A DNA stretch of 59,755 nt, taken from Candidatus Hydrogenedentota bacterium (GTDB lineage Bacteria; Hydrogenedentota; Hydrogenedentia; Hydrogenedentales; SLHB01). The notes under the pieces were generated by a model. It searched no databases. It saw only the letters and a program-made list of their open reading frames with translations, and was not told the origin of the DNA. The position numbers and the translations under genes were made by a program. The stretch lies in contig JACRLJ010000071.1 in the NCBI GenBank assembly GCA_016215105.1, forward strand, positions 1 to 59,755, read 5' to 3'. Shown here in pieces: positions 1 to 59,755 of this stretch. Each line of letters opens with the position of its first letter. The stretch's first letter is position 1.

Positions 1-2
1 AC

Positions 3-59
3 ACCGAGTACGGCCGGCGATTGATGAAAATCGTGAGCGAGGCCGCCCCTCGCCGTTAG
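3..59 (+). CDS. possible C-terminal end of an upstream gene (partial)
   Basis: An open frame entering from the left edge runs 18 codons to a TAG at 57-59, ending in a basic tail (…AAPRR). It is too short to identify. It lies about 50 bases before the next start on the same strand, which would suit an operon. It could be chance. Confidence 0.2.
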   Translation, partial: TEYGRRLMKIVSEAAPRR

Positions 60-107
60 TTCCGCATCTGTAACTCACTGTGAGAATTCGCAACTCCTGG
101 AGCGGTC

Positions 108-587
108 ATGCGCCCCATCGCTTTTGAACTCCTAAGTAAGCCTCTCTTGTTTCTACACCTCGCCGCCGCGGTGACTGCCCTGGCGAGCAGCGTTCACTTG
201 GGTCTCCGGCTGGCCCGCGCCGTGCGCGCTACGGGCGAATACCTGCCTCAGACCCGGACCCATGCGTCCATCTTGGCGGCGTCGTATCTCGCCGTGTTCG
301 CGCTCGGCGGCCTCATCTACCCCGCGTTTCGGATTCGCGTGCGCAGCGATTTCATGGATGCGGCGCTCCCATGGGCCACCGGCCTCTTCGAGATCAAAGA
401 ACTCCTCGCCACCACCGCGCTGCTGCCCGTGCTCGGGATTTTCGCGTTGTCCCGCGCTATCAATCCACAAGACGCTTCTCACCGCCAGTACCTGCCCATC
501 TACTTCGGACTGATCGCGTATGTATTCTGTGTACTGTCATTCAATGCGTGGTGCGGCTGGTATCTCGTCACGCTGAGGTCAATCTAA
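108..587 (+). CDS. small polytopic membrane protein, unknown function
   Basis: The product is 159 aa with about four hydrophobic segments, near residues 10-35, 50-70, 90-112 and 128-155. It is therefore an inner-membrane protein. A histidine lies in the first segment and a Trp/Cys-rich stretch in the last, but no family signature is recognised. The stop TAA shares a base with the next start (TAATG), so the two genes are probably translationally coupled. Nothing links it to the phage-like cluster downstream. Function is not assigned. Confidence 0.7.
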   Translation: MRPIAFELLSKPLLFLHLAAAVTALASSVHLGLRLARAVRATGEYLPQTRTHASILAASYLAVFALGGLIYPAFRIRVRSDFMDAALPWATGLFEIKELLATTALLPVLGIFALSRAINPQDASHRQYLPIYFGLIAYVFCVLSFNAWCGWYLVTLRSI

Positions 588-976
588 TGCGCAGCCCATT
601 CCTCGTGCTTGCCGTACTTGCGGCAGCGGTATCGGCGTTTTCGATCACCTTCATCCTCAATCCGCCCTCCCCGCGCTACTACCCCCTCGAACACGCGTGG
701 CGGCTCGCCGAGCCCGCCCCAGGTCCGGCCATGGGCTGGTACGGGAGGTCCGGCGCAGCTCTGTTAGCCAGTGCGCTGGCCGGCGCCGCCGGAGGAGCAA
801 TCGCTCGCCGCGTCGAAAAGTCAATAAAGAGTGTACGATCCATGCGCGCCCTCGCCGTCATCCTGACGCTGCTCATAGCAGTCGGCCTCGTAGCGGCGGC
901 AGGCGCCATCGTGAACGAGCAATTGCCCTGGTTTCACAAGGCCCCGCAGGCGCCAAAAATTAATCACGAATATTAA
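587..976 (+). CDS. small membrane protein coupled to the preceding gene
   Basis: The product is 129 aa. An N-terminal hydrophobic segment (about residues 4-24) could be a signal anchor. A central Ala/Gly-rich segment (about 50-70) and a third (about 85-107) follow, with a basic cluster (RRVEKSIKSVR) between them. The start is the ATG overlapping the upstream TAA at 585-587; a longer in-frame start at 371 would overlap the upstream gene heavily and is rejected. It probably works with its partner in the membrane. No family is recognised. Confidence 0.6.
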   Translation: MRSPFLVLAVLAAAVSAFSITFILNPPSPRYYPLEHAWRLAEPAPGPAMGWYGRSGAALLASALAGAAGGAIARRVEKSIKSVRSMRALAVILTLLIAVGLVAAAGAIVNEQLPWFHKAPQAPKINHEY

Positions 977-1134
977 TTTTTCGCCGCGCTCTTTTTCGCC
1001 GCAACCACTCCCTTCTCGCACGTAGCGCCCTTCGCTATCTCTTTGCCTCTAAGCGTTTTCCAACGCTTCCCGATGCTCCGAAATCCGCCTGATTTTTTCT
1101 CATCCAGCACCTTCGCCACACCCGTTTTCGCCGC

Positions 1135-1186
1135 AAAAAGCCGAAACAGTCCCCCCTTACATATAGGGGGGTGTTACGGCCCAAAC
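1135..1186 (+). promoter_or_regulatory. conserved leader element, copy 1 (before portal gene)
   Basis: The leader has a 15-base box (AAAAAGCCGAAACAG, 1135-1149), a hairpin with arms CCCCCCT (1151-1157) and AGGGGGG (1165-1171) around a 7-base loop, and the box GGCCCAAAC (1178-1186). It lies 21 bases before the portal start. A second copy at 36147-36197 has identical boxes, the same 7-base loop and a shorter matched stem. The paired change in stem length suggests a structured promoter or 5' UTR common to both phage-like loci. Confidence 0.6.
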
Positions 1187-1207
1187 GACAACGAAGAGGA
1201 AACGTGA

Positions 1208-2404
1208 ATGAGAAACTGGATGGATTGGTTACGGGGCAATAGACCGGATCGCGCGGCCCCGGCGCGGCGCACGGAAACATTTCGCACGGCGTCCGTCCCG
1301 GAAGACGCTCGAACGCAAGGAACGCGCTTCGAGAACTACGTTCCGCTGCCCAACGAGACGCCCTTCTCGATGCTGCAAGTATACCGATTCCTGCGCGACG
1401 CCATCCCCGACGTATCGGAGCCGTCGTCGGAGGCAGCAAAGGCGCGCGCAGAGCGCCTCCTCTTCGAGTTGGATCAACGCGTGAACGGCGGCGACCGCGG
1501 CATGGACGGCCTGCTCGACGTGCTGTACACCTCGCTGTTCACCTACGGCGCGGCGGCCTGTGAAATTGTGTTGACGCAAAGCCGCGAATCCATTTTCGAT
1601 GTCGTGCCCGTGGACGTGTGGACCGTTCGGTTCCGGCGCGAGGAGAGTGGACTCCAGGCTTACCAGCTTCACAACGGCGAGGCCATCAGACTTCCCATGG
1701 ACCGGTTTGTTTACCTCGGCCTGGACCGCGACGGCACAAACCCGTACGGGCGCTCGATGATGCGCTCGATTCCGTTCGTGGTGAAGATTCAGCAGCGGCT
1801 GATGGAAGACATGGCCAAAGCGACCCACAACGCGGGGTGGAGCAAACTCCACGTGAAGTACACACCCGAGGCGCGCGAACGCGGCGAATCGGCGGAAGCC
1901 TATACCCGGCGGCTCGACGGCAGCTTCAACGAGTTGCGCACGAAGCTGAGCGGTCTCGAAGCGGATCAGAATCTCGTCACCTACGACAACGTCAGCGTGA
2001 ATCTTCTGCGCGGAGATCAGCACGCGCAGATCTTCTATGACAATCACAAAGCCATCGAGGAACAGGTGATTACGGGCATGCACCTCATGCCCATTCTGCT
2101 TGGCCGCAATTACGGCACCACCGAGACCTACGGCACGGCCCAATTCGAGATCATCAACCGCCAGGTCGAGGCCATCAACCGTAGCGTCAAACGCCTGCTC
2201 GAACGGCTCTACAACTTTGAACTCGCGCTGATGTGGGGCGAGGCGCGAGCCCGCGTGACGATGCGGTCCAACCGGACCGTCGATGTGCTGAAAGAGGCGC
2301 AGGCCCGCGGCAAAGAAATCGAGAACGCGCTGCGGCTTCGAGAGGCCGGCTTCCTCGAGCACGGCGGCGCCGCGCGGTTGTTGGGAATTGGCTCGACACA
2401 GTGA
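1208..2404 (+). CDS. phage portal protein
   Basis: The 398-aa product resembles the portal of tailed phages: the dodecameric ring at one capsid vertex through which DNA passes and to which the tail attaches. Supporting features are the N-terminal MRNWMDWLRG region, a central TNPYGRSMMR segment before the helical stem, and a C-terminal TTETYGTAQFE region followed by amphipathic helices, as in the DUF935/portal families. Length is slightly short but normal. An AGAGGA ribosome site lies 7 bases before the ATG. It is the first gene of the cluster; no terminase precedes it. A dispersed hairpin repeat starts right after the stop. Confidence 0.8.
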   Translation: MRNWMDWLRGNRPDRAAPARRTETFRTASVPEDARTQGTRFENYVPLPNETPFSMLQVYRFLRDAIPDVSEPSSEAAKARAERLLFELDQRVNGGDRGMDGLLDVLYTSLFTYGAAACEIVLTQSRESIFDVVPVDVWTVRFRREESGLQAYQLHNGEAIRLPMDRFVYLGLDRDGTNPYGRSMMRSIPFVVKIQQRLMEDMAKATHNAGWSKLHVKYTPEARERGESAEAYTRRLDGSFNELRTKLSGLEADQNLVTYDNVSVNLLRGDQHAQIFYDNHKAIEEQVITGMHLMPILLGRNYGTTETYGTAQFEIINRQVEAINRSVKRLLERLYNFELALMWGEARARVTMRSNRTVDVLKEAQARGKEIENALRLREAGFLEHGGAARLLGIGSTQ

Positions 2405-2434
2405 TCGGGATGGCGGATGTCCTCATCCGCCGGT
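2405..2434 (+). repeat. dispersed hairpin repeat, family A (stem GGCGGATG)
   Basis: A CGGGATG flank is followed by a perfect 8-bp stem GGCGGATG (2412-2419) / CATCCGCC (2424-2431) with loop TCCT. It sits directly after the portal stop codon. It belongs to the same family as the repeats at 4085, 4154, 8691-8816, 31632, 48041, 50011 and 55684, which share flank and loop but not stem sequence. Confidence 0.75.
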
Positions 2435-2468
2435 CCAAGCGAGAAAACCTACCTCAAGGAGAACGCAC

Positions 2469-3164
2469 ATGCAATTGGAACCCTTTATCTTTCGACAGGA
2501 AGGCCGGCTCATCGGCATTCGCGCCTTCGACGACAATGACACCGACCCCGTGCTCGGCTCGGTCAACCGCTACGCGCTGCGGCCGCTCGTGCGCGACGAA
2601 TTCGTTGTGTTCACGCTCGACCTGTGCCACAACCAGATCGACCGCCATTTCAGCCGGTTTCCCGACGACGAACTCGAAACCATCAACACCTTGGCCCCGG
2701 GCCGTCCGCTCATGGAACGCCACGACCTGCGCGGGTCCTTACCGCGCGGAACGTTCTTCCGTTCGCAATTGCATCGCGACGGCGAGCGCGTATCCGTCCG
2801 GCCCGACGTGTACGTATTGCGCACGAAGGACAACGAGGACTTCATCCTCAATATCGAGGGAGGTGTCTATCGGGAGACTTCGATTGGGTTTTCGTTTCAA
2901 ACGCCCGAGTGCTCCGTGTGTAATCGCGACCTGCGCACCTGCGATCACGTTCCAGGCCGGTCGTATGGCGACGCGCAGTGCCATTACGTCATGCGCGATG
3001 TGCTCGAAGTCATCGAAGGGTCTGTCGTCCCGTCCGGATCGCAAGGCACCGGATTCGTCGCGCAAGCTCGCGCGCTTCCAGTTGGCCAGGCCCTGGACAC
3101 CGCCCGTCAACGTTTCCATCAACCCATCGAACTGTGGTCCCGCCGGACGTGGGCCGCGGAATGA
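2469..3164 (+). CDS. HK97-family prohead protease
   Basis: The 231-aa product matches the capsid maturation protease that cleaves scaffold and coat proteins during head assembly. A likely catalytic His85 lies in MERHDLRG, and the likely nucleophile Ser138 lies in ETSIGFS, the family's SIGF-type motif. A later strand reads EGSVVPSG, as in the family. Unusually, a Cys/His cluster follows the serine (C148, C151, C158, H160, with C171 and H172), resembling a zinc knuckle. An AAGGAG site precedes the ATG. The stop overlaps the next start (ATGA). Confidence 0.75.
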   Translation: MQLEPFIFRQEGRLIGIRAFDDNDTDPVLGSVNRYALRPLVRDEFVVFTLDLCHNQIDRHFSRFPDDELETINTLAPGRPLMERHDLRGSLPRGTFFRSQLHRDGERVSVRPDVYVLRTKDNEDFILNIEGGVYRETSIGFSFQTPECSVCNRDLRTCDHVPGRSYGDAQCHYVMRDVLEVIEGSVVPSGSQGTGFVAQARALPVGQALDTARQRFHQPIELWSRRTWAAE

Positions 3165-3379
3165 ATACCAACGAGGCGCCAGCCATGGAAAATGAATCGA
3201 CCTACACCGCGTATGAACGCCTGTACCAGTTGCAGTTCGAGAATCTGAACCGTGACTTGAACGAACTGAAGGACCGTGTGAAATCCCTCGAAGTGGCTTT
3301 GGCGCGCGGAGTGATGCTGCTCGTGGCCAATCTGGCCGGGGTCGTCATCATGCTCGCGCAACAAATCATCCACCGGTAA
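3161..3379 (+). CDS. small coiled-coil protein with one C-terminal membrane segment
   Basis: The product is 72 aa. A heptad-like charged region (LQFENLNRDLNELKDRVKSLE) precedes a single hydrophobic segment (about residues 48-68). The pattern recalls XhlA/haemolysin-type small phage membrane proteins that work with holins, but this is only shape similarity. The start is the ATG overlapping the protease stop; an internal ATG at 3185 is an alternative. Position inside the structural operon supports a phage role. Confidence 0.6.
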   Translation: MNTNEAPAMENESTYTAYERLYQLQFENLNRDLNELKDRVKSLEVALARGVMLLVANLAGVVIMLAQQIIHR

Positions 3380-3393
3380 CCAAAGGAGCCGTT

Positions 3394-4137
3394 ATGTTCT
3401 GGAAAATCATTTGTGAAGACGCCGGTACGCCGGTGTCCAACAATGCGCCGGCCGATGGCCGGTTTGTAGTGCATCGCCATATCGACGCCGACGGGCCTCA
3501 CCTTGATTTGCGCGTCGAAATGGATAACTGCCTGATGGGTTGGCGTGTTGACGGCCTCACGCTCGAGGGCGGGCCGTGGGCCACCGAAAAGCGGCCCCAT
3601 CCCTTGCACTGGCTCGAGCAGCCCGGTGACGCGATTCGCGAAGAGTCCGGCGTATACACGTGGGAAAAGCGTGAAGCCGATGAAGTTGTTCTTGTATTGC
3701 GGGACCCGCGCGGCGCCAAGCGCGTGCGCCTGCAGCGCGAAGTCGGTCTGCCGCCCAGCGCCTTGCGAACCATTCGAGCTGCGCTGTCCGGCGCAAACGC
3801 CGCGCCCGCCGACGCAGCCCGTTTAATCGCCGATGGCGCTACCGCCAGGCGGCGCGCAATCGAGCGCTTTTGCGGACTGGGACGTGAACTGGACGGCAGC
3901 GCATTCGACGAAACGCTGTGGCGTAAGACCCTCGCGCCACTGACGCTCGACGAGATTCACGCCCAGTTGCGCGCATACGAAGTCCGCTTCGACAAGGCGC
4001 ACCCGCCGCAGCCCGTGTCCCAGCCGGAATCGCTGCCCGCATGGGAACGCGACAGCCGAACCGGCGCCGCAATGGCCATCCTCCGGGAGGGCGAATGTCC
4101 CCATTCACCGCCTTCCACCAATAACTGCAACCGTTAA
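3394..4137 (+). CDS. LigD-type DNA 3'-phosphoesterase-domain protein
   Basis: The 247-aa product carries, at about residues 20-125, a domain like the 3'-phosphoesterase module of DNA ligase D, which trims 3'-phosphate or 3'-ribonucleotide ends during end joining. Visible matches are His29, then H36-x-D38-x-R40-x-E42, then W50, and a HPLHW motif with His69. These correspond to the family's metal and phosphate ligands, although the first His-His spacing is one residue longer. The remaining C-terminal half is unassigned, and no ligase or polymerase domain is present. An AAGGAG site precedes the ATG. The last 20 or so codons run through a dispersed hairpin repeat (4085-4112), so the native C-terminus may have been altered. 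Confidence 0.65.
   Translation: MFWKIICEDAGTPVSNNAPADGRFVVHRHIDADGPHLDLRVEMDNCLMGWRVDGLTLEGGPWATEKRPHPLHWLEQPGDAIREESGVYTWEKREADEVVLVLRDPRGAKRVRLQREVGLPPSALRTIRAALSGANAAPADAARLIADGATARRRAIERFCGLGRELDGSAFDETLWRKTLAPLTLDEIHAQLRAYEVRFDKAHPPQPVSQPESLPAWERDSRTGAAMAILREGECPHSPPSTNNCNR
4085..4112 (+). repeat. dispersed hairpin repeat, family A (stem GGCGAATG), inside a gene end
   Basis: A CGGGAGG flank is followed by GGCGAATG (4090-4097), loop TCCC and CATTCACC (4102-4109), with one mismatch. It overlaps the 3' end of the phosphoesterase gene and lies about 45 bases before the next family member. Confidence 0.65.
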
Positions 4138-4153
4138 CCCAAAGCACTACCTA

Positions 4154-4180
4154 CGGGAGGGTCGGCGTCCCCGCCGACCG
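4154..4180 (+). repeat. dispersed hairpin repeat, family A (stem GGTCGGCG)
   Basis: A CGGGAGG flank is followed by a perfect stem GGTCGGCG (4160-4167) / CGCCGACC (4172-4179) with loop TCCC, in the gap between the phosphoesterase and decoration-protein genes. The same version is tandemly repeated at 8691-8816. Confidence 0.75.
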
Positions 4181-4234
4181 TCTTAGCAACAGACACAAAA
4201 CCAAACTTCAACCAACCAACTAAGGAGAACCACC

Positions 4235-4615
4235 ATGGCATTTGGAGACATTGGAGGCGCGGTGACGGAACTCGTCATCACGTGCAAATCGCCGGCCTCC
4301 GGCACAGTCAACATCTTGAAAGGCGACGCCGTGAAACTGACCGGCGCGTACACCGTAGACAACGCCACCAGCGCGGAGGACCTCATTTTCGGACAGGCGC
4401 TCGCCAGCACGGTCGAGAACGGCGCCGCCATTCCCGTGAAGGTCCGCGCCGTGTGCCTGTTCGCATACACCGGAACCGCCCCGGCCGTGGACGGCGCGAA
4501 AGGCGTTCTCGCCTCCGCTACGGCAGGGAAAGTGAAGGCCCCCGCGGCCGGCGCCGGTCAAGGCGTAAACGTCAAAGTGGACACGGGCTCGAGCCTGGTC
4601 CACGTACTTCTGTAA
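4235..4615 (+). CDS. phage head decoration-like protein
   Basis: The product is 126 aa, rich in Ala, Gly, Val and Thr, with a beta-strand pattern (SGTVNILKGDAVKLTG…) typical of small capsid-decorating proteins of the DUF2190/gpD type, which bind the outside of mature heads. An AAGGAG site precedes the ATG by 7 bases. Its place immediately before the major capsid gene is the usual one for such proteins. Assignment rests on composition, size and position. Confidence 0.6.
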   Translation: MAFGDIGGAVTELVITCKSPASGTVNILKGDAVKLTGAYTVDNATSAEDLIFGQALASTVENGAAIPVKVRAVCLFAYTGTAPAVDGAKGVLASATAGKVKAPAAGAGQGVNVKVDTGSSLVHVLL

Positions 4616-4630
4616 AGGAGAATGCACACC

Positions 4631-5674
4631 ATGGCATACCGAGACGACACCGTTAAGGAACGCGTCGCGTTCCTCAGTCAAGACCCCGACAAACTGCGCA
4701 CGGCGCGCGGCCGCGCACTGTACGAAACCCTCGAAGGGCTGGGTCTCACCCACTCCCAATTCTTCCGCGCGCTGGACACGAACGTGCAGGACTACTGCGC
4801 GCAGGAGTTCGGCATTGACCTCAACCGCATTACGGTGGACCGCTTCTTTCAGTCCGACCCGAACGCGAAATGGCTGTTCCCGGACATCGTCCGCGACGCC
4901 GTCGTGTCCGGCCTGAAGCGCAAGCCGGTTTATCCGCAGCTCATCATCCGCGACGAGCCCATTCACGGCACCGCGTACGACGTACCGTACGTCCAGGAGA
5001 ACTCCGACGAGGAGGAACTGCGCAAGGTAGCGGAAGGCGCGTCCATCCCCGAGTCCGAGATCACGTACGGCGACCGCATTGTCAAGCTCGATAAGAAAGG
5101 CCGCGGCGTGATCGCGTCGTACGAAGTCATTCGCCGGATGTCGGTGGACATGCTGAAGGTACACCTCCAGCGCATCGGCGAACGCCTCGGCCGCAACCTC
5201 GACGCACGATTGGCGACCGTGTTGGTGAGCGGAGACTCTTCCGGCGCCGGCACCGCGCCCGTGACCGTCAACACGGCCACACCCGGCGCCTGGGTCTACG
5301 GCGATCTGGTCAATGGCTTCATGACCTTGACCCTCGATCACTACTTCACGCCCACGCACATGCTGGCCAACGCCGCGCTTTGTCAGACGCTGCTGGGGCT
5401 AGCCGAGATCAAAGACAGCGTGATGTTCGACTTCGCAAAGACGGGCAACCTGCCCACACCGCTCGGCGTGCGCCTGGTGCCGATGGTGGATCAGCCCGCG
5501 AACAAGCTGACCATCCTCGACGCCAACTACGCGGTCGAGAAGCTGACGGAACAGGACCTCCTGGTCGAGAGCGACAAGCTCATCAATCAACAGTGGGATC
5601 GGACCTACCTCACGGTAGTCACCGATTTCGCGATCATCTACAACAAGGCGCGGCTGGTCGTGAAGAGCGACTAG
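4631..5674 (+). CDS. phage major capsid protein
   Basis: The 347-aa product resembles HK97-fold coat proteins that form the icosahedral shell. Features include a charged helical N-terminus, a central region around KVAEGASIPESEITYGDR, which matches the E-loop/P-domain style of coat proteins, and a C-terminal part ending in TDFAIIYNKARLVVKSD. I chose the ATG at 4631 because AAGGAG lies 11 bases upstream; an ATG at 4622 is too close. It is followed by a strong hairpin, as often seen after coat genes. No separate scaffold gene is apparent. Confidence 0.75.
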   Translation: MAYRDDTVKERVAFLSQDPDKLRTARGRALYETLEGLGLTHSQFFRALDTNVQDYCAQEFGIDLNRITVDRFFQSDPNAKWLFPDIVRDAVVSGLKRKPVYPQLIIRDEPIHGTAYDVPYVQENSDEEELRKVAEGASIPESEITYGDRIVKLDKKGRGVIASYEVIRRMSVDMLKVHLQRIGERLGRNLDARLATVLVSGDSSGAGTAPVTVNTATPGAWVYGDLVNGFMTLTLDHYFTPTHMLANAALCQTLLGLAEIKDSVMFDFAKTGNLPTPLGVRLVPMVDQPANKLTILDANYAVEKLTEQDLLVESDKLINQQWDRTYLTVVTDFAIIYNKARLVVKSD

Positions 5675-5703
5675 TCGCTAACCGCGACGCCCAAGGCGCG
5701 TAG

Positions 5704-5771
5704 GGAGGGGACGAGGGTCCGCCATCGGACAACTCCTCCTCCTCGTCCCCTCCATCTCCCAATTGTCCGAT
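5704..5771 (+). promoter_or_regulatory. hairpin with potential H-type pseudoknot after the capsid gene
   Basis: A perfect 13-bp inverted repeat (GGAGGGGACGAGG at 5704-5716, CCTCGTCCCCTCC at 5741-5753) encloses 24 bases. Within that loop ATCGGACAA (5724-5732) is complementary to TTGTCCGAT (5763-5771), just outside the hairpin, so a pseudoknot could form. It ends 22 bases before the next ATG and could protect, attenuate or regulate mRNA between capsid and adaptor genes. Confidence 0.55.
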
Positions 5772-5793
5772 TCAGCAACCGAAGGAGTTTGTC

Positions 5794-6210
5794 ATGGCGA
5801 ATTTCACCACCGAGACCGCGGTGCGGCTCAAGTTTCACTGGCACGATACGACACTCGTACCCGCGACGCTCGTACAAGCGGGTATCGACGACGCCCACAC
5901 GGAAATACTCCGCTTCCTGGACCCAGTCTACGGCGCAGGACCGGCCGATGACGCGCTCGAAATGGGCGAAACCATTCTCGCCGGCGCCAATGTGGCGCGG
6001 GCCCTTGCCGCGCAGGAGGCGTCTGTTCAGAAGCGAGTCACCATCGGTGGCCAACGCGTTGAAGAAGGCGCTCGCTTTACCTCGCTAATGGCGCTAGCCA
6101 ACGTTGCGGAGACCCAGGCGTGGTATCTGCTCGAGCCCTACTTGCGCGATCGCGCGCCGCGCACTGAGTCCACGACCACCGACACGCAACCTGTCCTCGG
6201 GGAGCTCTAA
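5794..6210 (+). CDS. phage head-tail adaptor-like protein
   Basis: The 138-aa, mainly helical product follows the capsid gene, the standard position for the neck protein that joins the portal to the tail (DUF1320/gp36-like). A segment FLDPVYGAGPADDALEMGE and helices up to about residue 120 fit, but no diagnostic motif is visible. A GAAGGAG site precedes the ATG. The next gene starts 3 bases after the stop. Confidence 0.5.
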   Translation: MANFTTETAVRLKFHWHDTTLVPATLVQAGIDDAHTEILRFLDPVYGAGPADDALEMGETILAGANVARALAAQEASVQKRVTIGGQRVEEGARFTSLMALANVAETQAWYLLEPYLRDRAPRTESTTTDTQPVLGEL

Positions 6211-6213
6211 GCC

Positions 6214-6900
6214 ATGCCCATCACGTTAGGCTCCATCGTTCTAGACGCGACCCATACCAGCGCCGCGGAAAGCTACGCCGAGGTGGGCGGCCGTGATGCG
6301 CGCAAGATTACGCTTTCCGGCCTCATTCTGGGAGAACCGACCGCGGTCGAAATCGAAGCCCGTCTCGACGCCATTCTGGACGCGGCCTCCGCGGAGGACT
6401 ATGGCGTGGCGCTTTCCGTCCGCGCGGACCGCCAACTGTGGGTGCGGCGCGAGTCCTTCGAGCGGGCATTTCGCCCGGATGAGTTGATAGGGTCGTTCAC
6501 CCTCGTTTTGGAGGCGCGAGATCCCTTCGAGTATGCCACCACACCGTCGAGCCACTCCTGGACAATTTCCGCCTCGGGCGCAACACTTGCCCTTACCTCA
6601 GCCGGAAATGCCCATGCGTTGCCCTCCATAACTCTCGTGGCGGCCGGAACGATCATCAACCCGGCGTTTGGCGACGGGACACGCTCCATTCAATTCTCCG
6701 GTACGGTGGCGGCCGGTCAAACGCTCGTGTTTGACGCGCCTTCAGGACGCGTAACGCTCGATGGCGTGGACGTTACGCCCTATACCGCGGGAGAGTTTCC
6801 TCAGATTGCTCCGGAAGGCGCGAATCTTTGCTTCACGGATGACGCGGTCAGTTCGCATCTTGCTTCCGTAACCGTATCGTACAACGATCGCTGGTGGTGA
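6214..6900 (+). CDS. distal tail (Dit-like) protein
   Basis: The 228-aa product is beta-rich. Its N-terminal half (ITLGSIVL…GRDARKITLSGLI) looks like the Dit ring domain that connects tail tube to baseplate in siphophages, and the C-terminal half (GTRSIQFSGTVAAGQTLVFD) is like the galectin-like Dit domain. The start has GGGGAG 9 bases upstream. It lies 3 bases after the adaptor and 3 bases before the Tal-like gene, which fits Dit-Tal order. Tail tube and tape-measure genes normally found before it are missing. Confidence 0.55.
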   Translation: MPITLGSIVLDATHTSAAESYAEVGGRDARKITLSGLILGEPTAVEIEARLDAILDAASAEDYGVALSVRADRQLWVRRESFERAFRPDELIGSFTLVLEARDPFEYATTPSSHSWTISASGATLALTSAGNAHALPSITLVAAGTIINPAFGDGTRSIQFSGTVAAGQTLVFDAPSGRVTLDGVDVTPYTAGEFPQIAPEGANLCFTDDAVSSHLASVTVSYNDRWW

Positions 6901-6903
6901 CCC

Positions 6904-8643
6904 ATGGACTATCGCATCGAAGTGTACGACACCTGGAACCGCCGTATCGCCTCCTATGACGATGTGCCGTTGCTCGAGGCCGTGCGCACCGCGCCGGACC
7001 AGGCCGATACCGTCCGCGGCGTCTTGCCCGACGGCGTTCGCGACCTGAGCCACGCGTATCGTGTGGTCGTGTTGATTGAAGGATCGGTCTTCTGCGATGC
7101 GCGGATTCACCGTGTCGCGCCGCAATGGAGCGACGCGCGCAAACTCATACTCGACCGCTACGTGCATTTCCACGAAGTGATCGAACTCGAGGCCGAGACG
7201 CCCGCGCTCGACGGAAACTCCAGCGTCACGCGCGGGTATCAGAACCGGACCATAAGCAGCATCGTCAAGGACGCTATCAACAGCGCAAACGGCCTCGCGC
7301 ACTACCTGGTCAATCACACCACGTATCCCGATGGCGCCAATCGCGAGTATCAGAAGTTCCTCGGACGCAAGCTGCCGGCCAATGAATTGGGCGTGGGATC
7401 AATCACTACCGGGCAATGGGTCGGCGCGGACCGCATTGACGCGAGTGGCGCGTACGCCAAGGACGGTGACACCGTCGCGGGTCTCGTCGTAGACGGGCAG
7501 CCGTGGCCCGACCTGCGCTTGTTGATGATTGATTGCGAGGAAACGTCGCGGAACAGCCACGCTTGGGTCCGCCATCCCGAAACGGCCTTCTGGACAGATG
7601 CGGAGTACAACGCCAGCGGCTACAAGCTCTGTGCGGATGCCGCCAAGGCCGCGCTCCAGGACCTGATAACAACCAAGGGCATCAGCTACATCGAATTGAA
7701 CCCCCACCGGGACGCGCAGGGAGCCTATGACGATCGTGTAGACGCCTACGGCCGCTACGTCGGACTCATTTTCGGCGGCGGCGAATGTTTCAACGCCGCG
7801 CTTGTCGAGAAGGATCTTGCGGATGTGTATCTCTACCAGGATGGCCGCTATCACCTCCCGGAAATGGAGTTGAAGGACTTCTTCTCCTACTGTGGCGCGA
7901 ATTCGGATTCTATCGAGTCCGTCACCACAACGCTAAACCAGCTCGACGTGTCCGCGGGCCTCTTTGAAGTGTTGGCCGCGCTCGCGTATGCCGCCGGCGG
8001 CGCCGCGTGGTCCGTAGACGCGGATTATGCCGTTCGGTTCTCGTGTCCGGTTCGGCCGGATCGCGTTGTCTTTTTCGATCCCGTCGCGCACGGCGTAACG
8101 CTCGGGTCGGAATCGCGCGACATCGCCAATGCGATCTACTTTGACGGCAATCCCTTGTCGTCGTCACTCGCCCAGACCTACGTGCGTGGTCCGAGTATCG
8201 ACGAGTATGGATTTCACGGGCGCGCGCTGTCGTATTTTTCAATCTCGTTCGCGGAAGACGCCGGCAAACTCGTTAACGGTCTGCTCGACGATCTCGCGTA
8301 CCCGGAGCCGATCGGCGCGATCACGTTTTTCCAGGGCGACCACGCGCTGCGCGTCGGGGACATCGTCGAACTGCGGGGCAACCCCCTTCGGCGGCTCGAG
8401 CGCCGCCTCGACGGCGAATGGCAGAACCGGTTCACGGGAAGACTGGTGGCGCGCGTCAAGAGCGTGGCCCACCGTTTCGAGGGCAAACACGTAACCACCA
8501 CCGCCACGTTTACGTCCCCGTTCCGGTCCGTCGACAACCCCATAAGCTTCATCGTGCGCAGTCAACCCGACGCCGCGACGCTCTACGAATTTCGGCTGGA
8601 CGACGCCGCAGTCGGTCTCGACCTGGGCTACCACCTTGATTAG
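6904..8643 (+). CDS. Tal-like tail protein with embedded staphylococcal-nuclease domain
   Basis: The product is 579 aa. Its N-terminal region (about 1-170) and C-terminal region (about 335-579, with GDHALRVGDIVELRG) look like the tail-hub protein that follows Dit. Residues about 178-330 match a thermonuclease (SNase) domain: D187-G-D189-T, R205 in LRLLMID, D210, E213, and Y282-G-R284. These align with SNase Asp21, Arg35, Asp40, Glu43 and Arg87, so the calcium-dependent active site looks complete. An enzyme cutting DNA or RNA at the tail tip is implied. It forms a tight unit with the Dit-like gene. A 50-bp tandem repeat follows. Confidence 0.7.
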   Translation: MDYRIEVYDTWNRRIASYDDVPLLEAVRTAPDQADTVRGVLPDGVRDLSHAYRVVVLIEGSVFCDARIHRVAPQWSDARKLILDRYVHFHEVIELEAETPALDGNSSVTRGYQNRTISSIVKDAINSANGLAHYLVNHTTYPDGANREYQKFLGRKLPANELGVGSITTGQWVGADRIDASGAYAKDGDTVAGLVVDGQPWPDLRLLMIDCEETSRNSHAWVRHPETAFWTDAEYNASGYKLCADAAKAALQDLITTKGISYIELNPHRDAQGAYDDRVDAYGRYVGLIFGGGECFNAALVEKDLADVYLYQDGRYHLPEMELKDFFSYCGANSDSIESVTTTLNQLDVSAGLFEVLAALAYAAGGAAWSVDADYAVRFSCPVRPDRVVFFDPVAHGVTLGSESRDIANAIYFDGNPLSSSLAQTYVRGPSIDEYGFHGRALSYFSISFAEDAGKLVNGLLDDLAYPEPIGAITFFQGDHALRVGDIVELRGNPLRRLERRLDGEWQNRFTGRLVARVKSVAHRFEGKHVTTTATFTSPFRSVDNPISFIVRSQPDAATLYEFRLDDAAVGLDLGYHLD

Positions 8644-8675
8644 CCAAGTCGGTGCCACCGCGACCCCGCGCACTT

Positions 8676-8840
8676 GCCCAAGGCCCGCGCACGGGAGGGT
8701 CGGCGTCCCCGCCGACCACACACCCGCCCAAGGCCCGCGCACGGGAGGGTCGGCGTCCCCGCCGACCTCACACCCGCCCAAGGCCCGCGCACGGGAGGGT
8801 CGGCGTCCCCGCCGACCTCACACCCGCCCAAGGCCCGCGC
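8676..8840 (+). repeat. 50-bp tandem repeat carrying family A hairpins (three full units and a partial)
   Basis: Units start at 8676, 8726 and 8776, with a truncated fourth at 8826. Each full unit contains CGGGAGG and the stem GGTCGGCG / CGCCGACC with loop TCCC. Units 2 and 3 are nearly identical, implying recent duplication. Downstream to about 8905 the DNA is a degenerate GTCCGT-rich run. The whole gap 8644-8941 otherwise holds only the ribosome site ACGGAG (8930-8935) for the next gene. Confidence 0.85.
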
Positions 8841-8941
8841 ACGACTCTGCGTCTTTGCCACCTCGTGTCCGTCCGTGCCAGTCCGTGTCCGTCCGTGTCT
8901 GTCCTTAAACCTGCTAACCCTGCCAAGAACGGAGTTTGATT

Positions 8942-9463
8942 ATGGCCATTAAAGGCAACGCATACACCAAGACCAAATGGGTCTTCGAGGAACGTCCGGT
9001 TGCGTCGTCCAAACTCAACACCTGGGACGATCGTATCGAAGCCGCCCTCGAGCTGATCCACTACCTGCTGTCCATCTCCTGGGGCGGAGGAAGCGGCGTG
9101 ATTCGCAAGGCGTCCACCGACGACCTCAAAGTCTTCGCCACCTCACCCGCAAGCCTGACCGTGGAGGTGAGACCCGGATACGCCTTCGTCTCGCACTACC
9201 CCTACAAGCTCGCAGCCACGACGCAGACCGCGGCGGTCACGCCTCCGGTAGGCAACCCCCGCATAGACCTTGTGCAGGCCCGGCTCGAAACCTGGGACAT
9301 CAGCGTCAAGACCGGCACGCCCGCCGCGACCCCGGTAGCGCCTTCGCCCGACACCAATTGCCTGGCCCTGGCCCAGCTCTACCTCCGCCCCGCAATGACC
9401 GTCATCAAAGACACCAACGACGGAACCAACGGCTACGTGACAGACGCGCGAGTGTTCTTATGA
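8942..9463 (+). CDS. phage baseplate/fibre-like structural protein
   Basis: The product is 173 aa. The N-terminus (…ERPVASSKLNTWDDRIE) suggests an adaptor helix that binds the tail. The rest is beta-rich, with RIDLVQARLETWD and a C-terminal KDTNDGTNGYVTDARVFL, a pattern seen in phage baseplate or fibre-base proteins. ACGGAG lies 6 bases before this ATG, so I prefer it to the ATG at 8936. Family assignment is tentative. Confidence 0.55.
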   Translation: MAIKGNAYTKTKWVFEERPVASSKLNTWDDRIEAALELIHYLLSISWGGGSGVIRKASTDDLKVFATSPASLTVEVRPGYAFVSHYPYKLAATTQTAAVTPPVGNPRIDLVQARLETWDISVKTGTPAATPVAPSPDTNCLALAQLYLRPAMTVIKDTNDGTNGYVTDARVFL

Positions 9464-9518
9464 GCCACGACGATGGACCAACTCGCGATAGATGACGCTC
9501 CGGAAGCCATCGTCGTCC

Positions 9519-9586
9519 CGATCGGTCTGATCGGTCTGATCGGTCCGATCCGTCGGACGTGTCGGACCTGTCCGACTGGTCTGACC
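9519..9586. repeat. degenerate decamer array (CGATCGGTCT-like then CGGACGTGT-like)
   Basis: The unit GATCGGTCT recurs about every 10 bases and grades into GTCGGAC/GTCCGAC palindromes. It lies between the fibre-like and holin-like genes. Direct repeats with a one-helical-turn period could bind a protein cooperatively. A related palindrome is at 44584-44612. Confidence 0.6.
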
Positions 9587-9621
9587 CAAACCACCACCAA
9601 CAACAAGAAAGGAACACCACC

Positions 9622-9987
9622 ATGACCATCACCAACGCATTAACCACCGACACCGGCCTGACCCTCGTCAGCGCCGTGCTCGGAACCCTTTGGACCGCGT
9701 TCAAATCCAGCGAATGGTACGAACGCTCCCGAAACCGCCGTTACTACAAGGCCATCCAGGCCCTCGAGGCCGGTGTCGAGGAGACCTACCGCACCTACGT
9801 CCGCGCCATCAAAGACGCCAGCGAAGACGGTAGACTCACCAACGACGAGATCGATCGCGCCCGCGCCCAAGCCCGCGCCGCCGCCATCGCCTTCGGTAAC
9901 ACCCAAGGAATAGACGTCCTCCGCGAACTCGGCGAAGACTACATCAACCTCTGGATCGCCAAACTCGCCAGCCGTCAGAAGAACTAA
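9622..9987 (+). CDS. holin-like small membrane protein
   Basis: The product is 121 aa. A short hydrophobic segment (about residues 10-26) is followed by a basic stretch (ERSRNRRYYKAIQALE) and a long charged amphipathic region with DGRLTNDEIDRAR. This layout resembles LL-H-type phage holins (one anchor plus a helical tail), but sequence evidence is weak. AAAGGA lies 10 bases before the ATG. It is the last gene of the cluster and is followed by a strong inverted repeat. No endolysin gene is adjacent. Confidence 0.5.
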   Translation: MTITNALTTDTGLTLVSAVLGTLWTAFKSSEWYERSRNRRYYKAIQALEAGVEETYRTYVRAIKDASEDGRLTNDEIDRARAQARAAAIAFGNTQGIDVLRELGEDYINLWIAKLASRQKN

Positions 9988-10001
9988 CCTCACCCTCCAA
10001 C

Positions 10002-10058
10002 GATGAACACCGGCGCCGCCCTCTGAATTCTCCTCGCGACGTCGCGCCGGTGTTCATC
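10002..10058. terminator. 15-bp inverted repeat between convergent genes
   Basis: GATGAACACCGGCGC (10002-10016) pairs perfectly with 10044-10058 across a 27-base loop. It begins 14 bases after the holin-like stop and its right arm reaches the last bases of the convergent gene at 10054, so it could terminate transcription from both sides. There is no T tract, so Rho-independent termination is uncertain. Confidence 0.5.
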
Positions 10059-10728
10059 TGTCCACAGAACGCCATCCATCACTAAGATCAAGATTGGTGA
10101 CGTCGTCTGATTCGAATTCGGCAAGATCTGAAGGATGGCTCAGGATATCTAGTCTTCCGTCCGGCCCCATGGAGACAACATACACCGCTGCCTTCGTGGG
10201 TACCGGGTTCTTCCTTTTCCTATCGTTGTCCCTAGCATCGTATTGTAGAAACGGGTCACCGCTCACATTACCGATTCCGCCGGAAGGCCAGGGCGGAAAG
10301 AAGAATTGGTATTGGCCTCCCCAGGGGTCTTTCGGCACATCCATATACAGCGTACCCAGAAGCTGTCTTACATTTGGGGCTAACGGGCAGGTTGCTTCTC
10401 GCCCGTTGTGAAGCAAATCACTCGCATACTGCGTATGAAGCGCGATGGTCTCCGCTAGGTCTTTGCCGTTGAGTATCGACGGATCAAGGAACAGTTCACG
10501 AACGCTGGTTACTTCAGCGTCGATAAGGAGCTTGTTGAATGCGAGAGCGATGCTGGCTGTCACTGTCCTCGCCTTCGATTCCTTAGTCCGTGGAGGATGT
10601 TGGGTAGGAATGCGGTAGGCATTGGACAGTACGAAAAGGAGAAGTGCAACAAGTCCGCCACGCAACATATACCGGCGAAGCTCGCGCTTTCGCTCCATAG
10701 CCACGCTCTCCTCTGGACTTTCCGCCAT
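10054..10728 (-). CDS. GspG/type II pseudopilin-like protein
   Basis: The 224-aa product has one hydrophobic segment (about residues 23-38) and a periplasmic domain ending in PKDPWGGQYQFFFPP… VYVVSMGPDGRLD, the pattern of type II secretion major pseudopilin C-termini (DPWG…Y…S.GPDG). The canonical prepilin cleavage sequence is not clear. I chose the ATG at 10728 because GAGGGG lies 5 bases upstream; an earlier ATG at 10749 overlaps the preceding gene. The GH2 stop lies within that ribosome site, so the two are probably coupled. No other secretion genes are nearby. Confidence 0.6.
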   Translation of the reverse strand: MAESPEESVAMERKRELRRYMLRGGLVALLLFVLSNAYRIPTQHPPRTKESKARTVTASIALAFNKLLIDAEVTSVRELFLDPSILNGKDLAETIALHTQYASDLLHNGREATCPLAPNVRQLLGTLYMDVPKDPWGGQYQFFFPPWPSGGIGNVSGDPFLQYDARDNDRKRKNPVPTKAAVYVVSMGPDGRLDILSHPSDLAEFESDDVTNLDLSDGWRSVDR

Positions 10729-10730
10729 TT

Positions 10731-13400
10731 CTACCCCTCGACGTTCCATCCGTCCACCTTGACCGCCGGCGCGGCGCCGTCGAGGTCGCGGACATATACC
10801 GCTCCCTGAATTGTCCGGGACTCGCCGGGCAGCAGGCTAACGTAGTTCTCGCTCCAGAACGCCGGCGTCACTTCCGGTCCGCCCGCGCCTTTCGTAAGCG
10901 CGAGATGAACCTGAAAGGCGAGGCCCTTGGAAGGGTTGGTTACGGTTACGCGAGCGACGCGCTCGGCGCCCTTGTCCTCAAACTTCGCCGACACCTCGAG
11001 CTTCACTTTCGGCAGGTTCGCCAGGTCCGTGAAATCCGCCGTGGACTTCGGATGAATCGCGTAGCGCGTTTCGCCGTGGCCTTCCTCCTCCGTGCCGGGA
11101 ACGTCGGGTATGGTCGAAAGCCAGTAGAGATTATTGGACACTTCTTTGCCCGCGCGGTCCGTGAGTTTCAGGCTCAAGAAATGTGTCTTCGTCAATCCCT
11201 TCGGCCAGCGAATCGTGAAAGCCTTGGTCTTTCCGTCGGCGCCGACTTTCACCGTCCTCGTTCTGACCAACTTCTCCGACATGTCGAGATCGAGTACTTT
11301 GGCGGTAACGGTCAGGCGCCTGTAGGGATGGTAGAACGAGTTCACAACGCACACCGAGTTGTCGTCATAGGAGTACTGAACGTGCAACGGTTCACAGGCT
11401 TTCTGCGCGCCGTAGTACGCGCCGCCGGCTTGCAGGTACCAGTCCACAAGTTGCCAAGTCGGTGAGGCCGGCCACGCGGCGTCGTATTTCCACGCCGTGA
11501 TGCCCGTCGCGGAGTATTTGTTGCGCGCATAGGCTTCGTACATGCCGCGCGCACTTTCGTAGTTCATGGCCTGGCCCTTCATGCAGAATTCCTCGATGCT
11601 CTTGGGCGCGCCGTAACGTGTGTTCAAGGCGTCGGCCATCGCGTCGAAGTAGTGCCCGCCCTGAATGACCGTGTGCAGCGACCATGCATCGGTCCAAGGC
11701 GGCCACAGCGCGTCAGCGGGCATCATCTTGCGCATGCTTTCGATCGGCGCGATCACGCCGCCAATGCCGCCGGACTGCGCAAAGCCCCAGGCTCCGTCAT
11801 TCTTGTGCGTGTAGTAGTGGGCGGGATTCGCGTAGGTCCACAGCTCGCGCGTGCCGGTGCGCGTGCCACCCGTCTTTAAGCGCTCCTTCACGTCAAATGC
11901 GCCCGAATGCGGCTGATACGTGCGGTCGGGCATGTACTCCGCGATCATGTCCTTGTAGGCCTTGTCGAGCGTCTCCGTGGGAAAGGTCTCGTCATGCCCC
12001 AAGAAGTGGACCAGGCTGGGATGATTGCGAATCCGCAGCATCATGTCCCGCACGTTATCAATGGCGAGTGGTTCATCGGGGATGTTCCGCCCGAAGATCT
12101 GTTGGGTCACCATAACTCCGTACTGATCGCAAAGGTCATAGAACTCGTCCGTCTCACGGATAGAAAAGCCTTCCGATCGCAGCATATTCAGATGGGCTTC
12201 CTTCGCGTAGCGAATCAGCGCATCGTACCGCCCTGGCGTCAGCCGCAGCATCATGTCGCTGGTCATCCAGGCGCCGCCCCGGATCAGGATCTTCTTACCG
12301 TTCACGTAGTACTGGCGCCACCCTTCGTCGTTGATCTCCGCTGTAATCTTTCGTATGCCGAAGCGTGTGCGCGCCGTGTCGGATACCGCTCCTTCGACGC
12401 TGACCGTGAGATTCAGGTCATAGAGCTCCTGCGCGCCGACGGTATTTGGCCACCAGACGCGCGGGCGCGCCACGCTTAGTTGCGCGAAATCCGCGGGTGA
12501 AAAGACCACGAGTTCCCGTTTAGCTAGCGGTGCGAGTTGTACGGTCTTTGAAACGGCGATGCCCTCGATGATTCCCTTAACTTCGACCGAAACGTTACGG
12601 TTCTCCAGGTTGTTCAACTCGACCGAGATCGTTAGGCGCGCGGCGTCCATCGCCGGTAACTCGAGGTCCGTCTTCACGTACGGGTTGCGCAACGTCACTG
12701 GACCGGAAGCGGTCAGATAAACGTCGCGCCAAATGCCCATATTGAGATCCGGCGGCTGCGGGTTATGGTCGTCCCAGCCGGTCGTGGCTTCGAGTTGTTT
12801 GGTGCGGTACGCCTTATCCTCGATTTGCCCCGGCGCGATGACCTCGACCGCCAGACAATTCACCGCGTCCGCGCGCGCCATTCCCTCCGCCAACGCGACC
12901 TCGTAACGGCGGAACATGCCGGTAGCGGCATTGCTGTCCAGCACGCGTTTGCCGTTGAACCAAACGTTGGCTCGGTAGTTGATCCCGTCCAGGTGCAGCG
13001 CCACGTGCTTTCCCTTGAAGCATTCGGGAAGTCGAAAGGTGGTGCGAAACCACCAGGGTTTGTGGAAGGGACTGTCCGCGGGCATGGCCAGCCAGCGGCC
13101 CTGCTTGTAGCCGGGAACAGACGTCAGGTTCAGCCCATAGAACGGGTCTGGATACACTTTGTTGTCAACCAAGGCGGCGAGCACGGTCGTGGGAACCGTA
13201 ACCGGGTACCACGCCTCCTTGGGTTGATACGCCTCTAGAGAAACGGTTTCTCCCGGGTCTTCGACCCGCTCCGACGATTGCAGGAACCAGTGATCCCGCA
13301 GCACAACGGCGCCGTCGGGCGGGGCCGCCGCTCCGCTAGGCGAATACAGCATTCCAATGAGGACGATTGCCAGGAACGTTCCGAGATGCTTTCTTGACAT
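10731..13400 (-). CDS. exported GH2 glycoside hydrolase, exo-beta-glucosaminidase-like
   Basis: The product is 889 aa with a signal peptide (about 1-25). Order: GH2 sugar-binding jelly roll (about 30-240, with WFRTTFRLP and GIWRDVYL), Ig-like domain, TIM barrel (about 355-650) and two C-terminal beta domains. NHPSLVHFLGHDE (about 459-471) is at the acid/base position. Its Asp-Glu ending, rather than Asn-Glu, recalls exo-beta-D-glucosaminidase and mannosidase branches of GH2. It probably removes terminal hexosaminyl or mannosyl units in the periplasm or outside. The start at 13400 gives the signal peptide; the frame extends upstream without one. Confidence 0.8.
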   Translation of the reverse strand: MSRKHLGTFLAIVLIGMLYSPSGAAAPPDGAVVLRDHWFLQSSERVEDPGETVSLEAYQPKEAWYPVTVPTTVLAALVDNKVYPDPFYGLNLTSVPGYKQGRWLAMPADSPFHKPWWFRTTFRLPECFKGKHVALHLDGINYRANVWFNGKRVLDSNAATGMFRRYEVALAEGMARADAVNCLAVEVIAPGQIEDKAYRTKQLEATTGWDDHNPQPPDLNMGIWRDVYLTASGPVTLRNPYVKTDLELPAMDAARLTISVELNNLENRNVSVEVKGIIEGIAVSKTVQLAPLAKRELVVFSPADFAQLSVARPRVWWPNTVGAQELYDLNLTVSVEGAVSDTARTRFGIRKITAEINDEGWRQYYVNGKKILIRGGAWMTSDMMLRLTPGRYDALIRYAKEAHLNMLRSEGFSIRETDEFYDLCDQYGVMVTQQIFGRNIPDEPLAIDNVRDMMLRIRNHPSLVHFLGHDETFPTETLDKAYKDMIAEYMPDRTYQPHSGAFDVKERLKTGGTRTGTRELWTYANPAHYYTHKNDGAWGFAQSGGIGGVIAPIESMRKMMPADALWPPWTDAWSLHTVIQGGHYFDAMADALNTRYGAPKSIEEFCMKGQAMNYESARGMYEAYARNKYSATGITAWKYDAAWPASPTWQLVDWYLQAGGAYYGAQKACEPLHVQYSYDDNSVCVVNSFYHPYRRLTVTAKVLDLDMSEKLVRTRTVKVGADGKTKAFTIRWPKGLTKTHFLSLKLTDRAGKEVSNNLYWLSTIPDVPGTEEEGHGETRYAIHPKSTADFTDLANLPKVKLEVSAKFEDKGAERVARVTVTNPSKGLAFQVHLALTKGAGGPEVTPAFWSENYVSLLPGESRTIQGAVYVRDLDGAAPAVKVDGWNVEG

Positions 13401-13910
13401 AGTTTCAATCCGTTCCAAGTTGCGGCTCAATGGCCCTCTCCGCCTCCGGCGCCTATTGCGCGGGAAGCACTTATGGCAAGAACATCGTCCTGGTCCGCGC
13501 GGACCAAGGCTATCCGTCCAGACCAGATTACGCTGCGAATTGCGGAAATGCGACTCTGAGACGCGCGTCTTGATTACCAAATAGTAATCGAGAAAGGCCC
13601 GATTCGTGTAATGCAAACCTATGACGAATGTAGTATACTATGCAAACTTGCGTGTACCAGGCGCGACCGACCTCTAAGGCGGCTTAGCTTCGATCCGGAG
13701 TTCGGCCAGAAATCCGGCTACTTGGCGCGGCGCGGCCAGAAAGCATCTGTAAGTTGTTTAACACCGGCGCTCGCTCTTGCCGGGGTTTGGTAAGCGGAGG
13801 CTTTCTGGCCGCGCCTCTAGATAGCGAGTGTTTTGCCTGCGTTGTCAACTGTCTTGCCAATTCCTGCGGGGGGACGGCGCTAACATGGATACCGAGAGAG
13901 ACCAATTACC
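13401..13910. other. intergenic region between divergent genes
   Basis: This 510-base gap separates the GH2 gene (minus strand) from the hydrolase gene (plus strand) and must hold both promoters. It contains the 117-bp dispersed repeat at 13704-13820. An AT-rich stretch with TAGTATACTATG near 13630 could be a promoter element, but no convincing -35/-10 pair was found. Confidence 0.6.
13704..13820 (-). repeat. 117-bp dispersed repeat, family B, copy 1
   Basis: This copy aligns without gaps, in inverted orientation, with 29891-30007. It contains a perfect 15-bp inverted repeat, GCGCGGCCAGAAAGC (13730-13744) and GCTTTCTGGCCGCGC (13800-13814), and a conserved core CAACTTACAGATGC on the minus strand. 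It could be a MITE-like element or a structured RNA. Confidence 0.7.
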
Positions 13911-14819
13911 GTGAAAGACGTACTGTTTCGTTGGCTTGCCCGGATCTTTGTGCCCGCATGGGCCAAGGAAATGGAACAGGAAGGCCTTTTCGATCTGCGC
14001 GGCGCCGATCCCAACGCGGTGGACGAATCGAAGTACATCGTCGTCGAGGACAACGGCGCCGATGTGACGATCTTCGTCTTCTCCGGGTTGGACGGACTGT
14101 TTGGCGCGGGACCCCGCTTCGAGTTCCGGAATCTCTTCGGCAAACTCGGCTGCCGCTACAATCTGGTCTTCGTTCGCGAACTGCGCGGCTACTTCTATCA
14201 CCTGACGCCCTCGGGTACCTTGGGGGGGCTCGAGTTCTACGAGCGCAGGCTCAATGACGCGAAGAAGCGATTGGGCGCTTCGTACAATGTCGCGATGGGA
14301 TTCTCGGCGGGCGGCACGGCGGCCTTCTATTTCGGGTCGCGTTGCGGCATGGACAAGATTATCGGGTTCTGCCCCTCATTCCCCGTGGCGGTATACACTT
14401 CACCCGGCGCCATTCTGCGCCACGCGGCAAACGTCAAGAAACTGCTCACCGATTTCGCGGCCTACTTGGAGGTATCGGTAGTGAGCATTTGGGGCAATCT
14501 CGCCACGCACCGGCTGCACAAAGCCGTTGGACGCGACTCCGCGTGGGATGTCATGTCTACGTACCGCAATTGCCCGAGCGGGCGTCCCATGGCCACCGTG
14601 GTTTTTGGCGCGGGGTGTCAGCAGGACCGCGCGCAAGCGCAAGGCCTCGCGGACCTGCCCGAGGTTAAGTTGCGTCCCGTGGCCACCGGCTTCCACAACG
14701 TACCGGGCGAATTGAAGAAGCGCGGCGAGTTGGGGCCGCTTCTGGTTGAAGAGATTCAAGAATTGCTCGCTACCGAAGAGTCACTGCCAACGGCCGCGCG
14801 CGTGGCGAGCGGCGCATGA
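13911..14819 (+). CDS. serine hydrolase-like (alpha/beta-hydrolase fold) protein
   Basis: The product is 302 aa. It has a beta-strand VTIFVFSGLD, a nucleophile elbow VAMGFSAGGTAAFYF (GFSAG, about residue 130), then FCPSFP, and a late His in GFHNVPGEL. It lacks a signal peptide, so it is probably cytoplasmic. It is followed 28 bases later by a glycosyltransferase, suggesting a role in glycan or lipid-linked sugar metabolism. The start codon is GTG at 13911. The substrate is unknown. Confidence 0.6.
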   Translation: MKDVLFRWLARIFVPAWAKEMEQEGLFDLRGADPNAVDESKYIVVEDNGADVTIFVFSGLDGLFGAGPRFEFRNLFGKLGCRYNLVFVRELRGYFYHLTPSGTLGGLEFYERRLNDAKKRLGASYNVAMGFSAGGTAAFYFGSRCGMDKIIGFCPSFPVAVYTSPGAILRHAANVKKLLTDFAAYLEVSVVSIWGNLATHRLHKAVGRDSAWDVMSTYRNCPSGRPMATVVFGAGCQQDRAQAQGLADLPEVKLRPVATGFHNVPGELKKRGELGPLLVEEIQELLATEESLPTAARVASGA

Positions 14820-14847
14820 GCCCAAGAACCACTGGTAGACCAGAACT

Positions 14848-15567
14848 ATGAGCGCACCCACGTTCTCCATCATCATTCCGGCGTTCAATGAGGAACGCTT
14901 TCTGCCGAAGTGCCTGGACGCCATCGAAAAAGCGCGTGCGCGGCTGGGCGAAGATATCGAGATCATCGTCGCCGATAACCTGAGCACCGATCGCACGGCG
15001 GATGTGGCGCAGGCGCGCGGCGCGAAGGTCGTCACGGTAACGAAGAAAGTGATCTCCGCGGTCCGCAATGGCGGCGTGGCGGCGGCGACCGGAAAATACC
15101 TCGTCTTCGTGGATGCCGACGACATGATGTCGGAGAACATGCTGGTCGAAATCAAGAAGGTGATGGACTCGGGCAAGTATATTGGGGGCGGCACGCCCCA
15201 CGTTTTGTCCGATCGCTGGTCCGTGGGCATTTTCCTTACCTACGCGCTTCAGTACTTCACGTTCCCGTTCATGGGCGTGTCGTTGTTCCTGTTCTACGCG
15301 ACGCGCGAGGCGTGCAACGCCATCGGCGGATTCAACGAGGAGTTGTTCGCCAGCGAGGACTGGGACTTCGGGTTCCGGCTCAAGCGCTACGGCAAGGAAC
15401 GCGGCCTCAAGTACAATCACATGTTCAGGGCCAGCGTCACCAAGTCCTGCCGCAAGTTCGACGAATTCGGCGACTGGTTCATGTTCCTCAACCCCGTCAA
15501 GATGATCAAGGCTATATTCAACGATAGCCGCGCGACGTACGACCTCTGGTACCGTCCGCGCCGGTAA
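14848..15567 (+). CDS. family 2 glycosyltransferase
   Basis: The 239-aa GT-A enzyme starts TFSIIIPAFNEERFLPKC, then has a nucleotide-sugar site (VADNLSTDRTADVA) and the metal motif VFVDADD (about residues 86-92). A GGFNEELFASEDWDFGFRL region matches the acceptor-side ED motif of GT2. One hydrophobic stretch (about 128-150) may contact the membrane. It transfers a sugar from a nucleotide donor, presumably in surface-glycan synthesis. No clear ribosome site precedes the ATG. It is probably cotranscribed with the upstream hydrolase. Confidence 0.8.
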   Translation: MSAPTFSIIIPAFNEERFLPKCLDAIEKARARLGEDIEIIVADNLSTDRTADVAQARGAKVVTVTKKVISAVRNGGVAAATGKYLVFVDADDMMSENMLVEIKKVMDSGKYIGGGTPHVLSDRWSVGIFLTYALQYFTFPFMGVSLFLFYATREACNAIGGFNEELFASEDWDFGFRLKRYGKERGLKYNHMFRASVTKSCRKFDEFGDWFMFLNPVKMIKAIFNDSRATYDLWYRPRR

Positions 15568-15691
15568 CGCCAAGCCCGCGACAGCGCCCGCGCCTTGCCT
15601 TTTCTCGAATACGCAATTCGATCTCATGCCCATTGATTCACATCGGTTGAAACCCTACCATGGCGCACAGTCCTACGGAGGCAATTCAGCC

Positions 15692-17923
15692 ATGCGCGCA
15701 ATCAAACTCGCCACACTGCTGTTCGCAACAACTCTGCTGACTACCGGCGTTCAAGCTGCGGAGAACGGCGCCGCGCCGGATACTCCGTTCATCCAGGAAT
15801 CGCATCAAGCGCATCCTCTCGCAACGAAAGAGGCGAACGACGTCCGCGCCGTCGCCGTGGATTCCAAGGACAACGTGTGGGCAGCGACAAAGGCCGGCGC
15901 ATACGTCCTCCAGAAGGGCGCGACGGAATGGACCGCTGTCATGGCTGAAGCGGACTCCGGTCCCGCGTTCAATCTCGCGGCGGGCGCGGATGGAACGGTG
16001 TGGGTAGGCGCTTGGAACGGGCTCTACCGGGGAACCGCCGCGGGACTCAATGAGGTCAAAGGAATCGATCACCCCGTGTCCGCCGTGTGCGCCACGAAGG
16101 ATGGTGTCACGGCGCTGGGTCCTGACGGCATGTGGACCGTGGGCGCAAACGATACCGTTACCACCAGCCCGCTGCCCTGCGCCAAACGCATCCGCAACGC
16201 GATGGCCGATCCCGATGGCAGCCTGTGGTTCTCGACCGGGATGGGACTGTTTCACCACGCTCCGTCTGGAAATACGCTGTATAAATCGTCCGAGGAACTC
16301 CTTACGTCGGACGTTTACAGCGCCGCCTTCACCGCCGATGGAAATCTATGGATTGGCGGATTAGGCGGCGTCACGGTCTATCGCGGCGGAAAGCGAGCCG
16401 GACAATTCACTCCCGCGGAGGGACTCCCCAATCCGTATGCGCAATGCGTGGCGCGCGGTCCGGGCGATGTGATGTGGGTCGGGCTCACCAATGGCGTGGC
16501 GCGCTACGACGGCAAGTCGTGGTCATTGCGGGCGGCGCCGCGCTGGCTGGTGAACAACGACGTGCGCGGTATCGCGTTCGATAGCGCCGGTACCGCGTGG
16601 ATCGCGACCGCGGGCGGTGTCAGCGCAATATCCCGCACGAACATGACGCTCGCGCAGAAGGCGCAGAAGTATCTCGACGCGTGCCTGGCGCGGCACGTCC
16701 GCGAACCGGGGCTGGTCGAGAAATGCCTGCTCAAGAAGCCCGGCGATCTGACCTCGTGGACGCCGCGCGATGACGACAACGACGGCCAATACACCGCGAT
16801 GTATCTCGGCATGCAGTCCTACCGCTACGCCGCCACCAAAGATCCTCAAGCGAGGGCGAATGCGAAAAGCGCCTTCGCCGCGCTCCATTTCCTGCAAACG
16901 GTTACGGATACGCCGGGCTTCGTCAGCCGGTCCGTGATCCCCACGGCGTGGACGGCGATGAATGATCGCAACGAGAAGTTCTCCGACAAAGAACGGGCTG
17001 ACCGGCGCGTCAAGGACCCGCGTGATAAGAGCGTCGAAAACCACTGGCGTCCGTCGAAGGACGGGAAATGGTGGTGGAAAGGCGACACCAGCAGCGACGA
17101 GATCACCGGCCACTTCTATGGCTATCTGATGTACTACGATCTCGCGGCTGACGAGGCGGAACGAAAAGTGGTTCAAGAGCACGTCCGCAGGGTGATGGAT
17201 TACATCATCGCCGGCGGCTATGTCCTCAAGGACATAGACGGCACGCACACGCGCTGGGCCGTATGGGCGCCGGAATTGCTCAACCAGGATCCCGATTGGC
17301 AGGCAGAGCGCGGCATCAATTCGGTCGAGATTCTGTCGTATCTCAAGGCGACGTATCACATCACCGGCGACGAGAAGTACCAGCAGGAGTATCTCAAGCT
17401 CCTGCATGAGCACGGGTACGCTGAAAATGCGCGGCGCGCCAAGATCTACAATCTTGCGTCGCGCACGCACATTGACGACGAACTGCTCGCGCTGGCGTTT
17501 CCGGCGCTGCTGATGTACGAGAAAGATCCGGAGCTGGCGAAGCTGTACCGCGAAAGCCTGGACTGGTGGTACAAGGGGATCGAGAAGGACGAAAGCCCTT
17601 ACTTCAATTTCCTGTACGCGGGACTCACCGGTCAAAAGGACCCGCACTTCGATCAGTCTCTGGCGAATTTGCGGGACTGCCCGCTCGACCTCATCCGCTG
17701 GACGATGGACAACTCGCAGCGCGAAGATATTCGCCTTGTGCGCGCGCCGGAAATCGAACCGCTCCAGACCGAGCGCATGTTACCCCCGAGCGAACGCGGC
17801 GTCATCCGTTGGGACGAAAACCCCTGGTGCGCGGTGCGCGGCGAAAACGGCCAGCAAGAAAGCGACGGCGTCTACTGGATGCTTCCCTATTGGATGGGCC
17901 GATACTACGGATTCATCCAATAG
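15692..17923 (+). CDS. exported beta-propeller protein with C-terminal helical catalytic-like domain, paralog 1
   Basis: The product is 743 aa with a signal peptide (about 1-22). Residues about 40-330 hold six or so propeller repeats of the two-component-regulator type (NVWAATKAGAYV, TVWVGAWNGLYR, NLWIGGLGGVTVY, TAWIATAGGVSAIS). The C-terminal 400 residues are helical with repeated aromatic motifs (DDDNDGQYTAMYLGMQSYRY, SSDEITGHFYGYLMYYD), suggesting an alpha/alpha barrel as in polysaccharide lyases or hydrolases. No catalytic motif is assigned. ACGGAGG lies 10 bases before the start. The paralog is at 55826-57880 on the opposite strand. Confidence 0.75.
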   Translation: MRAIKLATLLFATTLLTTGVQAAENGAAPDTPFIQESHQAHPLATKEANDVRAVAVDSKDNVWAATKAGAYVLQKGATEWTAVMAEADSGPAFNLAAGADGTVWVGAWNGLYRGTAAGLNEVKGIDHPVSAVCATKDGVTALGPDGMWTVGANDTVTTSPLPCAKRIRNAMADPDGSLWFSTGMGLFHHAPSGNTLYKSSEELLTSDVYSAAFTADGNLWIGGLGGVTVYRGGKRAGQFTPAEGLPNPYAQCVARGPGDVMWVGLTNGVARYDGKSWSLRAAPRWLVNNDVRGIAFDSAGTAWIATAGGVSAISRTNMTLAQKAQKYLDACLARHVREPGLVEKCLLKKPGDLTSWTPRDDDNDGQYTAMYLGMQSYRYAATKDPQARANAKSAFAALHFLQTVTDTPGFVSRSVIPTAWTAMNDRNEKFSDKERADRRVKDPRDKSVENHWRPSKDGKWWWKGDTSSDEITGHFYGYLMYYDLAADEAERKVVQEHVRRVMDYIIAGGYVLKDIDGTHTRWAVWAPELLNQDPDWQAERGINSVEILSYLKATYHITGDEKYQQEYLKLLHEHGYAENARRAKIYNLASRTHIDDELLALAFPALLMYEKDPELAKLYRESLDWWYKGIEKDESPYFNFLYAGLTGQKDPHFDQSLANLRDCPLDLIRWTMDNSQREDIRLVRAPEIEPLQTERMLPPSERGVIRWDENPWCAVRGENGQQESDGVYWMLPYWMGRYYGFIQ

Positions 17924-18057
17924 TAGGGCGCCTTTCAACCTTGGCCTTGTTTACGGCCATGCGGCGCTATGCTAACCGTGCCGATCCGAGGCCCGATTCC
18001 TTCCTCGCATGAGTTCGGCCTGCCAGCAACGCAGCAACTGCTGATTTTGGGGTCATA

Positions 18058-18077
18058 GGTCTATAATGTGATTGGAG
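18058..18077 (+). promoter_or_regulatory. TATAAT box and ribosome site shared by both sigma-fusion genes, copy 1
   Basis: GTCTATAATGTGATTGGAG precedes the first sigma-fusion start by 8 bases. The second gene has GTCTATAGTGTAAATTGGAG (20473-20492) at the same distance. The -10-like TATAAT/TATAGT ends 18 or 19 bases before each ATG, implying very short leaders. No -35 box is clear. Confidence 0.4.
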
Positions 18078-18085
18078 ACTGGATC

Positions 18086-20380
18086 ATGTTTGCTGACCCT
18101 TCGCTAGACGATACGCAGGCCATCGCACAGACCCTGTCAGGGCAGCGCGACGCGTTTGAACCTTTGGTAGAACGTTACCTTCCTGTGGTCCGAGCCTATC
18201 TTTTGTCGCGGACCGGCAATGTGGAAAGCGCCGCTGATATCGCCCAAGACACGTTCGTCAAGGCATTTCGCGCGCTATCCTCGTTTCGCGCGCCGGATAA
18301 GTTTGGACCGTGGCTTATCGCGATTGCGCGAAGCGCGTCGGAAAAGCAGCCGCCCCCGGGCACGGCTTCTGGACGCAACGCGGGACAGGAGGAAGCCGGC
18401 GCCGTGCTGCACGAGCACGTGGCCGCGCTGCCTGAACCGCTGCGCGAAGTTCTTATTCTCCATTCGTACGCGGGGTCATCTCCGCGGGATATCGGCGCGC
18501 TACTGGGTATCTCGAAGTGGGAAGCGGAGAAACGCCTGCAACGCGCGCGCCGGACCCTGGGAGATCGGCAGGTGGACCAGTTCGGCGCTTCGCTTAGGTC
18601 CTGCCGCGTGCGGAGAGAAGACGTTCTCGCGGTCATGGCGGTAATACGTTCCGTGCTCGTGCCCCGCGCCGGGTACACCGTTCCGCTCGCCGAGGCCGCT
18701 CCGCCAAGTCCGCGGTCTTCGCTTCCCTGGTTGGCCGCAGGCGTCGCGATGTTGGCGCTGTTGATAGTGATGATTTGGAACGCCGAGGTCCCGACCGAAG
18801 ACAGCGAGCGTACTGCCCAGGCGCGGCCGCCTGCCGCGCGGACGGCGCCGCAGGCGCCACCCGAAGCGAAGCCATCTCCGAGAGCCGGCGCGCAGCCCAC
18901 GCCCGTTGACGCGATCAAGAAACGTTCCGTCGAGGCGGATACGGAATCGAAGGTTCCGGCGCCAATCACGCCGGCAAGTCGGAAGACGCCGGCCGAATTC
19001 GGCGCGGCGATGAACCGCGCGGAGACGTGGTTCGCGCTGCTCCCGCAGCAGAACGCCATCCGCGATCAAGACGACCTCTTCAGAGAAGATCCGACAGGAG
19101 CTTTTACGGTATACGTTTCCAGTTGGGTTCGGCGCCTGCCCGCCGCTGACTATCAACTCGAGATCAGAAACAGTAATGGCGCGGTTCTCCGGGGCAAAAT
19201 CGCGTACCGGCCACGTCTCGAGCGCCCCGGATCGGAGATCGTTGCGGTGGACCCGATCCGCTTTACCGAGCCGCAAGTGCGGGGACTCGGAAATCTCGAG
19301 CCCGGTAAGTATCTGATGGCCCTCATGCAGGACAAGAAGCGTGTCTCCAATGTCGCGGCTGTTGTCGTTGACCCCGACTACACGAATAAGGAAGGCCAAG
19401 TCCTGACCATCTTCGCGCTCGAACCACCGGGCAACGGCGTTCCGGCCCTGGGTATCCAGGCCACCGGAGTGGACCCGCAAGGCGGTCCGTTTACCCGGTT
19501 CGCCATTGATCAGGCGGAGGTGTTGATAGACGGTGTCGAGCGCGGCCCGAAAGGTTCTGTCTTGGATGGCTCCGCGGGAGCATCGCCGTCGGGACCGTAC
19601 TACGCGCTCATAAGAGATATTTTCAATCTGGAGCCGCCGTTGGCATTGGCTGCCCAGACGTCCGTCAAGGTACGTGTAGGACAAGTCTTGTCGAATACAA
19701 TCACGCTGCCCGCGACCTATCCAGACGCTCGCGCGTGGGACGCCGGAACGTCTCGCCTGGACTCGACGCCTACTTCGCCTGTGCAGCTTGCGGGCGCCGT
19801 AATTGGAGTGGACGGGAGCACGGGAGCGGGATACGTCCTGAAGCTGACCGTCAAGACGGACGAGGCCGCCAAGAGCTACACCGAGCGGGCGGATACGTCG
19901 GGACAATACGCATTTCGGTCCATTCCGCCGGGACGATACACCCTTCATTGCGCGCACGAAGGCGCCGAACTTGAGACTACCGACATCGATATCGCGGAGA
20001 AGGAAACAGCGCGGCTCGATATCAATATGGAGCGCCGCTACCACTTCTCGGGACACGTCCAGGACGCCCAGGGCAATCCCGTGGACAACGCCAAGGTCTC
20101 CGCAACCTGGCACGATGGCGACGTGGCGACCTACCGGGAAACCGCGCATTCGGACGCGTACGGGCGCTACGAGGTGGCGTCGCCCTTCAGCGCGGTGGCC
20201 AGCGTTCACGCCGAAAAGTCCGGTCTTACGGACGCCACCTCGCCGGACGGGGCCGAGAAACACCAAGGGGTCCTAACCGGCCGCAGCGACATCGACATCA
20301 TTCTGGCCGCCGACGAAGGCAGGTCGCGGCCGGGCCGGGACCAACAAGACGCCGAGCCGCCGGCCTCGGCCACGCAATAA
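18086..20380 (+). CDS. membrane-tethered ECF sigma factor fused to carboxypeptidase-regulatory-like domains, paralog 1
   Basis: The product is 764 aa. Sigma region 2 spans about 20-82 (DIAQDTFVKAFRALSSF, KFGPWLIAIAR) and region 4 about 110-160 (LPEPLREVLILH… SKWEAEKRLQRARR). A membrane segment (about 213-234) follows, then about 530 residues presumably outside the cytoplasm, including two carboxypeptidase-regulatory-like units (SGQYAFRSIPPGRYTLHC and GHVQDAQGNPVDNAKV). The region 2-4 linker is shorter than in paralog 2. Start 18086 has TTGGAG 8 bases upstream. A sigma factor held at the membrane would need proteolytic release or local action. No separate anti-sigma gene is visible. Confidence 0.75.
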   Translation: MFADPSLDDTQAIAQTLSGQRDAFEPLVERYLPVVRAYLLSRTGNVESAADIAQDTFVKAFRALSSFRAPDKFGPWLIAIARSASEKQPPPGTASGRNAGQEEAGAVLHEHVAALPEPLREVLILHSYAGSSPRDIGALLGISKWEAEKRLQRARRTLGDRQVDQFGASLRSCRVRREDVLAVMAVIRSVLVPRAGYTVPLAEAAPPSPRSSLPWLAAGVAMLALLIVMIWNAEVPTEDSERTAQARPPAARTAPQAPPEAKPSPRAGAQPTPVDAIKKRSVEADTESKVPAPITPASRKTPAEFGAAMNRAETWFALLPQQNAIRDQDDLFREDPTGAFTVYVSSWVRRLPAADYQLEIRNSNGAVLRGKIAYRPRLERPGSEIVAVDPIRFTEPQVRGLGNLEPGKYLMALMQDKKRVSNVAAVVVDPDYTNKEGQVLTIFALEPPGNGVPALGIQATGVDPQGGPFTRFAIDQAEVLIDGVERGPKGSVLDGSAGASPSGPYYALIRDIFNLEPPLALAAQTSVKVRVGQVLSNTITLPATYPDARAWDAGTSRLDSTPTSPVQLAGAVIGVDGSTGAGYVLKLTVKTDEAAKSYTERADTSGQYAFRSIPPGRYTLHCAHEGAELETTDIDIAEKETARLDINMERRYHFSGHVQDAQGNPVDNAKVSATWHDGDVATYRETAHSDAYGRYEVASPFSAVASVHAEKSGLTDATSPDGAEKHQGVLTGRSDIDIILAADEGRSRPGRDQQDAEPPASATQ

Positions 20381-20500
20381 CGCAAGTCTCGGCAGCGAGC
20401 CGGGAATGACCCCGCAATCGGGAACCTGCGGCCCAGCTGGCGCCGGCATGTCCGCGTTTATCCTCCCCGTGAGTCTATAGTGTAAATTGGAGGCGTGAGC

Positions 20501-23206
20501 ATGCACACCGATTCGTCTCTGAGCGACGCCGAGGCCGTTGCGCAAACGCTCTCAGGAAAACCCGACGCGTTTGAAGTCCTGGTCGGCCGCTATCTGCCGG
20601 CGACGAAAGCGTTCCTTCTTTCGAGGACTGGTAACGCGGAAGACGCCGCGGATGTAGCGCAAGAAACGTTTCTCAAGGCCTATCGCGCCCTGTCCACCTT
20701 GCGCGAAAAGGAGAAGTTTGGGCCTTGGCTCATTCGCATCGCGAAGAACACGGCTCAGAGATTGATCGCCACGCGCGTGCGAGAACGCAAGGCAATCGAG
20801 GGATTGCCTCGTCGCGACAATGCGTCCAATCACGCCGCCGTGGAGGAAGACGCCCGCGCGATGCTTCTGCAAAATGTAGCGGCGCTCCCCGAGCCCTTGC
20901 GCGAAGTATTGCTGCTGCACTACTTCGCGGGAAAGTCCACGCGCGAAATCGCCGATCTGTTGGGCACGTCGAAGTGGGGCGCAGAGAAACGCCTCCAACG
21001 CGCCCGCCGCGCCTTGGGAGTCCGCATTGTCGACCACCTTGGCGATTCGGTCACGCCGTACCGCGTGCGCAGAGAAGATGTTCTTGGCGTCATGGGCGCC
21101 ATTCGCCTTCTGCCCCCGGTCCACATGCCGCCCCTAGCAGCGCCGGACGCTAGCCTGGCGCACGGCATCTGGTCGGCGGCGCCGCCATGGGCGGTGGCGA
21201 GTGTCGGTATTGTTTCGCTCCTGGCCATCACGTTCTGGATAGAGCAGATTCAGAAGGCGCCTGAGGAAAGCACGGAGCTAACGCGCGTGGTTCTGGATCG
21301 GTCGGCCGAGACAGACTCGGGTGCAGCCGTTTCGGTCACGGTCAGTCAACAGACTCCTGACCTCATATCGAGTAGTCAGGAGATGCCGTCGACAACGACA
21401 AACGTGCAGAGCGCCGGCGTTTCGGCGCCTACCGTGCGCGGCCTCGTTGTCGACAGCGAAAATCGGCCGATACCAGGCGCTACGCTATGGGCCTATTCGT
21501 CTTCAAGCAATCCCCAGGGAGGCGTGTCCGACGCGGAAGGCCGGTTCGCGATTCCCGCGCCCGATGCGATCACCTGCACTATTCGGGCCGCGTGTGACGC
21601 CTTCGTACGGGAAACCGTCCACGACGTCGCGGTACCGTCTAATAACTTGCGGATCGTTCTTCAGCGATTGCCGGTGGTGTCCGGACGCGCGGTTCGCGCC
21701 GACACCGGCGCGCCGGTCACCGATTTCAAGATCCAACAGATACTGGGCGGACAAGAGCCAGGCAGAATCTGCGAAGTTCACGATTCCGAGGGGCGTTTTC
21801 GACTGGGGTTAGAGCCCCACGTCCTGTTTCTAAAGTTGGCCGCGCCCGGGTTCCGCGTCGCGGTAGTGAACTTTCCTAATCTTGCTGATACTACTTCCGC
21901 GGATATCGTAGCCAAGTTCGTGGCCGCGCCAACCATCGAGGGCCGCGTTACAGACAGCGCCGGACAGCCAATTTCCGGCGCGGAAGTGTATCTAAGCAAC
22001 GATGGAGAGCACGCCGAGCGCGCCGTCGATTTCACAGGGGCCGTAGTGACAGGTACGGATGGCGCGTATCATATCGAAAACGTGTACTACCCTGAATGGA
22101 CGTCGTTCTCCATCGCGGAGGTGTTCCCGAAGTATGTCGCGGCGGTGTTTCCCGGCTTTGCGCCGGGGTTTGCGCCGCTGCCCGGCTCACGAGGTCAAAC
22201 CAGGGTGCAAGCCGACATTAAGCTTACGCGCGGAGGTGTACTGCAAGGTCACGTGCGCGTCAAAGGCCGGTCTCAGCGTGTCCGTATTTACGCCATGGGA
22301 GTTGAGCCCGGACAAAACTGCGCAGTCGCCAACGACGTAGACGGCGCGTACCAAATCACGGGACTTCCCGCGGGTGAATGGGAAACCGTCGCGGAGATTT
22401 CAGGGTCATCCGAAGATGGGCATTGGGAAGCCCAGTATAGGCGAACCGTAGTCCTCGCCGAAGGAACGACCACGACCCTCGATTTTGACCTGGCCCAGTC
22501 ACGCGCTTCCATCGAAGGAAATCTGTTTCTTGACGGTCAACCCATGTCCAGCGGGTTCCCGCAGACTCAACAAGGAGTCGATCTCGACCTGCTCATCGAC
22601 TCTCCCGCAAGCCGGTTCCATCAGAGTTCGAGGTCATCGGGCGCGTATCAGTTTACGGACTTGCCAGCTGGCCGCGCCCACATTTGTGTTAGCTCCGCAC
22701 TCCCGAATTGCAGGGGCAACATCACAAGAACACTGGACGTGGACCTCTCGAGTGGCGCACACCTGCGCCGGGACTTTGATTTCACGTCGGGCTGTACACT
22801 GCGAGGGCGCGTCCAGGGCGCGTGGGCGGATGACACATGGCGCGTGTCTGTCTTGGCTGGCGCGGCGCCTGGGGAGGATGCGCCGGAGTGGTCGCTTCCT
22901 ATCGTAGCGAGCGCAGATGTCGCATCCGGAGGCGCTACATTCGCGATTCCCTGGCTTGAGGCCGGCGAGTACACCATCGTCACCAGCGCTCATATTAGAC
23001 CCGCGGCGGGCGCCGTCCTCGGGATGATTCCCAGTTCATTGTCGTGGGAGGAAGGCGCAGACCGAAGAACTTCACGTCCTCAAGTACTGGATATTCCCCA
23101 GGAACGCTGGCGCTCATCAATGAACGGTTCGAATGAACGCACGGTGTTTACACGAGTGTCGCTTGACGGGAGAACGGACTCCGAAGTGATGATTACATTG
23201 CCTTGA
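20501..23206 (+). CDS. membrane-tethered ECF sigma factor fused to carboxypeptidase-regulatory-like domains, paralog 2
   Basis: The product is 901 aa. Sigma region 2 (about 20-90, DVAQETFLKAYRALSTL) and region 4 (about 125-172, LPEPLREVLLLHYF… SKWGAEKRLQRARR) are both intact. They are followed by one membrane segment (about 229-247) and about 650 residues with several CarboxypepD_reg-like units (VRGLVVDSENRPIPGATLWAY, IEGRVTDSAGQPISGAEVYL). TTGGAGG lies 7 bases before ATG 20501; the in-frame GTG at 20495 is too close. It is a tandem duplicate of the preceding gene, with the same upstream TATA box. The extracytoplasmic part may sense peptide or glycan, which is inference. Confidence 0.8.
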   Translation: MHTDSSLSDAEAVAQTLSGKPDAFEVLVGRYLPATKAFLLSRTGNAEDAADVAQETFLKAYRALSTLREKEKFGPWLIRIAKNTAQRLIATRVRERKAIEGLPRRDNASNHAAVEEDARAMLLQNVAALPEPLREVLLLHYFAGKSTREIADLLGTSKWGAEKRLQRARRALGVRIVDHLGDSVTPYRVRREDVLGVMGAIRLLPPVHMPPLAAPDASLAHGIWSAAPPWAVASVGIVSLLAITFWIEQIQKAPEESTELTRVVLDRSAETDSGAAVSVTVSQQTPDLISSSQEMPSTTTNVQSAGVSAPTVRGLVVDSENRPIPGATLWAYSSSSNPQGGVSDAEGRFAIPAPDAITCTIRAACDAFVRETVHDVAVPSNNLRIVLQRLPVVSGRAVRADTGAPVTDFKIQQILGGQEPGRICEVHDSEGRFRLGLEPHVLFLKLAAPGFRVAVVNFPNLADTTSADIVAKFVAAPTIEGRVTDSAGQPISGAEVYLSNDGEHAERAVDFTGAVVTGTDGAYHIENVYYPEWTSFSIAEVFPKYVAAVFPGFAPGFAPLPGSRGQTRVQADIKLTRGGVLQGHVRVKGRSQRVRIYAMGVEPGQNCAVANDVDGAYQITGLPAGEWETVAEISGSSEDGHWEAQYRRTVVLAEGTTTTLDFDLAQSRASIEGNLFLDGQPMSSGFPQTQQGVDLDLLIDSPASRFHQSSRSSGAYQFTDLPAGRAHICVSSALPNCRGNITRTLDVDLSSGAHLRRDFDFTSGCTLRGRVQGAWADDTWRVSVLAGAAPGEDAPEWSLPIVASADVASGGATFAIPWLEAGEYTIVTSAHIRPAAGAVLGMIPSSLSWEEGADRRTSRPQVLDIPQERWRSSMNGSNERTVFTRVSLDGRTDSEVMITLP

Positions 23207-23238
23207 TTGACGCCGACCGTCGCACATCTGGAACGATA

Positions 23239-25449
23239 TCACTCATGCTTGGCCTGCGACGATCTCAGCCGCTGCAATCGCAGCGCGCTTTCGTAGTGGT
23301 TGGGCAAGAGCCGGAGCGCGGTCTCGTATTCGGCGATGGCTTGATCGGCGCGCCCGCGAATTTCCGCGTCCACGCCGAGATGAAAACGCGCGTCGGCTTC
23401 GCTCGGCGAGGAGGCGGCCACCGTTTGGTACAACGCCAGGGCTTTGTCCCAAGCGCCCTGGATTCGCCATAGCCGCGCTGCTTCGAGTAAGGCTTCGGGA
23501 CTGGGGGGATTCTGTTGGCCAATCTCCTCGATACGGAGCGCCATGGCGTTCAGTCTTGCGGCGTATGCGCCCTTTCCGCCCGCGGACTTCACCGCCGCCG
23601 CTTTCGCATAGGCGTCCACGGCGGATTTGAACTCTCCTAGCGCCCAAAGGCATTCACCCTTTGTGAACCATGCGTACGCATACTCGGGCGCATAGTTCAG
23701 CGCGCCATCAAGATGCTCGACTGCTTCGGCGAGCCGGCCCTGGGCCATGATTGCGCGGCCAAGAGCAAATTCGCACGCCGCTCTCGGTTGCGGTTCAGTC
23801 TGGCCTAGCGCCATGCGCCTATACACGTAGTCCAGTCCAAATGCCGTGGCCGCATTGGCGAAATAGGGCGCGGCGTCGATAGAGCGCCGCCATGTGCTTT
23901 GGTTACCGTCGGATTGCGGCTCGGCCACCGTTGCCGCTGATCGATAGGCCTCTTCGGCGGCGCTCCATTCCGCACGCCGTTCGTGCCCCGCGCCTTCTTC
24001 CAGGTAGTCCACGAATTGCGCAACGCGCGGCGCGTCCATCTGGTATTGAATCGCGTTTGGCGCGACGATCACTCCGACGGCAAGCGTCGCGAGCCACGCA
24101 TCCGTGCGCGGCCCCCGGGAAACCGCATCGCACAGCGCGCTGCCGGCCCGTGCATGCGCAAGGGGACCTAGCGCGAGTCCCACCATAACAGGAAACATCG
24201 AGACGACCGTCAGCGGTTGAACGCACGTCACGAGGAAGCACGCGAAAAGCCACGCGAGAAAAGCGGCGCCCAACCGCTGTTCCGCGCCGGACGAGGCGCA
24301 GATCGCGCGCCGCCACAGAATCGCCGCGAAGGCGGCGATGAGGCCCAAGTACGCCGCCAATCCAAACACTCCGGTTTCTAGAAGGATCTTGAACGGCACG
24401 CTATGCAGAGTCTGCCCGCGCAGAATTTCGGGGTGCTCGGCGCGTGACAGGATCACATCGGAGGTGTTCAGCCCAGCGCCGGCCAGCCAGTACTGAGGCA
24501 GCGCATGCCACGCCACGGAATATCCGTAGCGGCGCCCCTCGACCGAGGGATCGTGGCTCGAAATGCTGCTGGTGCGGGTCACAAACGCAGTCAGGTAACG
24601 GTGACCCAGCGCGCCCCCGAGCGCGGCGACGAGGACTATAGCGGCTATAACCGGCCAAAGGCGGAGGCGTGATCGGAAGTGTCCCGTGACGTAGACGACT
24701 AGCAGACAGATAGCGATCGCCACGGAACTGCGCGACACCGCCACGAGCATCGCTCCCAGCAGGAGCGCCAGGAGCGCGTAGAGCCCAATGCGGCGGAGGA
24801 CGCCCATACGGCGCCACCCGAACGTGAAGAGAGAGAGCGCGAACGCCATTAGCGGGATAAAGACGCCCTGATTAAAATCGTCGCTGGTCGCCACAATGCG
24901 CAAGGGCGCTTCGTGCCGCGCGCCGGGGAGCACACGGCGGCTTACATGCTCGGTCACGTACGACAAGGACGGAGTCAACAAACCCGCCGAGCACAGCAAG
25001 GCCACGGCCGACACCACTGCCGACGAGAGCGTTAATGCGAGAATTAGGCTTTCGACCGTGCGAATGTCGCGAACCGTAAGAACCGCCGCATAGAATAACG
25101 CCGCGTAAGTGAGATAGATGCGCAGTTGTTCCCACGATGCCCCACGGTCGAGCGAATGCCACGTACAAAGCGCGCATATGACCGCGAATGCCGCAATTGG
25201 AAACTCGAGGCCCGTACGCGGTATTGCCCAACTGCGCGTTACCACGACTCGCGCCGCAGCCACGGCAATCAGCATTGCGCCGGCAAGCTTGACGAGCGTC
25301 ACACCCGCCATGGGAATCCGCTGAAAGATTTCCCACGGCGCGGCGATTACGATGACATGGAGAAGAATTGCGCCGATTCGGTCCAAGAACGCCACCGCCT
25401 TCTCGGACAGGGCGTCTTCGGGAATTCTGTCCGCCACGACCTCACTCAT
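23239..25449 (-). CDS. O-antigen ligase/polymerase-like membrane protein with C-terminal TPRs
   Basis: The product is 736 aa. About ten membrane segments occupy residues 25-450, with a large periplasmic loop (VEGRRYGYSVAWHALPQYWLAGAGLNTSDV) typical of the WaaL/Wzy_C family, which joins or polymerises lipid-linked glycan. Residues about 500-736 hold TPR-like repeats (…YAYAWFTKGECLWALGEFKSAVDAYAKA, ADARFHLGVDAEIRGRADQAIAEYETAL) for protein contact. It starts 15 bases after the upstream TPR gene, in one operon on this strand. No clear ribosome site was seen. Confidence 0.75.
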   Translation of the reverse strand: MSEVVADRIPEDALSEKAVAFLDRIGAILLHVIVIAAPWEIFQRIPMAGVTLVKLAGAMLIAVAAARVVVTRSWAIPRTGLEFPIAAFAVICALCTWHSLDRGASWEQLRIYLTYAALFYAAVLTVRDIRTVESLILALTLSSAVVSAVALLCSAGLLTPSLSYVTEHVSRRVLPGARHEAPLRIVATSDDFNQGVFIPLMAFALSLFTFGWRRMGVLRRIGLYALLALLLGAMLVAVSRSSVAIAICLLVVYVTGHFRSRLRLWPVIAAIVLVAALGGALGHRYLTAFVTRTSSISSHDPSVEGRRYGYSVAWHALPQYWLAGAGLNTSDVILSRAEHPEILRGQTLHSVPFKILLETGVFGLAAYLGLIAAFAAILWRRAICASSGAEQRLGAAFLAWLFACFLVTCVQPLTVVSMFPVMVGLALGPLAHARAGSALCDAVSRGPRTDAWLATLAVGVIVAPNAIQYQMDAPRVAQFVDYLEEGAGHERRAEWSAAEEAYRSAATVAEPQSDGNQSTWRRSIDAAPYFANAATAFGLDYVYRRMALGQTEPQPRAACEFALGRAIMAQGRLAEAVEHLDGALNYAPEYAYAWFTKGECLWALGEFKSAVDAYAKAAAVKSAGGKGAYAARLNAMALRIEEIGQQNPPSPEALLEAARLWRIQGAWDKALALYQTVAASSPSEADARFHLGVDAEIRGRADQAIAEYETALRLLPNHYESALRLQRLRSSQAKHE

Positions 25450-25464
25450 GGCGAAACGGCGCGG

Positions 25465-26238
25465 TCAATTCGATGGGCCGGGCGTACCGATTGCGTCGCG
25501 CAATTTCTTGGCGAGCTCCGCCCGGGCATCCGTAGCGCTGGGAATATAGGCATCAAGCAGGGCTATCGCTTCCTTGTCGCGGCCCAGATCATGCAAGATC
25601 GCCGCGGCGTGGTAGCTGCTGCGGTCTTTCGGGTCCAGACGCGCGCCTTCCAGAAACACCTCCAAGGCAATATCTCGTTGGCCAAGATCCATGTAGATCA
25701 TGCCCCGGTACCACAGCGCGTCTTCCAGCGGTCGGCCACCCTTCGGCCTCACCAGATCGAGCCATGCGTCTGTGGCGGCGAGGGCCTCGTCGAGATGTTT
25801 CGCTTGCCACAGCGACGCAGTCAACACGTAGTGCAATTTGGAGTCGGTATTGTCAAAGGCGATTGCCTCGCGCGCGTACTCGGAGGCCTCGGTGTACTGG
25901 TCGGTTTGCAGCAAGACCTCAGCAAGGCGTATCTGCGTCCAGTACTTCTGCCGTGGCTCGCTGAAACCCTTCTGTAACGCCAACTGGTACGCGCGAATGG
26001 CGTCATCCGTTTGCCCGGCTTCTTGCGCGGTGACGCCGCGCGCGGCGATCACCTCGCCAAGCTCGCCGCTCAGGCGATTCACAAATGGCCCGCCGTAGGT
26101 CGCGTAGGCGTACACACCGGCGACGAACAGCACAAAGAGTACGCCGGTTACGGCCAAGGCGCCAACGGCTACGCTATCTTCCGCGGACTCGTCTGGCGTC
26201 ATCTTGGACTGAACTGTTGGGTCAGTTTCTTGCTGCAT
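25465..26238 (-). CDS. membrane-anchored TPR protein
   Basis: The product is 257 aa. One membrane segment (about residues 25-47) is followed by four or five TPR motifs (AQEAGQTDDAIRAYQLALQ, RYLAEV-type pairs, GRPLEDALWYRGMIYMDLGQRDIALEVFLEGARLDP). TGGAG lies 5 bases before ATG 26238; an upstream in-frame GTG is less likely. It probably scaffolds the O-antigen ligase-like protein encoded next in the same operon. Confidence 0.7.
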   Translation of the reverse strand: MQQETDPTVQSKMTPDESAEDSVAVGALAVTGVLFVLFVAGVYAYATYGGPFVNRLSGELGEVIAARGVTAQEAGQTDDAIRAYQLALQKGFSEPRQKYWTQIRLAEVLLQTDQYTEASEYAREAIAFDNTDSKLHYVLTASLWQAKHLDEALAATDAWLDLVRPKGGRPLEDALWYRGMIYMDLGQRDIALEVFLEGARLDPKDRSSYHAAAILHDLGRDKEAIALLDAYIPSATDARAELAKKLRDAIGTPGPSN

Positions 26239-26440
26239 GCGCTCCACTTTACCACCCCTAGTCCGCGCGTGGCAACGTTTCGGTGAGCGTCGCGCAAATG
26301 GCGTTTTCGATTACGGCTGAGCCGCGTCAGGGCGCTTGCGCTCATTGAAGCCATTTCTGTCAACTGCTATGCTACCGCGAAAAACTGGGCGTCCGCCCGC
26401 TTCGAAAGTGGGTATGTCCGAGGGAACCGGGAGTAGTGTC

Positions 26441-27466
26441 TTGTCAAAATGCATTGTCATTGGGGGCGCGGGCTTTATCGGCTGCAATACCGTCCACCGG
26501 TTTATGCAACGCGGGTACGAGGTCGTGGCCGTGGATAACCTCAGCCGGACCGGTGGCGACGCTAACCTTGCATGGCTTCAGTCACAGGGGCCCTTGACGT
26601 TTGTTCGAGCCGACATTCGCGATGCGGGGGCGATGACGCGATTGCTCGACGAGCACGGTGACGCGGACACGGTGCTCCATCTGGCCGGTCAGGTTGCCGT
26701 GACGACGTCGGTACGGAATCCGCGCGAAGATTTCGAGATCAACGCGCTCGGCACGTTGAACATCCTCGAGGCGATTCGGCTTTCCGGGCGCAGGCCGTTG
26801 CTGATGTACGCGTCAACCAACAAAGTCTACGGGGGCATGGACGACGTCGCGATCGAAAAGCAGGCTTCGCGCTACGCGTACCGTGATTACCCGCTTGGCA
26901 TTGCGGAGACGGCTCCGCTTGATTTTCACTCGCCCTACGGCTGTTCTAAGGGCGCCGCCGACCAGTATATCCACGATTACCACCGCATCTATGGCCTGCC
27001 CACCGTCGTGTTCCGTCAGTCGTGCATCTACGGCTACCGTCAGTTTGGCGTCGAAGACCAGGGATGGGTGGCCTGGTTCGTTATTGCCGCTCTGCTCGGC
27101 CGCGACATCACCATCTGCGGAGACGGCAAGCAAGTTCGCGACGTGCTCTTCATCGACGATCTGACCGAGCTATACGCCGCCGCGGCGCAACAGCCGGGAA
27201 AAGTCGCGGGAAAAGTCTTCAACATCGGCGGCGGTCCCGCGTTCACCATGTCGGTGTGGGCCGAATTCGGCCCCCTGCTGGAAGAACAGATCGGCAAACG
27301 CATCCCCGTGACCTACGCTGACTGGCGGCCCGGCGATCAGCCGGTCTACATCAGCGACATTCGCAAAATCACCGCAGAACTCGGCTGGAAGCCTGCCACC
27401 TCCGTACGCGAGGGCGTAGCCAAACTCGTTGAATGGGTCCGCGTTAACAAGGGGTTGTTCGAGTAA
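26441..27466 (+). CDS. CDP-paratose 2-epimerase-like NAD-dependent SDR
   Basis: The 341-aa extended SDR has an NAD site GGAGFIGCNTV (about residues 8-18), catalytic YGCSK (S-Y-K triad, with STNKVYGG as the serine strand) and the family hallmarks HLAGQVAVTTSVRNPREDFE and GKQVRDVLFIDDL. These match tyvelose/CDP-paratose 2-epimerases, which invert C2 of a CDP-dideoxyhexose for O-antigen. I prefer the TTG at 26441 (GGGAG 7 bases upstream, giving MSKCIVIGGAG); an ATG at 26414 is the alternative. Other epimerase/dehydratase specificities remain possible. Confidence 0.75.
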   Translation: MSKCIVIGGAGFIGCNTVHRFMQRGYEVVAVDNLSRTGGDANLAWLQSQGPLTFVRADIRDAGAMTRLLDEHGDADTVLHLAGQVAVTTSVRNPREDFEINALGTLNILEAIRLSGRRPLLMYASTNKVYGGMDDVAIEKQASRYAYRDYPLGIAETAPLDFHSPYGCSKGAADQYIHDYHRIYGLPTVVFRQSCIYGYRQFGVEDQGWVAWFVIAALLGRDITICGDGKQVRDVLFIDDLTELYAAAAQQPGKVAGKVFNIGGGPAFTMSVWAEFGPLLEEQIGKRIPVTYADWRPGDQPVYISDIRKITAELGWKPATSVREGVAKLVEWVRVNKGLFE

Positions 27467-27482
27467 CGCCCGTTACAACCGA

Positions 27483-27500
27483 CGCCGCTTCATAGCGGCG
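27483..27500. terminator. short hairpin between convergent genes
   Basis: CGCCGC (27483-27488) and GCGGCG (27495-27500) flank a 6-base loop between the epimerase stop (27466) and the convergent lipoprotein stop (27540). No T tract follows, so it is only a candidate terminator. Confidence 0.35.
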
Positions 27501-27539
27501 CAGCTTCCCAAAATTCCGCGCCGGAGTGTCTATCGCGCG

Positions 27540-28700
27540 CTAGGGACTTGGGAGCAGTTCCATAATCGCGTCATCCACGAGCACCGGCCCATCGGCGTTG
27601 GATTGCCGCAAGAAAAGCAATTGAAATGACTTGGACGTGGGATCGGCGTCTTTGGGAACCGTGTCCTCGAGGACCAGTTCGGTCCATTGGCCGTTACCGG
27701 GGTGCTCAGTCTGAACGGCGTGTTCCTTTGCCGCCACCTTGCAGGCCAGTTTCATCACGACTGGCGTGGGACCAGACGGATCTTTGCGCGCCGCCTTCAC
27801 CATAACCCGAACCCGAATCGTCTTGCCGAGAAGCTCGGCCGCATCCGCGGCGCATGCGGCAAGATAACTATCTTTGCCTTCGACGGGCCTAATCTCCTTG
27901 GCCTTCGTTCCCTCGTAGGCGTCGCGAGATATTCCGATGGAGGGGTCGTTGTTGGGCCACCAGGTAGACACGTACCCCGTCGCATCCGCGTCCTCGAACG
28001 TTGCATGGGCAAGGTAGTTTTTCGGATCGAGTTGGTGCAACTCGCATTGGTCAAACCAGATGGCCGCGCTCGTGTTTGCGCCGGCGCCAGGCGTATAAGC
28101 CAAACTTATAACCAACTTCTTTGCGGAAGCCGGAACCGTGAAGCGCAGCGTCTGCAGGGACCACGCGTCAATCGTTCCGGTCACACCCTCGGAGCGCACG
28201 GGAAAGCCCTCGGCCTTGCCCTCGGGATCGCGGACCTCGATCCGGCCGCGGCCGCTCGCGTCTTTTGTCAAGACCATCGCGCGCACGAGGTAGGTCTTAC
28301 GGGGTATGACGGGTAGTTCCTCGACGGCCTCGAACGGCGCGTCCGCAGGCACACTGGCGCGAAGGCAGTGGCTTCCTTCGGTGTAGAACTCGTCCGACCG
28401 AGCCGCCGTTCCCCCTTCGGGAATACTCAACGCCCAGGCCACGGGGGCGCCTCCCAGCGCGGTCTCGAATCCACCGTTTTGGACTTGGTTGTCTCCCGAG
28501 ACAGGCTCGTTGACGCGTACGATAGGGAATGATGGCAACGCCACAATCCGGCCCGGGACGGGAGGCTGGGCGCTATCTTTTGGACTCGGTGAAGTGATCG
28601 ACGGCGCGGGTCCTGTGCACCCGCTCCACATTGACCCCAGAATTACCAGCGCTCCGATTGCGATGCGGCGGCCAAAGAACCGATAAGCCTTCAACTCCAT
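27540..28700 (-). CDS. lipoprotein with two carbohydrate-binding-like beta-sandwich domains
   Basis: The 386-aa product has a lipobox ending at Cys28 (GSMWSGC) and a Pro/Ser-rich linker. Two jelly-roll-like domains follow, at about 70-215 (NGGFETALGGAPVAWALSIPEGG) and about 225-385 (HATFEDADATGYVSTWWP). Both start with the N-G-x-F-E / A-T-F-E motif of CBM4/9-like modules, which bind glycans or cap enzymes. It is likely an outer-membrane surface protein. No catalytic domain is present. The start codon is uncertain. Confidence 0.65.
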   Translation of the reverse strand: MELKAYRFFGRRIAIGALVILGSMWSGCTGPAPSITSPSPKDSAQPPVPGRIVALPSFPIVRVNEPVSGDNQVQNGGFETALGGAPVAWALSIPEGGTAARSDEFYTEGSHCLRASVPADAPFEAVEELPVIPRKTYLVRAMVLTKDASGRGRIEVRDPEGKAEGFPVRSEGVTGTIDAWSLQTLRFTVPASAKKLVISLAYTPGAGANTSAAIWFDQCELHQLDPKNYLAHATFEDADATGYVSTWWPNNDPSIGISRDAYEGTKAKEIRPVEGKDSYLAACAADAAELLGKTIRVRVMVKAARKDPSGPTPVVMKLACKVAAKEHAVQTEHPGNGQWTELVLEDTVPKDADPTSKSFQLLFLRQSNADGPVLVDDAIMELLPSP

Positions 28701-28772
28701 TGCAGTCTGACTCCGCCGCCGGCGCTGAAGCTGTGGGACGGTACTGCCCGGCGGTAATCCCGAGGATTGTTT

Positions 28773-29534
28773 TCATTGGACAGCACGATCAGCGCCTCCG
28801 GCTCCGGCTCCAGGTCCCAAACGCCCGTCGCGTCGTTCATAGACATAAAAATCCGCGAATGTTCCCGAACTCGAATCCTCCTGATAGGGAAACGGATTGG
28901 GGATCTGTTCGGTCAGGACCCAGTCAGGAAGGTTGGCGTCGATCCATGCGGTGAAGCGGCGATGCCGCACGTGCGGAGCGCGTTCCCGGGGGTTCTCGTC
29001 GGTATCGCTCGAATAGACAATGACGAAGCGGCGGGCGGCGGCGAAAAGATGCCGCAAATGGTTCTCGAAGACTTCATCTTCGACCAAGTGATACACCACA
29101 TCCAGCGAAAGGGCGAGATCCGATCGAAGTGAGGGAAGATCGGCCTCGAAGGCGCTGGATTGGTAAAGGCGGAATTGCTTCGTTGAATCACCCGCAAAGC
29201 GGTTTTCGCAGAGCTTGAGGGCCGTGGGAGAAACGTCGAGTCCGATATAGCGCGGATAGCGCGCCAAACTGAGCTGGTTCCCGTCGCCGCAGCCAAACTC
29301 GATGACCGACTGGATGCTGTTCCGTTCCACAAACCCGTTAAGGATATCGGCCTTAAACTCGGCAAGTTTTCCGTACGACCCACAGCCGGAGGTATTTCCG
29401 GAATGGTACCGTGTTTCCCAGTAGTCCTTGGACCCGGGAAACAGTTGATTGTTCAGCCAGATCCAGACACGGCGGGCGGCGGGCCCGAGCACCGGGATAG
29501 CGCGTATCGCACGCTTAAGCTGTTTCACTTCCAT
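28773..29534 (-). CDS. class I SAM-dependent methyltransferase
   Basis: The product is 253 aa. Motif I, VIEFGCGDGNQLSLARY, and YIGLDVSPTALKLC (acidic loop binding the SAM ribose) lie at about 75-105, and LALSLDVVYHLVED at about 140-155. AAGGAG lies 6 bases before ATG 29534; upstream in-frame codons are rejected. It sits next to envelope glycan genes and may methylate a sugar, but the acceptor is unknown. Confidence 0.75.
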   Translation of the reverse strand: MEVKQLKRAIRAIPVLGPAARRVWIWLNNQLFPGSKDYWETRYHSGNTSGCGSYGKLAEFKADILNGFVERNSIQSVIEFGCGDGNQLSLARYPRYIGLDVSPTALKLCENRFAGDSTKQFRLYQSSAFEADLPSLRSDLALSLDVVYHLVEDEVFENHLRHLFAAARRFVIVYSSDTDENPRERAPHVRHRRFTAWIDANLPDWVLTEQIPNPFPYQEDSSSGTFADFYVYERRDGRLGPGAGAGGADRAVQ

Positions 29535-29877
29535 ACAACTCCTTTTCAGGACGCGTTCCCCCCTCTGTCCGGCGGTCTGCCCAAACGCTCCCGATCGAAG
29601 CGCCGGGAAATCCGCCTTGCGCGCAGAACCATACCCTCTACGATAGCCCAGCCGCAACCTCGGAGGCCATTGGCCCTGTCCTGTCGCCAGTAGTATCTAC
29701 GCGAACGACACTGAAATTGCTGACAACGGAGCGACCTCATGCAGTATTATCACATGCGTTCTTGCTGGAAGAGACAAACTCTACGAAGAATCAGACCTTA
29801 GAGGTCTAGAATGGATGTGGCGCCCGTCAGCGGCGTGGGGAAATGAAAGCGATTCAATTCACGGAGATACTTGTCCA
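29535..29877. other. intergenic region between divergent genes
   Basis: This 343-base gap separates the methyltransferase (minus strand) from the GH32/43-like gene (plus strand). I see no RNA gene. AT-rich TATTATCACATG near 29743 could be a promoter element but lacks a well-spaced partner. A GGAG (29863-29866) serves the plus-strand start. Confidence 0.4.
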
Positions 29878-31581
29878 ATGTTAATGCACTCTAGAGGCGC
29901 GGCCGGAAGGCCTCCGCATAGTGACACTCCGCACGAGCCAGCGCTGGTATTGAACAACTTACAGACGCTTTCTGGCGGCGCCGCGTCAAAAAACCGACTT
30001 CCTGGCCGGCTTCCTAGAGGAATGGCGGCGTTCGGCATAGTTGCGGCGCTTCTGCTGTCGCGTCCAAGTGTCGTTGTGGCGGAAGGAAATGCCGGAGGGG
30101 AAACCGGGGCTGAATTCCGCGTTTCCCTTGGGCAACGGCAACTGTTTCTGGATGATCACGGTATTGCGAAGGTCGAGAATCTCGAACGCGCGATGCATCC
30201 GCCGGTCAAGAGAGGCGCCGTCATCCGGCCCAGTTTTCCGGTCGAGACGTCGCTCCAAACGCGCAGCGCGCCGGCTTGGGACCCTGGCGAGAAGGTTTTC
30301 AAACTTTGGCTTATTGTCTCCCGGCCTGGCAACGGCAGCGGCACGGGTTACGTGGAGAGCGTGGACGGCCTCCACTGGACAAAGCCGGTCCTTCGCCAGA
30401 AGGAGGCGAACGGGTCGCTGGAGAACAACCTTGTTACCGTTGATCCAAAACGGGAGTGGCCCGCAAATGCGATGGAGAACGTGGTGCGCGATCCGGATGA
30501 CCCCGATCCGTCGCGCCGGTACAAGGGTCTGGGTCATTGCTTCGACCGCGAACCTATGGTGAGTCCCGACGGCGTCCATTGGAAGCTCCTGGACGTTCCG
30601 AAACTGCCTTCGAGCGACGAGTCAAACCTGAGCTACGACCCGCAGACCCGCATGTTTATTGCCATGCTGAAATGCGCCGGTCCTCACGGCCGATCGCACG
30701 CGCTTTCGACGAGCCAGGATTTTGAGCATTGGACCAAGCCGGAACTGACTCTTCATGCGGACGATCTCGACCAGGAGATTGCGCGGGAGAAGATCAAAGC
30801 CCGATTTGCCGACCGCTCACTGCAACAGCCCTCGTACAACATTCCGGAGTCATACAACGCCGACGTTTATAACATGGCTGTGTTCCGGTATGAAGGACTG
30901 TACATCGGGTTGCCGGCGATGTTTTACCAGACGGGCAAAGTCCCTAAGGACTGGCCGGGATTCGATGATCCGCGAATCCCGCCGGAGATGGTCAAGGCCT
31001 ATCGAGAGAGCGGGGACTGGAGCGGGTTTCACGAGGTGCAACTGGCGTGCAGCCGCGACCTGAGGAACTGGAAACGCCTGGGCGATCGCAAACCTTTCAT
31101 TGGCTGTTCGCCTTTGGGTGGTGGCGCATACGACCTCGCGTGCGTTCTGCCCCCGTCCTTTCCGGTTGTGCGGGATGACCAACTATGGTTTTACTACACG
31201 GGTGGAATGAACTACGGCCTGGTTCGGAACAAGGGTGTGGACAGCGACACGTTTGCGGTCTGCCTGGCAATACTCCGCCGGGACGGGTTCATTTCGCTCG
31301 ACGCTGACGAGAAGGAAGGCGCGCTCTTGACCGAACCGTTCACGATGCCCGGTGGCGCACTGTTCGTGAACGTGGATGCGAGCAATGGCGAGATTGCAGC
31401 GGAAGTATTGGACGACGAGGGAAAGGTCGTAGCGGTGTCTGCCCCATTGAAGGGAGATCAATTGCGTGGCGCGCTGAGGTGGCAAAGTGGTGACATCGCT
31501 GACGTGAAAGGAAGAGTGGTGAGCATTCGATTCAAACTTCGCAACGCTGCGTTCTACTCTTACTGGTTTGCCGAAAACTGA
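29878..31581 (+). CDS. exported GH32/43-like five-blade propeller protein
   Basis: The product is 567 aa. After a leader and hydrophobic signal (AAFGIVAALLLS, about 50-62) comes a beta-propeller fold like GH32/GH43/GH62: RQLFLDDHGIAKVENL, SAPAWDPGEKVFKLW, GTGYVESVDGLHWTKP, DPDPSRRYKGLG. A C-terminal beta-sandwich starts near 460 (EPFTMPGGALFVNVDASNG). It probably cleaves furanoside or pyranoside glycans outside the cell. The start is chosen for GGAG 11 bases before 29878, but residues about 5-43 are encoded by repeat B; a start at 30022 would exclude it. The acid/base pair is not firmly assigned. Confidence 0.65.
   Translation: MLMHSRGAAGRPPHSDTPHEPALVLNNLQTLSGGAASKNRLPGRLPRGMAAFGIVAALLLSRPSVVVAEGNAGGETGAEFRVSLGQRQLFLDDHGIAKVENLERAMHPPVKRGAVIRPSFPVETSLQTRSAPAWDPGEKVFKLWLIVSRPGNGSGTGYVESVDGLHWTKPVLRQKEANGSLENNLVTVDPKREWPANAMENVVRDPDDPDPSRRYKGLGHCFDREPMVSPDGVHWKLLDVPKLPSSDESNLSYDPQTRMFIAMLKCAGPHGRSHALSTSQDFEHWTKPELTLHADDLDQEIAREKIKARFADRSLQQPSYNIPESYNADVYNMAVFRYEGLYIGLPAMFYQTGKVPKDWPGFDDPRIPPEMVKAYRESGDWSGFHEVQLACSRDLRNWKRLGDRKPFIGCSPLGGGAYDLACVLPPSFPVVRDDQLWFYYTGGMNYGLVRNKGVDSDTFAVCLAILRRDGFISLDADEKEGALLTEPFTMPGGALFVNVDASNGEIAAEVLDDEGKVVAVSAPLKGDQLRGALRWQSGDIADVKGRVVSIRFKLRNAAFYSYWFAEN
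29891..30007 (+). repeat. 117-bp dispersed repeat, family B, copy 2
   Basis: It aligns without gaps to the reverse complement of 13704-13820, sharing CTAGAGGCGCGGCC, CAACTTACAGA and GCTTTCTGGC. The long inverted repeat is partly eroded here. It lies inside the 5' part of the GH32/43-like frame, so it may have been captured as coding sequence. Confidence 0.7.
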
Positions 31582-31631
31582 TCATCGAGTCGTCCACTTC
31601 CAAAACACTCAAGCCGAATCCTCGGGCGCTC

Positions 31632-31661
31632 CGACCGGCGGTTGAGGACAACCGCCCTCCC
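31632..31661 (-). repeat. dispersed hairpin repeat, family A (stem GGCGGTTG), inverted
   Basis: Read on the minus strand: GGGAGGGCGGTTG, loop TCCT, CAACCGCC. The perfect 8-bp stem is at 31637-31644 / 31649-31656. It lies 50 bases after the GH32/43-like stop, in the gap before the next gene. Confidence 0.75.
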
Positions 31662-31768
31662 GAGACCGCCTTCTCGTTTGGACTGGGGGTTTAGGTAATG
31701 TCCCATCGATCTGCTATGTTCACTCTCACGAGTTTGGCTGCGTCTGAAACTTGCGGGAGGGAGATCGG

Positions 31769-33907
31769 ATGAAAATGACACGCAGAAGAATCCTCCAATT
31801 GGGAATGGCTAGCGGACCCGCGGCGTCGGTGTTGGCGGGCGTGCTCGATGGCGCCTCGGCCCAGGCGCAACCCGCGGCCGGCGCGGTCGCGGCCTCTTCA
31901 GCGAAGGCGGCCGATGGGATTGAAAAGGCCTTTGTCTGTTTTCGCATCGGGGCGCCGCTTTGGCTGAATGAAGCGCGCTTTGGGGAACTCCTGGATCTAT
32001 TCGAGCGCCATCGCGGCGTAACCGACGAGATTACTTTGTTCACGTCGGAGACGCACCCGCCGCTGCCGCTCGCCGTGATACAGGAGCGCGCGCCTATTCT
32101 GAAAGCGCGGATGGCGGCGGCGCGGAACCGCGGCTACCACTCCGGCATCAACGTGCTGTCCACGCTGGGGCATCTCGACGAGAACCTGCCCAACTCGCTG
32201 TCCGCCCAGGTCTTCACGCCCATGATGGACGCCAGCGGCCGCGTGTGCGGCGGCTCCTTCTGTCCGAATAGTGAACATCTTCGTGCGTACGTCGCGCAGG
32301 TGTATGAGGCCATGGCGAAGGCGGGCCCCGATTACATTTGGATTGACGACGACGTTCGGCTGTGGGGACATGGACCTGTCAGCGCGGCCTGTTTCTGCGA
32401 CACGTGCGTGCAGCGCTTCAGCGCCAAGGCGGGCCGCTCCTTCACGCGGGAGAGTCTATGCGAGGCGCTGTCCGTGGGCCCGCGCGCGGACAAGCTGCGT
32501 TTGCGCCGCGAGTTTCTTCAGCACAACCGAGACACCGTCAGCGAGCTGTTCCGGCTTATCGAGAAGACGGTGCGCAGCGTGGCGCCCAGTCTGCCGTTGG
32601 GCTTTATGACCGGTGACCGTTTCTATGAAGGGTACGATTTCGATACGTGGGCCGAGGTCCTCGCGGGGCCTCAGCGCGCGCCGGTCCTGTGGCGGCCGGG
32701 TGGCGGCGCGTACCGGGACGAACGCCTGATCGACTTCACCGACAAGGCCCACGATATCGGGCGGCAGACCGCGCTGTTGCCGCCGTGGGTGCGTTGCATC
32801 GAATCCGAGGTCGAGAATTTTCCGTACCAGCGCTTGAAGAAGAGCGTTCACGCCACCGCACTCGAAGCGGCGGTGTATATTGCCTCCGGTTGCACCGGGA
32901 CCGCGTTCAACGTGATGTCCATGTACGACGAACCGCTCGATGCGTATGAACCCCTTGTGGCCGGTCTGGGCGCGGCGCGGCCGTTCCTGGACTTGCTGGC
33001 GCGAGCCCAGGGACGGGCGCCGTGCGTCGGGATCCACGCGGGCTGGGTGAAAGACTCCTACGCCGCGCAGAATCCCGACGGGCCGTGGTTTGGAGGGCCC
33101 GCCACGCCATCGCAGTGCAACGAGATCTGGGCCACTGGTTTGCCGGCTGCGTATAGCGCCGCGCAGGCGTGCGTCACCGCATGGTCCGGGGATCAGGTAC
33201 TGGCGTTCACGAAAGACGAGATCGGCGCGGCGCTTGCACACGGGGTGTACCTCGATGGGCCGGCCCTGACGCGCCTGAACGAACTCGGGTACGGCGAGCT
33301 GACCGGGTTCACGATTAGCGAGACGCGGGACGTCGACTGTATCGAGCAGTTGACCGATCATCCGCTGAATGGGGCTTTCGCCGGACGCCGCCGAGACGGA
33401 CGTCAGTCCTTTTGGAAGTGCCCCACGCACTGCTTCCGGCACACCGCTGACGGCGCACAGACCCTGGCCCGCGTTATTGACTACACTAGTCGCGAGACCT
33501 GGCCGTGTTGCCTCGGCGTATTCGAGAATCCCCGCGGCGGCCGGGTCTGCGTGGCGGGATACTACCCCTGGGACCAATTGCAGACGCAGAGCAAATCCAG
33601 CCAGATGAAGGCGATCATGCGGTGGCTGTCAAAGGACACGCTGCCCGCTTATGTTGGCTCGTACCATAGGGTCAACCTTTGGGTACGCCGGCTCAATGAG
33701 CAAGCTCTCGCTATCGCGTATCTCAATTCGTCCCTGGACCCGGCTCGGGATATCGAGATGCTCGTACACACCGAAAGCAGTGCCGTACTGGTCACCGACA
33801 TGCGCGGCGCGGAAACACAGGTCAAGTCGAGCGGCGCCGATGGGCCATACCGGCGCTTCGTCCTACCGAATGTGGCGCCGTGGGAAATGGCGCTCGCGGT
33901 GGTTTGA
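31769..33907 (+). CDS. Tat-exported putative glycan-active protein
   Basis: The product is 712 aa. The N-terminus MKMTRRRILQLG is a Tat-type signal (triple Arg before a hydrophobic stretch). The next 400 residues look like a TIM barrel (…GPDYIWIDDDVRLWG, APVLWRPGGGAYRDERL), with a Cys-rich insertion CFCDTCVQRF. The rest contains Ala/Gly-rich domains like the trimerisation and C-terminal parts of GH42-type enzymes (GVYLDGPALTRLNELGYG). A GGGAGGGAG site precedes ATG 31769. A glycoside hydrolase role is likely; substrate and catalytic residues are unassigned. Confidence 0.6.
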   Translation: MKMTRRRILQLGMASGPAASVLAGVLDGASAQAQPAAGAVAASSAKAADGIEKAFVCFRIGAPLWLNEARFGELLDLFERHRGVTDEITLFTSETHPPLPLAVIQERAPILKARMAAARNRGYHSGINVLSTLGHLDENLPNSLSAQVFTPMMDASGRVCGGSFCPNSEHLRAYVAQVYEAMAKAGPDYIWIDDDVRLWGHGPVSAACFCDTCVQRFSAKAGRSFTRESLCEALSVGPRADKLRLRREFLQHNRDTVSELFRLIEKTVRSVAPSLPLGFMTGDRFYEGYDFDTWAEVLAGPQRAPVLWRPGGGAYRDERLIDFTDKAHDIGRQTALLPPWVRCIESEVENFPYQRLKKSVHATALEAAVYIASGCTGTAFNVMSMYDEPLDAYEPLVAGLGAARPFLDLLARAQGRAPCVGIHAGWVKDSYAAQNPDGPWFGGPATPSQCNEIWATGLPAAYSAAQACVTAWSGDQVLAFTKDEIGAALAHGVYLDGPALTRLNELGYGELTGFTISETRDVDCIEQLTDHPLNGAFAGRRRDGRQSFWKCPTHCFRHTADGAQTLARVIDYTSRETWPCCLGVFENPRGGRVCVAGYYPWDQLQTQSKSSQMKAIMRWLSKDTLPAYVGSYHRVNLWVRRLNEQALAIAYLNSSLDPARDIEMLVHTESSAVLVTDMRGAETQVKSSGADGPYRRFVLPNVAPWEMALAVV

Positions 33908-34232
33908 ACTAAACATCACAGCGGAGCACAGGGGTATGCTGCGCCCCGCTGGGGCTGTCCGATTGGTTGCGCTTTGATCCGGGGGTTCCCTTCGGTCACC
34001 CCCGGCTACTCTCCTGGCATCCCTTCGGGATTCATCTCCTCGCACGTTACGCTAGCGCCCCTTCGGGAGTCATCTGTTGGAGTGTTCCCTGGCGTCCGTT
34101 CAGGACTTGGCGCTTGGGATCTCGTGTCCCATTCACCATTTGAAGAGTCGCCGCCACCGGGGAACTGAATTCGAAATCCTGGACATTGGCCAACGAATCT
34201 AACGTTGTAGCCGTAGTTGGCGCGTGCGCCTT
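33908..34232. other. intergenic region between convergent genes
   Basis: This 325-base gap is GC-rich and contains the perfect hairpin listed at 33979-34005. Further runs of CCCTTCGGGA-type short palindromes lie to about 34075. No gene is seen. Confidence 0.5.
33979..34005. terminator. GC-rich hairpin between convergent genes
   Basis: CCGGGGGT (33979-33986) pairs perfectly with ACCCCCGG (33998-34005) around an 11-base loop. It lies between convergent stops at 33907 and 34233 and could terminate either. There is no T tract. Confidence 0.4.
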
Positions 34233-35753
34233 CTAGACTTTCTTTTTGGTCACGTGGCGGTAGATCTGTTGGATAACCCGTCCTTTATCCAGCGTGAACT
34301 GGCGGAGGGTCGGTTTCCCTCCCTTGGGAAAGGTGTGATCGAACGCGAATACCCGGGGATCGAACGGGGCGCCGTCGGGCAGTCTTCGGGTCTGAAGGAC
34401 TTGTCCGCGGGTCGTGCCGTGGGCGCGCACAAACTCGTCGAACGCGCTATCGACGTAGTACTGATTGATGAAGCCGGCGTACTGAAGCACGAACAGGAAG
34501 TTCCATACGATGAAGAGGCCCGACACCAGGGCTGACCAGCCCCAGCGCACATGAAGCCGCGTCGAGAACAACGCAAAGCCAACGGCCAACAGCGGGACGC
34601 AATTGTCCATGCGGCGCATGCCGAAGGTCCAACCGATGTTGCCCGCGACGGATTGAACGTAGAATTGGACCAGAAACGCGGCCGCCAGCGTGATGAACGG
34701 CAGGCGGTTGTCCTTTGGCCAGATGAACAGTCCTACGAGTCCGATGGCGCACAGCGGCGTCCAGGTCAGCAGCCCATACGATGGCGAGAACAGGACCAGC
34801 AGAGGATGGGGATGGCGCCAGTCCATGAACCCGCTACCCTGGGGAATCGTAACGAATGATCCGTACACGATCTTCCACACGATCATCTGCGGAGAGAAGG
34901 CCACCACCGCCGCCACGGCGCACACCGCCAACCTTGGTAGGTTGCGTTTTGGATCGCGCGCGAGCAGATCGATTGCGGGGATAATGGCGAACGTGACGTT
35001 CTGCCAGCGGACCAGCGTGGCGAGTCCCAATGCGGCGCCCACGACAGCCCATGGGCCGTATCCCGGGCGCAGCCGAAGCCGCGCCCAGACCTCGAGCAGC
35101 AGCGCCATCGCAAAGAAGGAACAGGTATGCGACATCGCCTGTTGGGCGTAGGTGTAGTAGAGCAATGGCGATGCGGCCCACGCAGCAATGGCCGCGACGG
35201 CGCTGGCGCCGCGAGTAAACCACGTCCGAAGCCCCCAATACAGCAAAAGAGTTCCGATGAGACCATAAACAGCGTTTGCCACGAACACCGCCGCGATGTA
35301 GGGCTCTGAAAAGCCGTCGGCGGGATAGCCTTTGAGTTTCGCGATGACATGAGCCGCAAAGACGAAGGGGGTCCAGAGCAGGCCGGGACCGAGTGAAAAC
35401 GGATTGGAAAGGTGGCCGGTGGGCGTGCGCGGCCCATTGGGATCTGGGAACGGCGGACCGAGGTAGACGCCACCATTCAGCATGAGGTACTCATTCTCAA
35501 ACTGGAGGTCGTGATCGAAAGCCAGCGAGTGAATCCAGGCGTAGTATCCCACCGGATCAACGCCGGCTATACGCTGCTTCATGGGCAAAAACACGCCCAA
35601 CCAGGCGAACGCGGCCCAGAGGCAAACGAACAGAGCAACGACAATCATCGGAACGAAGTCGATGCGGCGGCGTGGAGGGGGCGGAGACTCGGGCGTTGGT
35701 GTTTCCACGCGCTGAGTGGCGCTTGCGCTTGGTTGACTGCGTTTCGCTTTCAT
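34233..35753 (-). CDS. GT-C fold membrane glycosyltransferase-like protein
   Basis: The product is 506 aa. After a Pro-rich N-terminus (about 1-30) come ten to twelve membrane segments. The first extracytoplasmic loop carries Asp in AGVDPVGYYAWIHSL (about residue 66), the position of the catalytic acidic residue in GT-C enzymes using polyprenyl-phosphate sugars. A soluble C-terminal tail (about 430-506) follows. It probably adds sugars to lipid or protein outside the membrane. GAGGG lies 6 bases before the start. Confidence 0.65.
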   Translation of the reverse strand: MKAKRSQPSASATQRVETPTPESPPPPRRRIDFVPMIVVALFVCLWAAFAWLGVFLPMKQRIAGVDPVGYYAWIHSLAFDHDLQFENEYLMLNGGVYLGPPFPDPNGPRTPTGHLSNPFSLGPGLLWTPFVFAAHVIAKLKGYPADGFSEPYIAAVFVANAVYGLIGTLLLYWGLRTWFTRGASAVAAIAAWAASPLLYYTYAQQAMSHTCSFFAMALLLEVWARLRLRPGYGPWAVVGAALGLATLVRWQNVTFAIIPAIDLLARDPKRNLPRLAVCAVAAVVAFSPQMIVWKIVYGSFVTIPQGSGFMDWRHPHPLLVLFSPSYGLLTWTPLCAIGLVGLFIWPKDNRLPFITLAAAFLVQFYVQSVAGNIGWTFGMRRMDNCVPLLAVGFALFSTRLHVRWGWSALVSGLFIVWNFLFVLQYAGFINQYYVDSAFDEFVRAHGTTRGQVLQTRRLPDGAPFDPRVFAFDHTFPKGGKPTLRQFTLDKGRVIQQIYRHVTKKKV

Positions 35754-35818
35754 AAGGCCCTCGAGTACCTCGCCTAGTGTAGCACGCTGATGGCATCATA
35801 TCGTTGGACGCGAAGGCC

Positions 35819-35882
35819 GCGAAAAGCGGGGACAGACACGCTTTTCAAACTGCCGAAAAGCGAGTCAGTCCCCGGTTTTCGC
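35819..35882 (+). repeat. 64-bp palindromic repeat, family C, copy 1
   Basis: The ends GCGAAAA and TTTTCGC frame GGGGACAGACACGCTTTT and AAAAGCGAGTCAGTCCCC arms. The same 64 bases occur inverted at 39269-39332 with few differences. The shape is that of a REP-like or MITE-like element. Confidence 0.8.
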
Positions 35883-36146
35883 TCGATTACGGCGCTACAT
35901 CCAACCGCTCAAGAGCCGGCAGAGCGCCATTCGGGACAGACTACGAATTGCAGACCAAGAGTGGGCCAATTGCGGCTTGTTTTTCGATTCTAATTCATAG
36001 TCCGTCCCCTAATCTTCCAATCCCAACCCGCTCCCGGCCTTCCTTCATAACACATTGCCACAAAGCCACTTAAATCGTATTACCCCTTGTTTGGAAAACC
36101 GGCCAAATCCCTTCCCGCCCTCATACGCCTGCCGTTCGGTACCCCA

Positions 36147-36197
36147 AAAAAGCCGAAACAGCTACCCCTTCTATATAGGGGCCTATCTGGCCCAAAC
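36147..36197 (+). promoter_or_regulatory. conserved leader element, copy 2 (before fibre-like gene)
   Basis: The box AAAAAGCCGAAACAG (36147-36161), hairpin CCCCT (36165-36169) / AGGGG (36177-36181) around a 7-base loop, and GGCCCAAAC (36189-36197) match the leader before the portal gene. GAAGGAG (36214-36220) then precedes ATG 36228. The same control of both loci is likely. Confidence 0.6.
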
Positions 36198-36227
36198 CAA
36201 CTCCCAACCCAACGAAGGAGCGCCAAA

Positions 36228-37049
36228 ATGAAACGCATCTTGATTATGACCGGAACACTTGTGGCGTTTGTCACGGCCCTCGGCGCGATCGGCGCCTACC
36301 CCCACTACATCGAGGAACTCTGCATCGGCGGCGGAGTCAGCGACCCTGCGGACGGCGGAGCCGACTTCGACAAGCAGGGCAACATCGCCACCGGCGGCTG
36401 GATCAACACCGCCCAGCAATACCGCGTGAACGGCGCCCAAATCGCCACCCAAAATCTCGCCAACGCCACTTCGATCGGCATGCTCAACGAAAACGAATCC
36501 GTTACCGGCGCCTGGACCTTCACCAACCCCATCACCAACACGTACGATACGGGAGGCCTCGGATACACCCAAACCGCCCGCGAAATGGTCATCGGCCTAA
36601 CCTATGCAGAGGGCCGCTATTGCGCACAACAGGATGTGACGGTTCGAGCCGGCAGGGCTGGAGGAAACTACAGTGTCATCCTGCAGCCTAATGGTACGGG
36701 AGGAACCATGATAAACAAGTTTGGCGGGACAGGAGGAATTACTTTCGGCAACGGAGCCGGAGGTGCGGTCGGCATTGTAGACGCTGTCGGAAATGCCTCA
36801 TTCGATGGGGATATCAAGGCAAAGGCTGGTCACATAGATGCCGGTGTTGAATCTACAACACGGGGCTTGCTCAACGTTTGGTCTGGCGCTGGTGGTAGCA
36901 CGCCAGGGTGTGTCAAGTTAGCGTCACCGAATGGTACGCTTTGGTACTTGTTCGTCGAGGACGACGGAACGCTCAAAATACACAATGCACTTCCCACTCA
37001 GAACTCAAACGGTACCGTCATTGACGCGGAGCGGGTTGAATCTCATTAA
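36228..37049 (+). CDS. phage tail-fibre-like protein with an N-terminal signal
   Basis: The product is 273 aa. Residues 1-23 form a signal-like hydrophobic start. The rest is Gly/Thr/Asn-rich, with ESVTGAWTFTNPIT, repeated NGTGGTM/FGGTGG and SPNGTLWYLFVEDDGTLKI near the C-terminus, a style seen in trimeric phage fibres and related adhesins. The shared leader ties it to the phage-like cluster at 1208. Base composition turns less GC-rich after about 36600. Its last 45 bases overlap the convergent methyltransferase gene. Confidence 0.5.
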   Translation: MKRILIMTGTLVAFVTALGAIGAYPHYIEELCIGGGVSDPADGGADFDKQGNIATGGWINTAQQYRVNGAQIATQNLANATSIGMLNENESVTGAWTFTNPITNTYDTGGLGYTQTAREMVIGLTYAEGRYCAQQDVTVRAGRAGGNYSVILQPNGTGGTMINKFGGTGGITFGNGAGGAVGIVDAVGNASFDGDIKAKAGHIDAGVESTTRGLLNVWSGAGGSTPGCVKLASPNGTLWYLFVEDDGTLKIHNALPTQNSNGTVIDAERVESH

Positions 37050-37709
37050 TGTGAGAAGCCTAATCGGGGCAGCCACGACCACCAAGATGCCATTTACAAG
37101 TCTCATTTTCCTGCTAGACGTCCATGCGGCAGCGTACGTCCGCAGACACTCGACTTTGAGATCATTTAAGGCAGCAAAACGCCGTAGACCAATAGGAGAA
37201 AGACTGAATCGAAGAAACGTCTTGAACGGTGCAGTGTCGTGGCGCCCGGCATCCTTGATGTTGCGAACGTAACGGTAAAACCAAACGTGAACAAAATGTG
37301 GCGTGAATTTCGTAACGAGCCCCTTAAGAGAGAGGGGATTAGGAACTTCCACTATGAGAAGACCATCATCTCTTAGAGCATGAGCAAGGTTTTCAAGCGC
37401 TTTCAAGGGATCTGGAACGTGTTCCAGGACATTCCAGCAGACGATGACGTCAAACTTTCGGTCGACGAAGTTGTATTCTTGGATGCTTCCCAGAATAGCC
37501 TCATCAAGCCGAGTGTTTCGGTCTAGCTGCGATTGAGAAATGTCAATCCCAGCTAATCGATACGCATCGAGTGCAAAATGACTTGATGATCCGCAACCCG
37601 CTTCGAGCAGCACGGGATTCGCATGGCACGAGGCGTATTCATCAAGAAGTGACTGGATGTCCTCTTCAATTGGAATTTCCGATATTGGATTGATTCTAGT
37701 CACGTTCAT
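37005..37709 (-). CDS. SAM-dependent methyltransferase, lower-GC
   Basis: The product is 234 aa. VLLEAGCGSSSHFALDAY and LAGIDIS give the SAM site (about residues 33-60). FDVIVCWNVLEHVPDP is the Methyltransf_11-type motif IV. Such enzymes often act in polysaccharide or lipid methylation. The gene is visibly poorer in G+C than its neighbours, suggesting horizontal acquisition. It overlaps the end of the convergent fibre-like gene by 45 bases. Confidence 0.75.
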   Translation of the reverse strand: MNVTRINPISEIPIEEDIQSLLDEYASCHANPVLLEAGCGSSSHFALDAYRLAGIDISQSQLDRNTRLDEAILGSIQEYNFVDRKFDVIVCWNVLEHVPDPLKALENLAHALRDDGLLIVEVPNPLSLKGLVTKFTPHFVHVWFYRYVRNIKDAGRHDTAPFKTFLRFSLSPIGLRRFAALNDLKVECLRTYAAAWTSSRKMRLVNGILVVVAAPIRLLTLMRFNPLRVNDGTV

Positions 37710-37860
37710 TCTTGCGCGGTCCTCTTGTCAAACCTGTGCCACAGCTCCGCAACGTGTCGCGATAGAGCCGCCAATCAAGACAGCCCAGACATGCGGCACA
37801 GGGTATGCTTTGTGCTTCATACTATGCAAAGACCTCGGCAACTTAGAATCTTCCCGCGCG

Positions 37861-39171
37861 CTATCCCCACGCCTTCAGCGTTTCCTTATAGTCGTAGACC
37901 TCGTGCGCGTTACCGCGCATGAGGCGCTCGACCAGGGCGGGAACATCGCGCGCGTCGAGCCAGTCCTCGTCCACCAACTCGCTGAGGGCTTGAGCGAGAC
38001 CTTTTCGCGCGATCCGGGCGTGACCGGGAACCAGTTCAACCGGCGTGTAATCGCCGCCGAACGTGAACAGCTTGTTGGCGGGCGCCGCCATCAGGTATTC
38101 CTTCACCAGGCGCACGCTCGCGGCGGGATTGATGATCCACGCCCAGCACATGTCGACATAGGCGTTTGGATAGTGCTTCGCAATCGCGATGGCCTCGTCC
38201 TGATAGGGGTACGTAATGTGCATCATCACAAACTTCGCGGCCGGGTGCGCCTGGAGCAGCTCGCACATGTCGCCCGGATTCGCCGCAACGCGATGCAGCG
38301 GCATGCGGCCCGAACCGGCGTAGTAACCGGTGTGCAATTTCACCGGCAGATTGTACTCAACCGCCTTTTCCACGCAATAGTGAAAAAGGAAATCCGAAAA
38401 GGGCGCGCAGTCTTCGTAGGCGAACCCGTCGGGTTTCGCGAGAAAACGCGCGAACGCCCGCGCCGCATCGTCCTTCGAAACCTGCGCATAGTTCAGCCGC
38501 CGGTTATAGGCGCTCTGATTCTTGACGGCGATCGCGCGCGGACCGTACGCCGCGAAACACCAGTCCACCACGCGAATCCAATCGTCCAGCGAGCCCACCT
38601 CGATGTTGGATTCCTTGGACAACGTCGTAATGCCTTCGGGCGACACCTGTGTCGAGAGCGCGACGAAACTCAAGTCCTGGCACAGCAGCGCCGGGTCTTC
38701 GGTCCGATTGAACACCACGTGCTCGAAGCTATTCACCTGCGTGTATTCAACCTTCGCGAGGTCGTTCAACACACGGTGGTAGAAGCCCGGTTTCATGTTC
38801 GCCGCCACTTTGTCCGAGATGGCCTGGAAATTATCGTCGCGAATATCGTCTTCGCCGTAGAGCATGCGGACCGATTCCCGGACGTTTTGCAGGTAACCCG
38901 TATGCCGGGTCCGGGCGTAGCAGGGCGCAATCAGTTTCCATTTGTCCTTCGCGTCCAGGCCGACGGTGGTAACTCTCTTCCAGTCGTCCGCGGACATCCC
39001 CGCGACGATCAGGTCCGAGTCCGCGTAATGACTGAATAAGTACCCAATATCGGTAGGAATCTCCCCTGCCGCGGCGCGCCGCAATCGAGTGCGCTCGTCC
39101 AGCAGATGCTCGTGGGTGTCCACGAAGGGGGTCTTCTCGATCAGGTCCCGGATCTCGCCACTTACAGCCAT
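37861..39171 (-). CDS. metal-dependent amidohydrolase family protein
   Basis: The 436-aa TIM-barrel hydrolase carries the HxH motif FVDTHEHLLDER near the N-terminus, His in KLHTGYY, His in MMHITYP and Asp in FGGDYTP, all metal ligands of the amidohydrolase_2 superfamily. Uronate isomerase-like and decarboxylase-like members share this layout, so the reaction is not assigned. GAGGAG lies 6 bases before ATG 39171; the upstream in-frame GTG is less likely. It is cytoplasmic. Confidence 0.75.
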   Translation of the reverse strand: MAVSGEIRDLIEKTPFVDTHEHLLDERTRLRRAAAGEIPTDIGYLFSHYADSDLIVAGMSADDWKRVTTVGLDAKDKWKLIAPCYARTRHTGYLQNVRESVRMLYGEDDIRDDNFQAISDKVAANMKPGFYHRVLNDLAKVEYTQVNSFEHVVFNRTEDPALLCQDLSFVALSTQVSPEGITTLSKESNIEVGSLDDWIRVVDWCFAAYGPRAIAVKNQSAYNRRLNYAQVSKDDAARAFARFLAKPDGFAYEDCAPFSDFLFHYCVEKAVEYNLPVKLHTGYYAGSGRMPLHRVAANPGDMCELLQAHPAAKFVMMHITYPYQDEAIAIAKHYPNAYVDMCWAWIINPAASVRLVKEYLMAAPANKLFTFGGDYTPVELVPGHARIARKGLAQALSELVDEDWLDARDVPALVERLMRGNAHEVYDYKETLKAWG

Positions 39172-39554
39172 GGTCACTCCTCGATTCGCGTATCGAGCCT
39201 GCCAGCGGCGATCACGCGTTCGCGCGGTGGCTCACATTTGAAGCGCCTTAAATGAGCACGGAGCCAAAGCGAAAATCGGGGACTGACTCGCTTTTCGGCA
39301 GTTTAAAAAGCGTGTCTGTCCCTGATTTTCGCGGCATTCGCGTCCAGGCACACGACGCACTACACCAGTTCGCCGCTCGGCGCCCGCAACGAATCATACG
39401 TGACGGCCAGACCCCGGAACAAACGGAACGCGGTTTCTCTGGGTTTCCGCCAACGAACGTCTTGATTACCGGATTGGCGCCATGCTAGAAGAATTGTCCG
39501 TCCATTGGCAGGCATGATCGGAAACACTAACCCGTCGAGGAGTGACCCATCGCC
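39172..39554. other. intergenic region between divergent genes
   Basis: This 383-base gap contains repeat C copy 2 (39269-39332). The remainder (39333-39554) shows no gene and no clear promoter boxes. Confidence 0.5.
39269..39332 (-). repeat. 64-bp palindromic repeat, family C, copy 2 (inverted)
   Basis: This is the reverse complement of 35819-35882 with a few substitutions. Ends read GCGAAAATCGGGGACTGAC and GTCTGTCCCTGATTTTCGC. The two copies bracket the fibre-like gene, low-GC methyltransferase and amidohydrolase. Confidence 0.8.
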
Positions 39555-41327
39555 ATGCAATCGAGATCACGCCAGATTCCGGCGACCTTGAAACTTTCAC
39601 GCTACCTGTTCGCCGCGCTCCGAGTCGCGGCGGCTCTCGTCCTGCTCTTCGGAGGGCTAACTGCGGCGGCGGCGTCCAAAGCGCCAAGTATTCTCAACGT
39701 CGCCTTTCATGCTCCGTCGGACGCAGTGCGATTCTACTACGCGGAGGTGACGTTAAGCCCGGCCAGCTTCGCCTTTGACGTCACGGACGTAATAGTAGAC
39801 GGTCACTCCGAAACCTTCATCGCGCGGGTCGACGGGGAACTGACCCAGGTTCTACCCAACGGCCGGGTCGAACGCCATGCGAACGGCGCCATCGCCGCTG
39901 GTCAGCCATCCACCCTCCAGGTCAGACGCCCGTGGGCGAACAAAGGGCGAATTGAAGTCCGAGTCGAGTGCAAACAGCACGACGTTCCGAAGAAGTTCAC
40001 CCTAAGACGGCAGGCAACGGCGCCGGCGCAGGGAGGCTTTCCCTTCCCAGGATGGACGCGGCACCGTGTGCTTGTGTTACGCGAAGACTTTGGCATCCCG
40101 CGCGAAAACGAACCCTACCTGCTCTTCCTATCGGACGATGGCGATAAAGTGAAGTCGTGGGAGAGCGAACTGCGTGTCGCGCGCTATGACGTGACGACGG
40201 GCGCGACACAGGAAATCCCCAGCCAGGTTATCTACGAGAAGCGCCGCTTTGATACGCCCAAACAAGAGGCTGTGCATACCACGTGCGAAGCGGCGTTCCT
40301 GGCGGACGTCCCCGCCAACGGCAAGGCCTACTACATTATCACCTACGGAAATGACGCGGCCAAGAAACCCGAGTACTCATCGGATCTCGTGATGCGAACC
40401 GCCGATGACGGCTCGACGTATGTGACCAACGACTTCTACCAGGCGCAGCTCCAGAAGACGAGCGGCCAAATCTACGGCATGACGTCCCAACAGTTCGGAG
40501 ACGGTGACCGGCGAGACTTCGGCTTCATCAAAGGCCACGGCTACGCCCTTCACTACAACCCCGACGTATGGGTGAAGAACCGCTCGTGGACCCATACACA
40601 CGGCTGGAACCCTCCCCCGAAACAAACCGTGCAGAGCGGCCCCGTGGCCGTCGTCACGCGCCGGTGGGGACATCTGCCCAGGGCCACCGAAGTCGAGGTC
40701 GAGGTGGTGTACCACTTTTTCGCCAAGACACCTTACGTGCTCGTCGAGTCCACCATGGACATCATGCAGGACCTCGTCGTCAATGCGCTTCGCAACGAGG
40801 AAGTCGTCTTCTCGCCATCCACGGAAGTCGACCACGCCGGTTGGAAGCGGGACAACGGCGAAGTGGCCTACATTCCCTTCGGGCAGAATCCGCGGATGAC
40901 GCCCGGCATGATCAACATCATCGAAGCCGATGCGCCCTATATTTGTTTCACGCGCGAAGCGAATCATCTCGGCATGGCCAGCATACGCCTGAGCCAGCAC
41001 GCCGGCTCACGGGGCGATCAAGATCCGGTGATCGCGAACACCAAAACCGTCATCGCCGATTACGGCTGGGGGTTCCGCTATTGGAGCCGCTCCCTGGTCT
41101 ACCCGTGGGGTGATTTCGTTCCCGATCATTCCGTGGTGCTGAATGAAGGCGCGTACTACGGCGAGCGTAGCGCGTTCTGCCTCTTCCCGCTCGGCGACGG
41201 CGACTCGCCCAAAGCGCGCATGGCCTACGTCCATTCGTTGAGCGAGCGGCTTCGCCATCCCCTTCAAGTGCAAATGCGTCATTGTGATGCTGCATCGCGC
41301 GGCGCAACGCGGCGCGTGGGGAACTGA
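39555..41327 (+). CDS. exported beta-rich protein, unknown function
   Basis: The 590-aa product has a signal peptide (hydrophobic about 22-40). The N-terminal third (to about 150) is beta-sandwich-like. The rest contains TYVTNDFYQAQLQKTSGQIYG, WTHTHGWNPPP and GWGFRYWSRSLVYPWG, suggestive of a galactose-mutarotase-like or lyase-associated beta domain. I recognise no family with confidence. The stop is followed 23 bases later by the GT4 start on the same strand, so they may be cotranscribed. The start codon is uncertain. Confidence 0.6.
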   Translation: MQSRSRQIPATLKLSRYLFAALRVAAALVLLFGGLTAAAASKAPSILNVAFHAPSDAVRFYYAEVTLSPASFAFDVTDVIVDGHSETFIARVDGELTQVLPNGRVERHANGAIAAGQPSTLQVRRPWANKGRIEVRVECKQHDVPKKFTLRRQATAPAQGGFPFPGWTRHRVLVLREDFGIPRENEPYLLFLSDDGDKVKSWESELRVARYDVTTGATQEIPSQVIYEKRRFDTPKQEAVHTTCEAAFLADVPANGKAYYIITYGNDAAKKPEYSSDLVMRTADDGSTYVTNDFYQAQLQKTSGQIYGMTSQQFGDGDRRDFGFIKGHGYALHYNPDVWVKNRSWTHTHGWNPPPKQTVQSGPVAVVTRRWGHLPRATEVEVEVVYHFFAKTPYVLVESTMDIMQDLVVNALRNEEVVFSPSTEVDHAGWKRDNGEVAYIPFGQNPRMTPGMINIIEADAPYICFTREANHLGMASIRLSQHAGSRGDQDPVIANTKTVIADYGWGFRYWSRSLVYPWGDFVPDHSVVLNEGAYYGERSAFCLFPLGDGDSPKARMAYVHSLSERLRHPLQVQMRHCDAASRGATRRVGN

Positions 41328-41350
41328 CGTAGCGTGTGTTGGAGATACTT

Positions 41351-42496
41351 GTGCGAGTCCAGGCGATTTTTCCGCAATTCGGTTCGAAGCGGTTTGTTAG
41401 CTACACCTATATCTTATTGATGGAGCAATTGGCTGCTCAGGGGGCGGATGTCACCGCGTGGTTTCCGGCGTGCAGCGCCGAGGCCCGCCGGCCCTTCACA
41501 CGCGAGGTCATACCCCCATGGGCGTGGCCAATCGCGCGCCGTTTCGATCGCTCGCAAAAACCAACCCGCGCGCTTCTGGAGACCGCATATCTCTCCGCGT
41601 TGAAGCCGGGCGACCTATCCTACGTCTGGCCCATGCTCCAGTGGCCAAACTTTTCGCCAAGGTTCTACGAAAAAGTAAAGAAGCGGGGAAACACGCTGGT
41701 GATCGAGCTTGCGAACTGCCTGACGCCGACGCGCCGCCGGTGCATCGAAGAAGGGTTCACCCACATGGGCTGGCCCATTCATCACCTCATTGACGAAACG
41801 CAGATGGAGACCGAGCGAGAGATGTGCCGCCAGGCGGACCACATCTTCTGTCCCAGCCCGTGGGTCGCCAAGTCAGTGACCGACGAAGGCATCCCCGAAT
41901 CGAAGATTGTTCGCTCAAGCTACGGTTGGGACCCGCATCGCTTCAAAGGCGCCACCAGGTCGCTCGAACATATCAACGGCCCGACGTTCCTGTTCGTTGG
42001 CTGGCTCGACATCCGGAAAGGCGCGCCCATGCTGCTGAACGCCTGGGCCAAAGCCGGCATCAAAGGCCGGCTGGTCATGGCCGGGAAACTCGAATCGCCG
42101 GTGGACGTGCGTTGCTCCGATCTCCTTAGCCGTCCCGACGTCATCCATATTCCGTACACCAACGATATCGCGTCCGTTTACCGCTCTTCGGACATTTTCA
42201 TCTTCCCCACGCTCGAAGAGGGAAGTCCGCTCGCCGTGTACGAAGCGATGGGCAACGGTCTACCCGTCATCGTGTCGCCCATGGGCGCGGGCGAGGTCGT
42301 GCGCGACGGCAAAGAAGGCATGATCATCAATCCGTTCGACGAGAATGCGCTGATCGCGGCCATGCAGCGCCTCGCCAAAGACGTCGAGCTGCGCGAAGCC
42401 ATGGCCGCCGCGGGCCGCGTCCGCGCCAGCGACTACACCTGGGACGAAACCGGTTCCCGGCGAATGGACCAGTGGAAGGCAATCGCCAGCGACTAA
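41351..42496 (+). CDS. family 4-type glycosyltransferase (GT-B)
   Basis: The product is 381 aa. The C-terminal donor domain shows FLFVGWLDIRKGAPMLL, the E-x7-E motif in FPTLEEGSPLAVYEAMGNGLPVI and GMIINPFDENAL. These are features of retaining GT4 enzymes using nucleotide sugars. It probably builds a surface glycan. The start is GTG 41351, with TTGGAG 6 bases upstream; earlier in-frame codons lie in the ribosome site. Confidence 0.8.
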   Translation: MRVQAIFPQFGSKRFVSYTYILLMEQLAAQGADVTAWFPACSAEARRPFTREVIPPWAWPIARRFDRSQKPTRALLETAYLSALKPGDLSYVWPMLQWPNFSPRFYEKVKKRGNTLVIELANCLTPTRRRCIEEGFTHMGWPIHHLIDETQMETEREMCRQADHIFCPSPWVAKSVTDEGIPESKIVRSSYGWDPHRFKGATRSLEHINGPTFLFVGWLDIRKGAPMLLNAWAKAGIKGRLVMAGKLESPVDVRCSDLLSRPDVIHIPYTNDIASVYRSSDIFIFPTLEEGSPLAVYEAMGNGLPVIVSPMGAGEVVRDGKEGMIINPFDENALIAAMQRLAKDVELREAMAAAGRVRASDYTWDETGSRRMDQWKAIASD

Positions 42497-42825
42497 GCGC
42501 GTCCGTAATCCCAATTTCGGAGGTCCCAAGTCCACGAGAGTCCTTGTAGCGCCGGCATCCTGCCGGCATGGTTCCGTGGCCGCATTGCCGGCAAGATGTC
42601 GGCGTTACACTTGACTGCAACGTACCCACGTCCGGATCTTGCACTCTCGCCCGCAGCACGGCCTTGTGTTTTACCCCATATTCGCGATACGATCCTCTTA
42701 GGTGGCCGGAACGGGCTGCGCGTGTCTTGGGACCGCGCGATTCCGGCGCGCTTGGGGAAACGGAATCCATTCGCTGTGGATGCGGCAATTCAGTTTCTTC
42801 TTGGCACTTACATTTAGGCACAGAC
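42497..42825. other. intergenic region with a palindromic repeat
   Basis: This 329-base gap between the GT4 and scpA genes contains the palindrome at 42546-42608. No other structure or gene is supported. Confidence 0.5.
42546..42608. repeat. 63-bp imperfect palindrome (GTAGCGCCGGCATC type)
   Basis: Arms GTAGCGCCGGCATCC… (from 42546) and …GATGTCGGCGTTAC (to 42608) pair over 23 bases with three mismatches. It resembles the small dispersed palindromes elsewhere in the window but has its own sequence. Confidence 0.6.
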
Positions 42826-43647
42826 ATGGCAAAACCCGATAATCCCGTTCTTTCTGGCGCCGCAGTGACGGCGGAGCCGGGCGAAGGCTTTATCGTCGAC
42901 GAAGCGACCGACGAGGTCCTCCGGCTGCACCTGGACCAGTTCGAGGGTCCGTTCGAGGTCCTTCTGTACCTCATCAAATCCCAGGAAATTGATATTTTCG
43001 ACATACCCATCCTCAAAGTAACACAGCAATATCTCCGTTTCCTTGAGCTGTTGCGCGAAGAAAACCTCGATGTCGCCGGCGAATTCCTCGTAATGGCCGC
43101 CACGCTCATCCAGATTAAGTCCAAGATGCTTCTTCCTCCGGACATGGACACCGAGGAAGAGGAGGAAATGGACGAAGGCGATCCCCGCCTCGAACTCGTC
43201 GAAAAGCTCATCGAATACCGGCAATACAGAGAGGTCACCGAACGGCTTCAGTATTTCGAGGAACAGCGCGCAAACTGGTACGCGCGCAACGTAAAACCCG
43301 ATATCCCGCCGGACGAGAACCAGGAGGAATACATCGAGGTCAGCCTATTCGACCTGCTGCAAGCCTTCAAGGGAGTGTTGCGGTATTTCTCCGACGACCT
43401 ATTTCATACGGTGCAGCCGGAAGGCGCTTCCGTGGACGACAAGATCGCGCTCATCCAGGAGATGCTGGCGCAACATCAAAGCGTGGCATGGCTGGACTTG
43501 TTCAACGCCAGCAAGAGCCGCGTCGAACTCATTTGCTGCTTTCTGGCCATACTCGAGTTGGGCCGGATGGGGCGCATCAAGCTCCACCAACACCGGACGT
43601 TTGGAGACATACGTCTATTTGCGGCGGCGGAGACAGCCGAGGTCTGA
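42826..43647 (+). CDS. scpA: segregation and condensation protein A
   Basis: ScpA is the kleisin of the SMC-ScpA-ScpB condensin that compacts and segregates chromosomes. The 273-aa product has the N-terminal SMC-binding part LRLHLDQFEGPFEVLLYLIKSQEIDI, the helix AGEFLVMAATLIQIKSKMLLP, an acidic linker (DTEEEEEMDEGD) and a C-terminal winged helix (…RVELICCFLAILELGRMGRI). Length is usual. The ATG at 42826 has no strong ribosome site. It overlaps yraN (TGATG). The usual scpB partner is not adjacent. Confidence 0.85.
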   Translation: MAKPDNPVLSGAAVTAEPGEGFIVDEATDEVLRLHLDQFEGPFEVLLYLIKSQEIDIFDIPILKVTQQYLRFLELLREENLDVAGEFLVMAATLIQIKSKMLLPPDMDTEEEEEMDEGDPRLELVEKLIEYRQYREVTERLQYFEEQRANWYARNVKPDIPPDENQEEYIEVSLFDLLQAFKGVLRYFSDDLFHTVQPEGASVDDKIALIQEMLAQHQSVAWLDLFNASKSRVELICCFLAILELGRMGRIKLHQHRTFGDIRLFAAAETAEV

Positions 43648-44036
43648 TGTGGCCGTTTCGTAAGACGCCGCTTCCCTTGGGTCAACGCGGCGAGGATCTG
43701 GCCGCAAAGCATCTCCAGCGGGCGGGGTATCGCATTCTGGATCGCAACGTGCGCCTGGGGCGCAACGAAATTGACATTATCGCTCAAGAAGGCGACACCG
43801 TGGCGTTTGTCGAGGTGAAGACCCGGCAAACCGATTCGTTCGCCGAACCAGAAGCCAATGTCAATTTCGGAAAGCGAAACAGGATTCGGCGCGCCGCGCG
43901 CGTCTTCATCGCGCGGCAGAAGGATCCGGACTTGTACTACCGCTTCGATATTGTTTCCGTGGTGCTGCCGGACCAAGGCAAGCCGCAAGTAACGTTGTAT
44001 AGGGACGCATTCCGCGACAAGGAGCCAGGGCGATGA
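43647..44036 (+). CDS. yraN: YraN family endonuclease-like protein (UPF0102)
   Basis: The 129-aa protein has the family start GQRGEDLAAKHL, then NEIDII and FVEVKTR (the PD-(D/E)xK nuclease core) and a final FDIVSVVL strand. YraN homologues are linked to DNA recombination or Holliday-junction-like structures, with little direct evidence. It overlaps the scpA stop by one base and its stop overlaps a following ATG. Confidence 0.8.
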   Translation: MWPFRKTPLPLGQRGEDLAAKHLQRAGYRILDRNVRLGRNEIDIIAQEGDTVAFVEVKTRQTDSFAEPEANVNFGKRNRIRRAARVFIARQKDPDLYYRFDIVSVVLPDQGKPQVTLYRDAFRDKEPGR

Positions 44037-44122
44037 CCCCAATAGAAGTAACCCAGCCGCGCCGCGGCGCCGGACTGGGTGTGCTCGAAACGGTAGGCAA
44101 GAAACGCGTAGAATGGGGCGCT

Positions 44123-44581
44123 ATGAAAATCTACACCCTTAGACAAGAACAATTGGTCAATCGGCCGCGCGGCGAGGTATTCGCGTTCTTCGCGCGCCCC
44201 GAGAACCTTCAAGTCATCACGCCGCCCTGGCTCGGCTTCGTCGTGTTGACCCCGTCTCCCGTGCGCATGAAGGAAGGCGCCGTCATTGACTATACCTTGC
44301 GTCCCATGGGCCTGCCCATGCGCTGGACGTCCATTATCACCGAATACGAAGCGCCGCTCCGCTTCGTCGACCAGCAACTCATCGGCCCCTATTCGTACTG
44401 GCATCACACCCACACGTTTAGCGAGACCCGCCAGGGGACGCTCATCGTGGACGAGGTCCGCTACATCGTGCCGTTCGGCCCTATCGGACGCCTCGCGCAC
44501 GCCCTCTATGTCGAAGGCGCGCTCGACAAGATCTTCGACTACCGAAAGAGCGTCATCGAGAAGGCGTTCGCGGTAACATAG
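44123..44581 (+). CDS. SRPBCC (START-like) family protein
   Basis: The 152-aa product begins MKIYTLRQEQLVNRPRGEVFAFFARPENLQ (read in parts), the usual strand-helix start of ligand-binding SRPBCC proteins. It continues with YTLRPMGLPMRWTSIITEY and GPYSYWHHTHTF. Members bind lipids or other hydrophobic molecules. I chose ATG 44123 by the family's usual N-terminus; an ATG at 44033 overlapping yraN would add 30 residues. A palindrome follows at 44584. Confidence 0.7.
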   Translation: MKIYTLRQEQLVNRPRGEVFAFFARPENLQVITPPWLGFVVLTPSPVRMKEGAVIDYTLRPMGLPMRWTSIITEYEAPLRFVDQQLIGPYSYWHHTHTFSETRQGTLIVDEVRYIVPFGPIGRLAHALYVEGALDKIFDYRKSVIEKAFAVT

Positions 44582-44583
44582 CA

Positions 44584-44612
44584 GAGTCCGACAGGTCGGA
44601 CCTGTCGGACTC
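44584..44612. terminator. 13-bp palindrome between convergent genes
   Basis: GAGTCCGACAGGT and ACCTGTCGGACTC pair perfectly around CGG, just after the SRPBCC stop and before the convergent NagB-like stop (44635). It may terminate both. Sequence is related to part of the 9519-9586 array. Confidence 0.5.
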
Positions 44613-44634
44613 GTTCGAACTCTATCTCGTTACG

Positions 44635-45591
44635 TTAGTTGCACTCCGCTTCCAACGGACCGGCCAATTCCTTCAAGAAGAATAGCCGCCCCGGCAGCGT
44701 CGGCATAAAGGTACTCGGAATCCAGGGAGTCGGACCGTAGTGCAATGTCGCCCACAGCGACAGGCCCTGCCACATCATCCCGCGGCCCAGCGAACCGTCC
44801 GCTCCGCCGATGATACGATCCGATTTCAGAAACAGCCCCGGTCCAATCGTATTCGCTGTCGTCGGAACCAGCGTGGTCCGGCTCTTGAAGCTCGTGATCG
44901 CGTTCTGTTCGACGGTCAACGGATGGAGCCGCGCGCCCAAGCGGTATTCCGCCTTCTTCCACGCCTCGACCGACTTGTATTCCGCCGCGAAATGCGGTTC
45001 CCAGAACGCGATATGGCACACGCGGCCAATCCCGAACACCGTGATCAAGCGAGCGCCCTTCTTCTTCAACGCACGAATTTGCTCCCCGTACTTGGGCAGC
45101 GAATTCGGGGTTGCGAAATGACGCTGCGCCTTCGGAACCGTCAATTTGCCCAGAGGACCGTAAAAGGCTTGTTCCATTGCGTTCTGAAAGGCGCCGGGAT
45201 CCTTGGGTGAAAGCGTGTTGCCCTTCGGGTCGCTCCACTCGTCCATGTTGAACCCGTGGACGTGCGCGCAGTCCACGCCCCACTCCTTCAGAAAGTACAC
45301 CGCCCACCGATACATCCCCATCGGTCCGACCGGCAGAATAAACGCAAGGGGCTTCTTGGCCTTCTTCGCAGTGGTGATTTCGAGCGCGATTTCGTGGCCC
45401 ATCATCATGTCGAAATCCGCCAGCGTCTCGCACGCCACCGGCTCGAACTTCTTGTTCCACCACTTCTCCCGCGCCCCGATCATCTCCGGCGGTTGCGAAC
45501 AGCACTTGTCCAATTTCGCAAGATCCCATCCTGCCGGGAAGAACCCTTCCAGGAGTGATCCTTTGATTGTGGTCATAAGATTGATAGCCAT
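44635..45591 (-). CDS. glucosamine-6-phosphate deaminase-like (NagB family) protein
   Basis: The product is 318 aa. It has a NagB-like fold with GFNMDEWSD (the DE catalytic-site motif), [16 protein letters not shown], matching GIG..GHIAFNEP, and [13 protein letters not shown]. NagB converts glucosamine-6-phosphate to fructose-6-phosphate and ammonia. The extended length (NagB is about 266 aa) and an altered glycine-histidine motif suggest a divergent substrate. GGAGGA lies 8 bases before ATG 45591. It is cytoplasmic. Confidence 0.65.
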
Positions 45592-45783
45592 CGTTCCGTC
45601 CTCCGCTACGTGTTGGTGAAGTGTCCCATGGTACAGAAGACGGCATCGCGTGTCTACTGTAACGGGAACGTCTTGCCTGCCGGGGTGCGCCCCTTCCGGT
45701 GTACTTCGCTTCAAAGGCCAATCGCGGTTATTATATCCGTCAGCGTCCGCTTCGGCGAAGATTTCAACAAAGGTGACTTTCGA

Positions 45784-47031
45784 GTGTATACAGGAATTCG
45801 TGTCCGCGTTTTGCCGGCCATCCTATCGTTGGCTGCGTTATCAACTGCCGCTGGCTGGGGGGAAGACAGCGCTCCCGCGCAACTCCCCGGCAAAGTTGTC
45901 GAAATCGCGCGCGGCCATTCGTGGGTAAGCCCGTATTGGGGATACAACACACCGAAGATCGTGTGCGACGACGCCAAGTACTTCACGGCCGGTCTATGGG
46001 GAGACAAGCCGGAGACCGCCGAGGGCGTTGTGTATGCGTACGACGGCAAGTCGTGGCGGGACGCGGCTCATTTGCCAGGCATATACCAACCCGCAACCCT
46101 TGCTATCGACAGCGCTGGCCGGCTCATTGTGGCGTATACGCGGAGCGGTATGCCCGTCCGCATCACACGATCCAAAACGCCTGGAAACCCGGATGACTTT
46201 GAAGACTTGCCGTTCCCGGGAGATATGACGAACGCCTATTACATCGGCATCGCGATTCACGCGGATACGCTCTTCCTCGCGTACATCAGTACACCGGACT
46301 ATACGATGTACTTGGCGCGCCTTGACCTCAAAGAACTCACCTGGAGTCCTTCGTTCGTGATGCGCAAGGGACAGGTGAGCCAGTCACCCAAGACTGCGTG
46401 GACCTATCCGATTCTGTGGCCCACCGATCAAGGTCTGCACGTCGTCGCGTCGAACGCGCCTGACGGTGGCGACGGCAACACGTACAACGAGATCTGGTAT
46501 CAGTTCTACCCGAATAGCGCATCGAAACCCAGCATCGAGGAAAAGGCCGCCGAATCGACGGTCGGCAATTTCGCTTTCGCGATGGACGCGGTCGTAGATG
46601 ACGCAGGCGCGCCGCATATTCTGCACATGTGGAATGCGCACAAGTACGGCGCGATGCCCGCGCCGGACGCGCCCGCGCCTGGAACCTATCACACGTATCG
46701 AGACGCGGCCTCTGGCAAATGGAACCACATCAAGCTGGCCGACACCGGATACGCCGGATTCTATGTACAGGGAAAGAAGCTCTACGCCGTACTTCAACAG
46801 AACGGGACGTTGGCGCTACGCGAATGGCAGGGTCCCGCCTCCGGCTGGAAGGCGCTGCCTCCGCTATGTGACGCCAAGGCCATGCCGGCCGCATCCTCGT
46901 TCATGGATGTCATCAGCGTATCCAGCGGGAGCAAACCCCGCGGCTTCGCAGTGGTGTCGGATGGATTGTTACCCGCCGTAAAGGACGAACCCCAGGTTCG
47001 AGTGCTGTGGGCGGTGTTGCCGGCTGACTGA
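45784..47031 (+). CDS. exported propeller-like protein
   Basis: The 415-aa product has a signal ([16 protein letters not shown], about 8-24). Beta-propeller-like repeats follow ([64 protein letters not shown]), typical of sialidase/BNR-type surface proteins. No catalytic residues are identified. The start is unsure: GTG 45784 follows AAAGGTGA by 4 bases. It is divergent from the NagB-like gene across a 192-base gap. Confidence 0.6.
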
Positions 47032-47037
47032 GATGCG

Positions 47038-48000
47038 TCAATGGAGGCCGCGGAACGCCTCGCGAATCCACTGATAGTTTTGCTCGCTCATGCCGAGCGA
47101 GGCGTAGTCCTCGATGTAGGCAATGAACCCGCCATTGAACGCGCCCAGCGTGTCGCACAGGCGCCGCGCATAGGCGAATATCTCGTCGCGCGTGCCCGAA
47201 ACAGCACGGCGTTGATGGTCAACCGAACAGCAGAAGCAGATTCTTCCGCCAAACTCCTTCGCCAAGCGCTCGACGCCCAGCAGGTCGGGCTGCAGCAGCT
47301 CGATAACGTCCACGCCGACTTCAATGAGGTCGTTGATGATGGCGGATACGTCGCCGCACGAGTGAAACCATACTTTCTTCCCGGCGCGACGAATACGGGC
47401 GAATTGCTCCGCATAGCGGGGCCGGAACACTTCGCGCCAAAGCTCCAGAGACACCATCAGTCCCTTTTGCGTCCCCCAATCGTCCCCAAACGCCACGCAA
47501 TCAATCGGAAAATGCAGCGCCTGATCGATCAGGCCATTCTCGAAATCGAATACCATATCGAGAACGCGCTCGACCCGATCGCGCTCCACGCACAAGTCCG
47601 TCATGAAGTTGTCGAAACCGCGCAGAAAGGTGGCTTGATTGAACCCGCTGATACCGACGCCGAACCGGACAAACTTGCCGTCGAGCCGCGCGATCTGTTC
47701 GCTCATCCCGTCGAACCGTCCCGGCGCATACGGGTCCGGGGGCGTGTAATCCGCAATGCGAGCCCAGTCCGCCAAGGGATGCGACCGCGGCTGGCCCATC
47801 GTCGTGTCGAGCGCCTCCCAGACGTACCCCCACTCCGTCTCCCCTTGTTCACGCGGGAGAAACCCCGCGCTCGGGCCGAATCCCACGCCCACGACATCGG
47901 AATACTCAAAGTCGCGGTTGCAGTAGAGCACCGGTACCCGGTCAGGAGAATTGCGCTCGATCGCGCGGTACACTCGTTCTTTGCTGGTCATGGCGCACAT
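47038..48000 (-). CDS. uroporphyrinogen decarboxylase-family (MtaA/CmuA-like) protein
   Basis: The 320-aa TIM-barrel product carries WFHSCGDVSAIINDLIEVGVDVIELLQP and an N-terminal SKERVYRAIERNSPDRVPV, both typical of UroD-like corrinoid or methyl-transfer proteins, not haem synthesis HemE. Such paralogs are numerous in this kind of genome. The substrate is unknown. An ATG at 47991 is an alternative start; no clear ribosome site was found for either. It ends 7 bases after the convergent stop. Confidence 0.7.
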   Translation of the reverse strand: MCAMTSKERVYRAIERNSPDRVPVLYCNRDFEYSDVVGVGFGPSAGFLPREQGETEWGYVWEALDTTMGQPRSHPLADWARIADYTPPDPYAPGRFDGMSEQIARLDGKFVRFGVGISGFNQATFLRGFDNFMTDLCVERDRVERVLDMVFDFENGLIDQALHFPIDCVAFGDDWGTQKGLMVSLELWREVFRPRYAEQFARIRRAGKKVWFHSCGDVSAIINDLIEVGVDVIELLQPDLLGVERLAKEFGGRICFCCSVDHQRRAVSGTRDEIFAYARRLCDTLGAFNGGFIAYIEDYASLGMSEQNYQWIREAFRGLH

Positions 48001-48040
48001 AGTACACAGACCATGATCGCGAATGAAATGACGGCGCGTG

Positions 48041-48070
48041 GCGGGAGGGCGGTTGTCCTCAACCGCCGCG
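48041..48070 (+). repeat. dispersed hairpin repeat, family A (stem GGCGGTTG)
   Basis: A GCGGGAGG flank is followed by a perfect stem GGCGGTTG (48048-48055) / CAACCGCC (48060-48067) with loop TCCT. It lies at the 3' end of the minus-strand YbaK gene, before the UroD-like start. Confidence 0.75.
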
Positions 48071-48071
48071 C

Positions 48072-48527
48072 TCAGGCGCTGAATGCCGTGGGCTGCGCGA
48101 GCCGTTCGAAATCCCGGTACGCCATCTTGATCAGTTCGGTGTGTGTCCCGGCGTTGAACGCAATGTTTTCGTCCTTCGCCAACTCCTCTTCCACGTAAAC
48201 GTCCAAACCGTAGAGGTTACCAAACGGCGGCATGGCGCCCACTTCGCACTCGGGGAACATCGCCACGAACTCCTGTTCGCTGGCCAGCTCCACTCGGCTC
48301 GCTTTCGTGGCCCTGCGGAGTGACTCCATGTCCACCTTGCGATTCGCGGGAGCCGCGACCATGGCCATTTTGCCGTCGAGCTTAACCATTACGGTCTTGG
48401 CCATTTCCCGGCCAGGAATATGAGCCGAAGCCGCGACCTCCTGGGCGGTAAATGCTTTCGAGTGGCCGATGCTTACGTACTTAACCCCCTTCTGGTCCAA
48501 GAACTCTTTCAATCTCTTGATCGGCAT
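48072..48527 (-). CDS. YbaK/EbsC-type aminoacyl-tRNA deacylase
   Basis: The product is 151 aa. The family motif CEVGAMPPFGNLYGLDVYVEEEL and the conserved N-terminal FLDQKGVKYVSIGHS are visible. These proteins hydrolyse mischarged aminoacyl-tRNAs such as Cys-tRNAPro or Ala-tRNAPro in trans. A strong AAAGGAGG precedes ATG 48527. It is cytoplasmic and close to usual length. Confidence 0.8.
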   Translation of the reverse strand: MPIKRLKEFLDQKGVKYVSIGHSKAFTAQEVAASAHIPGREMAKTVMVKLDGKMAMVAAPANRKVDMESLRRATKASRVELASEQEFVAMFPECEVGAMPPFGNLYGLDVYVEEELAKDENIAFNAGTHTELIKMAYRDFERLAQPTAFSA

Positions 48528-48961
48528 AACGACCTCCTTTATCTGAAGTTCGCCTCAAGTGAAATGTCGAGTCCAGCTTTGTAAGTCTTTTCGTTGGGCG
48601 GGGCGCCCCGCGCGCGTCTCGATCAGCTTCGTCTGCCTCCAGGCGAGTATCCTCTCGTCCATTCGCTCTTCCATTCTACCACGCCGCGGCGCACGGCATT
48701 TGCAGTTTTTCCCCGGCTCGATCCCGGGTATAATTCGTTCGTTTACCCTAAATTCCGCAGTTGGCTGGGACTGACCCCGACTTTCGCACGGTAGTTTTGT
48801 GCGAAACTTGGGGTCTGTCCCTCACCTCGACGGCGCGTATGGCATTTAACTCAGACGCTTGATCTGGAAGAAGTTCAATCGTCCTGCAGCGTGCCAACTG
48901 CCGAATTTAGGTTTGCCGGGCAATTTGGGGACTTTTCGGAGAGACTGAAAGGAACGGTACC
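48528..48961. other. intergenic region between divergent genes
   Basis: This 434-base gap contains the palindrome at 48767-48821 and, near the right end, AAGGA before the oxidoreductase start. No gene is supported. Confidence 0.5.
48767..48821. repeat. palindromic repeat with GGGACTGAC / GTCTGTCCC ends
   Basis: GGGACTGACCCC and GGGGTCTGTCCC form the ends, with an inner stem TTTCGCAC / GTGCGAAA. The ends match repeat C, but the inner stem is different. Confidence 0.65.
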
Positions 48962-49987
48962 GTGTTGAAACCTGTGCGTCTGGGACTTGTGGGGCTGAAT
49001 TTCGGCGCCACCGTGTGCCGCGAATTGACCGGAAATCCGGCGTTACCGGTCCGCCTAACAACCGTCTGCGATATGGACGCCGCCAGAGCCCAGGAGCGCG
49101 CCGCGGAATTTGGCGTGCCCTACACCACAAGCTTGGATCAACTGCTGGACGATCCGGCGATTGACGCCATTGGCTTGTACACCGGTCCAAACGGCCGCGC
49201 AAACCTGATCCGCCGCATCATCCGCGCCGGGAAGCACGTGATGACGACAAAGCCATTCGAACGCGACGCGGACGAGGCGCTGCGCGTGCTCCATGAGGCG
49301 CGCGACTTGGGTAAGGTCGTGCATCTCAATTCGCCGAACCCGCGTCCGATCGCCGAAATGGTCTATATCAAGGAGTGGATTAGCAGCGGCGCCATTGGCC
49401 GGCCCACCGTTGCGCAAGCAAGCACGTGGGTGTATTACGGCGCCACGCCGCCCGACGGCTCCTGGTACGACGATCCGCAACTGTGTCCGGTCGCGCCGAT
49501 CTTTCGCATCGGCATCTATTGCGTTAATTCCTTCCTGTCCATTTTCGGCGAACCCGCCACGGTACAAGTGACACACTCCCGCGTCGAGACCAAGCGCCCC
49601 ACACCGGACAACGCGTCACTCACCATCGCGTTCAAGAGCGGCGCAATCGCGAATATCCTCGCGTCGTTCGTCGCCGCCAGCACGCACGACCGGTATCGCG
49701 GCGGCACGGTCATCGGCGGCACGAAAGGCATGATCTTCCACGGCATCGGTCCCGCCGCGCGCGAAGGGGAAGCGGGGCCCAACCTTATCCTCTCCAGCGA
49801 AGATCGTATCGAGTCCCACGTAATTACTGGACATTCCGGTGAATACGATTGGGAATTCTTCGCCCAACGAGTCCGCGGCGAAGTCGACCACGACGTGACA
49901 ACCCCCGAAGAAGTCGCCGCCGCCATTCGCGTGGTAGCCGCCATGTCCGAAGCGGAGCGCACCGGCAAGACGGTAGCCTGTGAATAG
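48962..49987 (+). CDS. Gfo/Idh/MocA-family oxidoreductase
   Basis: The 341-aa product has an N-terminal Rossmann fold starting VRLGLVGLNFGATV (glycine-rich NAD(P) site), DAIGLYTGPNGRANLI, and TKPFE in place of the usual EKP. The C-terminal alpha/beta domain contains FRIGIYCVNSFLSIFG (GxxxxD/N-H-like position). These enzymes oxidise sugars, inositols or sugar acids with NAD(P). The start is GTG 48962, with AAGGA 7 bases upstream. Confidence 0.8.
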   Translation: MLKPVRLGLVGLNFGATVCRELTGNPALPVRLTTVCDMDAARAQERAAEFGVPYTTSLDQLLDDPAIDAIGLYTGPNGRANLIRRIIRAGKHVMTTKPFERDADEALRVLHEARDLGKVVHLNSPNPRPIAEMVYIKEWISSGAIGRPTVAQASTWVYYGATPPDGSWYDDPQLCPVAPIFRIGIYCVNSFLSIFGEPATVQVTHSRVETKRPTPDNASLTIAFKSGAIANILASFVAASTHDRYRGGTVIGGTKGMIFHGIGPAAREGEAGPNLILSSEDRIESHVITGHSGEYDWEFFAQRVRGEVDHDVTTPEEVAAAIRVVAAMSEAERTGKTVACE

Positions 49988-50010
49988 AATGGCGATTCAG
50001 GGTACTGCGA

Positions 50011-50040
50011 CCGGGAGGGCGAATGTCCTCATTCGCCGGT
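50011..50040 (+). repeat. dispersed hairpin repeat, family A (stem GGCGAATG)
   Basis: A CCGGGAGG flank is followed by a perfect stem GGCGAATG (50018-50025) / CATTCGCC (50030-50037) with loop TCCT. It is 24 bases after the oxidoreductase stop. Confidence 0.75.
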
Positions 50041-50174
50041 CGGAGCGCGGCGACTTGAACATAACCGATCGTCTCTTGCGGTAGCGGTGTGACCCCAAGT
50101 ATTCTTCAGGCGACCTCAGCTTAGGTCGTTTCTCCTGAGCCGCGAAACGTATCGAAAACGTATTGGGGAGTCGT

Positions 50175-53100
50175 ATGCCAAACCGCTTCTCAGCTCTACT
50201 CGTGGCCGGCCTCGCGCTCGGCGCCACCGCGTTCGCCGAACCCGCGGTCGTGGATCTGTCCGGCGAATGGGGATTCCGCACGGACCCGGACAACGCCGGG
50301 ATCCTGCAAAATTGGGCGGCCAACGAATTCACAGACAAGACGAAGTTGCCCGGCTCAATGGATGAGCACAGCTACGGCAAAACGGTGACTGCAGTTTCTC
50401 TGGAACATCTGAACCGGCTGCACGAATATACCGGGGCGGCGTGGTACCAAAAGGACGTCGAAATCCCGAAAACGTGGCGTGGCAAACACATCGTCCTATT
50501 TCTCGAGCGCTGCCACTGGGAGAGCCGCCTCTGGGTGGATGGCAAGGAAATCGGGATGCACGACAGCCTCGCCACGCCGCACGAGTACGATCTGTCCAAG
50601 TGTTTGGCCCCTGGCAAACACCGGCTCGCCCTCCGCATCGACAACACCCGTAAATACACCATCGGCGACTGGTCGCATTCGATCACGGAAGAGACGCAGA
50701 CGAACTGGAATGGCGCCATTGGCCGGATCGAACTCATCGCAAGTGACCCCATCTTCATCGAGTCCGTCAAGGTCTTCCCGGAAACCGCGGACAAGCGCGC
50801 TTGCGCCAGAGTCAGCATTGCCAACGTCAGCGGCAAGACCCGCACGGCGTTCCTGAGACTAGGCGTCGCCCGGGACGGCGCCGCTTTGCCCGCGCCCGCC
50901 GCGCTCAAAGTCGTAGTAGGCCAGGAACTCTTTACCGTCGACGTGGAAGTTCCCCTGGGCGCCAATCCCGCGCTGTGGGACGAATTCAATCCGAACCTAT
51001 ACGACCTCACCGTCACCTTGTCCGCCACGGCGTCCGGGCGAAGCCACTGCCTCGACAAAAAGTCGGTGCGTTTCGGTCTGCGCGAGTTGTCCACTCAGGA
51101 CGGATACTTTCTCGTGAACGGACGCAGGACGCTGCTGCGCGGCAACCTCGAATGCTGCATCTTCCCAAAGACCGGCCATCCCCCTATGGACGTCGAATCG
51201 TGGCTGCGCATTTTCCGGATCGCAAAGACCTACGGGCTCAACCATTTCCGTTTTCACTCGTGGTGTCCGCCCGAGGCTGCATTTCACGCCGCGGACCAGA
51301 CGGGCATGATGCTGCAGATTGAAGACGACGTGTGGACCAAACTCGGGGACGACGCGCAACTCGGCCAGTTCATCTACGACGAAAGCAAACGCATCCTCGA
51401 CACGTACGGAAACCATCCGTCGTTTTGCATGTTGGTGGTCGGCAACGAACCGAGTGGCGACCACCACAAGGAATTCCTTTCCAAGATCGTGTTCGAGTGG
51501 AAATCGCTCGACCCGCGCCGTCTCTACTCCGGGACCTCCGCCTACCCGGTTCTGCCCGAAAACGACTACCACGTGCTTGCGGGCAACAACGACACTCCCA
51601 TTCGCCTGCAAGGCGGCCCACTGCAACCTGGAACGGACTTCGATTACCGCGCGGCGACGACAGGGTGTCCCGTGCCCATCGTCGCGCACGAACTCGGTCA
51701 ATGGTGCGTTTACCCCAGCTACAGCGAAATTCAAAAATACACCGGGGTGGTGCGCGCAAAAAACCTGGAAGCGTTTCGCGACTCATTAGCCGCACATCAC
51801 ATGCTCGATCAGGCCGCGACCTTCGCGCGCGCGTCGGGCGCATTGCAGACGCTGATGTATAGGGCCGACGTAGAGGCAATTCTGCGCACGCCGAACATCG
51901 GCGGTTACCAGCTACTGGAATTGCAGGATTTCCCCGGCCAAGGAACAGCGCTTGTAGGTTTCCTCGACGCGTTCTGGGACGCAAAGGAAGGCGTGACCCC
52001 GGAGCTGCTCCGTCCATTCTGCGGCGAGACAGTCCCGCTGCTGCGCACCAAAAAGTTCACATGGACCGCGTCGGAAACGTTTTCGGCGGAGATGGAGATC
52101 GCGCACTTCGGCAAAGCGCCCCTCGAAAACGCCGTGCCGGTATGGACGCTCACGTATGCGGATGGAACCGTGTTCGCCTCCGGCGAAGCGCCTGCGCGTA
52201 CCATCGCCCAAGGCAGCGGCATTCCCCTCGGCGCCATTAGCGTACCGTTGACGAGTGTTAAGACGCCGGCGCGGCTCGATGTCACCGTAAGCGTCAAGAA
52301 CACCGCGTTCGCCAATCACTGGAGTATCTGGGTATATCCCGACAAAGTCCAAACGGCCGCGCCCAAAAACATCCTCGTCACGGAACGGATCGACGAGAAC
52401 GCAATCGCGGCGTTGGCGCGCGGCGGCAAAGTGGTGTGCGTCGCAGGCGGCCAGCTTCAAAAATCGGTCAAGACCTCTTTCGAACCGACCTTCTGGAACG
52501 CCACCCTGTTCACGGGCCAGGGACGCCACCTCGGAATTCTATGCGACCCGAATCATCCCGTGTTCACCGCGTTTCCAACCGATTCCCACACCGATTGGCA
52601 GTGGTGGGACTTGCTTCGAGGCGCGCACGCCATCGCGCTGGACGATCAGCCGGCGACCTTCCGGCCCACGATTCAGGTCATCGACAACTGGACCACGAAT
52701 CATCGCCTCGGCTGCCTGCTCGAAGCGCGCGTCGGAACCGGCAAGCTGCTCGTGTGTTCGCTCAATCTCGGCGCGCGCAACGCCACCGCGACACCGGCGC
52801 AACGCCAGATGTGGAGCAGTCTGCTCGCCTACGCCGCCAGTGATCGCTTCGCCCCAACAGCCGCGATGGACGCCGAATCGCTCCGGAAGACGTTTGGCGA
52901 GCGGCCGCAGTACGCGGGCGTTCGCATCGTTTCGGCCGACAGCCAGGCTGCGGGCTTTCTCGGCGCCAATGCGGTTGACGGCGATCCCGCTACGATTTGG
53001 CACACGGAATTCGGTGCCCGCGAACCGAAACATCCCCACGAAATCCAACTCGCGTTGCCTGCGAAAAAGACCGTCCACGGAATCTCCTATCTGCCGCGTC

Positions 53101-53321
53101 AGGACATGAGCAACGGGTGGATTGCGGACTACGAGGTGTACGTCAGTGACGACGGAAAGGCCTGGGGTAAGCCCGTCGCCAAGGGTTCATTCCCGAAGTC
53201 GTCGGACTTGCAGCAAGTGCGACTCGAAAAACCATTCGAGGCGAGTTACGTGCGTCTCGTCGCGCTAAGTGAAGCCAACGGCCAAGCGTTTACCTCGATT
53301 GCAGAGATTGGCGTATTCTAG
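50175..53321 (+). CDS. exported GH2 glycoside hydrolase with C-terminal F5/8C domain
   Basis: The 1048-aa product has a signal peptide (about 1-21). GH2 sugar-binding (about 25-190) and Ig-like domains precede a TIM barrel: acid/base Glu425 in VVGNEPSGD and nucleophile Glu506 in VAHELGQWC. Beta domains follow, then a discoidin-like module (about 915-1048, GANAVDGDPATIWHTEFG). It is a probable beta-galactosidase, glucuronidase or mannosidase-type enzyme on a surface-bound glycan. GGGGAG lies 6 bases before ATG 50175; the 5' extension to 50163 uses TTG and is not favoured. Confidence 0.8.
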   Translation: MPNRFSALLVAGLALGATAFAEPAVVDLSGEWGFRTDPDNAGILQNWAANEFTDKTKLPGSMDEHSYGKTVTAVSLEHLNRLHEYTGAAWYQKDVEIPKTWRGKHIVLFLERCHWESRLWVDGKEIGMHDSLATPHEYDLSKCLAPGKHRLALRIDNTRKYTIGDWSHSITEETQTNWNGAIGRIELIASDPIFIESVKVFPETADKRACARVSIANVSGKTRTAFLRLGVARDGAALPAPAALKVVVGQELFTVDVEVPLGANPALWDEFNPNLYDLTVTLSATASGRSHCLDKKSVRFGLRELSTQDGYFLVNGRRTLLRGNLECCIFPKTGHPPMDVESWLRIFRIAKTYGLNHFRFHSWCPPEAAFHAADQTGMMLQIEDDVWTKLGDDAQLGQFIYDESKRILDTYGNHPSFCMLVVGNEPSGDHHKEFLSKIVFEWKSLDPRRLYSGTSAYPVLPENDYHVLAGNNDTPIRLQGGPLQPGTDFDYRAATTGCPVPIVAHELGQWCVYPSYSEIQKYTGVVRAKNLEAFRDSLAAHHMLDQAATFARASGALQTLMYRADVEAILRTPNIGGYQLLELQDFPGQGTALVGFLDAFWDAKEGVTPELLRPFCGETVPLLRTKKFTWTASETFSAEMEIAHFGKAPLENAVPVWTLTYADGTVFASGEAPARTIAQGSGIPLGAISVPLTSVKTPARLDVTVSVKNTAFANHWSIWVYPDKVQTAAPKNILVTERIDENAIAALARGGKVVCVAGGQLQKSVKTSFEPTFWNATLFTGQGRHLGILCDPNHPVFTAFPTDSHTDWQWWDLLRGAHAIALDDQPATFRPTIQVIDNWTTNHRLGCLLEARVGTGKLLVCSLNLGARNATATPAQRQMWSSLLAYAASDRFAPTAAMDAESLRKTFGERPQYAGVRIVSADSQAAGFLGANAVDGDPATIWHTEFGAREPKHPHEIQLALPAKKTVHGISYLPRQDMSNGWIADYEVYVSDDGKAWGKPVAKGSFPKSSDLQQVRLEKPFEASYVRLVALSEANGQAFTSIAEIGVF

Positions 53322-53425
53322 TGGCTGCCGATGCAAAACCCGTGGGCCATCGGCCAAGCCAGTGGATACAAATATGCCCCGCTGTACGCCCAATAGAGTG
53401 CAATTCGGAGACAAGGCCCGTAACG

Positions 53426-53538
53426 TGTCATTCTGAACGAAGTGAAGAATCTGCCCCGTGCTCACCCGATGCTCTGCCTACTACGCACGGTCGTCGCACT
53501 TTAGACGCAGATCCTTCGCCGACGCTCAGGATGACACG
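53426..53538. repeat. MITE-like palindromic element
   Basis: The left end (CGTGTCATTCTGAACGAAG…) and right end (…CGCTCAGGATGACACG) form an imperfect inverted repeat of about 31 bases. TGTCATCCTGAGC-type palindromes occur in many unrelated bacterial genomes. It occupies much of the 299-base gap 53322-53620. Confidence 0.6.
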
Positions 53539-53620
53539 ACGCGTCGGTATTGGATAAGTGAGCCGGCTGAATTCTCACCGGCAGATTGATTGGATTCGCC
53601 ACGATTGAGAGGTCGAACAA

Positions 53621-54664
53621 ATGACGAAACGATACAGTTCACTGCCGGCAATTCTTCTCGCCCTCGCGCTGGTCTGCTCCTGGTGTGCGGGATGCGCCAA
53701 CAAGGAACCGGCGCCGAATCAGCCCGCGCCCGCGAAGAAGGAAGCGAAAGTCAGAATCGGATTCTTGGTGAAGATGCCGGAAGAGCCGTGGTTTCAGAAC
53801 GAGTGGAAGTTCGCCCAGAAGGCCGCCGATAAGTACGGGTTCGACCTCGTGAAGATCGGCGCCACCGACGGCGAAAAGGTTCTCTCCGCGATTGACAATC
53901 TCAGCGCACAAGGCGCGCAAGGCTTCGTCATTTGCACGCCGGACGTGCGCTTGGGTCCGGCCATCGTCGCTAAGGCGACCGCGGCCAACATGAAGGTCTA
54001 CACCATTGACGATCAATTCGTGGACGCCGACGGCAAACCCATGGACGTACACTACACGGGCATTTCGGGACGGCAAATCGGCGAATCCGTCGGCAAAGAG
54101 TTGGCGGAGGAGATGAAGCGCCGCGGTTGGAAACCCGAGGAAACCGGCGCTGCGGCAATCACCTTCGATGAACTCGCCACGGCCAAAGACCGCACCGACG
54201 GCGCCACGGCATCGCTGACAGCGGCCGGTTTCCCCGCCGAGCGAGTGTTCCACAGTCCGGAGAAGACGACGGACACCGAGGGCGGATTCAACGCCGCCAA
54301 CACGCTGCTCACCCAGCATCCCGAAGTGAAACATTGGCTCGCCTACGCGCTGAACGACGAGGGCGTGATGGGCGCCGTGCGCGCCATGGAAGGCCGCGGG
54401 TTCAGCGCCGCCGACATCATTGGGGTTGGCATTGGCGGCAACACGTGTCTGGTCGAGTTTGAGAAGCCGGCGCCATCGGGCTTTTTCGCCTCGGTCCTGC
54501 TCAGCCCGGTGCGTCACGGGTATGAAACGTCGGAAATGCTGTACAAATGGATCGCCGAAGGCATTGAGCCGCCCAAGGACATCCGCACCTCCGGGATCAT
54601 GATCACGCGCGAGAACTACCGCCAGGTGTTGAAGGAACAGGGGCTCGATGACCAGAAACACTGA
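53621..54664 (+). CDS. araF: sugar ABC transporter substrate-binding lipoprotein, AraF-like
   Basis: The 347-aa product has a lipobox ending at Cys25 (SWCAGC). The mature part closely parallels arabinose-binding AraF: GFLVKMPEEPWFQNEWKF, GFVICTPDVRLGPAIVAKA, TIDDQFVDADGKPMD, TQHPEVKHWLAYALND, GYETSEMLYKWIAEG. It is longer than E. coli AraF (329 aa) because of the lipoprotein linker. It binds L-arabinose or a similar sugar outside the membrane and feeds AraH, whose start overlaps its end by 17 bases. Confidence 0.8.
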   Translation: MTKRYSSLPAILLALALVCSWCAGCANKEPAPNQPAPAKKEAKVRIGFLVKMPEEPWFQNEWKFAQKAADKYGFDLVKIGATDGEKVLSAIDNLSAQGAQGFVICTPDVRLGPAIVAKATAANMKVYTIDDQFVDADGKPMDVHYTGISGRQIGESVGKELAEEMKRRGWKPEETGAAAITFDELATAKDRTDGATASLTAAGFPAERVFHSPEKTTDTEGGFNAANTLLTQHPEVKHWLAYALNDEGVMGAVRAMEGRGFSAADIIGVGIGGNTCLVEFEKPAPSGFFASVLLSPVRHGYETSEMLYKWIAEGIEPPKDIRTSGIMITRENYRQVLKEQGLDDQKH

Positions 54665-55661
54665 ACCGGCCACGCCAGCAGCTCACAGTGATCGGACAGG
54701 GTCGGCGGCGCCGTCCGGCGATCGGCTGAGCCGCCTCGCAAACTATGCGATCATGCTGCTGATCTTCGCCGCTCTATTCGCCGGCCTGTCAATATTCGTG
54801 CCGCATTTCCTTTCCGTGCAGAATATGATCGGGCTGGCCCTCTCGGTGTCGATGGTTGGTATGGTCGCCTGCACGATGTTGTTCTGCCTGGCCTCCGGCG
54901 ATTTCGATCTCTCCGTCGAATCGCAGATCGCGTTCACGGGCGTCACGGCGGCCGTCGTTGTCGCGCACACCGGCAGCGCCCTCCTCGGAATTCTCGCGGG
55001 CATCGTCGCGGGGGGCCTCGTAGGGGCCGTCAACGGCGTGACCATCGCCAAGCTCCGCATCAACGCGCTCATCGCCACCTTGGCCTCGATGCAGATTGTA
55101 CGCGGACTCGGATTCATCGTCTCCGGTGGGTCCGCCGTCGGCGTCGCCAATCCGCAATTCCTCGCCCTCGGCATGGGAAACACGCTGGGGCTGCCCAATC
55201 CCGTCTGGATCACCATGGGGTGTTTTCTCGTGTTCGGCGTGCTGCTCAATCACACCCGCTTCGGCCGCAACACCCTGGCCATCGGAGGAAACCGCGAAGC
55301 GTCCCGCCTTGCCGGCGTCCCCGTGGACCGCGTTAAACTCATCATCTTCACGCTGCAAGGCCTCATGGCCGGATTCGCCGGCGTGATCCTCGCCTCGCGC
55401 ATGGCCAGCGGCCAGCCCAACAGCTCCGTCGGCTTCTCGCTCGACGTCATCTCCGCCTGCGTCCTTGGCGGAGTCTCCCTCTCCGGCGGCGCCGGCACCA
55501 TAACCGGCACGATCGTCGGCGTACTCATCATGGGCACGGTCCAAAACGCAATGAGCCTGCTCAACGTCTCCACTTTCTATCAATACGTCGCCCGAGGCAG
55601 CATCCTGCTCATCGCAGTGCTGCTCGATCGCCTGCGCCCGGTTCTGCGCCGCTCACTTTAG
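54648..55661 (+). CDS. araH: sugar ABC transporter permease, AraH-like
   Basis: The 337-aa product has about nine to ten membrane segments and the branched-type permease signature HTRFGRNTLAIGGNREASRLAGVPVDRVKLIIF, the cytoplasmic loop that contacts the ATPase. It matches AraH of the arabinose/ribose/galactose class. Translational coupling with araF (17-base overlap) fixes the start. The expected ATPase gene araG does not follow; the next gene is convergent. The ATPase must be encoded elsewhere. Confidence 0.8.
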   Translation: MTRNTEPATPAAHSDRTGSAAPSGDRLSRLANYAIMLLIFAALFAGLSIFVPHFLSVQNMIGLALSVSMVGMVACTMLFCLASGDFDLSVESQIAFTGVTAAVVVAHTGSALLGILAGIVAGGLVGAVNGVTIAKLRINALIATLASMQIVRGLGFIVSGGSAVGVANPQFLALGMGNTLGLPNPVWITMGCFLVFGVLLNHTRFGRNTLAIGGNREASRLAGVPVDRVKLIIFTLQGLMAGFAGVILASRMASGQPNSSVGFSLDVISACVLGGVSLSGGAGTITGTIVGVLIMGTVQNAMSLLNVSTFYQYVARGSILLIAVLLDRLRPVLRRSL

Positions 55662-55683
55662 GCGCACGCCACGTCAGCGCGAA

Positions 55684-55710
55684 CGGGAGGGCGAATGTCT
55701 TTACTTGCCG
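55684..55710 (+). repeat. dispersed hairpin repeat, family A (decayed)
   Basis: A CGGGAGG flank is followed by GGCGAATG with TCTT in the loop, but the 3' arm reads TACTTGCC, so pairing is partial. It starts 23 bases after the araH stop. Confidence 0.5.
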
Positions 55711-55825
55711 CTCCTACCCAAGGCATGGCTCACACGCGGCGCTTTCGGCGAACGCGCCCTACCCGCATAAACTCTTTGGACGGGCCACAATCATTCATCG
55801 CGGCCATCGGCTCAGATGAGTGCAG

Positions 55826-57880
55826 CTACTCGCCGATGAATCCGTGGGCGCGGCCCATGTAATAGGCAAGCAAGTAGTGGAAGCCTTCGCGGAGGACGGC
55901 GCCCTTTCCGCTGTAGGACAGTATCCACGGGTCCCGGTCCCAGTAGACCTCGTGGCGTTCGTCAATGGGAAAGACACGTCCGTCAATCCGGTGGCCCGTA
56001 GCGCCAGCGGGTTGGCCGAGGTGATCCTGCAACGGGATCATATCGATGCGGTGAGCATTCGACATGGGCCAATCGATAAGGTCAAGCGGGTAACGCTTCA
56101 GCGTATCAATTGCGTCGTCAAAACAATACTTCGGCGGAGAGAGGTCGGTTTCGCCCCACTGATCGCTGCGGACTTTGCCACGGCAGCACGCGGCATATAC
56201 AACGTTCTCGAAGGCGTTGCGCTCGTATTTCTCGATCTGCCAGTGACGTTGGATGGCGTGGTAATACATGCTGAGCAGTTTGGGATCGGTCTCGTAGCGA
56301 ATCAGGTGGTAGTAGTTCATGAAGGCCATGTTGTCGTCCGGTTGGCCGAACGTCCCCGGTCCGGAAATGTCCTTGGGCTGGGTCATGCCATTCATGCCGT
56401 AGCCGTGATCCAGAGCGAGTTTGAGGTAGGCTTCGCGGTACTTAGGATCGCCGGTGACGTGGTGGGCGATGGACAGGTATGTCAGCATACTGAACGAATT
56501 CAGCCCACGCTCTATACACCAGGCCTCGTTTCGGTTCAGGTCTTCCGGCGCCAAATGGCCCCAGCGCGTCGGCAGACCGTCGTAGTCAACAAGGTTGTAA
56601 CCGTGCGCGAGGATGTGATCGATTATGCGCCGGACGACTTCCCGCACCTCGTTCGCTTCGGCGTCAGTCTCGCAGACGCGGTCGAAGTAGATTGCATAGC
56701 CGAAGAAGTGGCCATCGAGTTCGTCGGAACTCGAATCGTTTTTCCAGTACCATTCGCCCGATGCGTCAATGGGCCAGCGTGGCTGGATGATTTTCCATAA
56801 GGAGTCCGCTTTCTTGCGCCTCACATCGTACGCGAGATCGAACTGTGGATTGGGATCTGGTTCGGATGTCGGCCGCACAGCCCGAGCGATGAAACCTTTC
56901 GGCGCCGGATGCGTACCGCCCTCGGTTACTTTACTGAGAAACGCGAGGGCGCGGAAGGCGTTGACGGCGTCCTGTTTCAGTTTGGGGTTGCCCGTGGCCG
57001 CATAGCCAAGGCTGACCGCGCCGAGATAAAGTCCTGTGCCGTGACCGTCGTTGTCGGTGAAGGTCGGCGTGGCCGTACCTCTGTCGCCGGGTGTTGCGAG
57101 CTTCGCGGGGTTCACGTAACCGAAGCGGGTGCGGCGGTGGTACTTCTCGATATCCGACTCGAAGATCGCGGCTTTCCCCGCTAGTGTCATCGGCTGGTAT
57201 GCGATGCACGATACCCCGTCCGCCGTGGCGATCCACGCGTTGCCCTGGGCGTCCACGGTAATGTCCCGCACGTGGTTGTTCAACAGCCAGCGCCGTCCTT
57301 GGCGAAAGGACCAGACCCCGTCACGGTAATGGACAGCGCCGTTGGTTGTGCCAAACCATATACCTTTGGGTCCGATGGCCATGCAGGTAAAGTCGTTGTA
57401 GGGCAACCCGTCGGCGCCGGTGAACAGCTTCCATTCCTTATCCGATAGGCGGAATCCCACGCCCTGCGGGCACGCGAACCAAAGTGCGCCTGACGCGTCA
57501 TAGGCAACCGCGCGGACATCGATCGGCGCCCAGCGTGTCAGTCCTTGCTGGGGAAGCGCGAGGCGCCAGTTCCGGCCATTGCAGAGATAAAGTCCACTAT
57601 CGGCGGCAACGGCCATTTCACCCTGGTACTCGGCGACAGCGCGAACTGCGATCTCGGCCCCCGCGAGCTTGCGCAGACTCGCAAACTGCCGCGTGCCGAG
57701 CGCTACCCGAGAAAGAAAAGCCGGATCGCCTGGCTCTTTCGCCCGCCATTGGCTGCCGTCGAAAACAGCCGTTCCCCGCGCCGTTACCGCAATGAGTACG
57801 CCATGCACATCACTTCCGATTCGGCTCACGTCATTATCAGGCAGGCCCTGTTCCTTGCTGATCGAACACACCGACTGCAA
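55826..57880 (-). CDS. exported beta-propeller/helical-domain protein, paralog 2 (N-terminus displaced by a frameshift)
   Basis: A 684-aa open frame parallels 15692-17923: propeller motifs (GLYLCNGRNWRLALPQ, GIWFGTTNGAVHYRDG, NAWIATADGVSCIA) and then the same helical half (DNDGHGTGLYLGAVSLGYAATG, SSDELDGHFFGYAIYFD, LLAYYMGRAHGFIG). The frame can only start at a poor TTG (57880). Just upstream, in another frame, an ATG at 57965 with AGGAG encodes a signal-like peptide (MHIVLLAATLLNSAGATG) and stops after 42 codons. A one-base shift between them would restore a secreted protein. Mutation or sequencing error are both possible. Confidence 0.7.
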   Translation of the reverse strand: MQSVCSISKEQGLPDNDVSRIGSDVHGVLIAVTARGTAVFDGSQWRAKEPGDPAFLSRVALGTRQFASLRKLAGAEIAVRAVAEYQGEMAVAADSGLYLCNGRNWRLALPQQGLTRWAPIDVRAVAYDASGALWFACPQGVGFRLSDKEWKLFTGADGLPYNDFTCMAIGPKGIWFGTTNGAVHYRDGVWSFRQGRRWLLNNHVRDITVDAQGNAWIATADGVSCIAYQPMTLAGKAAIFESDIEKYHRRTRFGYVNPAKLATPGDRGTATPTFTDNDGHGTGLYLGAVSLGYAATGNPKLKQDAVNAFRALAFLSKVTEGGTHPAPKGFIARAVRPTSEPDPNPQFDLAYDVRRKKADSLWKIIQPRWPIDASGEWYWKNDSSSDELDGHFFGYAIYFDRVCETDAEANEVREVVRRIIDHILAHGYNLVDYDGLPTRWGHLAPEDLNRNEAWCIERGLNSFSMLTYLSIAHHVTGDPKYREAYLKLALDHGYGMNGMTQPKDISGPGTFGQPDDNMAFMNYYHLIRYETDPKLLSMYYHAIQRHWQIEKYERNAFENVVYAACCRGKVRSDQWGETDLSPPKYCFDDAIDTLKRYPLDLIDWPMSNAHRIDMIPLQDHLGQPAGATGHRIDGRVFPIDERHEVYWDRDPWILSYSGKGAVLREGFHYLLAYYMGRAHGFIGE

Positions 57881-58054
57881 ACGGCATAGTGTATGACGCT
57901 TCCGGGCTTAGTCCGGTGGCGCCGGCCGAATTCAGCAGTGTCGCCGCAAGTAACACGATGTGCATGAGGGATCTCCTGAAGGCGCTACTGAGTGGGCGCA
58001 ATCCACTTCTTCACGAGTAACTAGATGAAACACCGGGCTCTATCCAAAAGGGGA

Positions 58055-59755
58055 CTAATTGCCCTTCGGCGTACCCACTTTCACCACGACGCATCCACGC
58101 GCGGGAATCTCGGCGGTGTACGCATCCTTCACGACGCCCAGGTCCTTCTTTTGCCACAGGTCGCGCACTGCTTGCGAGCCGGTCAGGCCCACGTCGGCCC
58201 ATTTCGCGGTCACCGGCGCGCGCGCTGGTCCGCGATTGAACAATGCGACCGCCACCGTTCCGTCATACAAGGGCCGCGACCATACCTCAGTGAATAAGTC
58301 GCGCGTGACGCGGCCGCCTGCTTTGCCCAGCGGGTCCTGATTCACGTCGATGATCTCGTCGTTGGTGAGTATGTCCAAGGTGAACTGGTCCAACTGACTG
58401 AAGTCGCAACTGAGCACGAGCGGGGCCGCCATCATTGCCCAGAGCGATACTTGGGTGATGGCCTCGTTCCGCGTCAGTTTCGCGGCGACCGCGACGCGCC
58501 CCACCATCAGCATGTCGGGATCGTTCCAGTGACCGGGCCGGATGGTCTTCCCCAAATCCCCGTGCGCGAACCCGATCCGCAACACCCCGGACGAGTCGCC
58601 TTCGGCGCCGATGTCGCCCATCGTGCGCCACATGTTCCCGCCCACGTCCGCGCCCCACTCCCACACTTTCCCCATTCCGTACTGACACAGGCTGTACACG
58701 ATGTCGCGATCCACCCCATCAAGCGCCTCGCGCATGACGCGGTACGGATGCTGCATCTCCTCGAGCGTGTTGCCTTTTTCGATCTCGGAGTAGTAGCACC
58801 AATCGTATTTGAGCAGGTCCACGCCCCAGGCGGCATAGGTGCGCGCGTCCTGCGCCTCGTGTCCGTAGCTGCCCTCGAGTTCGCAGCACGTCTTCTTGCC
58901 GGGTGAACTGTAGGTACCGAACTTCAGACCCTTGGAGTGAATGTAATCCGCGAGCGCTTTCATATCTCCGAATTTCGCGGCGTTGGGCCGAATCGAGCCA
59001 TCGGCGTTCCGGCCATCGGCCCAGCCGTCGTCAATGCACACATACTGGTAGCCGTGCGCGGCAAGACCTGTGCGGATCAAGGCGTCGGCGGCGTTGCGAA
59101 TGTCGGTCTCGGTGACGTTCTTGTAGTGGATGTACCACGAGTTCCAACCCATCGGCGGCGTCAAGGCCAGCTTGTGATCGCCTGCTACAATCTTCAGCGC
59201 GCGGCGCCCGGTTCCTTTGGCGCCCGTGACCTCGATTTCAACGTCCGTTTCGCCGGCCTGCGCAATGGCGCCCGTGATCATGCCGGATTTCGCGTCAATC
59301 GTCAGCCCCGCGGGAAGATTCTTGGCTGCGTAACGCAGCGGGCCTTCGCCCGTGGCCGGGATGAGAAACAGGAAGTCCCGCTTTGGCGTTGCGCCAACGA
59401 CACGCGGGCCGTGAATTTGCGGTTCGGCAGGCGTGCCCGACGCGATGGGCGGCGGCGGTTCGTCATTGAACTGCAACGGCCCTGGCGCCTCGCTAGCGCC
59501 GGGCTTGAGCGTGAAGTGAGCGTCGGCCCAATCCGCGTGATCGCAACTGATTCCGTCGCCCCCGTCGGTTACGATCAGCGCGAGATACTTGGCGCCATCG
59601 AGATTTACCGAGATGGGTTGGGCCGGGGCGCCACCCTTAAGCACACCGGTATCGACAGCGATCTTGCCATCAACCCACAGTTGGAAACTCACGCTGCCCG
59701 TGGCCCCGACTTCGTCATCCACGCCCACCACCGCCTCAAACCGGAGCGCGGCCCC
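58055..59755 (-). CDS. GH27 alpha-galactosidase-like enzyme with NPCBM-like domain (partial)
   Basis: The C-terminal 560 or so residues are present; the frame continues past the right edge. Part of an NPCBM-type carbohydrate-binding domain (VDDEVGATGSVSFQLWVDG, GDGISCDHADWADAHF) precedes a linker and GH27 core: TPPMGWNSW, CIDDGW, nucleophile Asp in LLKYDWCYY, acid/base Asp in RPGHWNDPDML. A C-terminal beta domain ends the protein. It removes terminal alpha-galactosyl units (or alpha-N-acetylgalactosaminyl) from glycans, probably outside the cell. An N-terminal signal cannot be seen. Confidence 0.8.
   Translation of the reverse strand, partial: GAALRFEAVVGVDDEVGATGSVSFQLWVDGKIAVDTGVLKGGAPAQPISVNLDGAKYLALIVTDGGDGISCDHADWADAHFTLKPGASEAPGPLQFNDEPPPPIASGTPAEPQIHGPRVVGATPKRDFLFLIPATGEGPLRYAAKNLPAGLTIDAKSGMITGAIAQAGETDVEIEVTGAKGTGRRALKIVAGDHKLALTPPMGWNSWYIHYKNVTETDIRNAADALIRTGLAAHGYQYVCIDDGWADGRNADGSIRPNAAKFGDMKALADYIHSKGLKFGTYSSPGKKTCCELEGSYGHEAQDARTYAAWGVDLLKYDWCYYSEIEKGNTLEEMQHPYRVMREALDGVDRDIVYSLCQYGMGKVWEWGADVGGNMWRTMGDIGAEGDSSGVLRIGFAHGDLGKTIRPGHWNDPDMLMVGRVAVAAKLTRNEAITQVSLWAMMAAPLVLSCDFSQLDQFTLDILTNDEIIDVNQDPLGKAGGRVTRDLFTEVWSRPLYDGTVAVALFNRGPARAPVTAKWADVGLTGSQAVRDLWQKKDLGVVKDAYTAEIPARGCVVVKVGTPKGN

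Follow-up and report, generated by a model that had tools for sequence, protein, structure and literature searches.

A predicted nuclease domain inserted in the tail hub encoded by a phage-derived gene cluster of Hydrogenedentota

The window analysed here, a stretch of 59,755 nucleotides from a Candidatus Hydrogenedentota bacterium (contig JACRLJ010000071.1), carries at positions 1208-9987 a conserved cluster of 11 genes, the order of which is maintained in more than 30 genomes. The genes, and the parts of the tail hub on which this study centres, are as follows:

1208-2404, forward strand: portal protein (Portal_Mu, 32.3 bits against a cut-off of 23.9; PHROG 3753, E 2.5e-39)
2388-3164, forward strand: prohead protease-like protein (PHROG 16951, E 4e-31; the counterpart at locus L085 matches Peptidase_S78)
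3182-3376, forward strand: holin-like protein of 65 amino acids with a coiled coil and a membrane helix (about 32 loci; weak match to the holin family PHROG 689, E 0.08)
3394-4137, forward strand: LigD-type 3'-phosphoesterase (residues 21-118) fused to a helical scaffold-like domain (AlphaFold model and fold match)
4235-4615, forward strand: decoration or virion structural protein (PHROG 4588, E 2.7e-8)
4622-5674, forward strand: HK97-type major capsid protein, MCP (Phage_capsid_4, 53.3 bits; PHROG 3922, E 5.5e-47)
5794-6210, forward strand: head-tail connector-like protein of 138 amino acids (assigned by position and character; 36 loci; no family match)
6214-6900, forward strand: distal tail protein, Dit (Pfam SPP1_Dit, 29.8 bits against a cut-off of 25; PHROG 33, E 3e-15)
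6904-8643, forward strand: gp27/Tal-like tail hub with an inserted staphylococcal nuclease (SNase) domain, 579 amino acids (open frame from ATG to TAG; AlphaFold model and fold matches)
6904-7407, forward strand: N-terminal part of the hub, residues 1-168 (hub fold matches spanning model residues 1-540)
7408-7902, forward strand: SNase domain, residues 169-333 (Pfam, fold matches and conservation)
within the SNase domain, forward strand: catalytic residues D189 (7468-7470), R205, D210, E213 and R284 (7753-7755)
7903-8640, forward strand: C-terminal part of the hub, residues 334-579 (AlphaFold model; residues 571-579 of low confidence)
8936-9463, forward strand: virion structural protein (PHROG 9534, head protein, E 7e-7; PHROG 20556, baseplate, E 1e-4)
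9559-9987, forward strand: conserved 142-amino-acid protein with an N-terminal membrane helix (36 loci; no useful family match)

The host genes that flank the cluster vary from genome to genome, and no conserved replication or integration gene lies beside it. When open reading frames were clustered over more than 50 loci, no further family was common to more than six, antisense or overlapping frames of the cluster genes aside. The 11 conserved families include neither a tail tube nor a tape measure, and no endolysin was found among them. Promoter and terminator scans returned chance numbers only, so the term operon is unsupported here. A near-perfect tandem repeat of 50 bp (3.4 copies, 99% identical) occupies positions 8676-8843, separating the hub gene from the structural gene that follows. 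At one other locus (L025, 848-2713), a protein of 622 amino acids with a signal-like N-terminus is encoded between the protease and the holin-like gene; its family occurs in six loci, and its C-terminus weakly matches a phage depolymerase (E 0.004).

The first-pass annotation had read the open frame at 6904-8643 as a tail hub with an SNase domain, at residues 170-335, embedded between Tal-like ends. An AlphaFold model, for which the alignment consisted of 30 orthologues, had a mean pLDDT of 91.4 and a pTM of 0.90 and bears out this architecture. Outside the insert, model residues 1-540 matched more than 30 tail-hub entries (Z 13.5-21), the best being the tail protein of Haloferax tailed virus 1 (HFTV1; 9h4p, Z 21.2), with Mu gp44 (1wru, Z 15.5) and T4 gp27 (Z 14.2) also recovered; the fold is common, too, to contractile injection system hubs and VgrG. 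A tail-protein search of a viral structure library returned hubs only, among the matches listed. The hub gene directly follows the Dit gene, and Dit is its neighbour at orthologous loci as well. In sequence, none of the tail-hub families of Pfam or PHROG was matched, the only matches being to SNase and, weakly, to an endonuclease PHROG; membership of the hub family thus rests on fold and gene position.

The structure prediction that the annotation had proposed as a check revealed an OB-type SNase fold, the limits of which we refine to about residues 169-333. This segment superimposes on solved SNases (for example 1snc and 1syb) with VIA Z scores of 13.4-13.5, over 126-128 residues at an rmsd of 2.3-2.5 A. 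Pfam SNase (PF00565) scored 22.6 bits at residues 204-313 (E 1.5e-4), above its cut-off of 21; 25 of the 30 hub orthologues match the same family independently (E <= 0.01; best E 5.8e-7), and a profile of the orthologues retrieved solved SNases (E 1.5e-7). The Pfam cut-off, the profile search and the SNase-specific structure match together rule out that the likeness is fortuitous or reflects no more than a generic OB fold. Moreover, since an SNase fold at 169-333 is bounded on either side by the hub fold, the domain is a true insertion and not an OB domain of the hub misread as a nuclease. A second, separate SNase gene is present in the same genome (L001, 1501-1788, in an open frame of 307 amino acids).

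The residues that the annotation had named as the active site all align as proposed. D189, R205, D210, E213 and R284 correspond to D21, R35, D40, E43 and R87 in SNase numbering, and D187 and T190 (D19 and T22 of SNase) are likewise present; the T41 position is C211 in the hub and varies among orthologues. All checked catalytic residues are kept in 27 of 30 near-complete orthologues: D187, T190 and R284 in 30/30, R205 and E213 in 29/30, D210 in 28/30 and D189 in 27/30. In two close genome pairs, the dN/dS of the SNase domain was 0.13 and 0.04, and the domain is under purifying selection. By appearance, the domain has everything it needs to cleave DNA or RNA. Like staphylococcal nuclease itself (PF00565, 1snc), it has the OB-type fold and the D/R/D/E/R set and passes the Pfam cut-off; however, staphylococcal nuclease is a secreted stand-alone enzyme, whereas here the domain is inserted in a tail hub.

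Loss of the catalytic residues in relatives, which had been named as evidence against an active enzyme, was found in a minority: 27 orthologues retain the site, but three have lost residues (D189N and D210E at L043; D189R at L049; D189R, R205G, D210G and E213S at L052). In the hub-module tree the L049 and L052 hubs (genomes G006 and G005) group together as sisters, which suggests that the site was lost about twice; the rpoB tree calls for three changes. All three proteins are still full-length hubs, and catalysis can therefore be dispensable. The SNase/OB domain might thus have been recruited for binding a receptor or nucleic acid, with catalysis incidental. The hub of the gene transfer agent (GTA) RcGTA offers a parallel, as it carries at a similar position (residues 168-249) an oligosaccharide-binding domain read as receptor-facing (PMC7296036). 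Nevertheless, the catalytic residues are near-invariant while neighbouring positions vary among orthologues, and we consider a purely binding role improbable.

The first-pass annotation had also pointed to a phosphoesterase gene in the cluster and paired the two enzymes as nucleic-acid-processing functions of one particle. The fold confirms the gene as a LigD-type 3'-phosphoesterase: the AlphaFold model of the 3394-4137 protein (pLDDT 92.3, pTM 0.72) matches LigD 3p4h at residues 21-118 (VIA Z 12.4, 1.8 A, 96 residues), and the HxH...H.D.R...H residues shared with the LigD enzymes (PDB 3p4h, 3n9b) are retained in nearly all orthologues. In contrast to LigD, the domain stays below the Pfam LigD_N cut-off (12.6 and 16.4 against 31.1 bits) and is fused to a scaffold-like domain within a capsid gene cluster. 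This C-terminal domain, which is helical, has a homologue (E 2e-6 to 6e-6) in the C-terminal part of a prohead protease from a different family, and at two loci (L039, 6605-7663; L043, 5888-6961) the scaffold domain is fused straight to the protease, the phosphoesterase domain being absent. As it is fused to a scaffold-type domain, the phosphoesterase is probably built into the capsid.

The pairing of the two enzymes fared less well. Both are indeed encoded in the cluster, but lineages without a hub keep the phosphoesterase, which leaves the support loose and weakens the idea of an obligate coupling; the SNase and the phosphoesterase are thus not obligate partners. At L043, loss of the phosphoesterase domain coincides with the broken SNase active site; this double loss is a single case and no proof of coupling.

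The MCP gene is present in single copy in 52 of 68 Hydrogenedentota genomes (33/37 high-quality genomes in a first sample), and the SNase-hub in 37 of the 68 (24/38 high-quality genomes). Protein distances of five capsid-module genes followed those of rpoB (Mantel r 0.83 over 42 genomes), as did, less closely, those of the module formed by Dit, the hub and the 8936-9463 gene (r 0.58 over 30 genomes); in either case none of 2000 permutations reached as high a value. Most host families were recovered as groups in the capsid-module trees. These distances and trees indicate that the cluster is old and mainly vertically transmitted, and that the tail module may have seen some exchange.

Thirteen genomes have capsid genes and no hub. 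Families f5, f6 and most of f10 have kept the capsid genes, the phosphoesterase and the 9559-9987-type gene, while the hub and the 8936-9463-type gene, which are present or absent together, are missing; some of these hub-less clusters still carry Dit and the connector. On the rpoB tree, the presence of the hub requires at least three changes. Since the capsid genes persist after loss of the hub, the tail tip is not essential to whatever keeps them.

Could the cluster be a decaying prophage? The hub frame is broken in a few assemblies (by one stop in G027, split in G052, in pieces in G014), as would be expected of a remnant. A prophage is, however, ruled out by the conservation of the cluster, its single copy in most genomes, its low dN/dS and its host-like phylogeny. 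The conserved gene order and the lack of relatives found in viral contigs further argue against decay, which we regard as very improbable. The best reading of these data is that a phage-derived particle cluster has been inherited over the long term in Hydrogenedentota and domesticated.

Outside the phylum, the SNase-hub was absent from about 318 sampled genomes. No relatives of the hub or the MCP were confirmed in viral contigs, and plasmids gave no match. In phage records the hub gave only weak SNase-domain matches to Staphylococcus phages (E 0.02); the MCP and portal found relatives there at 20-34% identity. The MCP was detected in 13 sampled bacterial genomes outside Hydrogenedentota, and in every one of these (13/13) a portal gene was found too, often on a different contig. 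One outside family (L085-L087) comprises portal, protease-scaffold, decoration and MCP genes and has no tail genes in its vicinity; a second family (L089, L092) comprises a scaffold-like protein, decoration, MCP, connector, Dit, protease and an 8936-type gene, its portal being a lone gene amid housekeeping genes. Several bacterial groups thus harbour relatives of the phage lineage in reduced and scattered form. The MCP and portal of the same lineage, often at separate loci, were seen at L085-L087, L089, L092 and L161-L169, and at L161 and L162 the portal stands alone among housekeeping genes. At L085, a frame of 251 amino acids without a known family (3276-4028) lies between portal and protease, near where Hydrogenedentota have other cluster genes.

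An inherited, single-copy cluster of head and tail genes under purifying selection recalls the GTAs (RcGTA, Rhodogtaviriformidae). Host DNA might be packaged by a terminase encoded elsewhere, with the SNase clearing matrix DNA or trimming DNA for uptake. Vertical inheritance, head and tail-tip genes and the lack of an adjoining conserved replication or integration gene fit this proposal, as does the PHROG 2 terminase found beside the portal (E about 1e-28 to 1e-32) in several of the outside relatives that share MCP and portal. Those matches also indicate that the search could see a terminase of that type. Nevertheless, the cluster itself holds no terminase, and none is conserved among the 37 high-quality Hydrogenedentota genomes, of which only four matched PF03237, two PF03354, 11 PHROG 2 (several of these matches being weak) and two PHROG 675, as compared with 33 that have the MCP. 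Unlike GTAs, the cluster also lacks a tail tube and a tape measure, and the hub has been lost in several families. Judged by terminase and by tail tube and tape measure, the criteria tested, the cluster fails as a GTA, and we hold gene transfer to be possible though unlikely. With no conserved terminase, a DNA-injecting particle is not assured; the usual mode of DNA packaging may not apply to this particle, though a very divergent, unusual or host motor might do the work. The first-pass annotation had not recognised that the cluster is inherited across the phylum, nor that no conserved terminase, tail tube or tape measure can be detected with it, and both points alter the range of plausible functions.

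The explanation we favour, with slightly better than even confidence, is that the hub sits at the tip of a long-inherited, phage-derived and GTA-like particle and has a nuclease of SNase type built into it, acting outside the producing cell. The hub would assemble as a trimer near the portal of the capsid, because no tube or tape-measure gene is present, and such a trimer would set three nuclease domains at the mouth of the particle. SNase-type enzymes require millimolar calcium. If this dependence, which we carry over from known SNases, holds for the hub, the nuclease would be silent in the producing cytoplasm and switched on after release, when it would cleave DNA or RNA outside the cell or in the periplasm, where the particle makes contact. 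Its most likely use, by analogy with the depolymerase tailspikes that act on polysaccharide, would be to remove or shorten nucleic acid encountered on the target surface; direct attack on the nucleic acid of the target cell would be the second choice. The LigD-type phosphoesterase could heal 3'-phosphate ends of the kind that SNases leave.

Such an attack might be the very purpose of the particle, if it delivers or exposes the nuclease as an antibacterial weapon to kill competitors or kin. SNase domains do occur among toxin domains, and the hub fold is the one common to VgrG and contractile injection system hubs. However, the protein has no variable toxin end, and no conserved immunity-like gene tracks the SNase; the sole gene that tracks the hub matches virion structural families. 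Moreover, in contrast to contractile injection systems and tailocins, the conserved families include neither sheath nor tube genes, and have MCP and portal instead. A weapon is, in our estimate, improbable, and slightly less likely than a binding module.

The favoured view of a particle-tip nuclease finds a partial counterpart in RcGTA, the TspA tailspike of which requires calcium, degrades biofilm and raises gene transfer (PMC13420450); there the tail carries a matrix-degrading enzyme, and the Hydrogenedentota hub carries an SNase. With phage hubs (T4 gp27, Mu gp44, siphophage Tal, HFTV1 9h4p) the Hydrogenedentota hub shares the fold on both sides of the insert and the gene position after Dit, but those proteins carry peptidase, lysin or sugar-binding domains, whereas this one carries a nuclease and matches no tail family in sequence. 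Encapsulins are similar in that cells have domesticated an HK97-type capsid gene, with an enzyme probably tethered inside here; they differ in that portal, protease, connector, Dit and hub are all present in the Hydrogenedentota cluster. A bolder proposal, tentative and in our view rather doubtful, is that of a virus-derived machine of a new type that does not serve to carry DNA. It would be a capsid devoid of terminase, with a 3'-phosphoesterase anchored inside through the scaffold domain and, where the lineage has the complete cluster, a nuclease at the opening; the phylum (and, in reduced form, other phyla) would have retained it for the processing of nucleic acids.

Phage tail tips are known to bear enzymes for breaching cell walls or sugar coats. 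In the open-access literature searched, we found no SNase domain described in a tail hub and no paper linking Hydrogenedentota with gene transfer agents; the SNase-in-hub architecture appears to be undescribed there. The cluster resembles a domesticated particle kept across most of the examined members of this uncultured phylum without the packaging motor that a GTA needs. If particles are made, it would become testable whether selection other than for the movement of DNA can keep a phage head, and whether nucleases at tail tips help particles to cross DNA-rich matrices or to attack cells.
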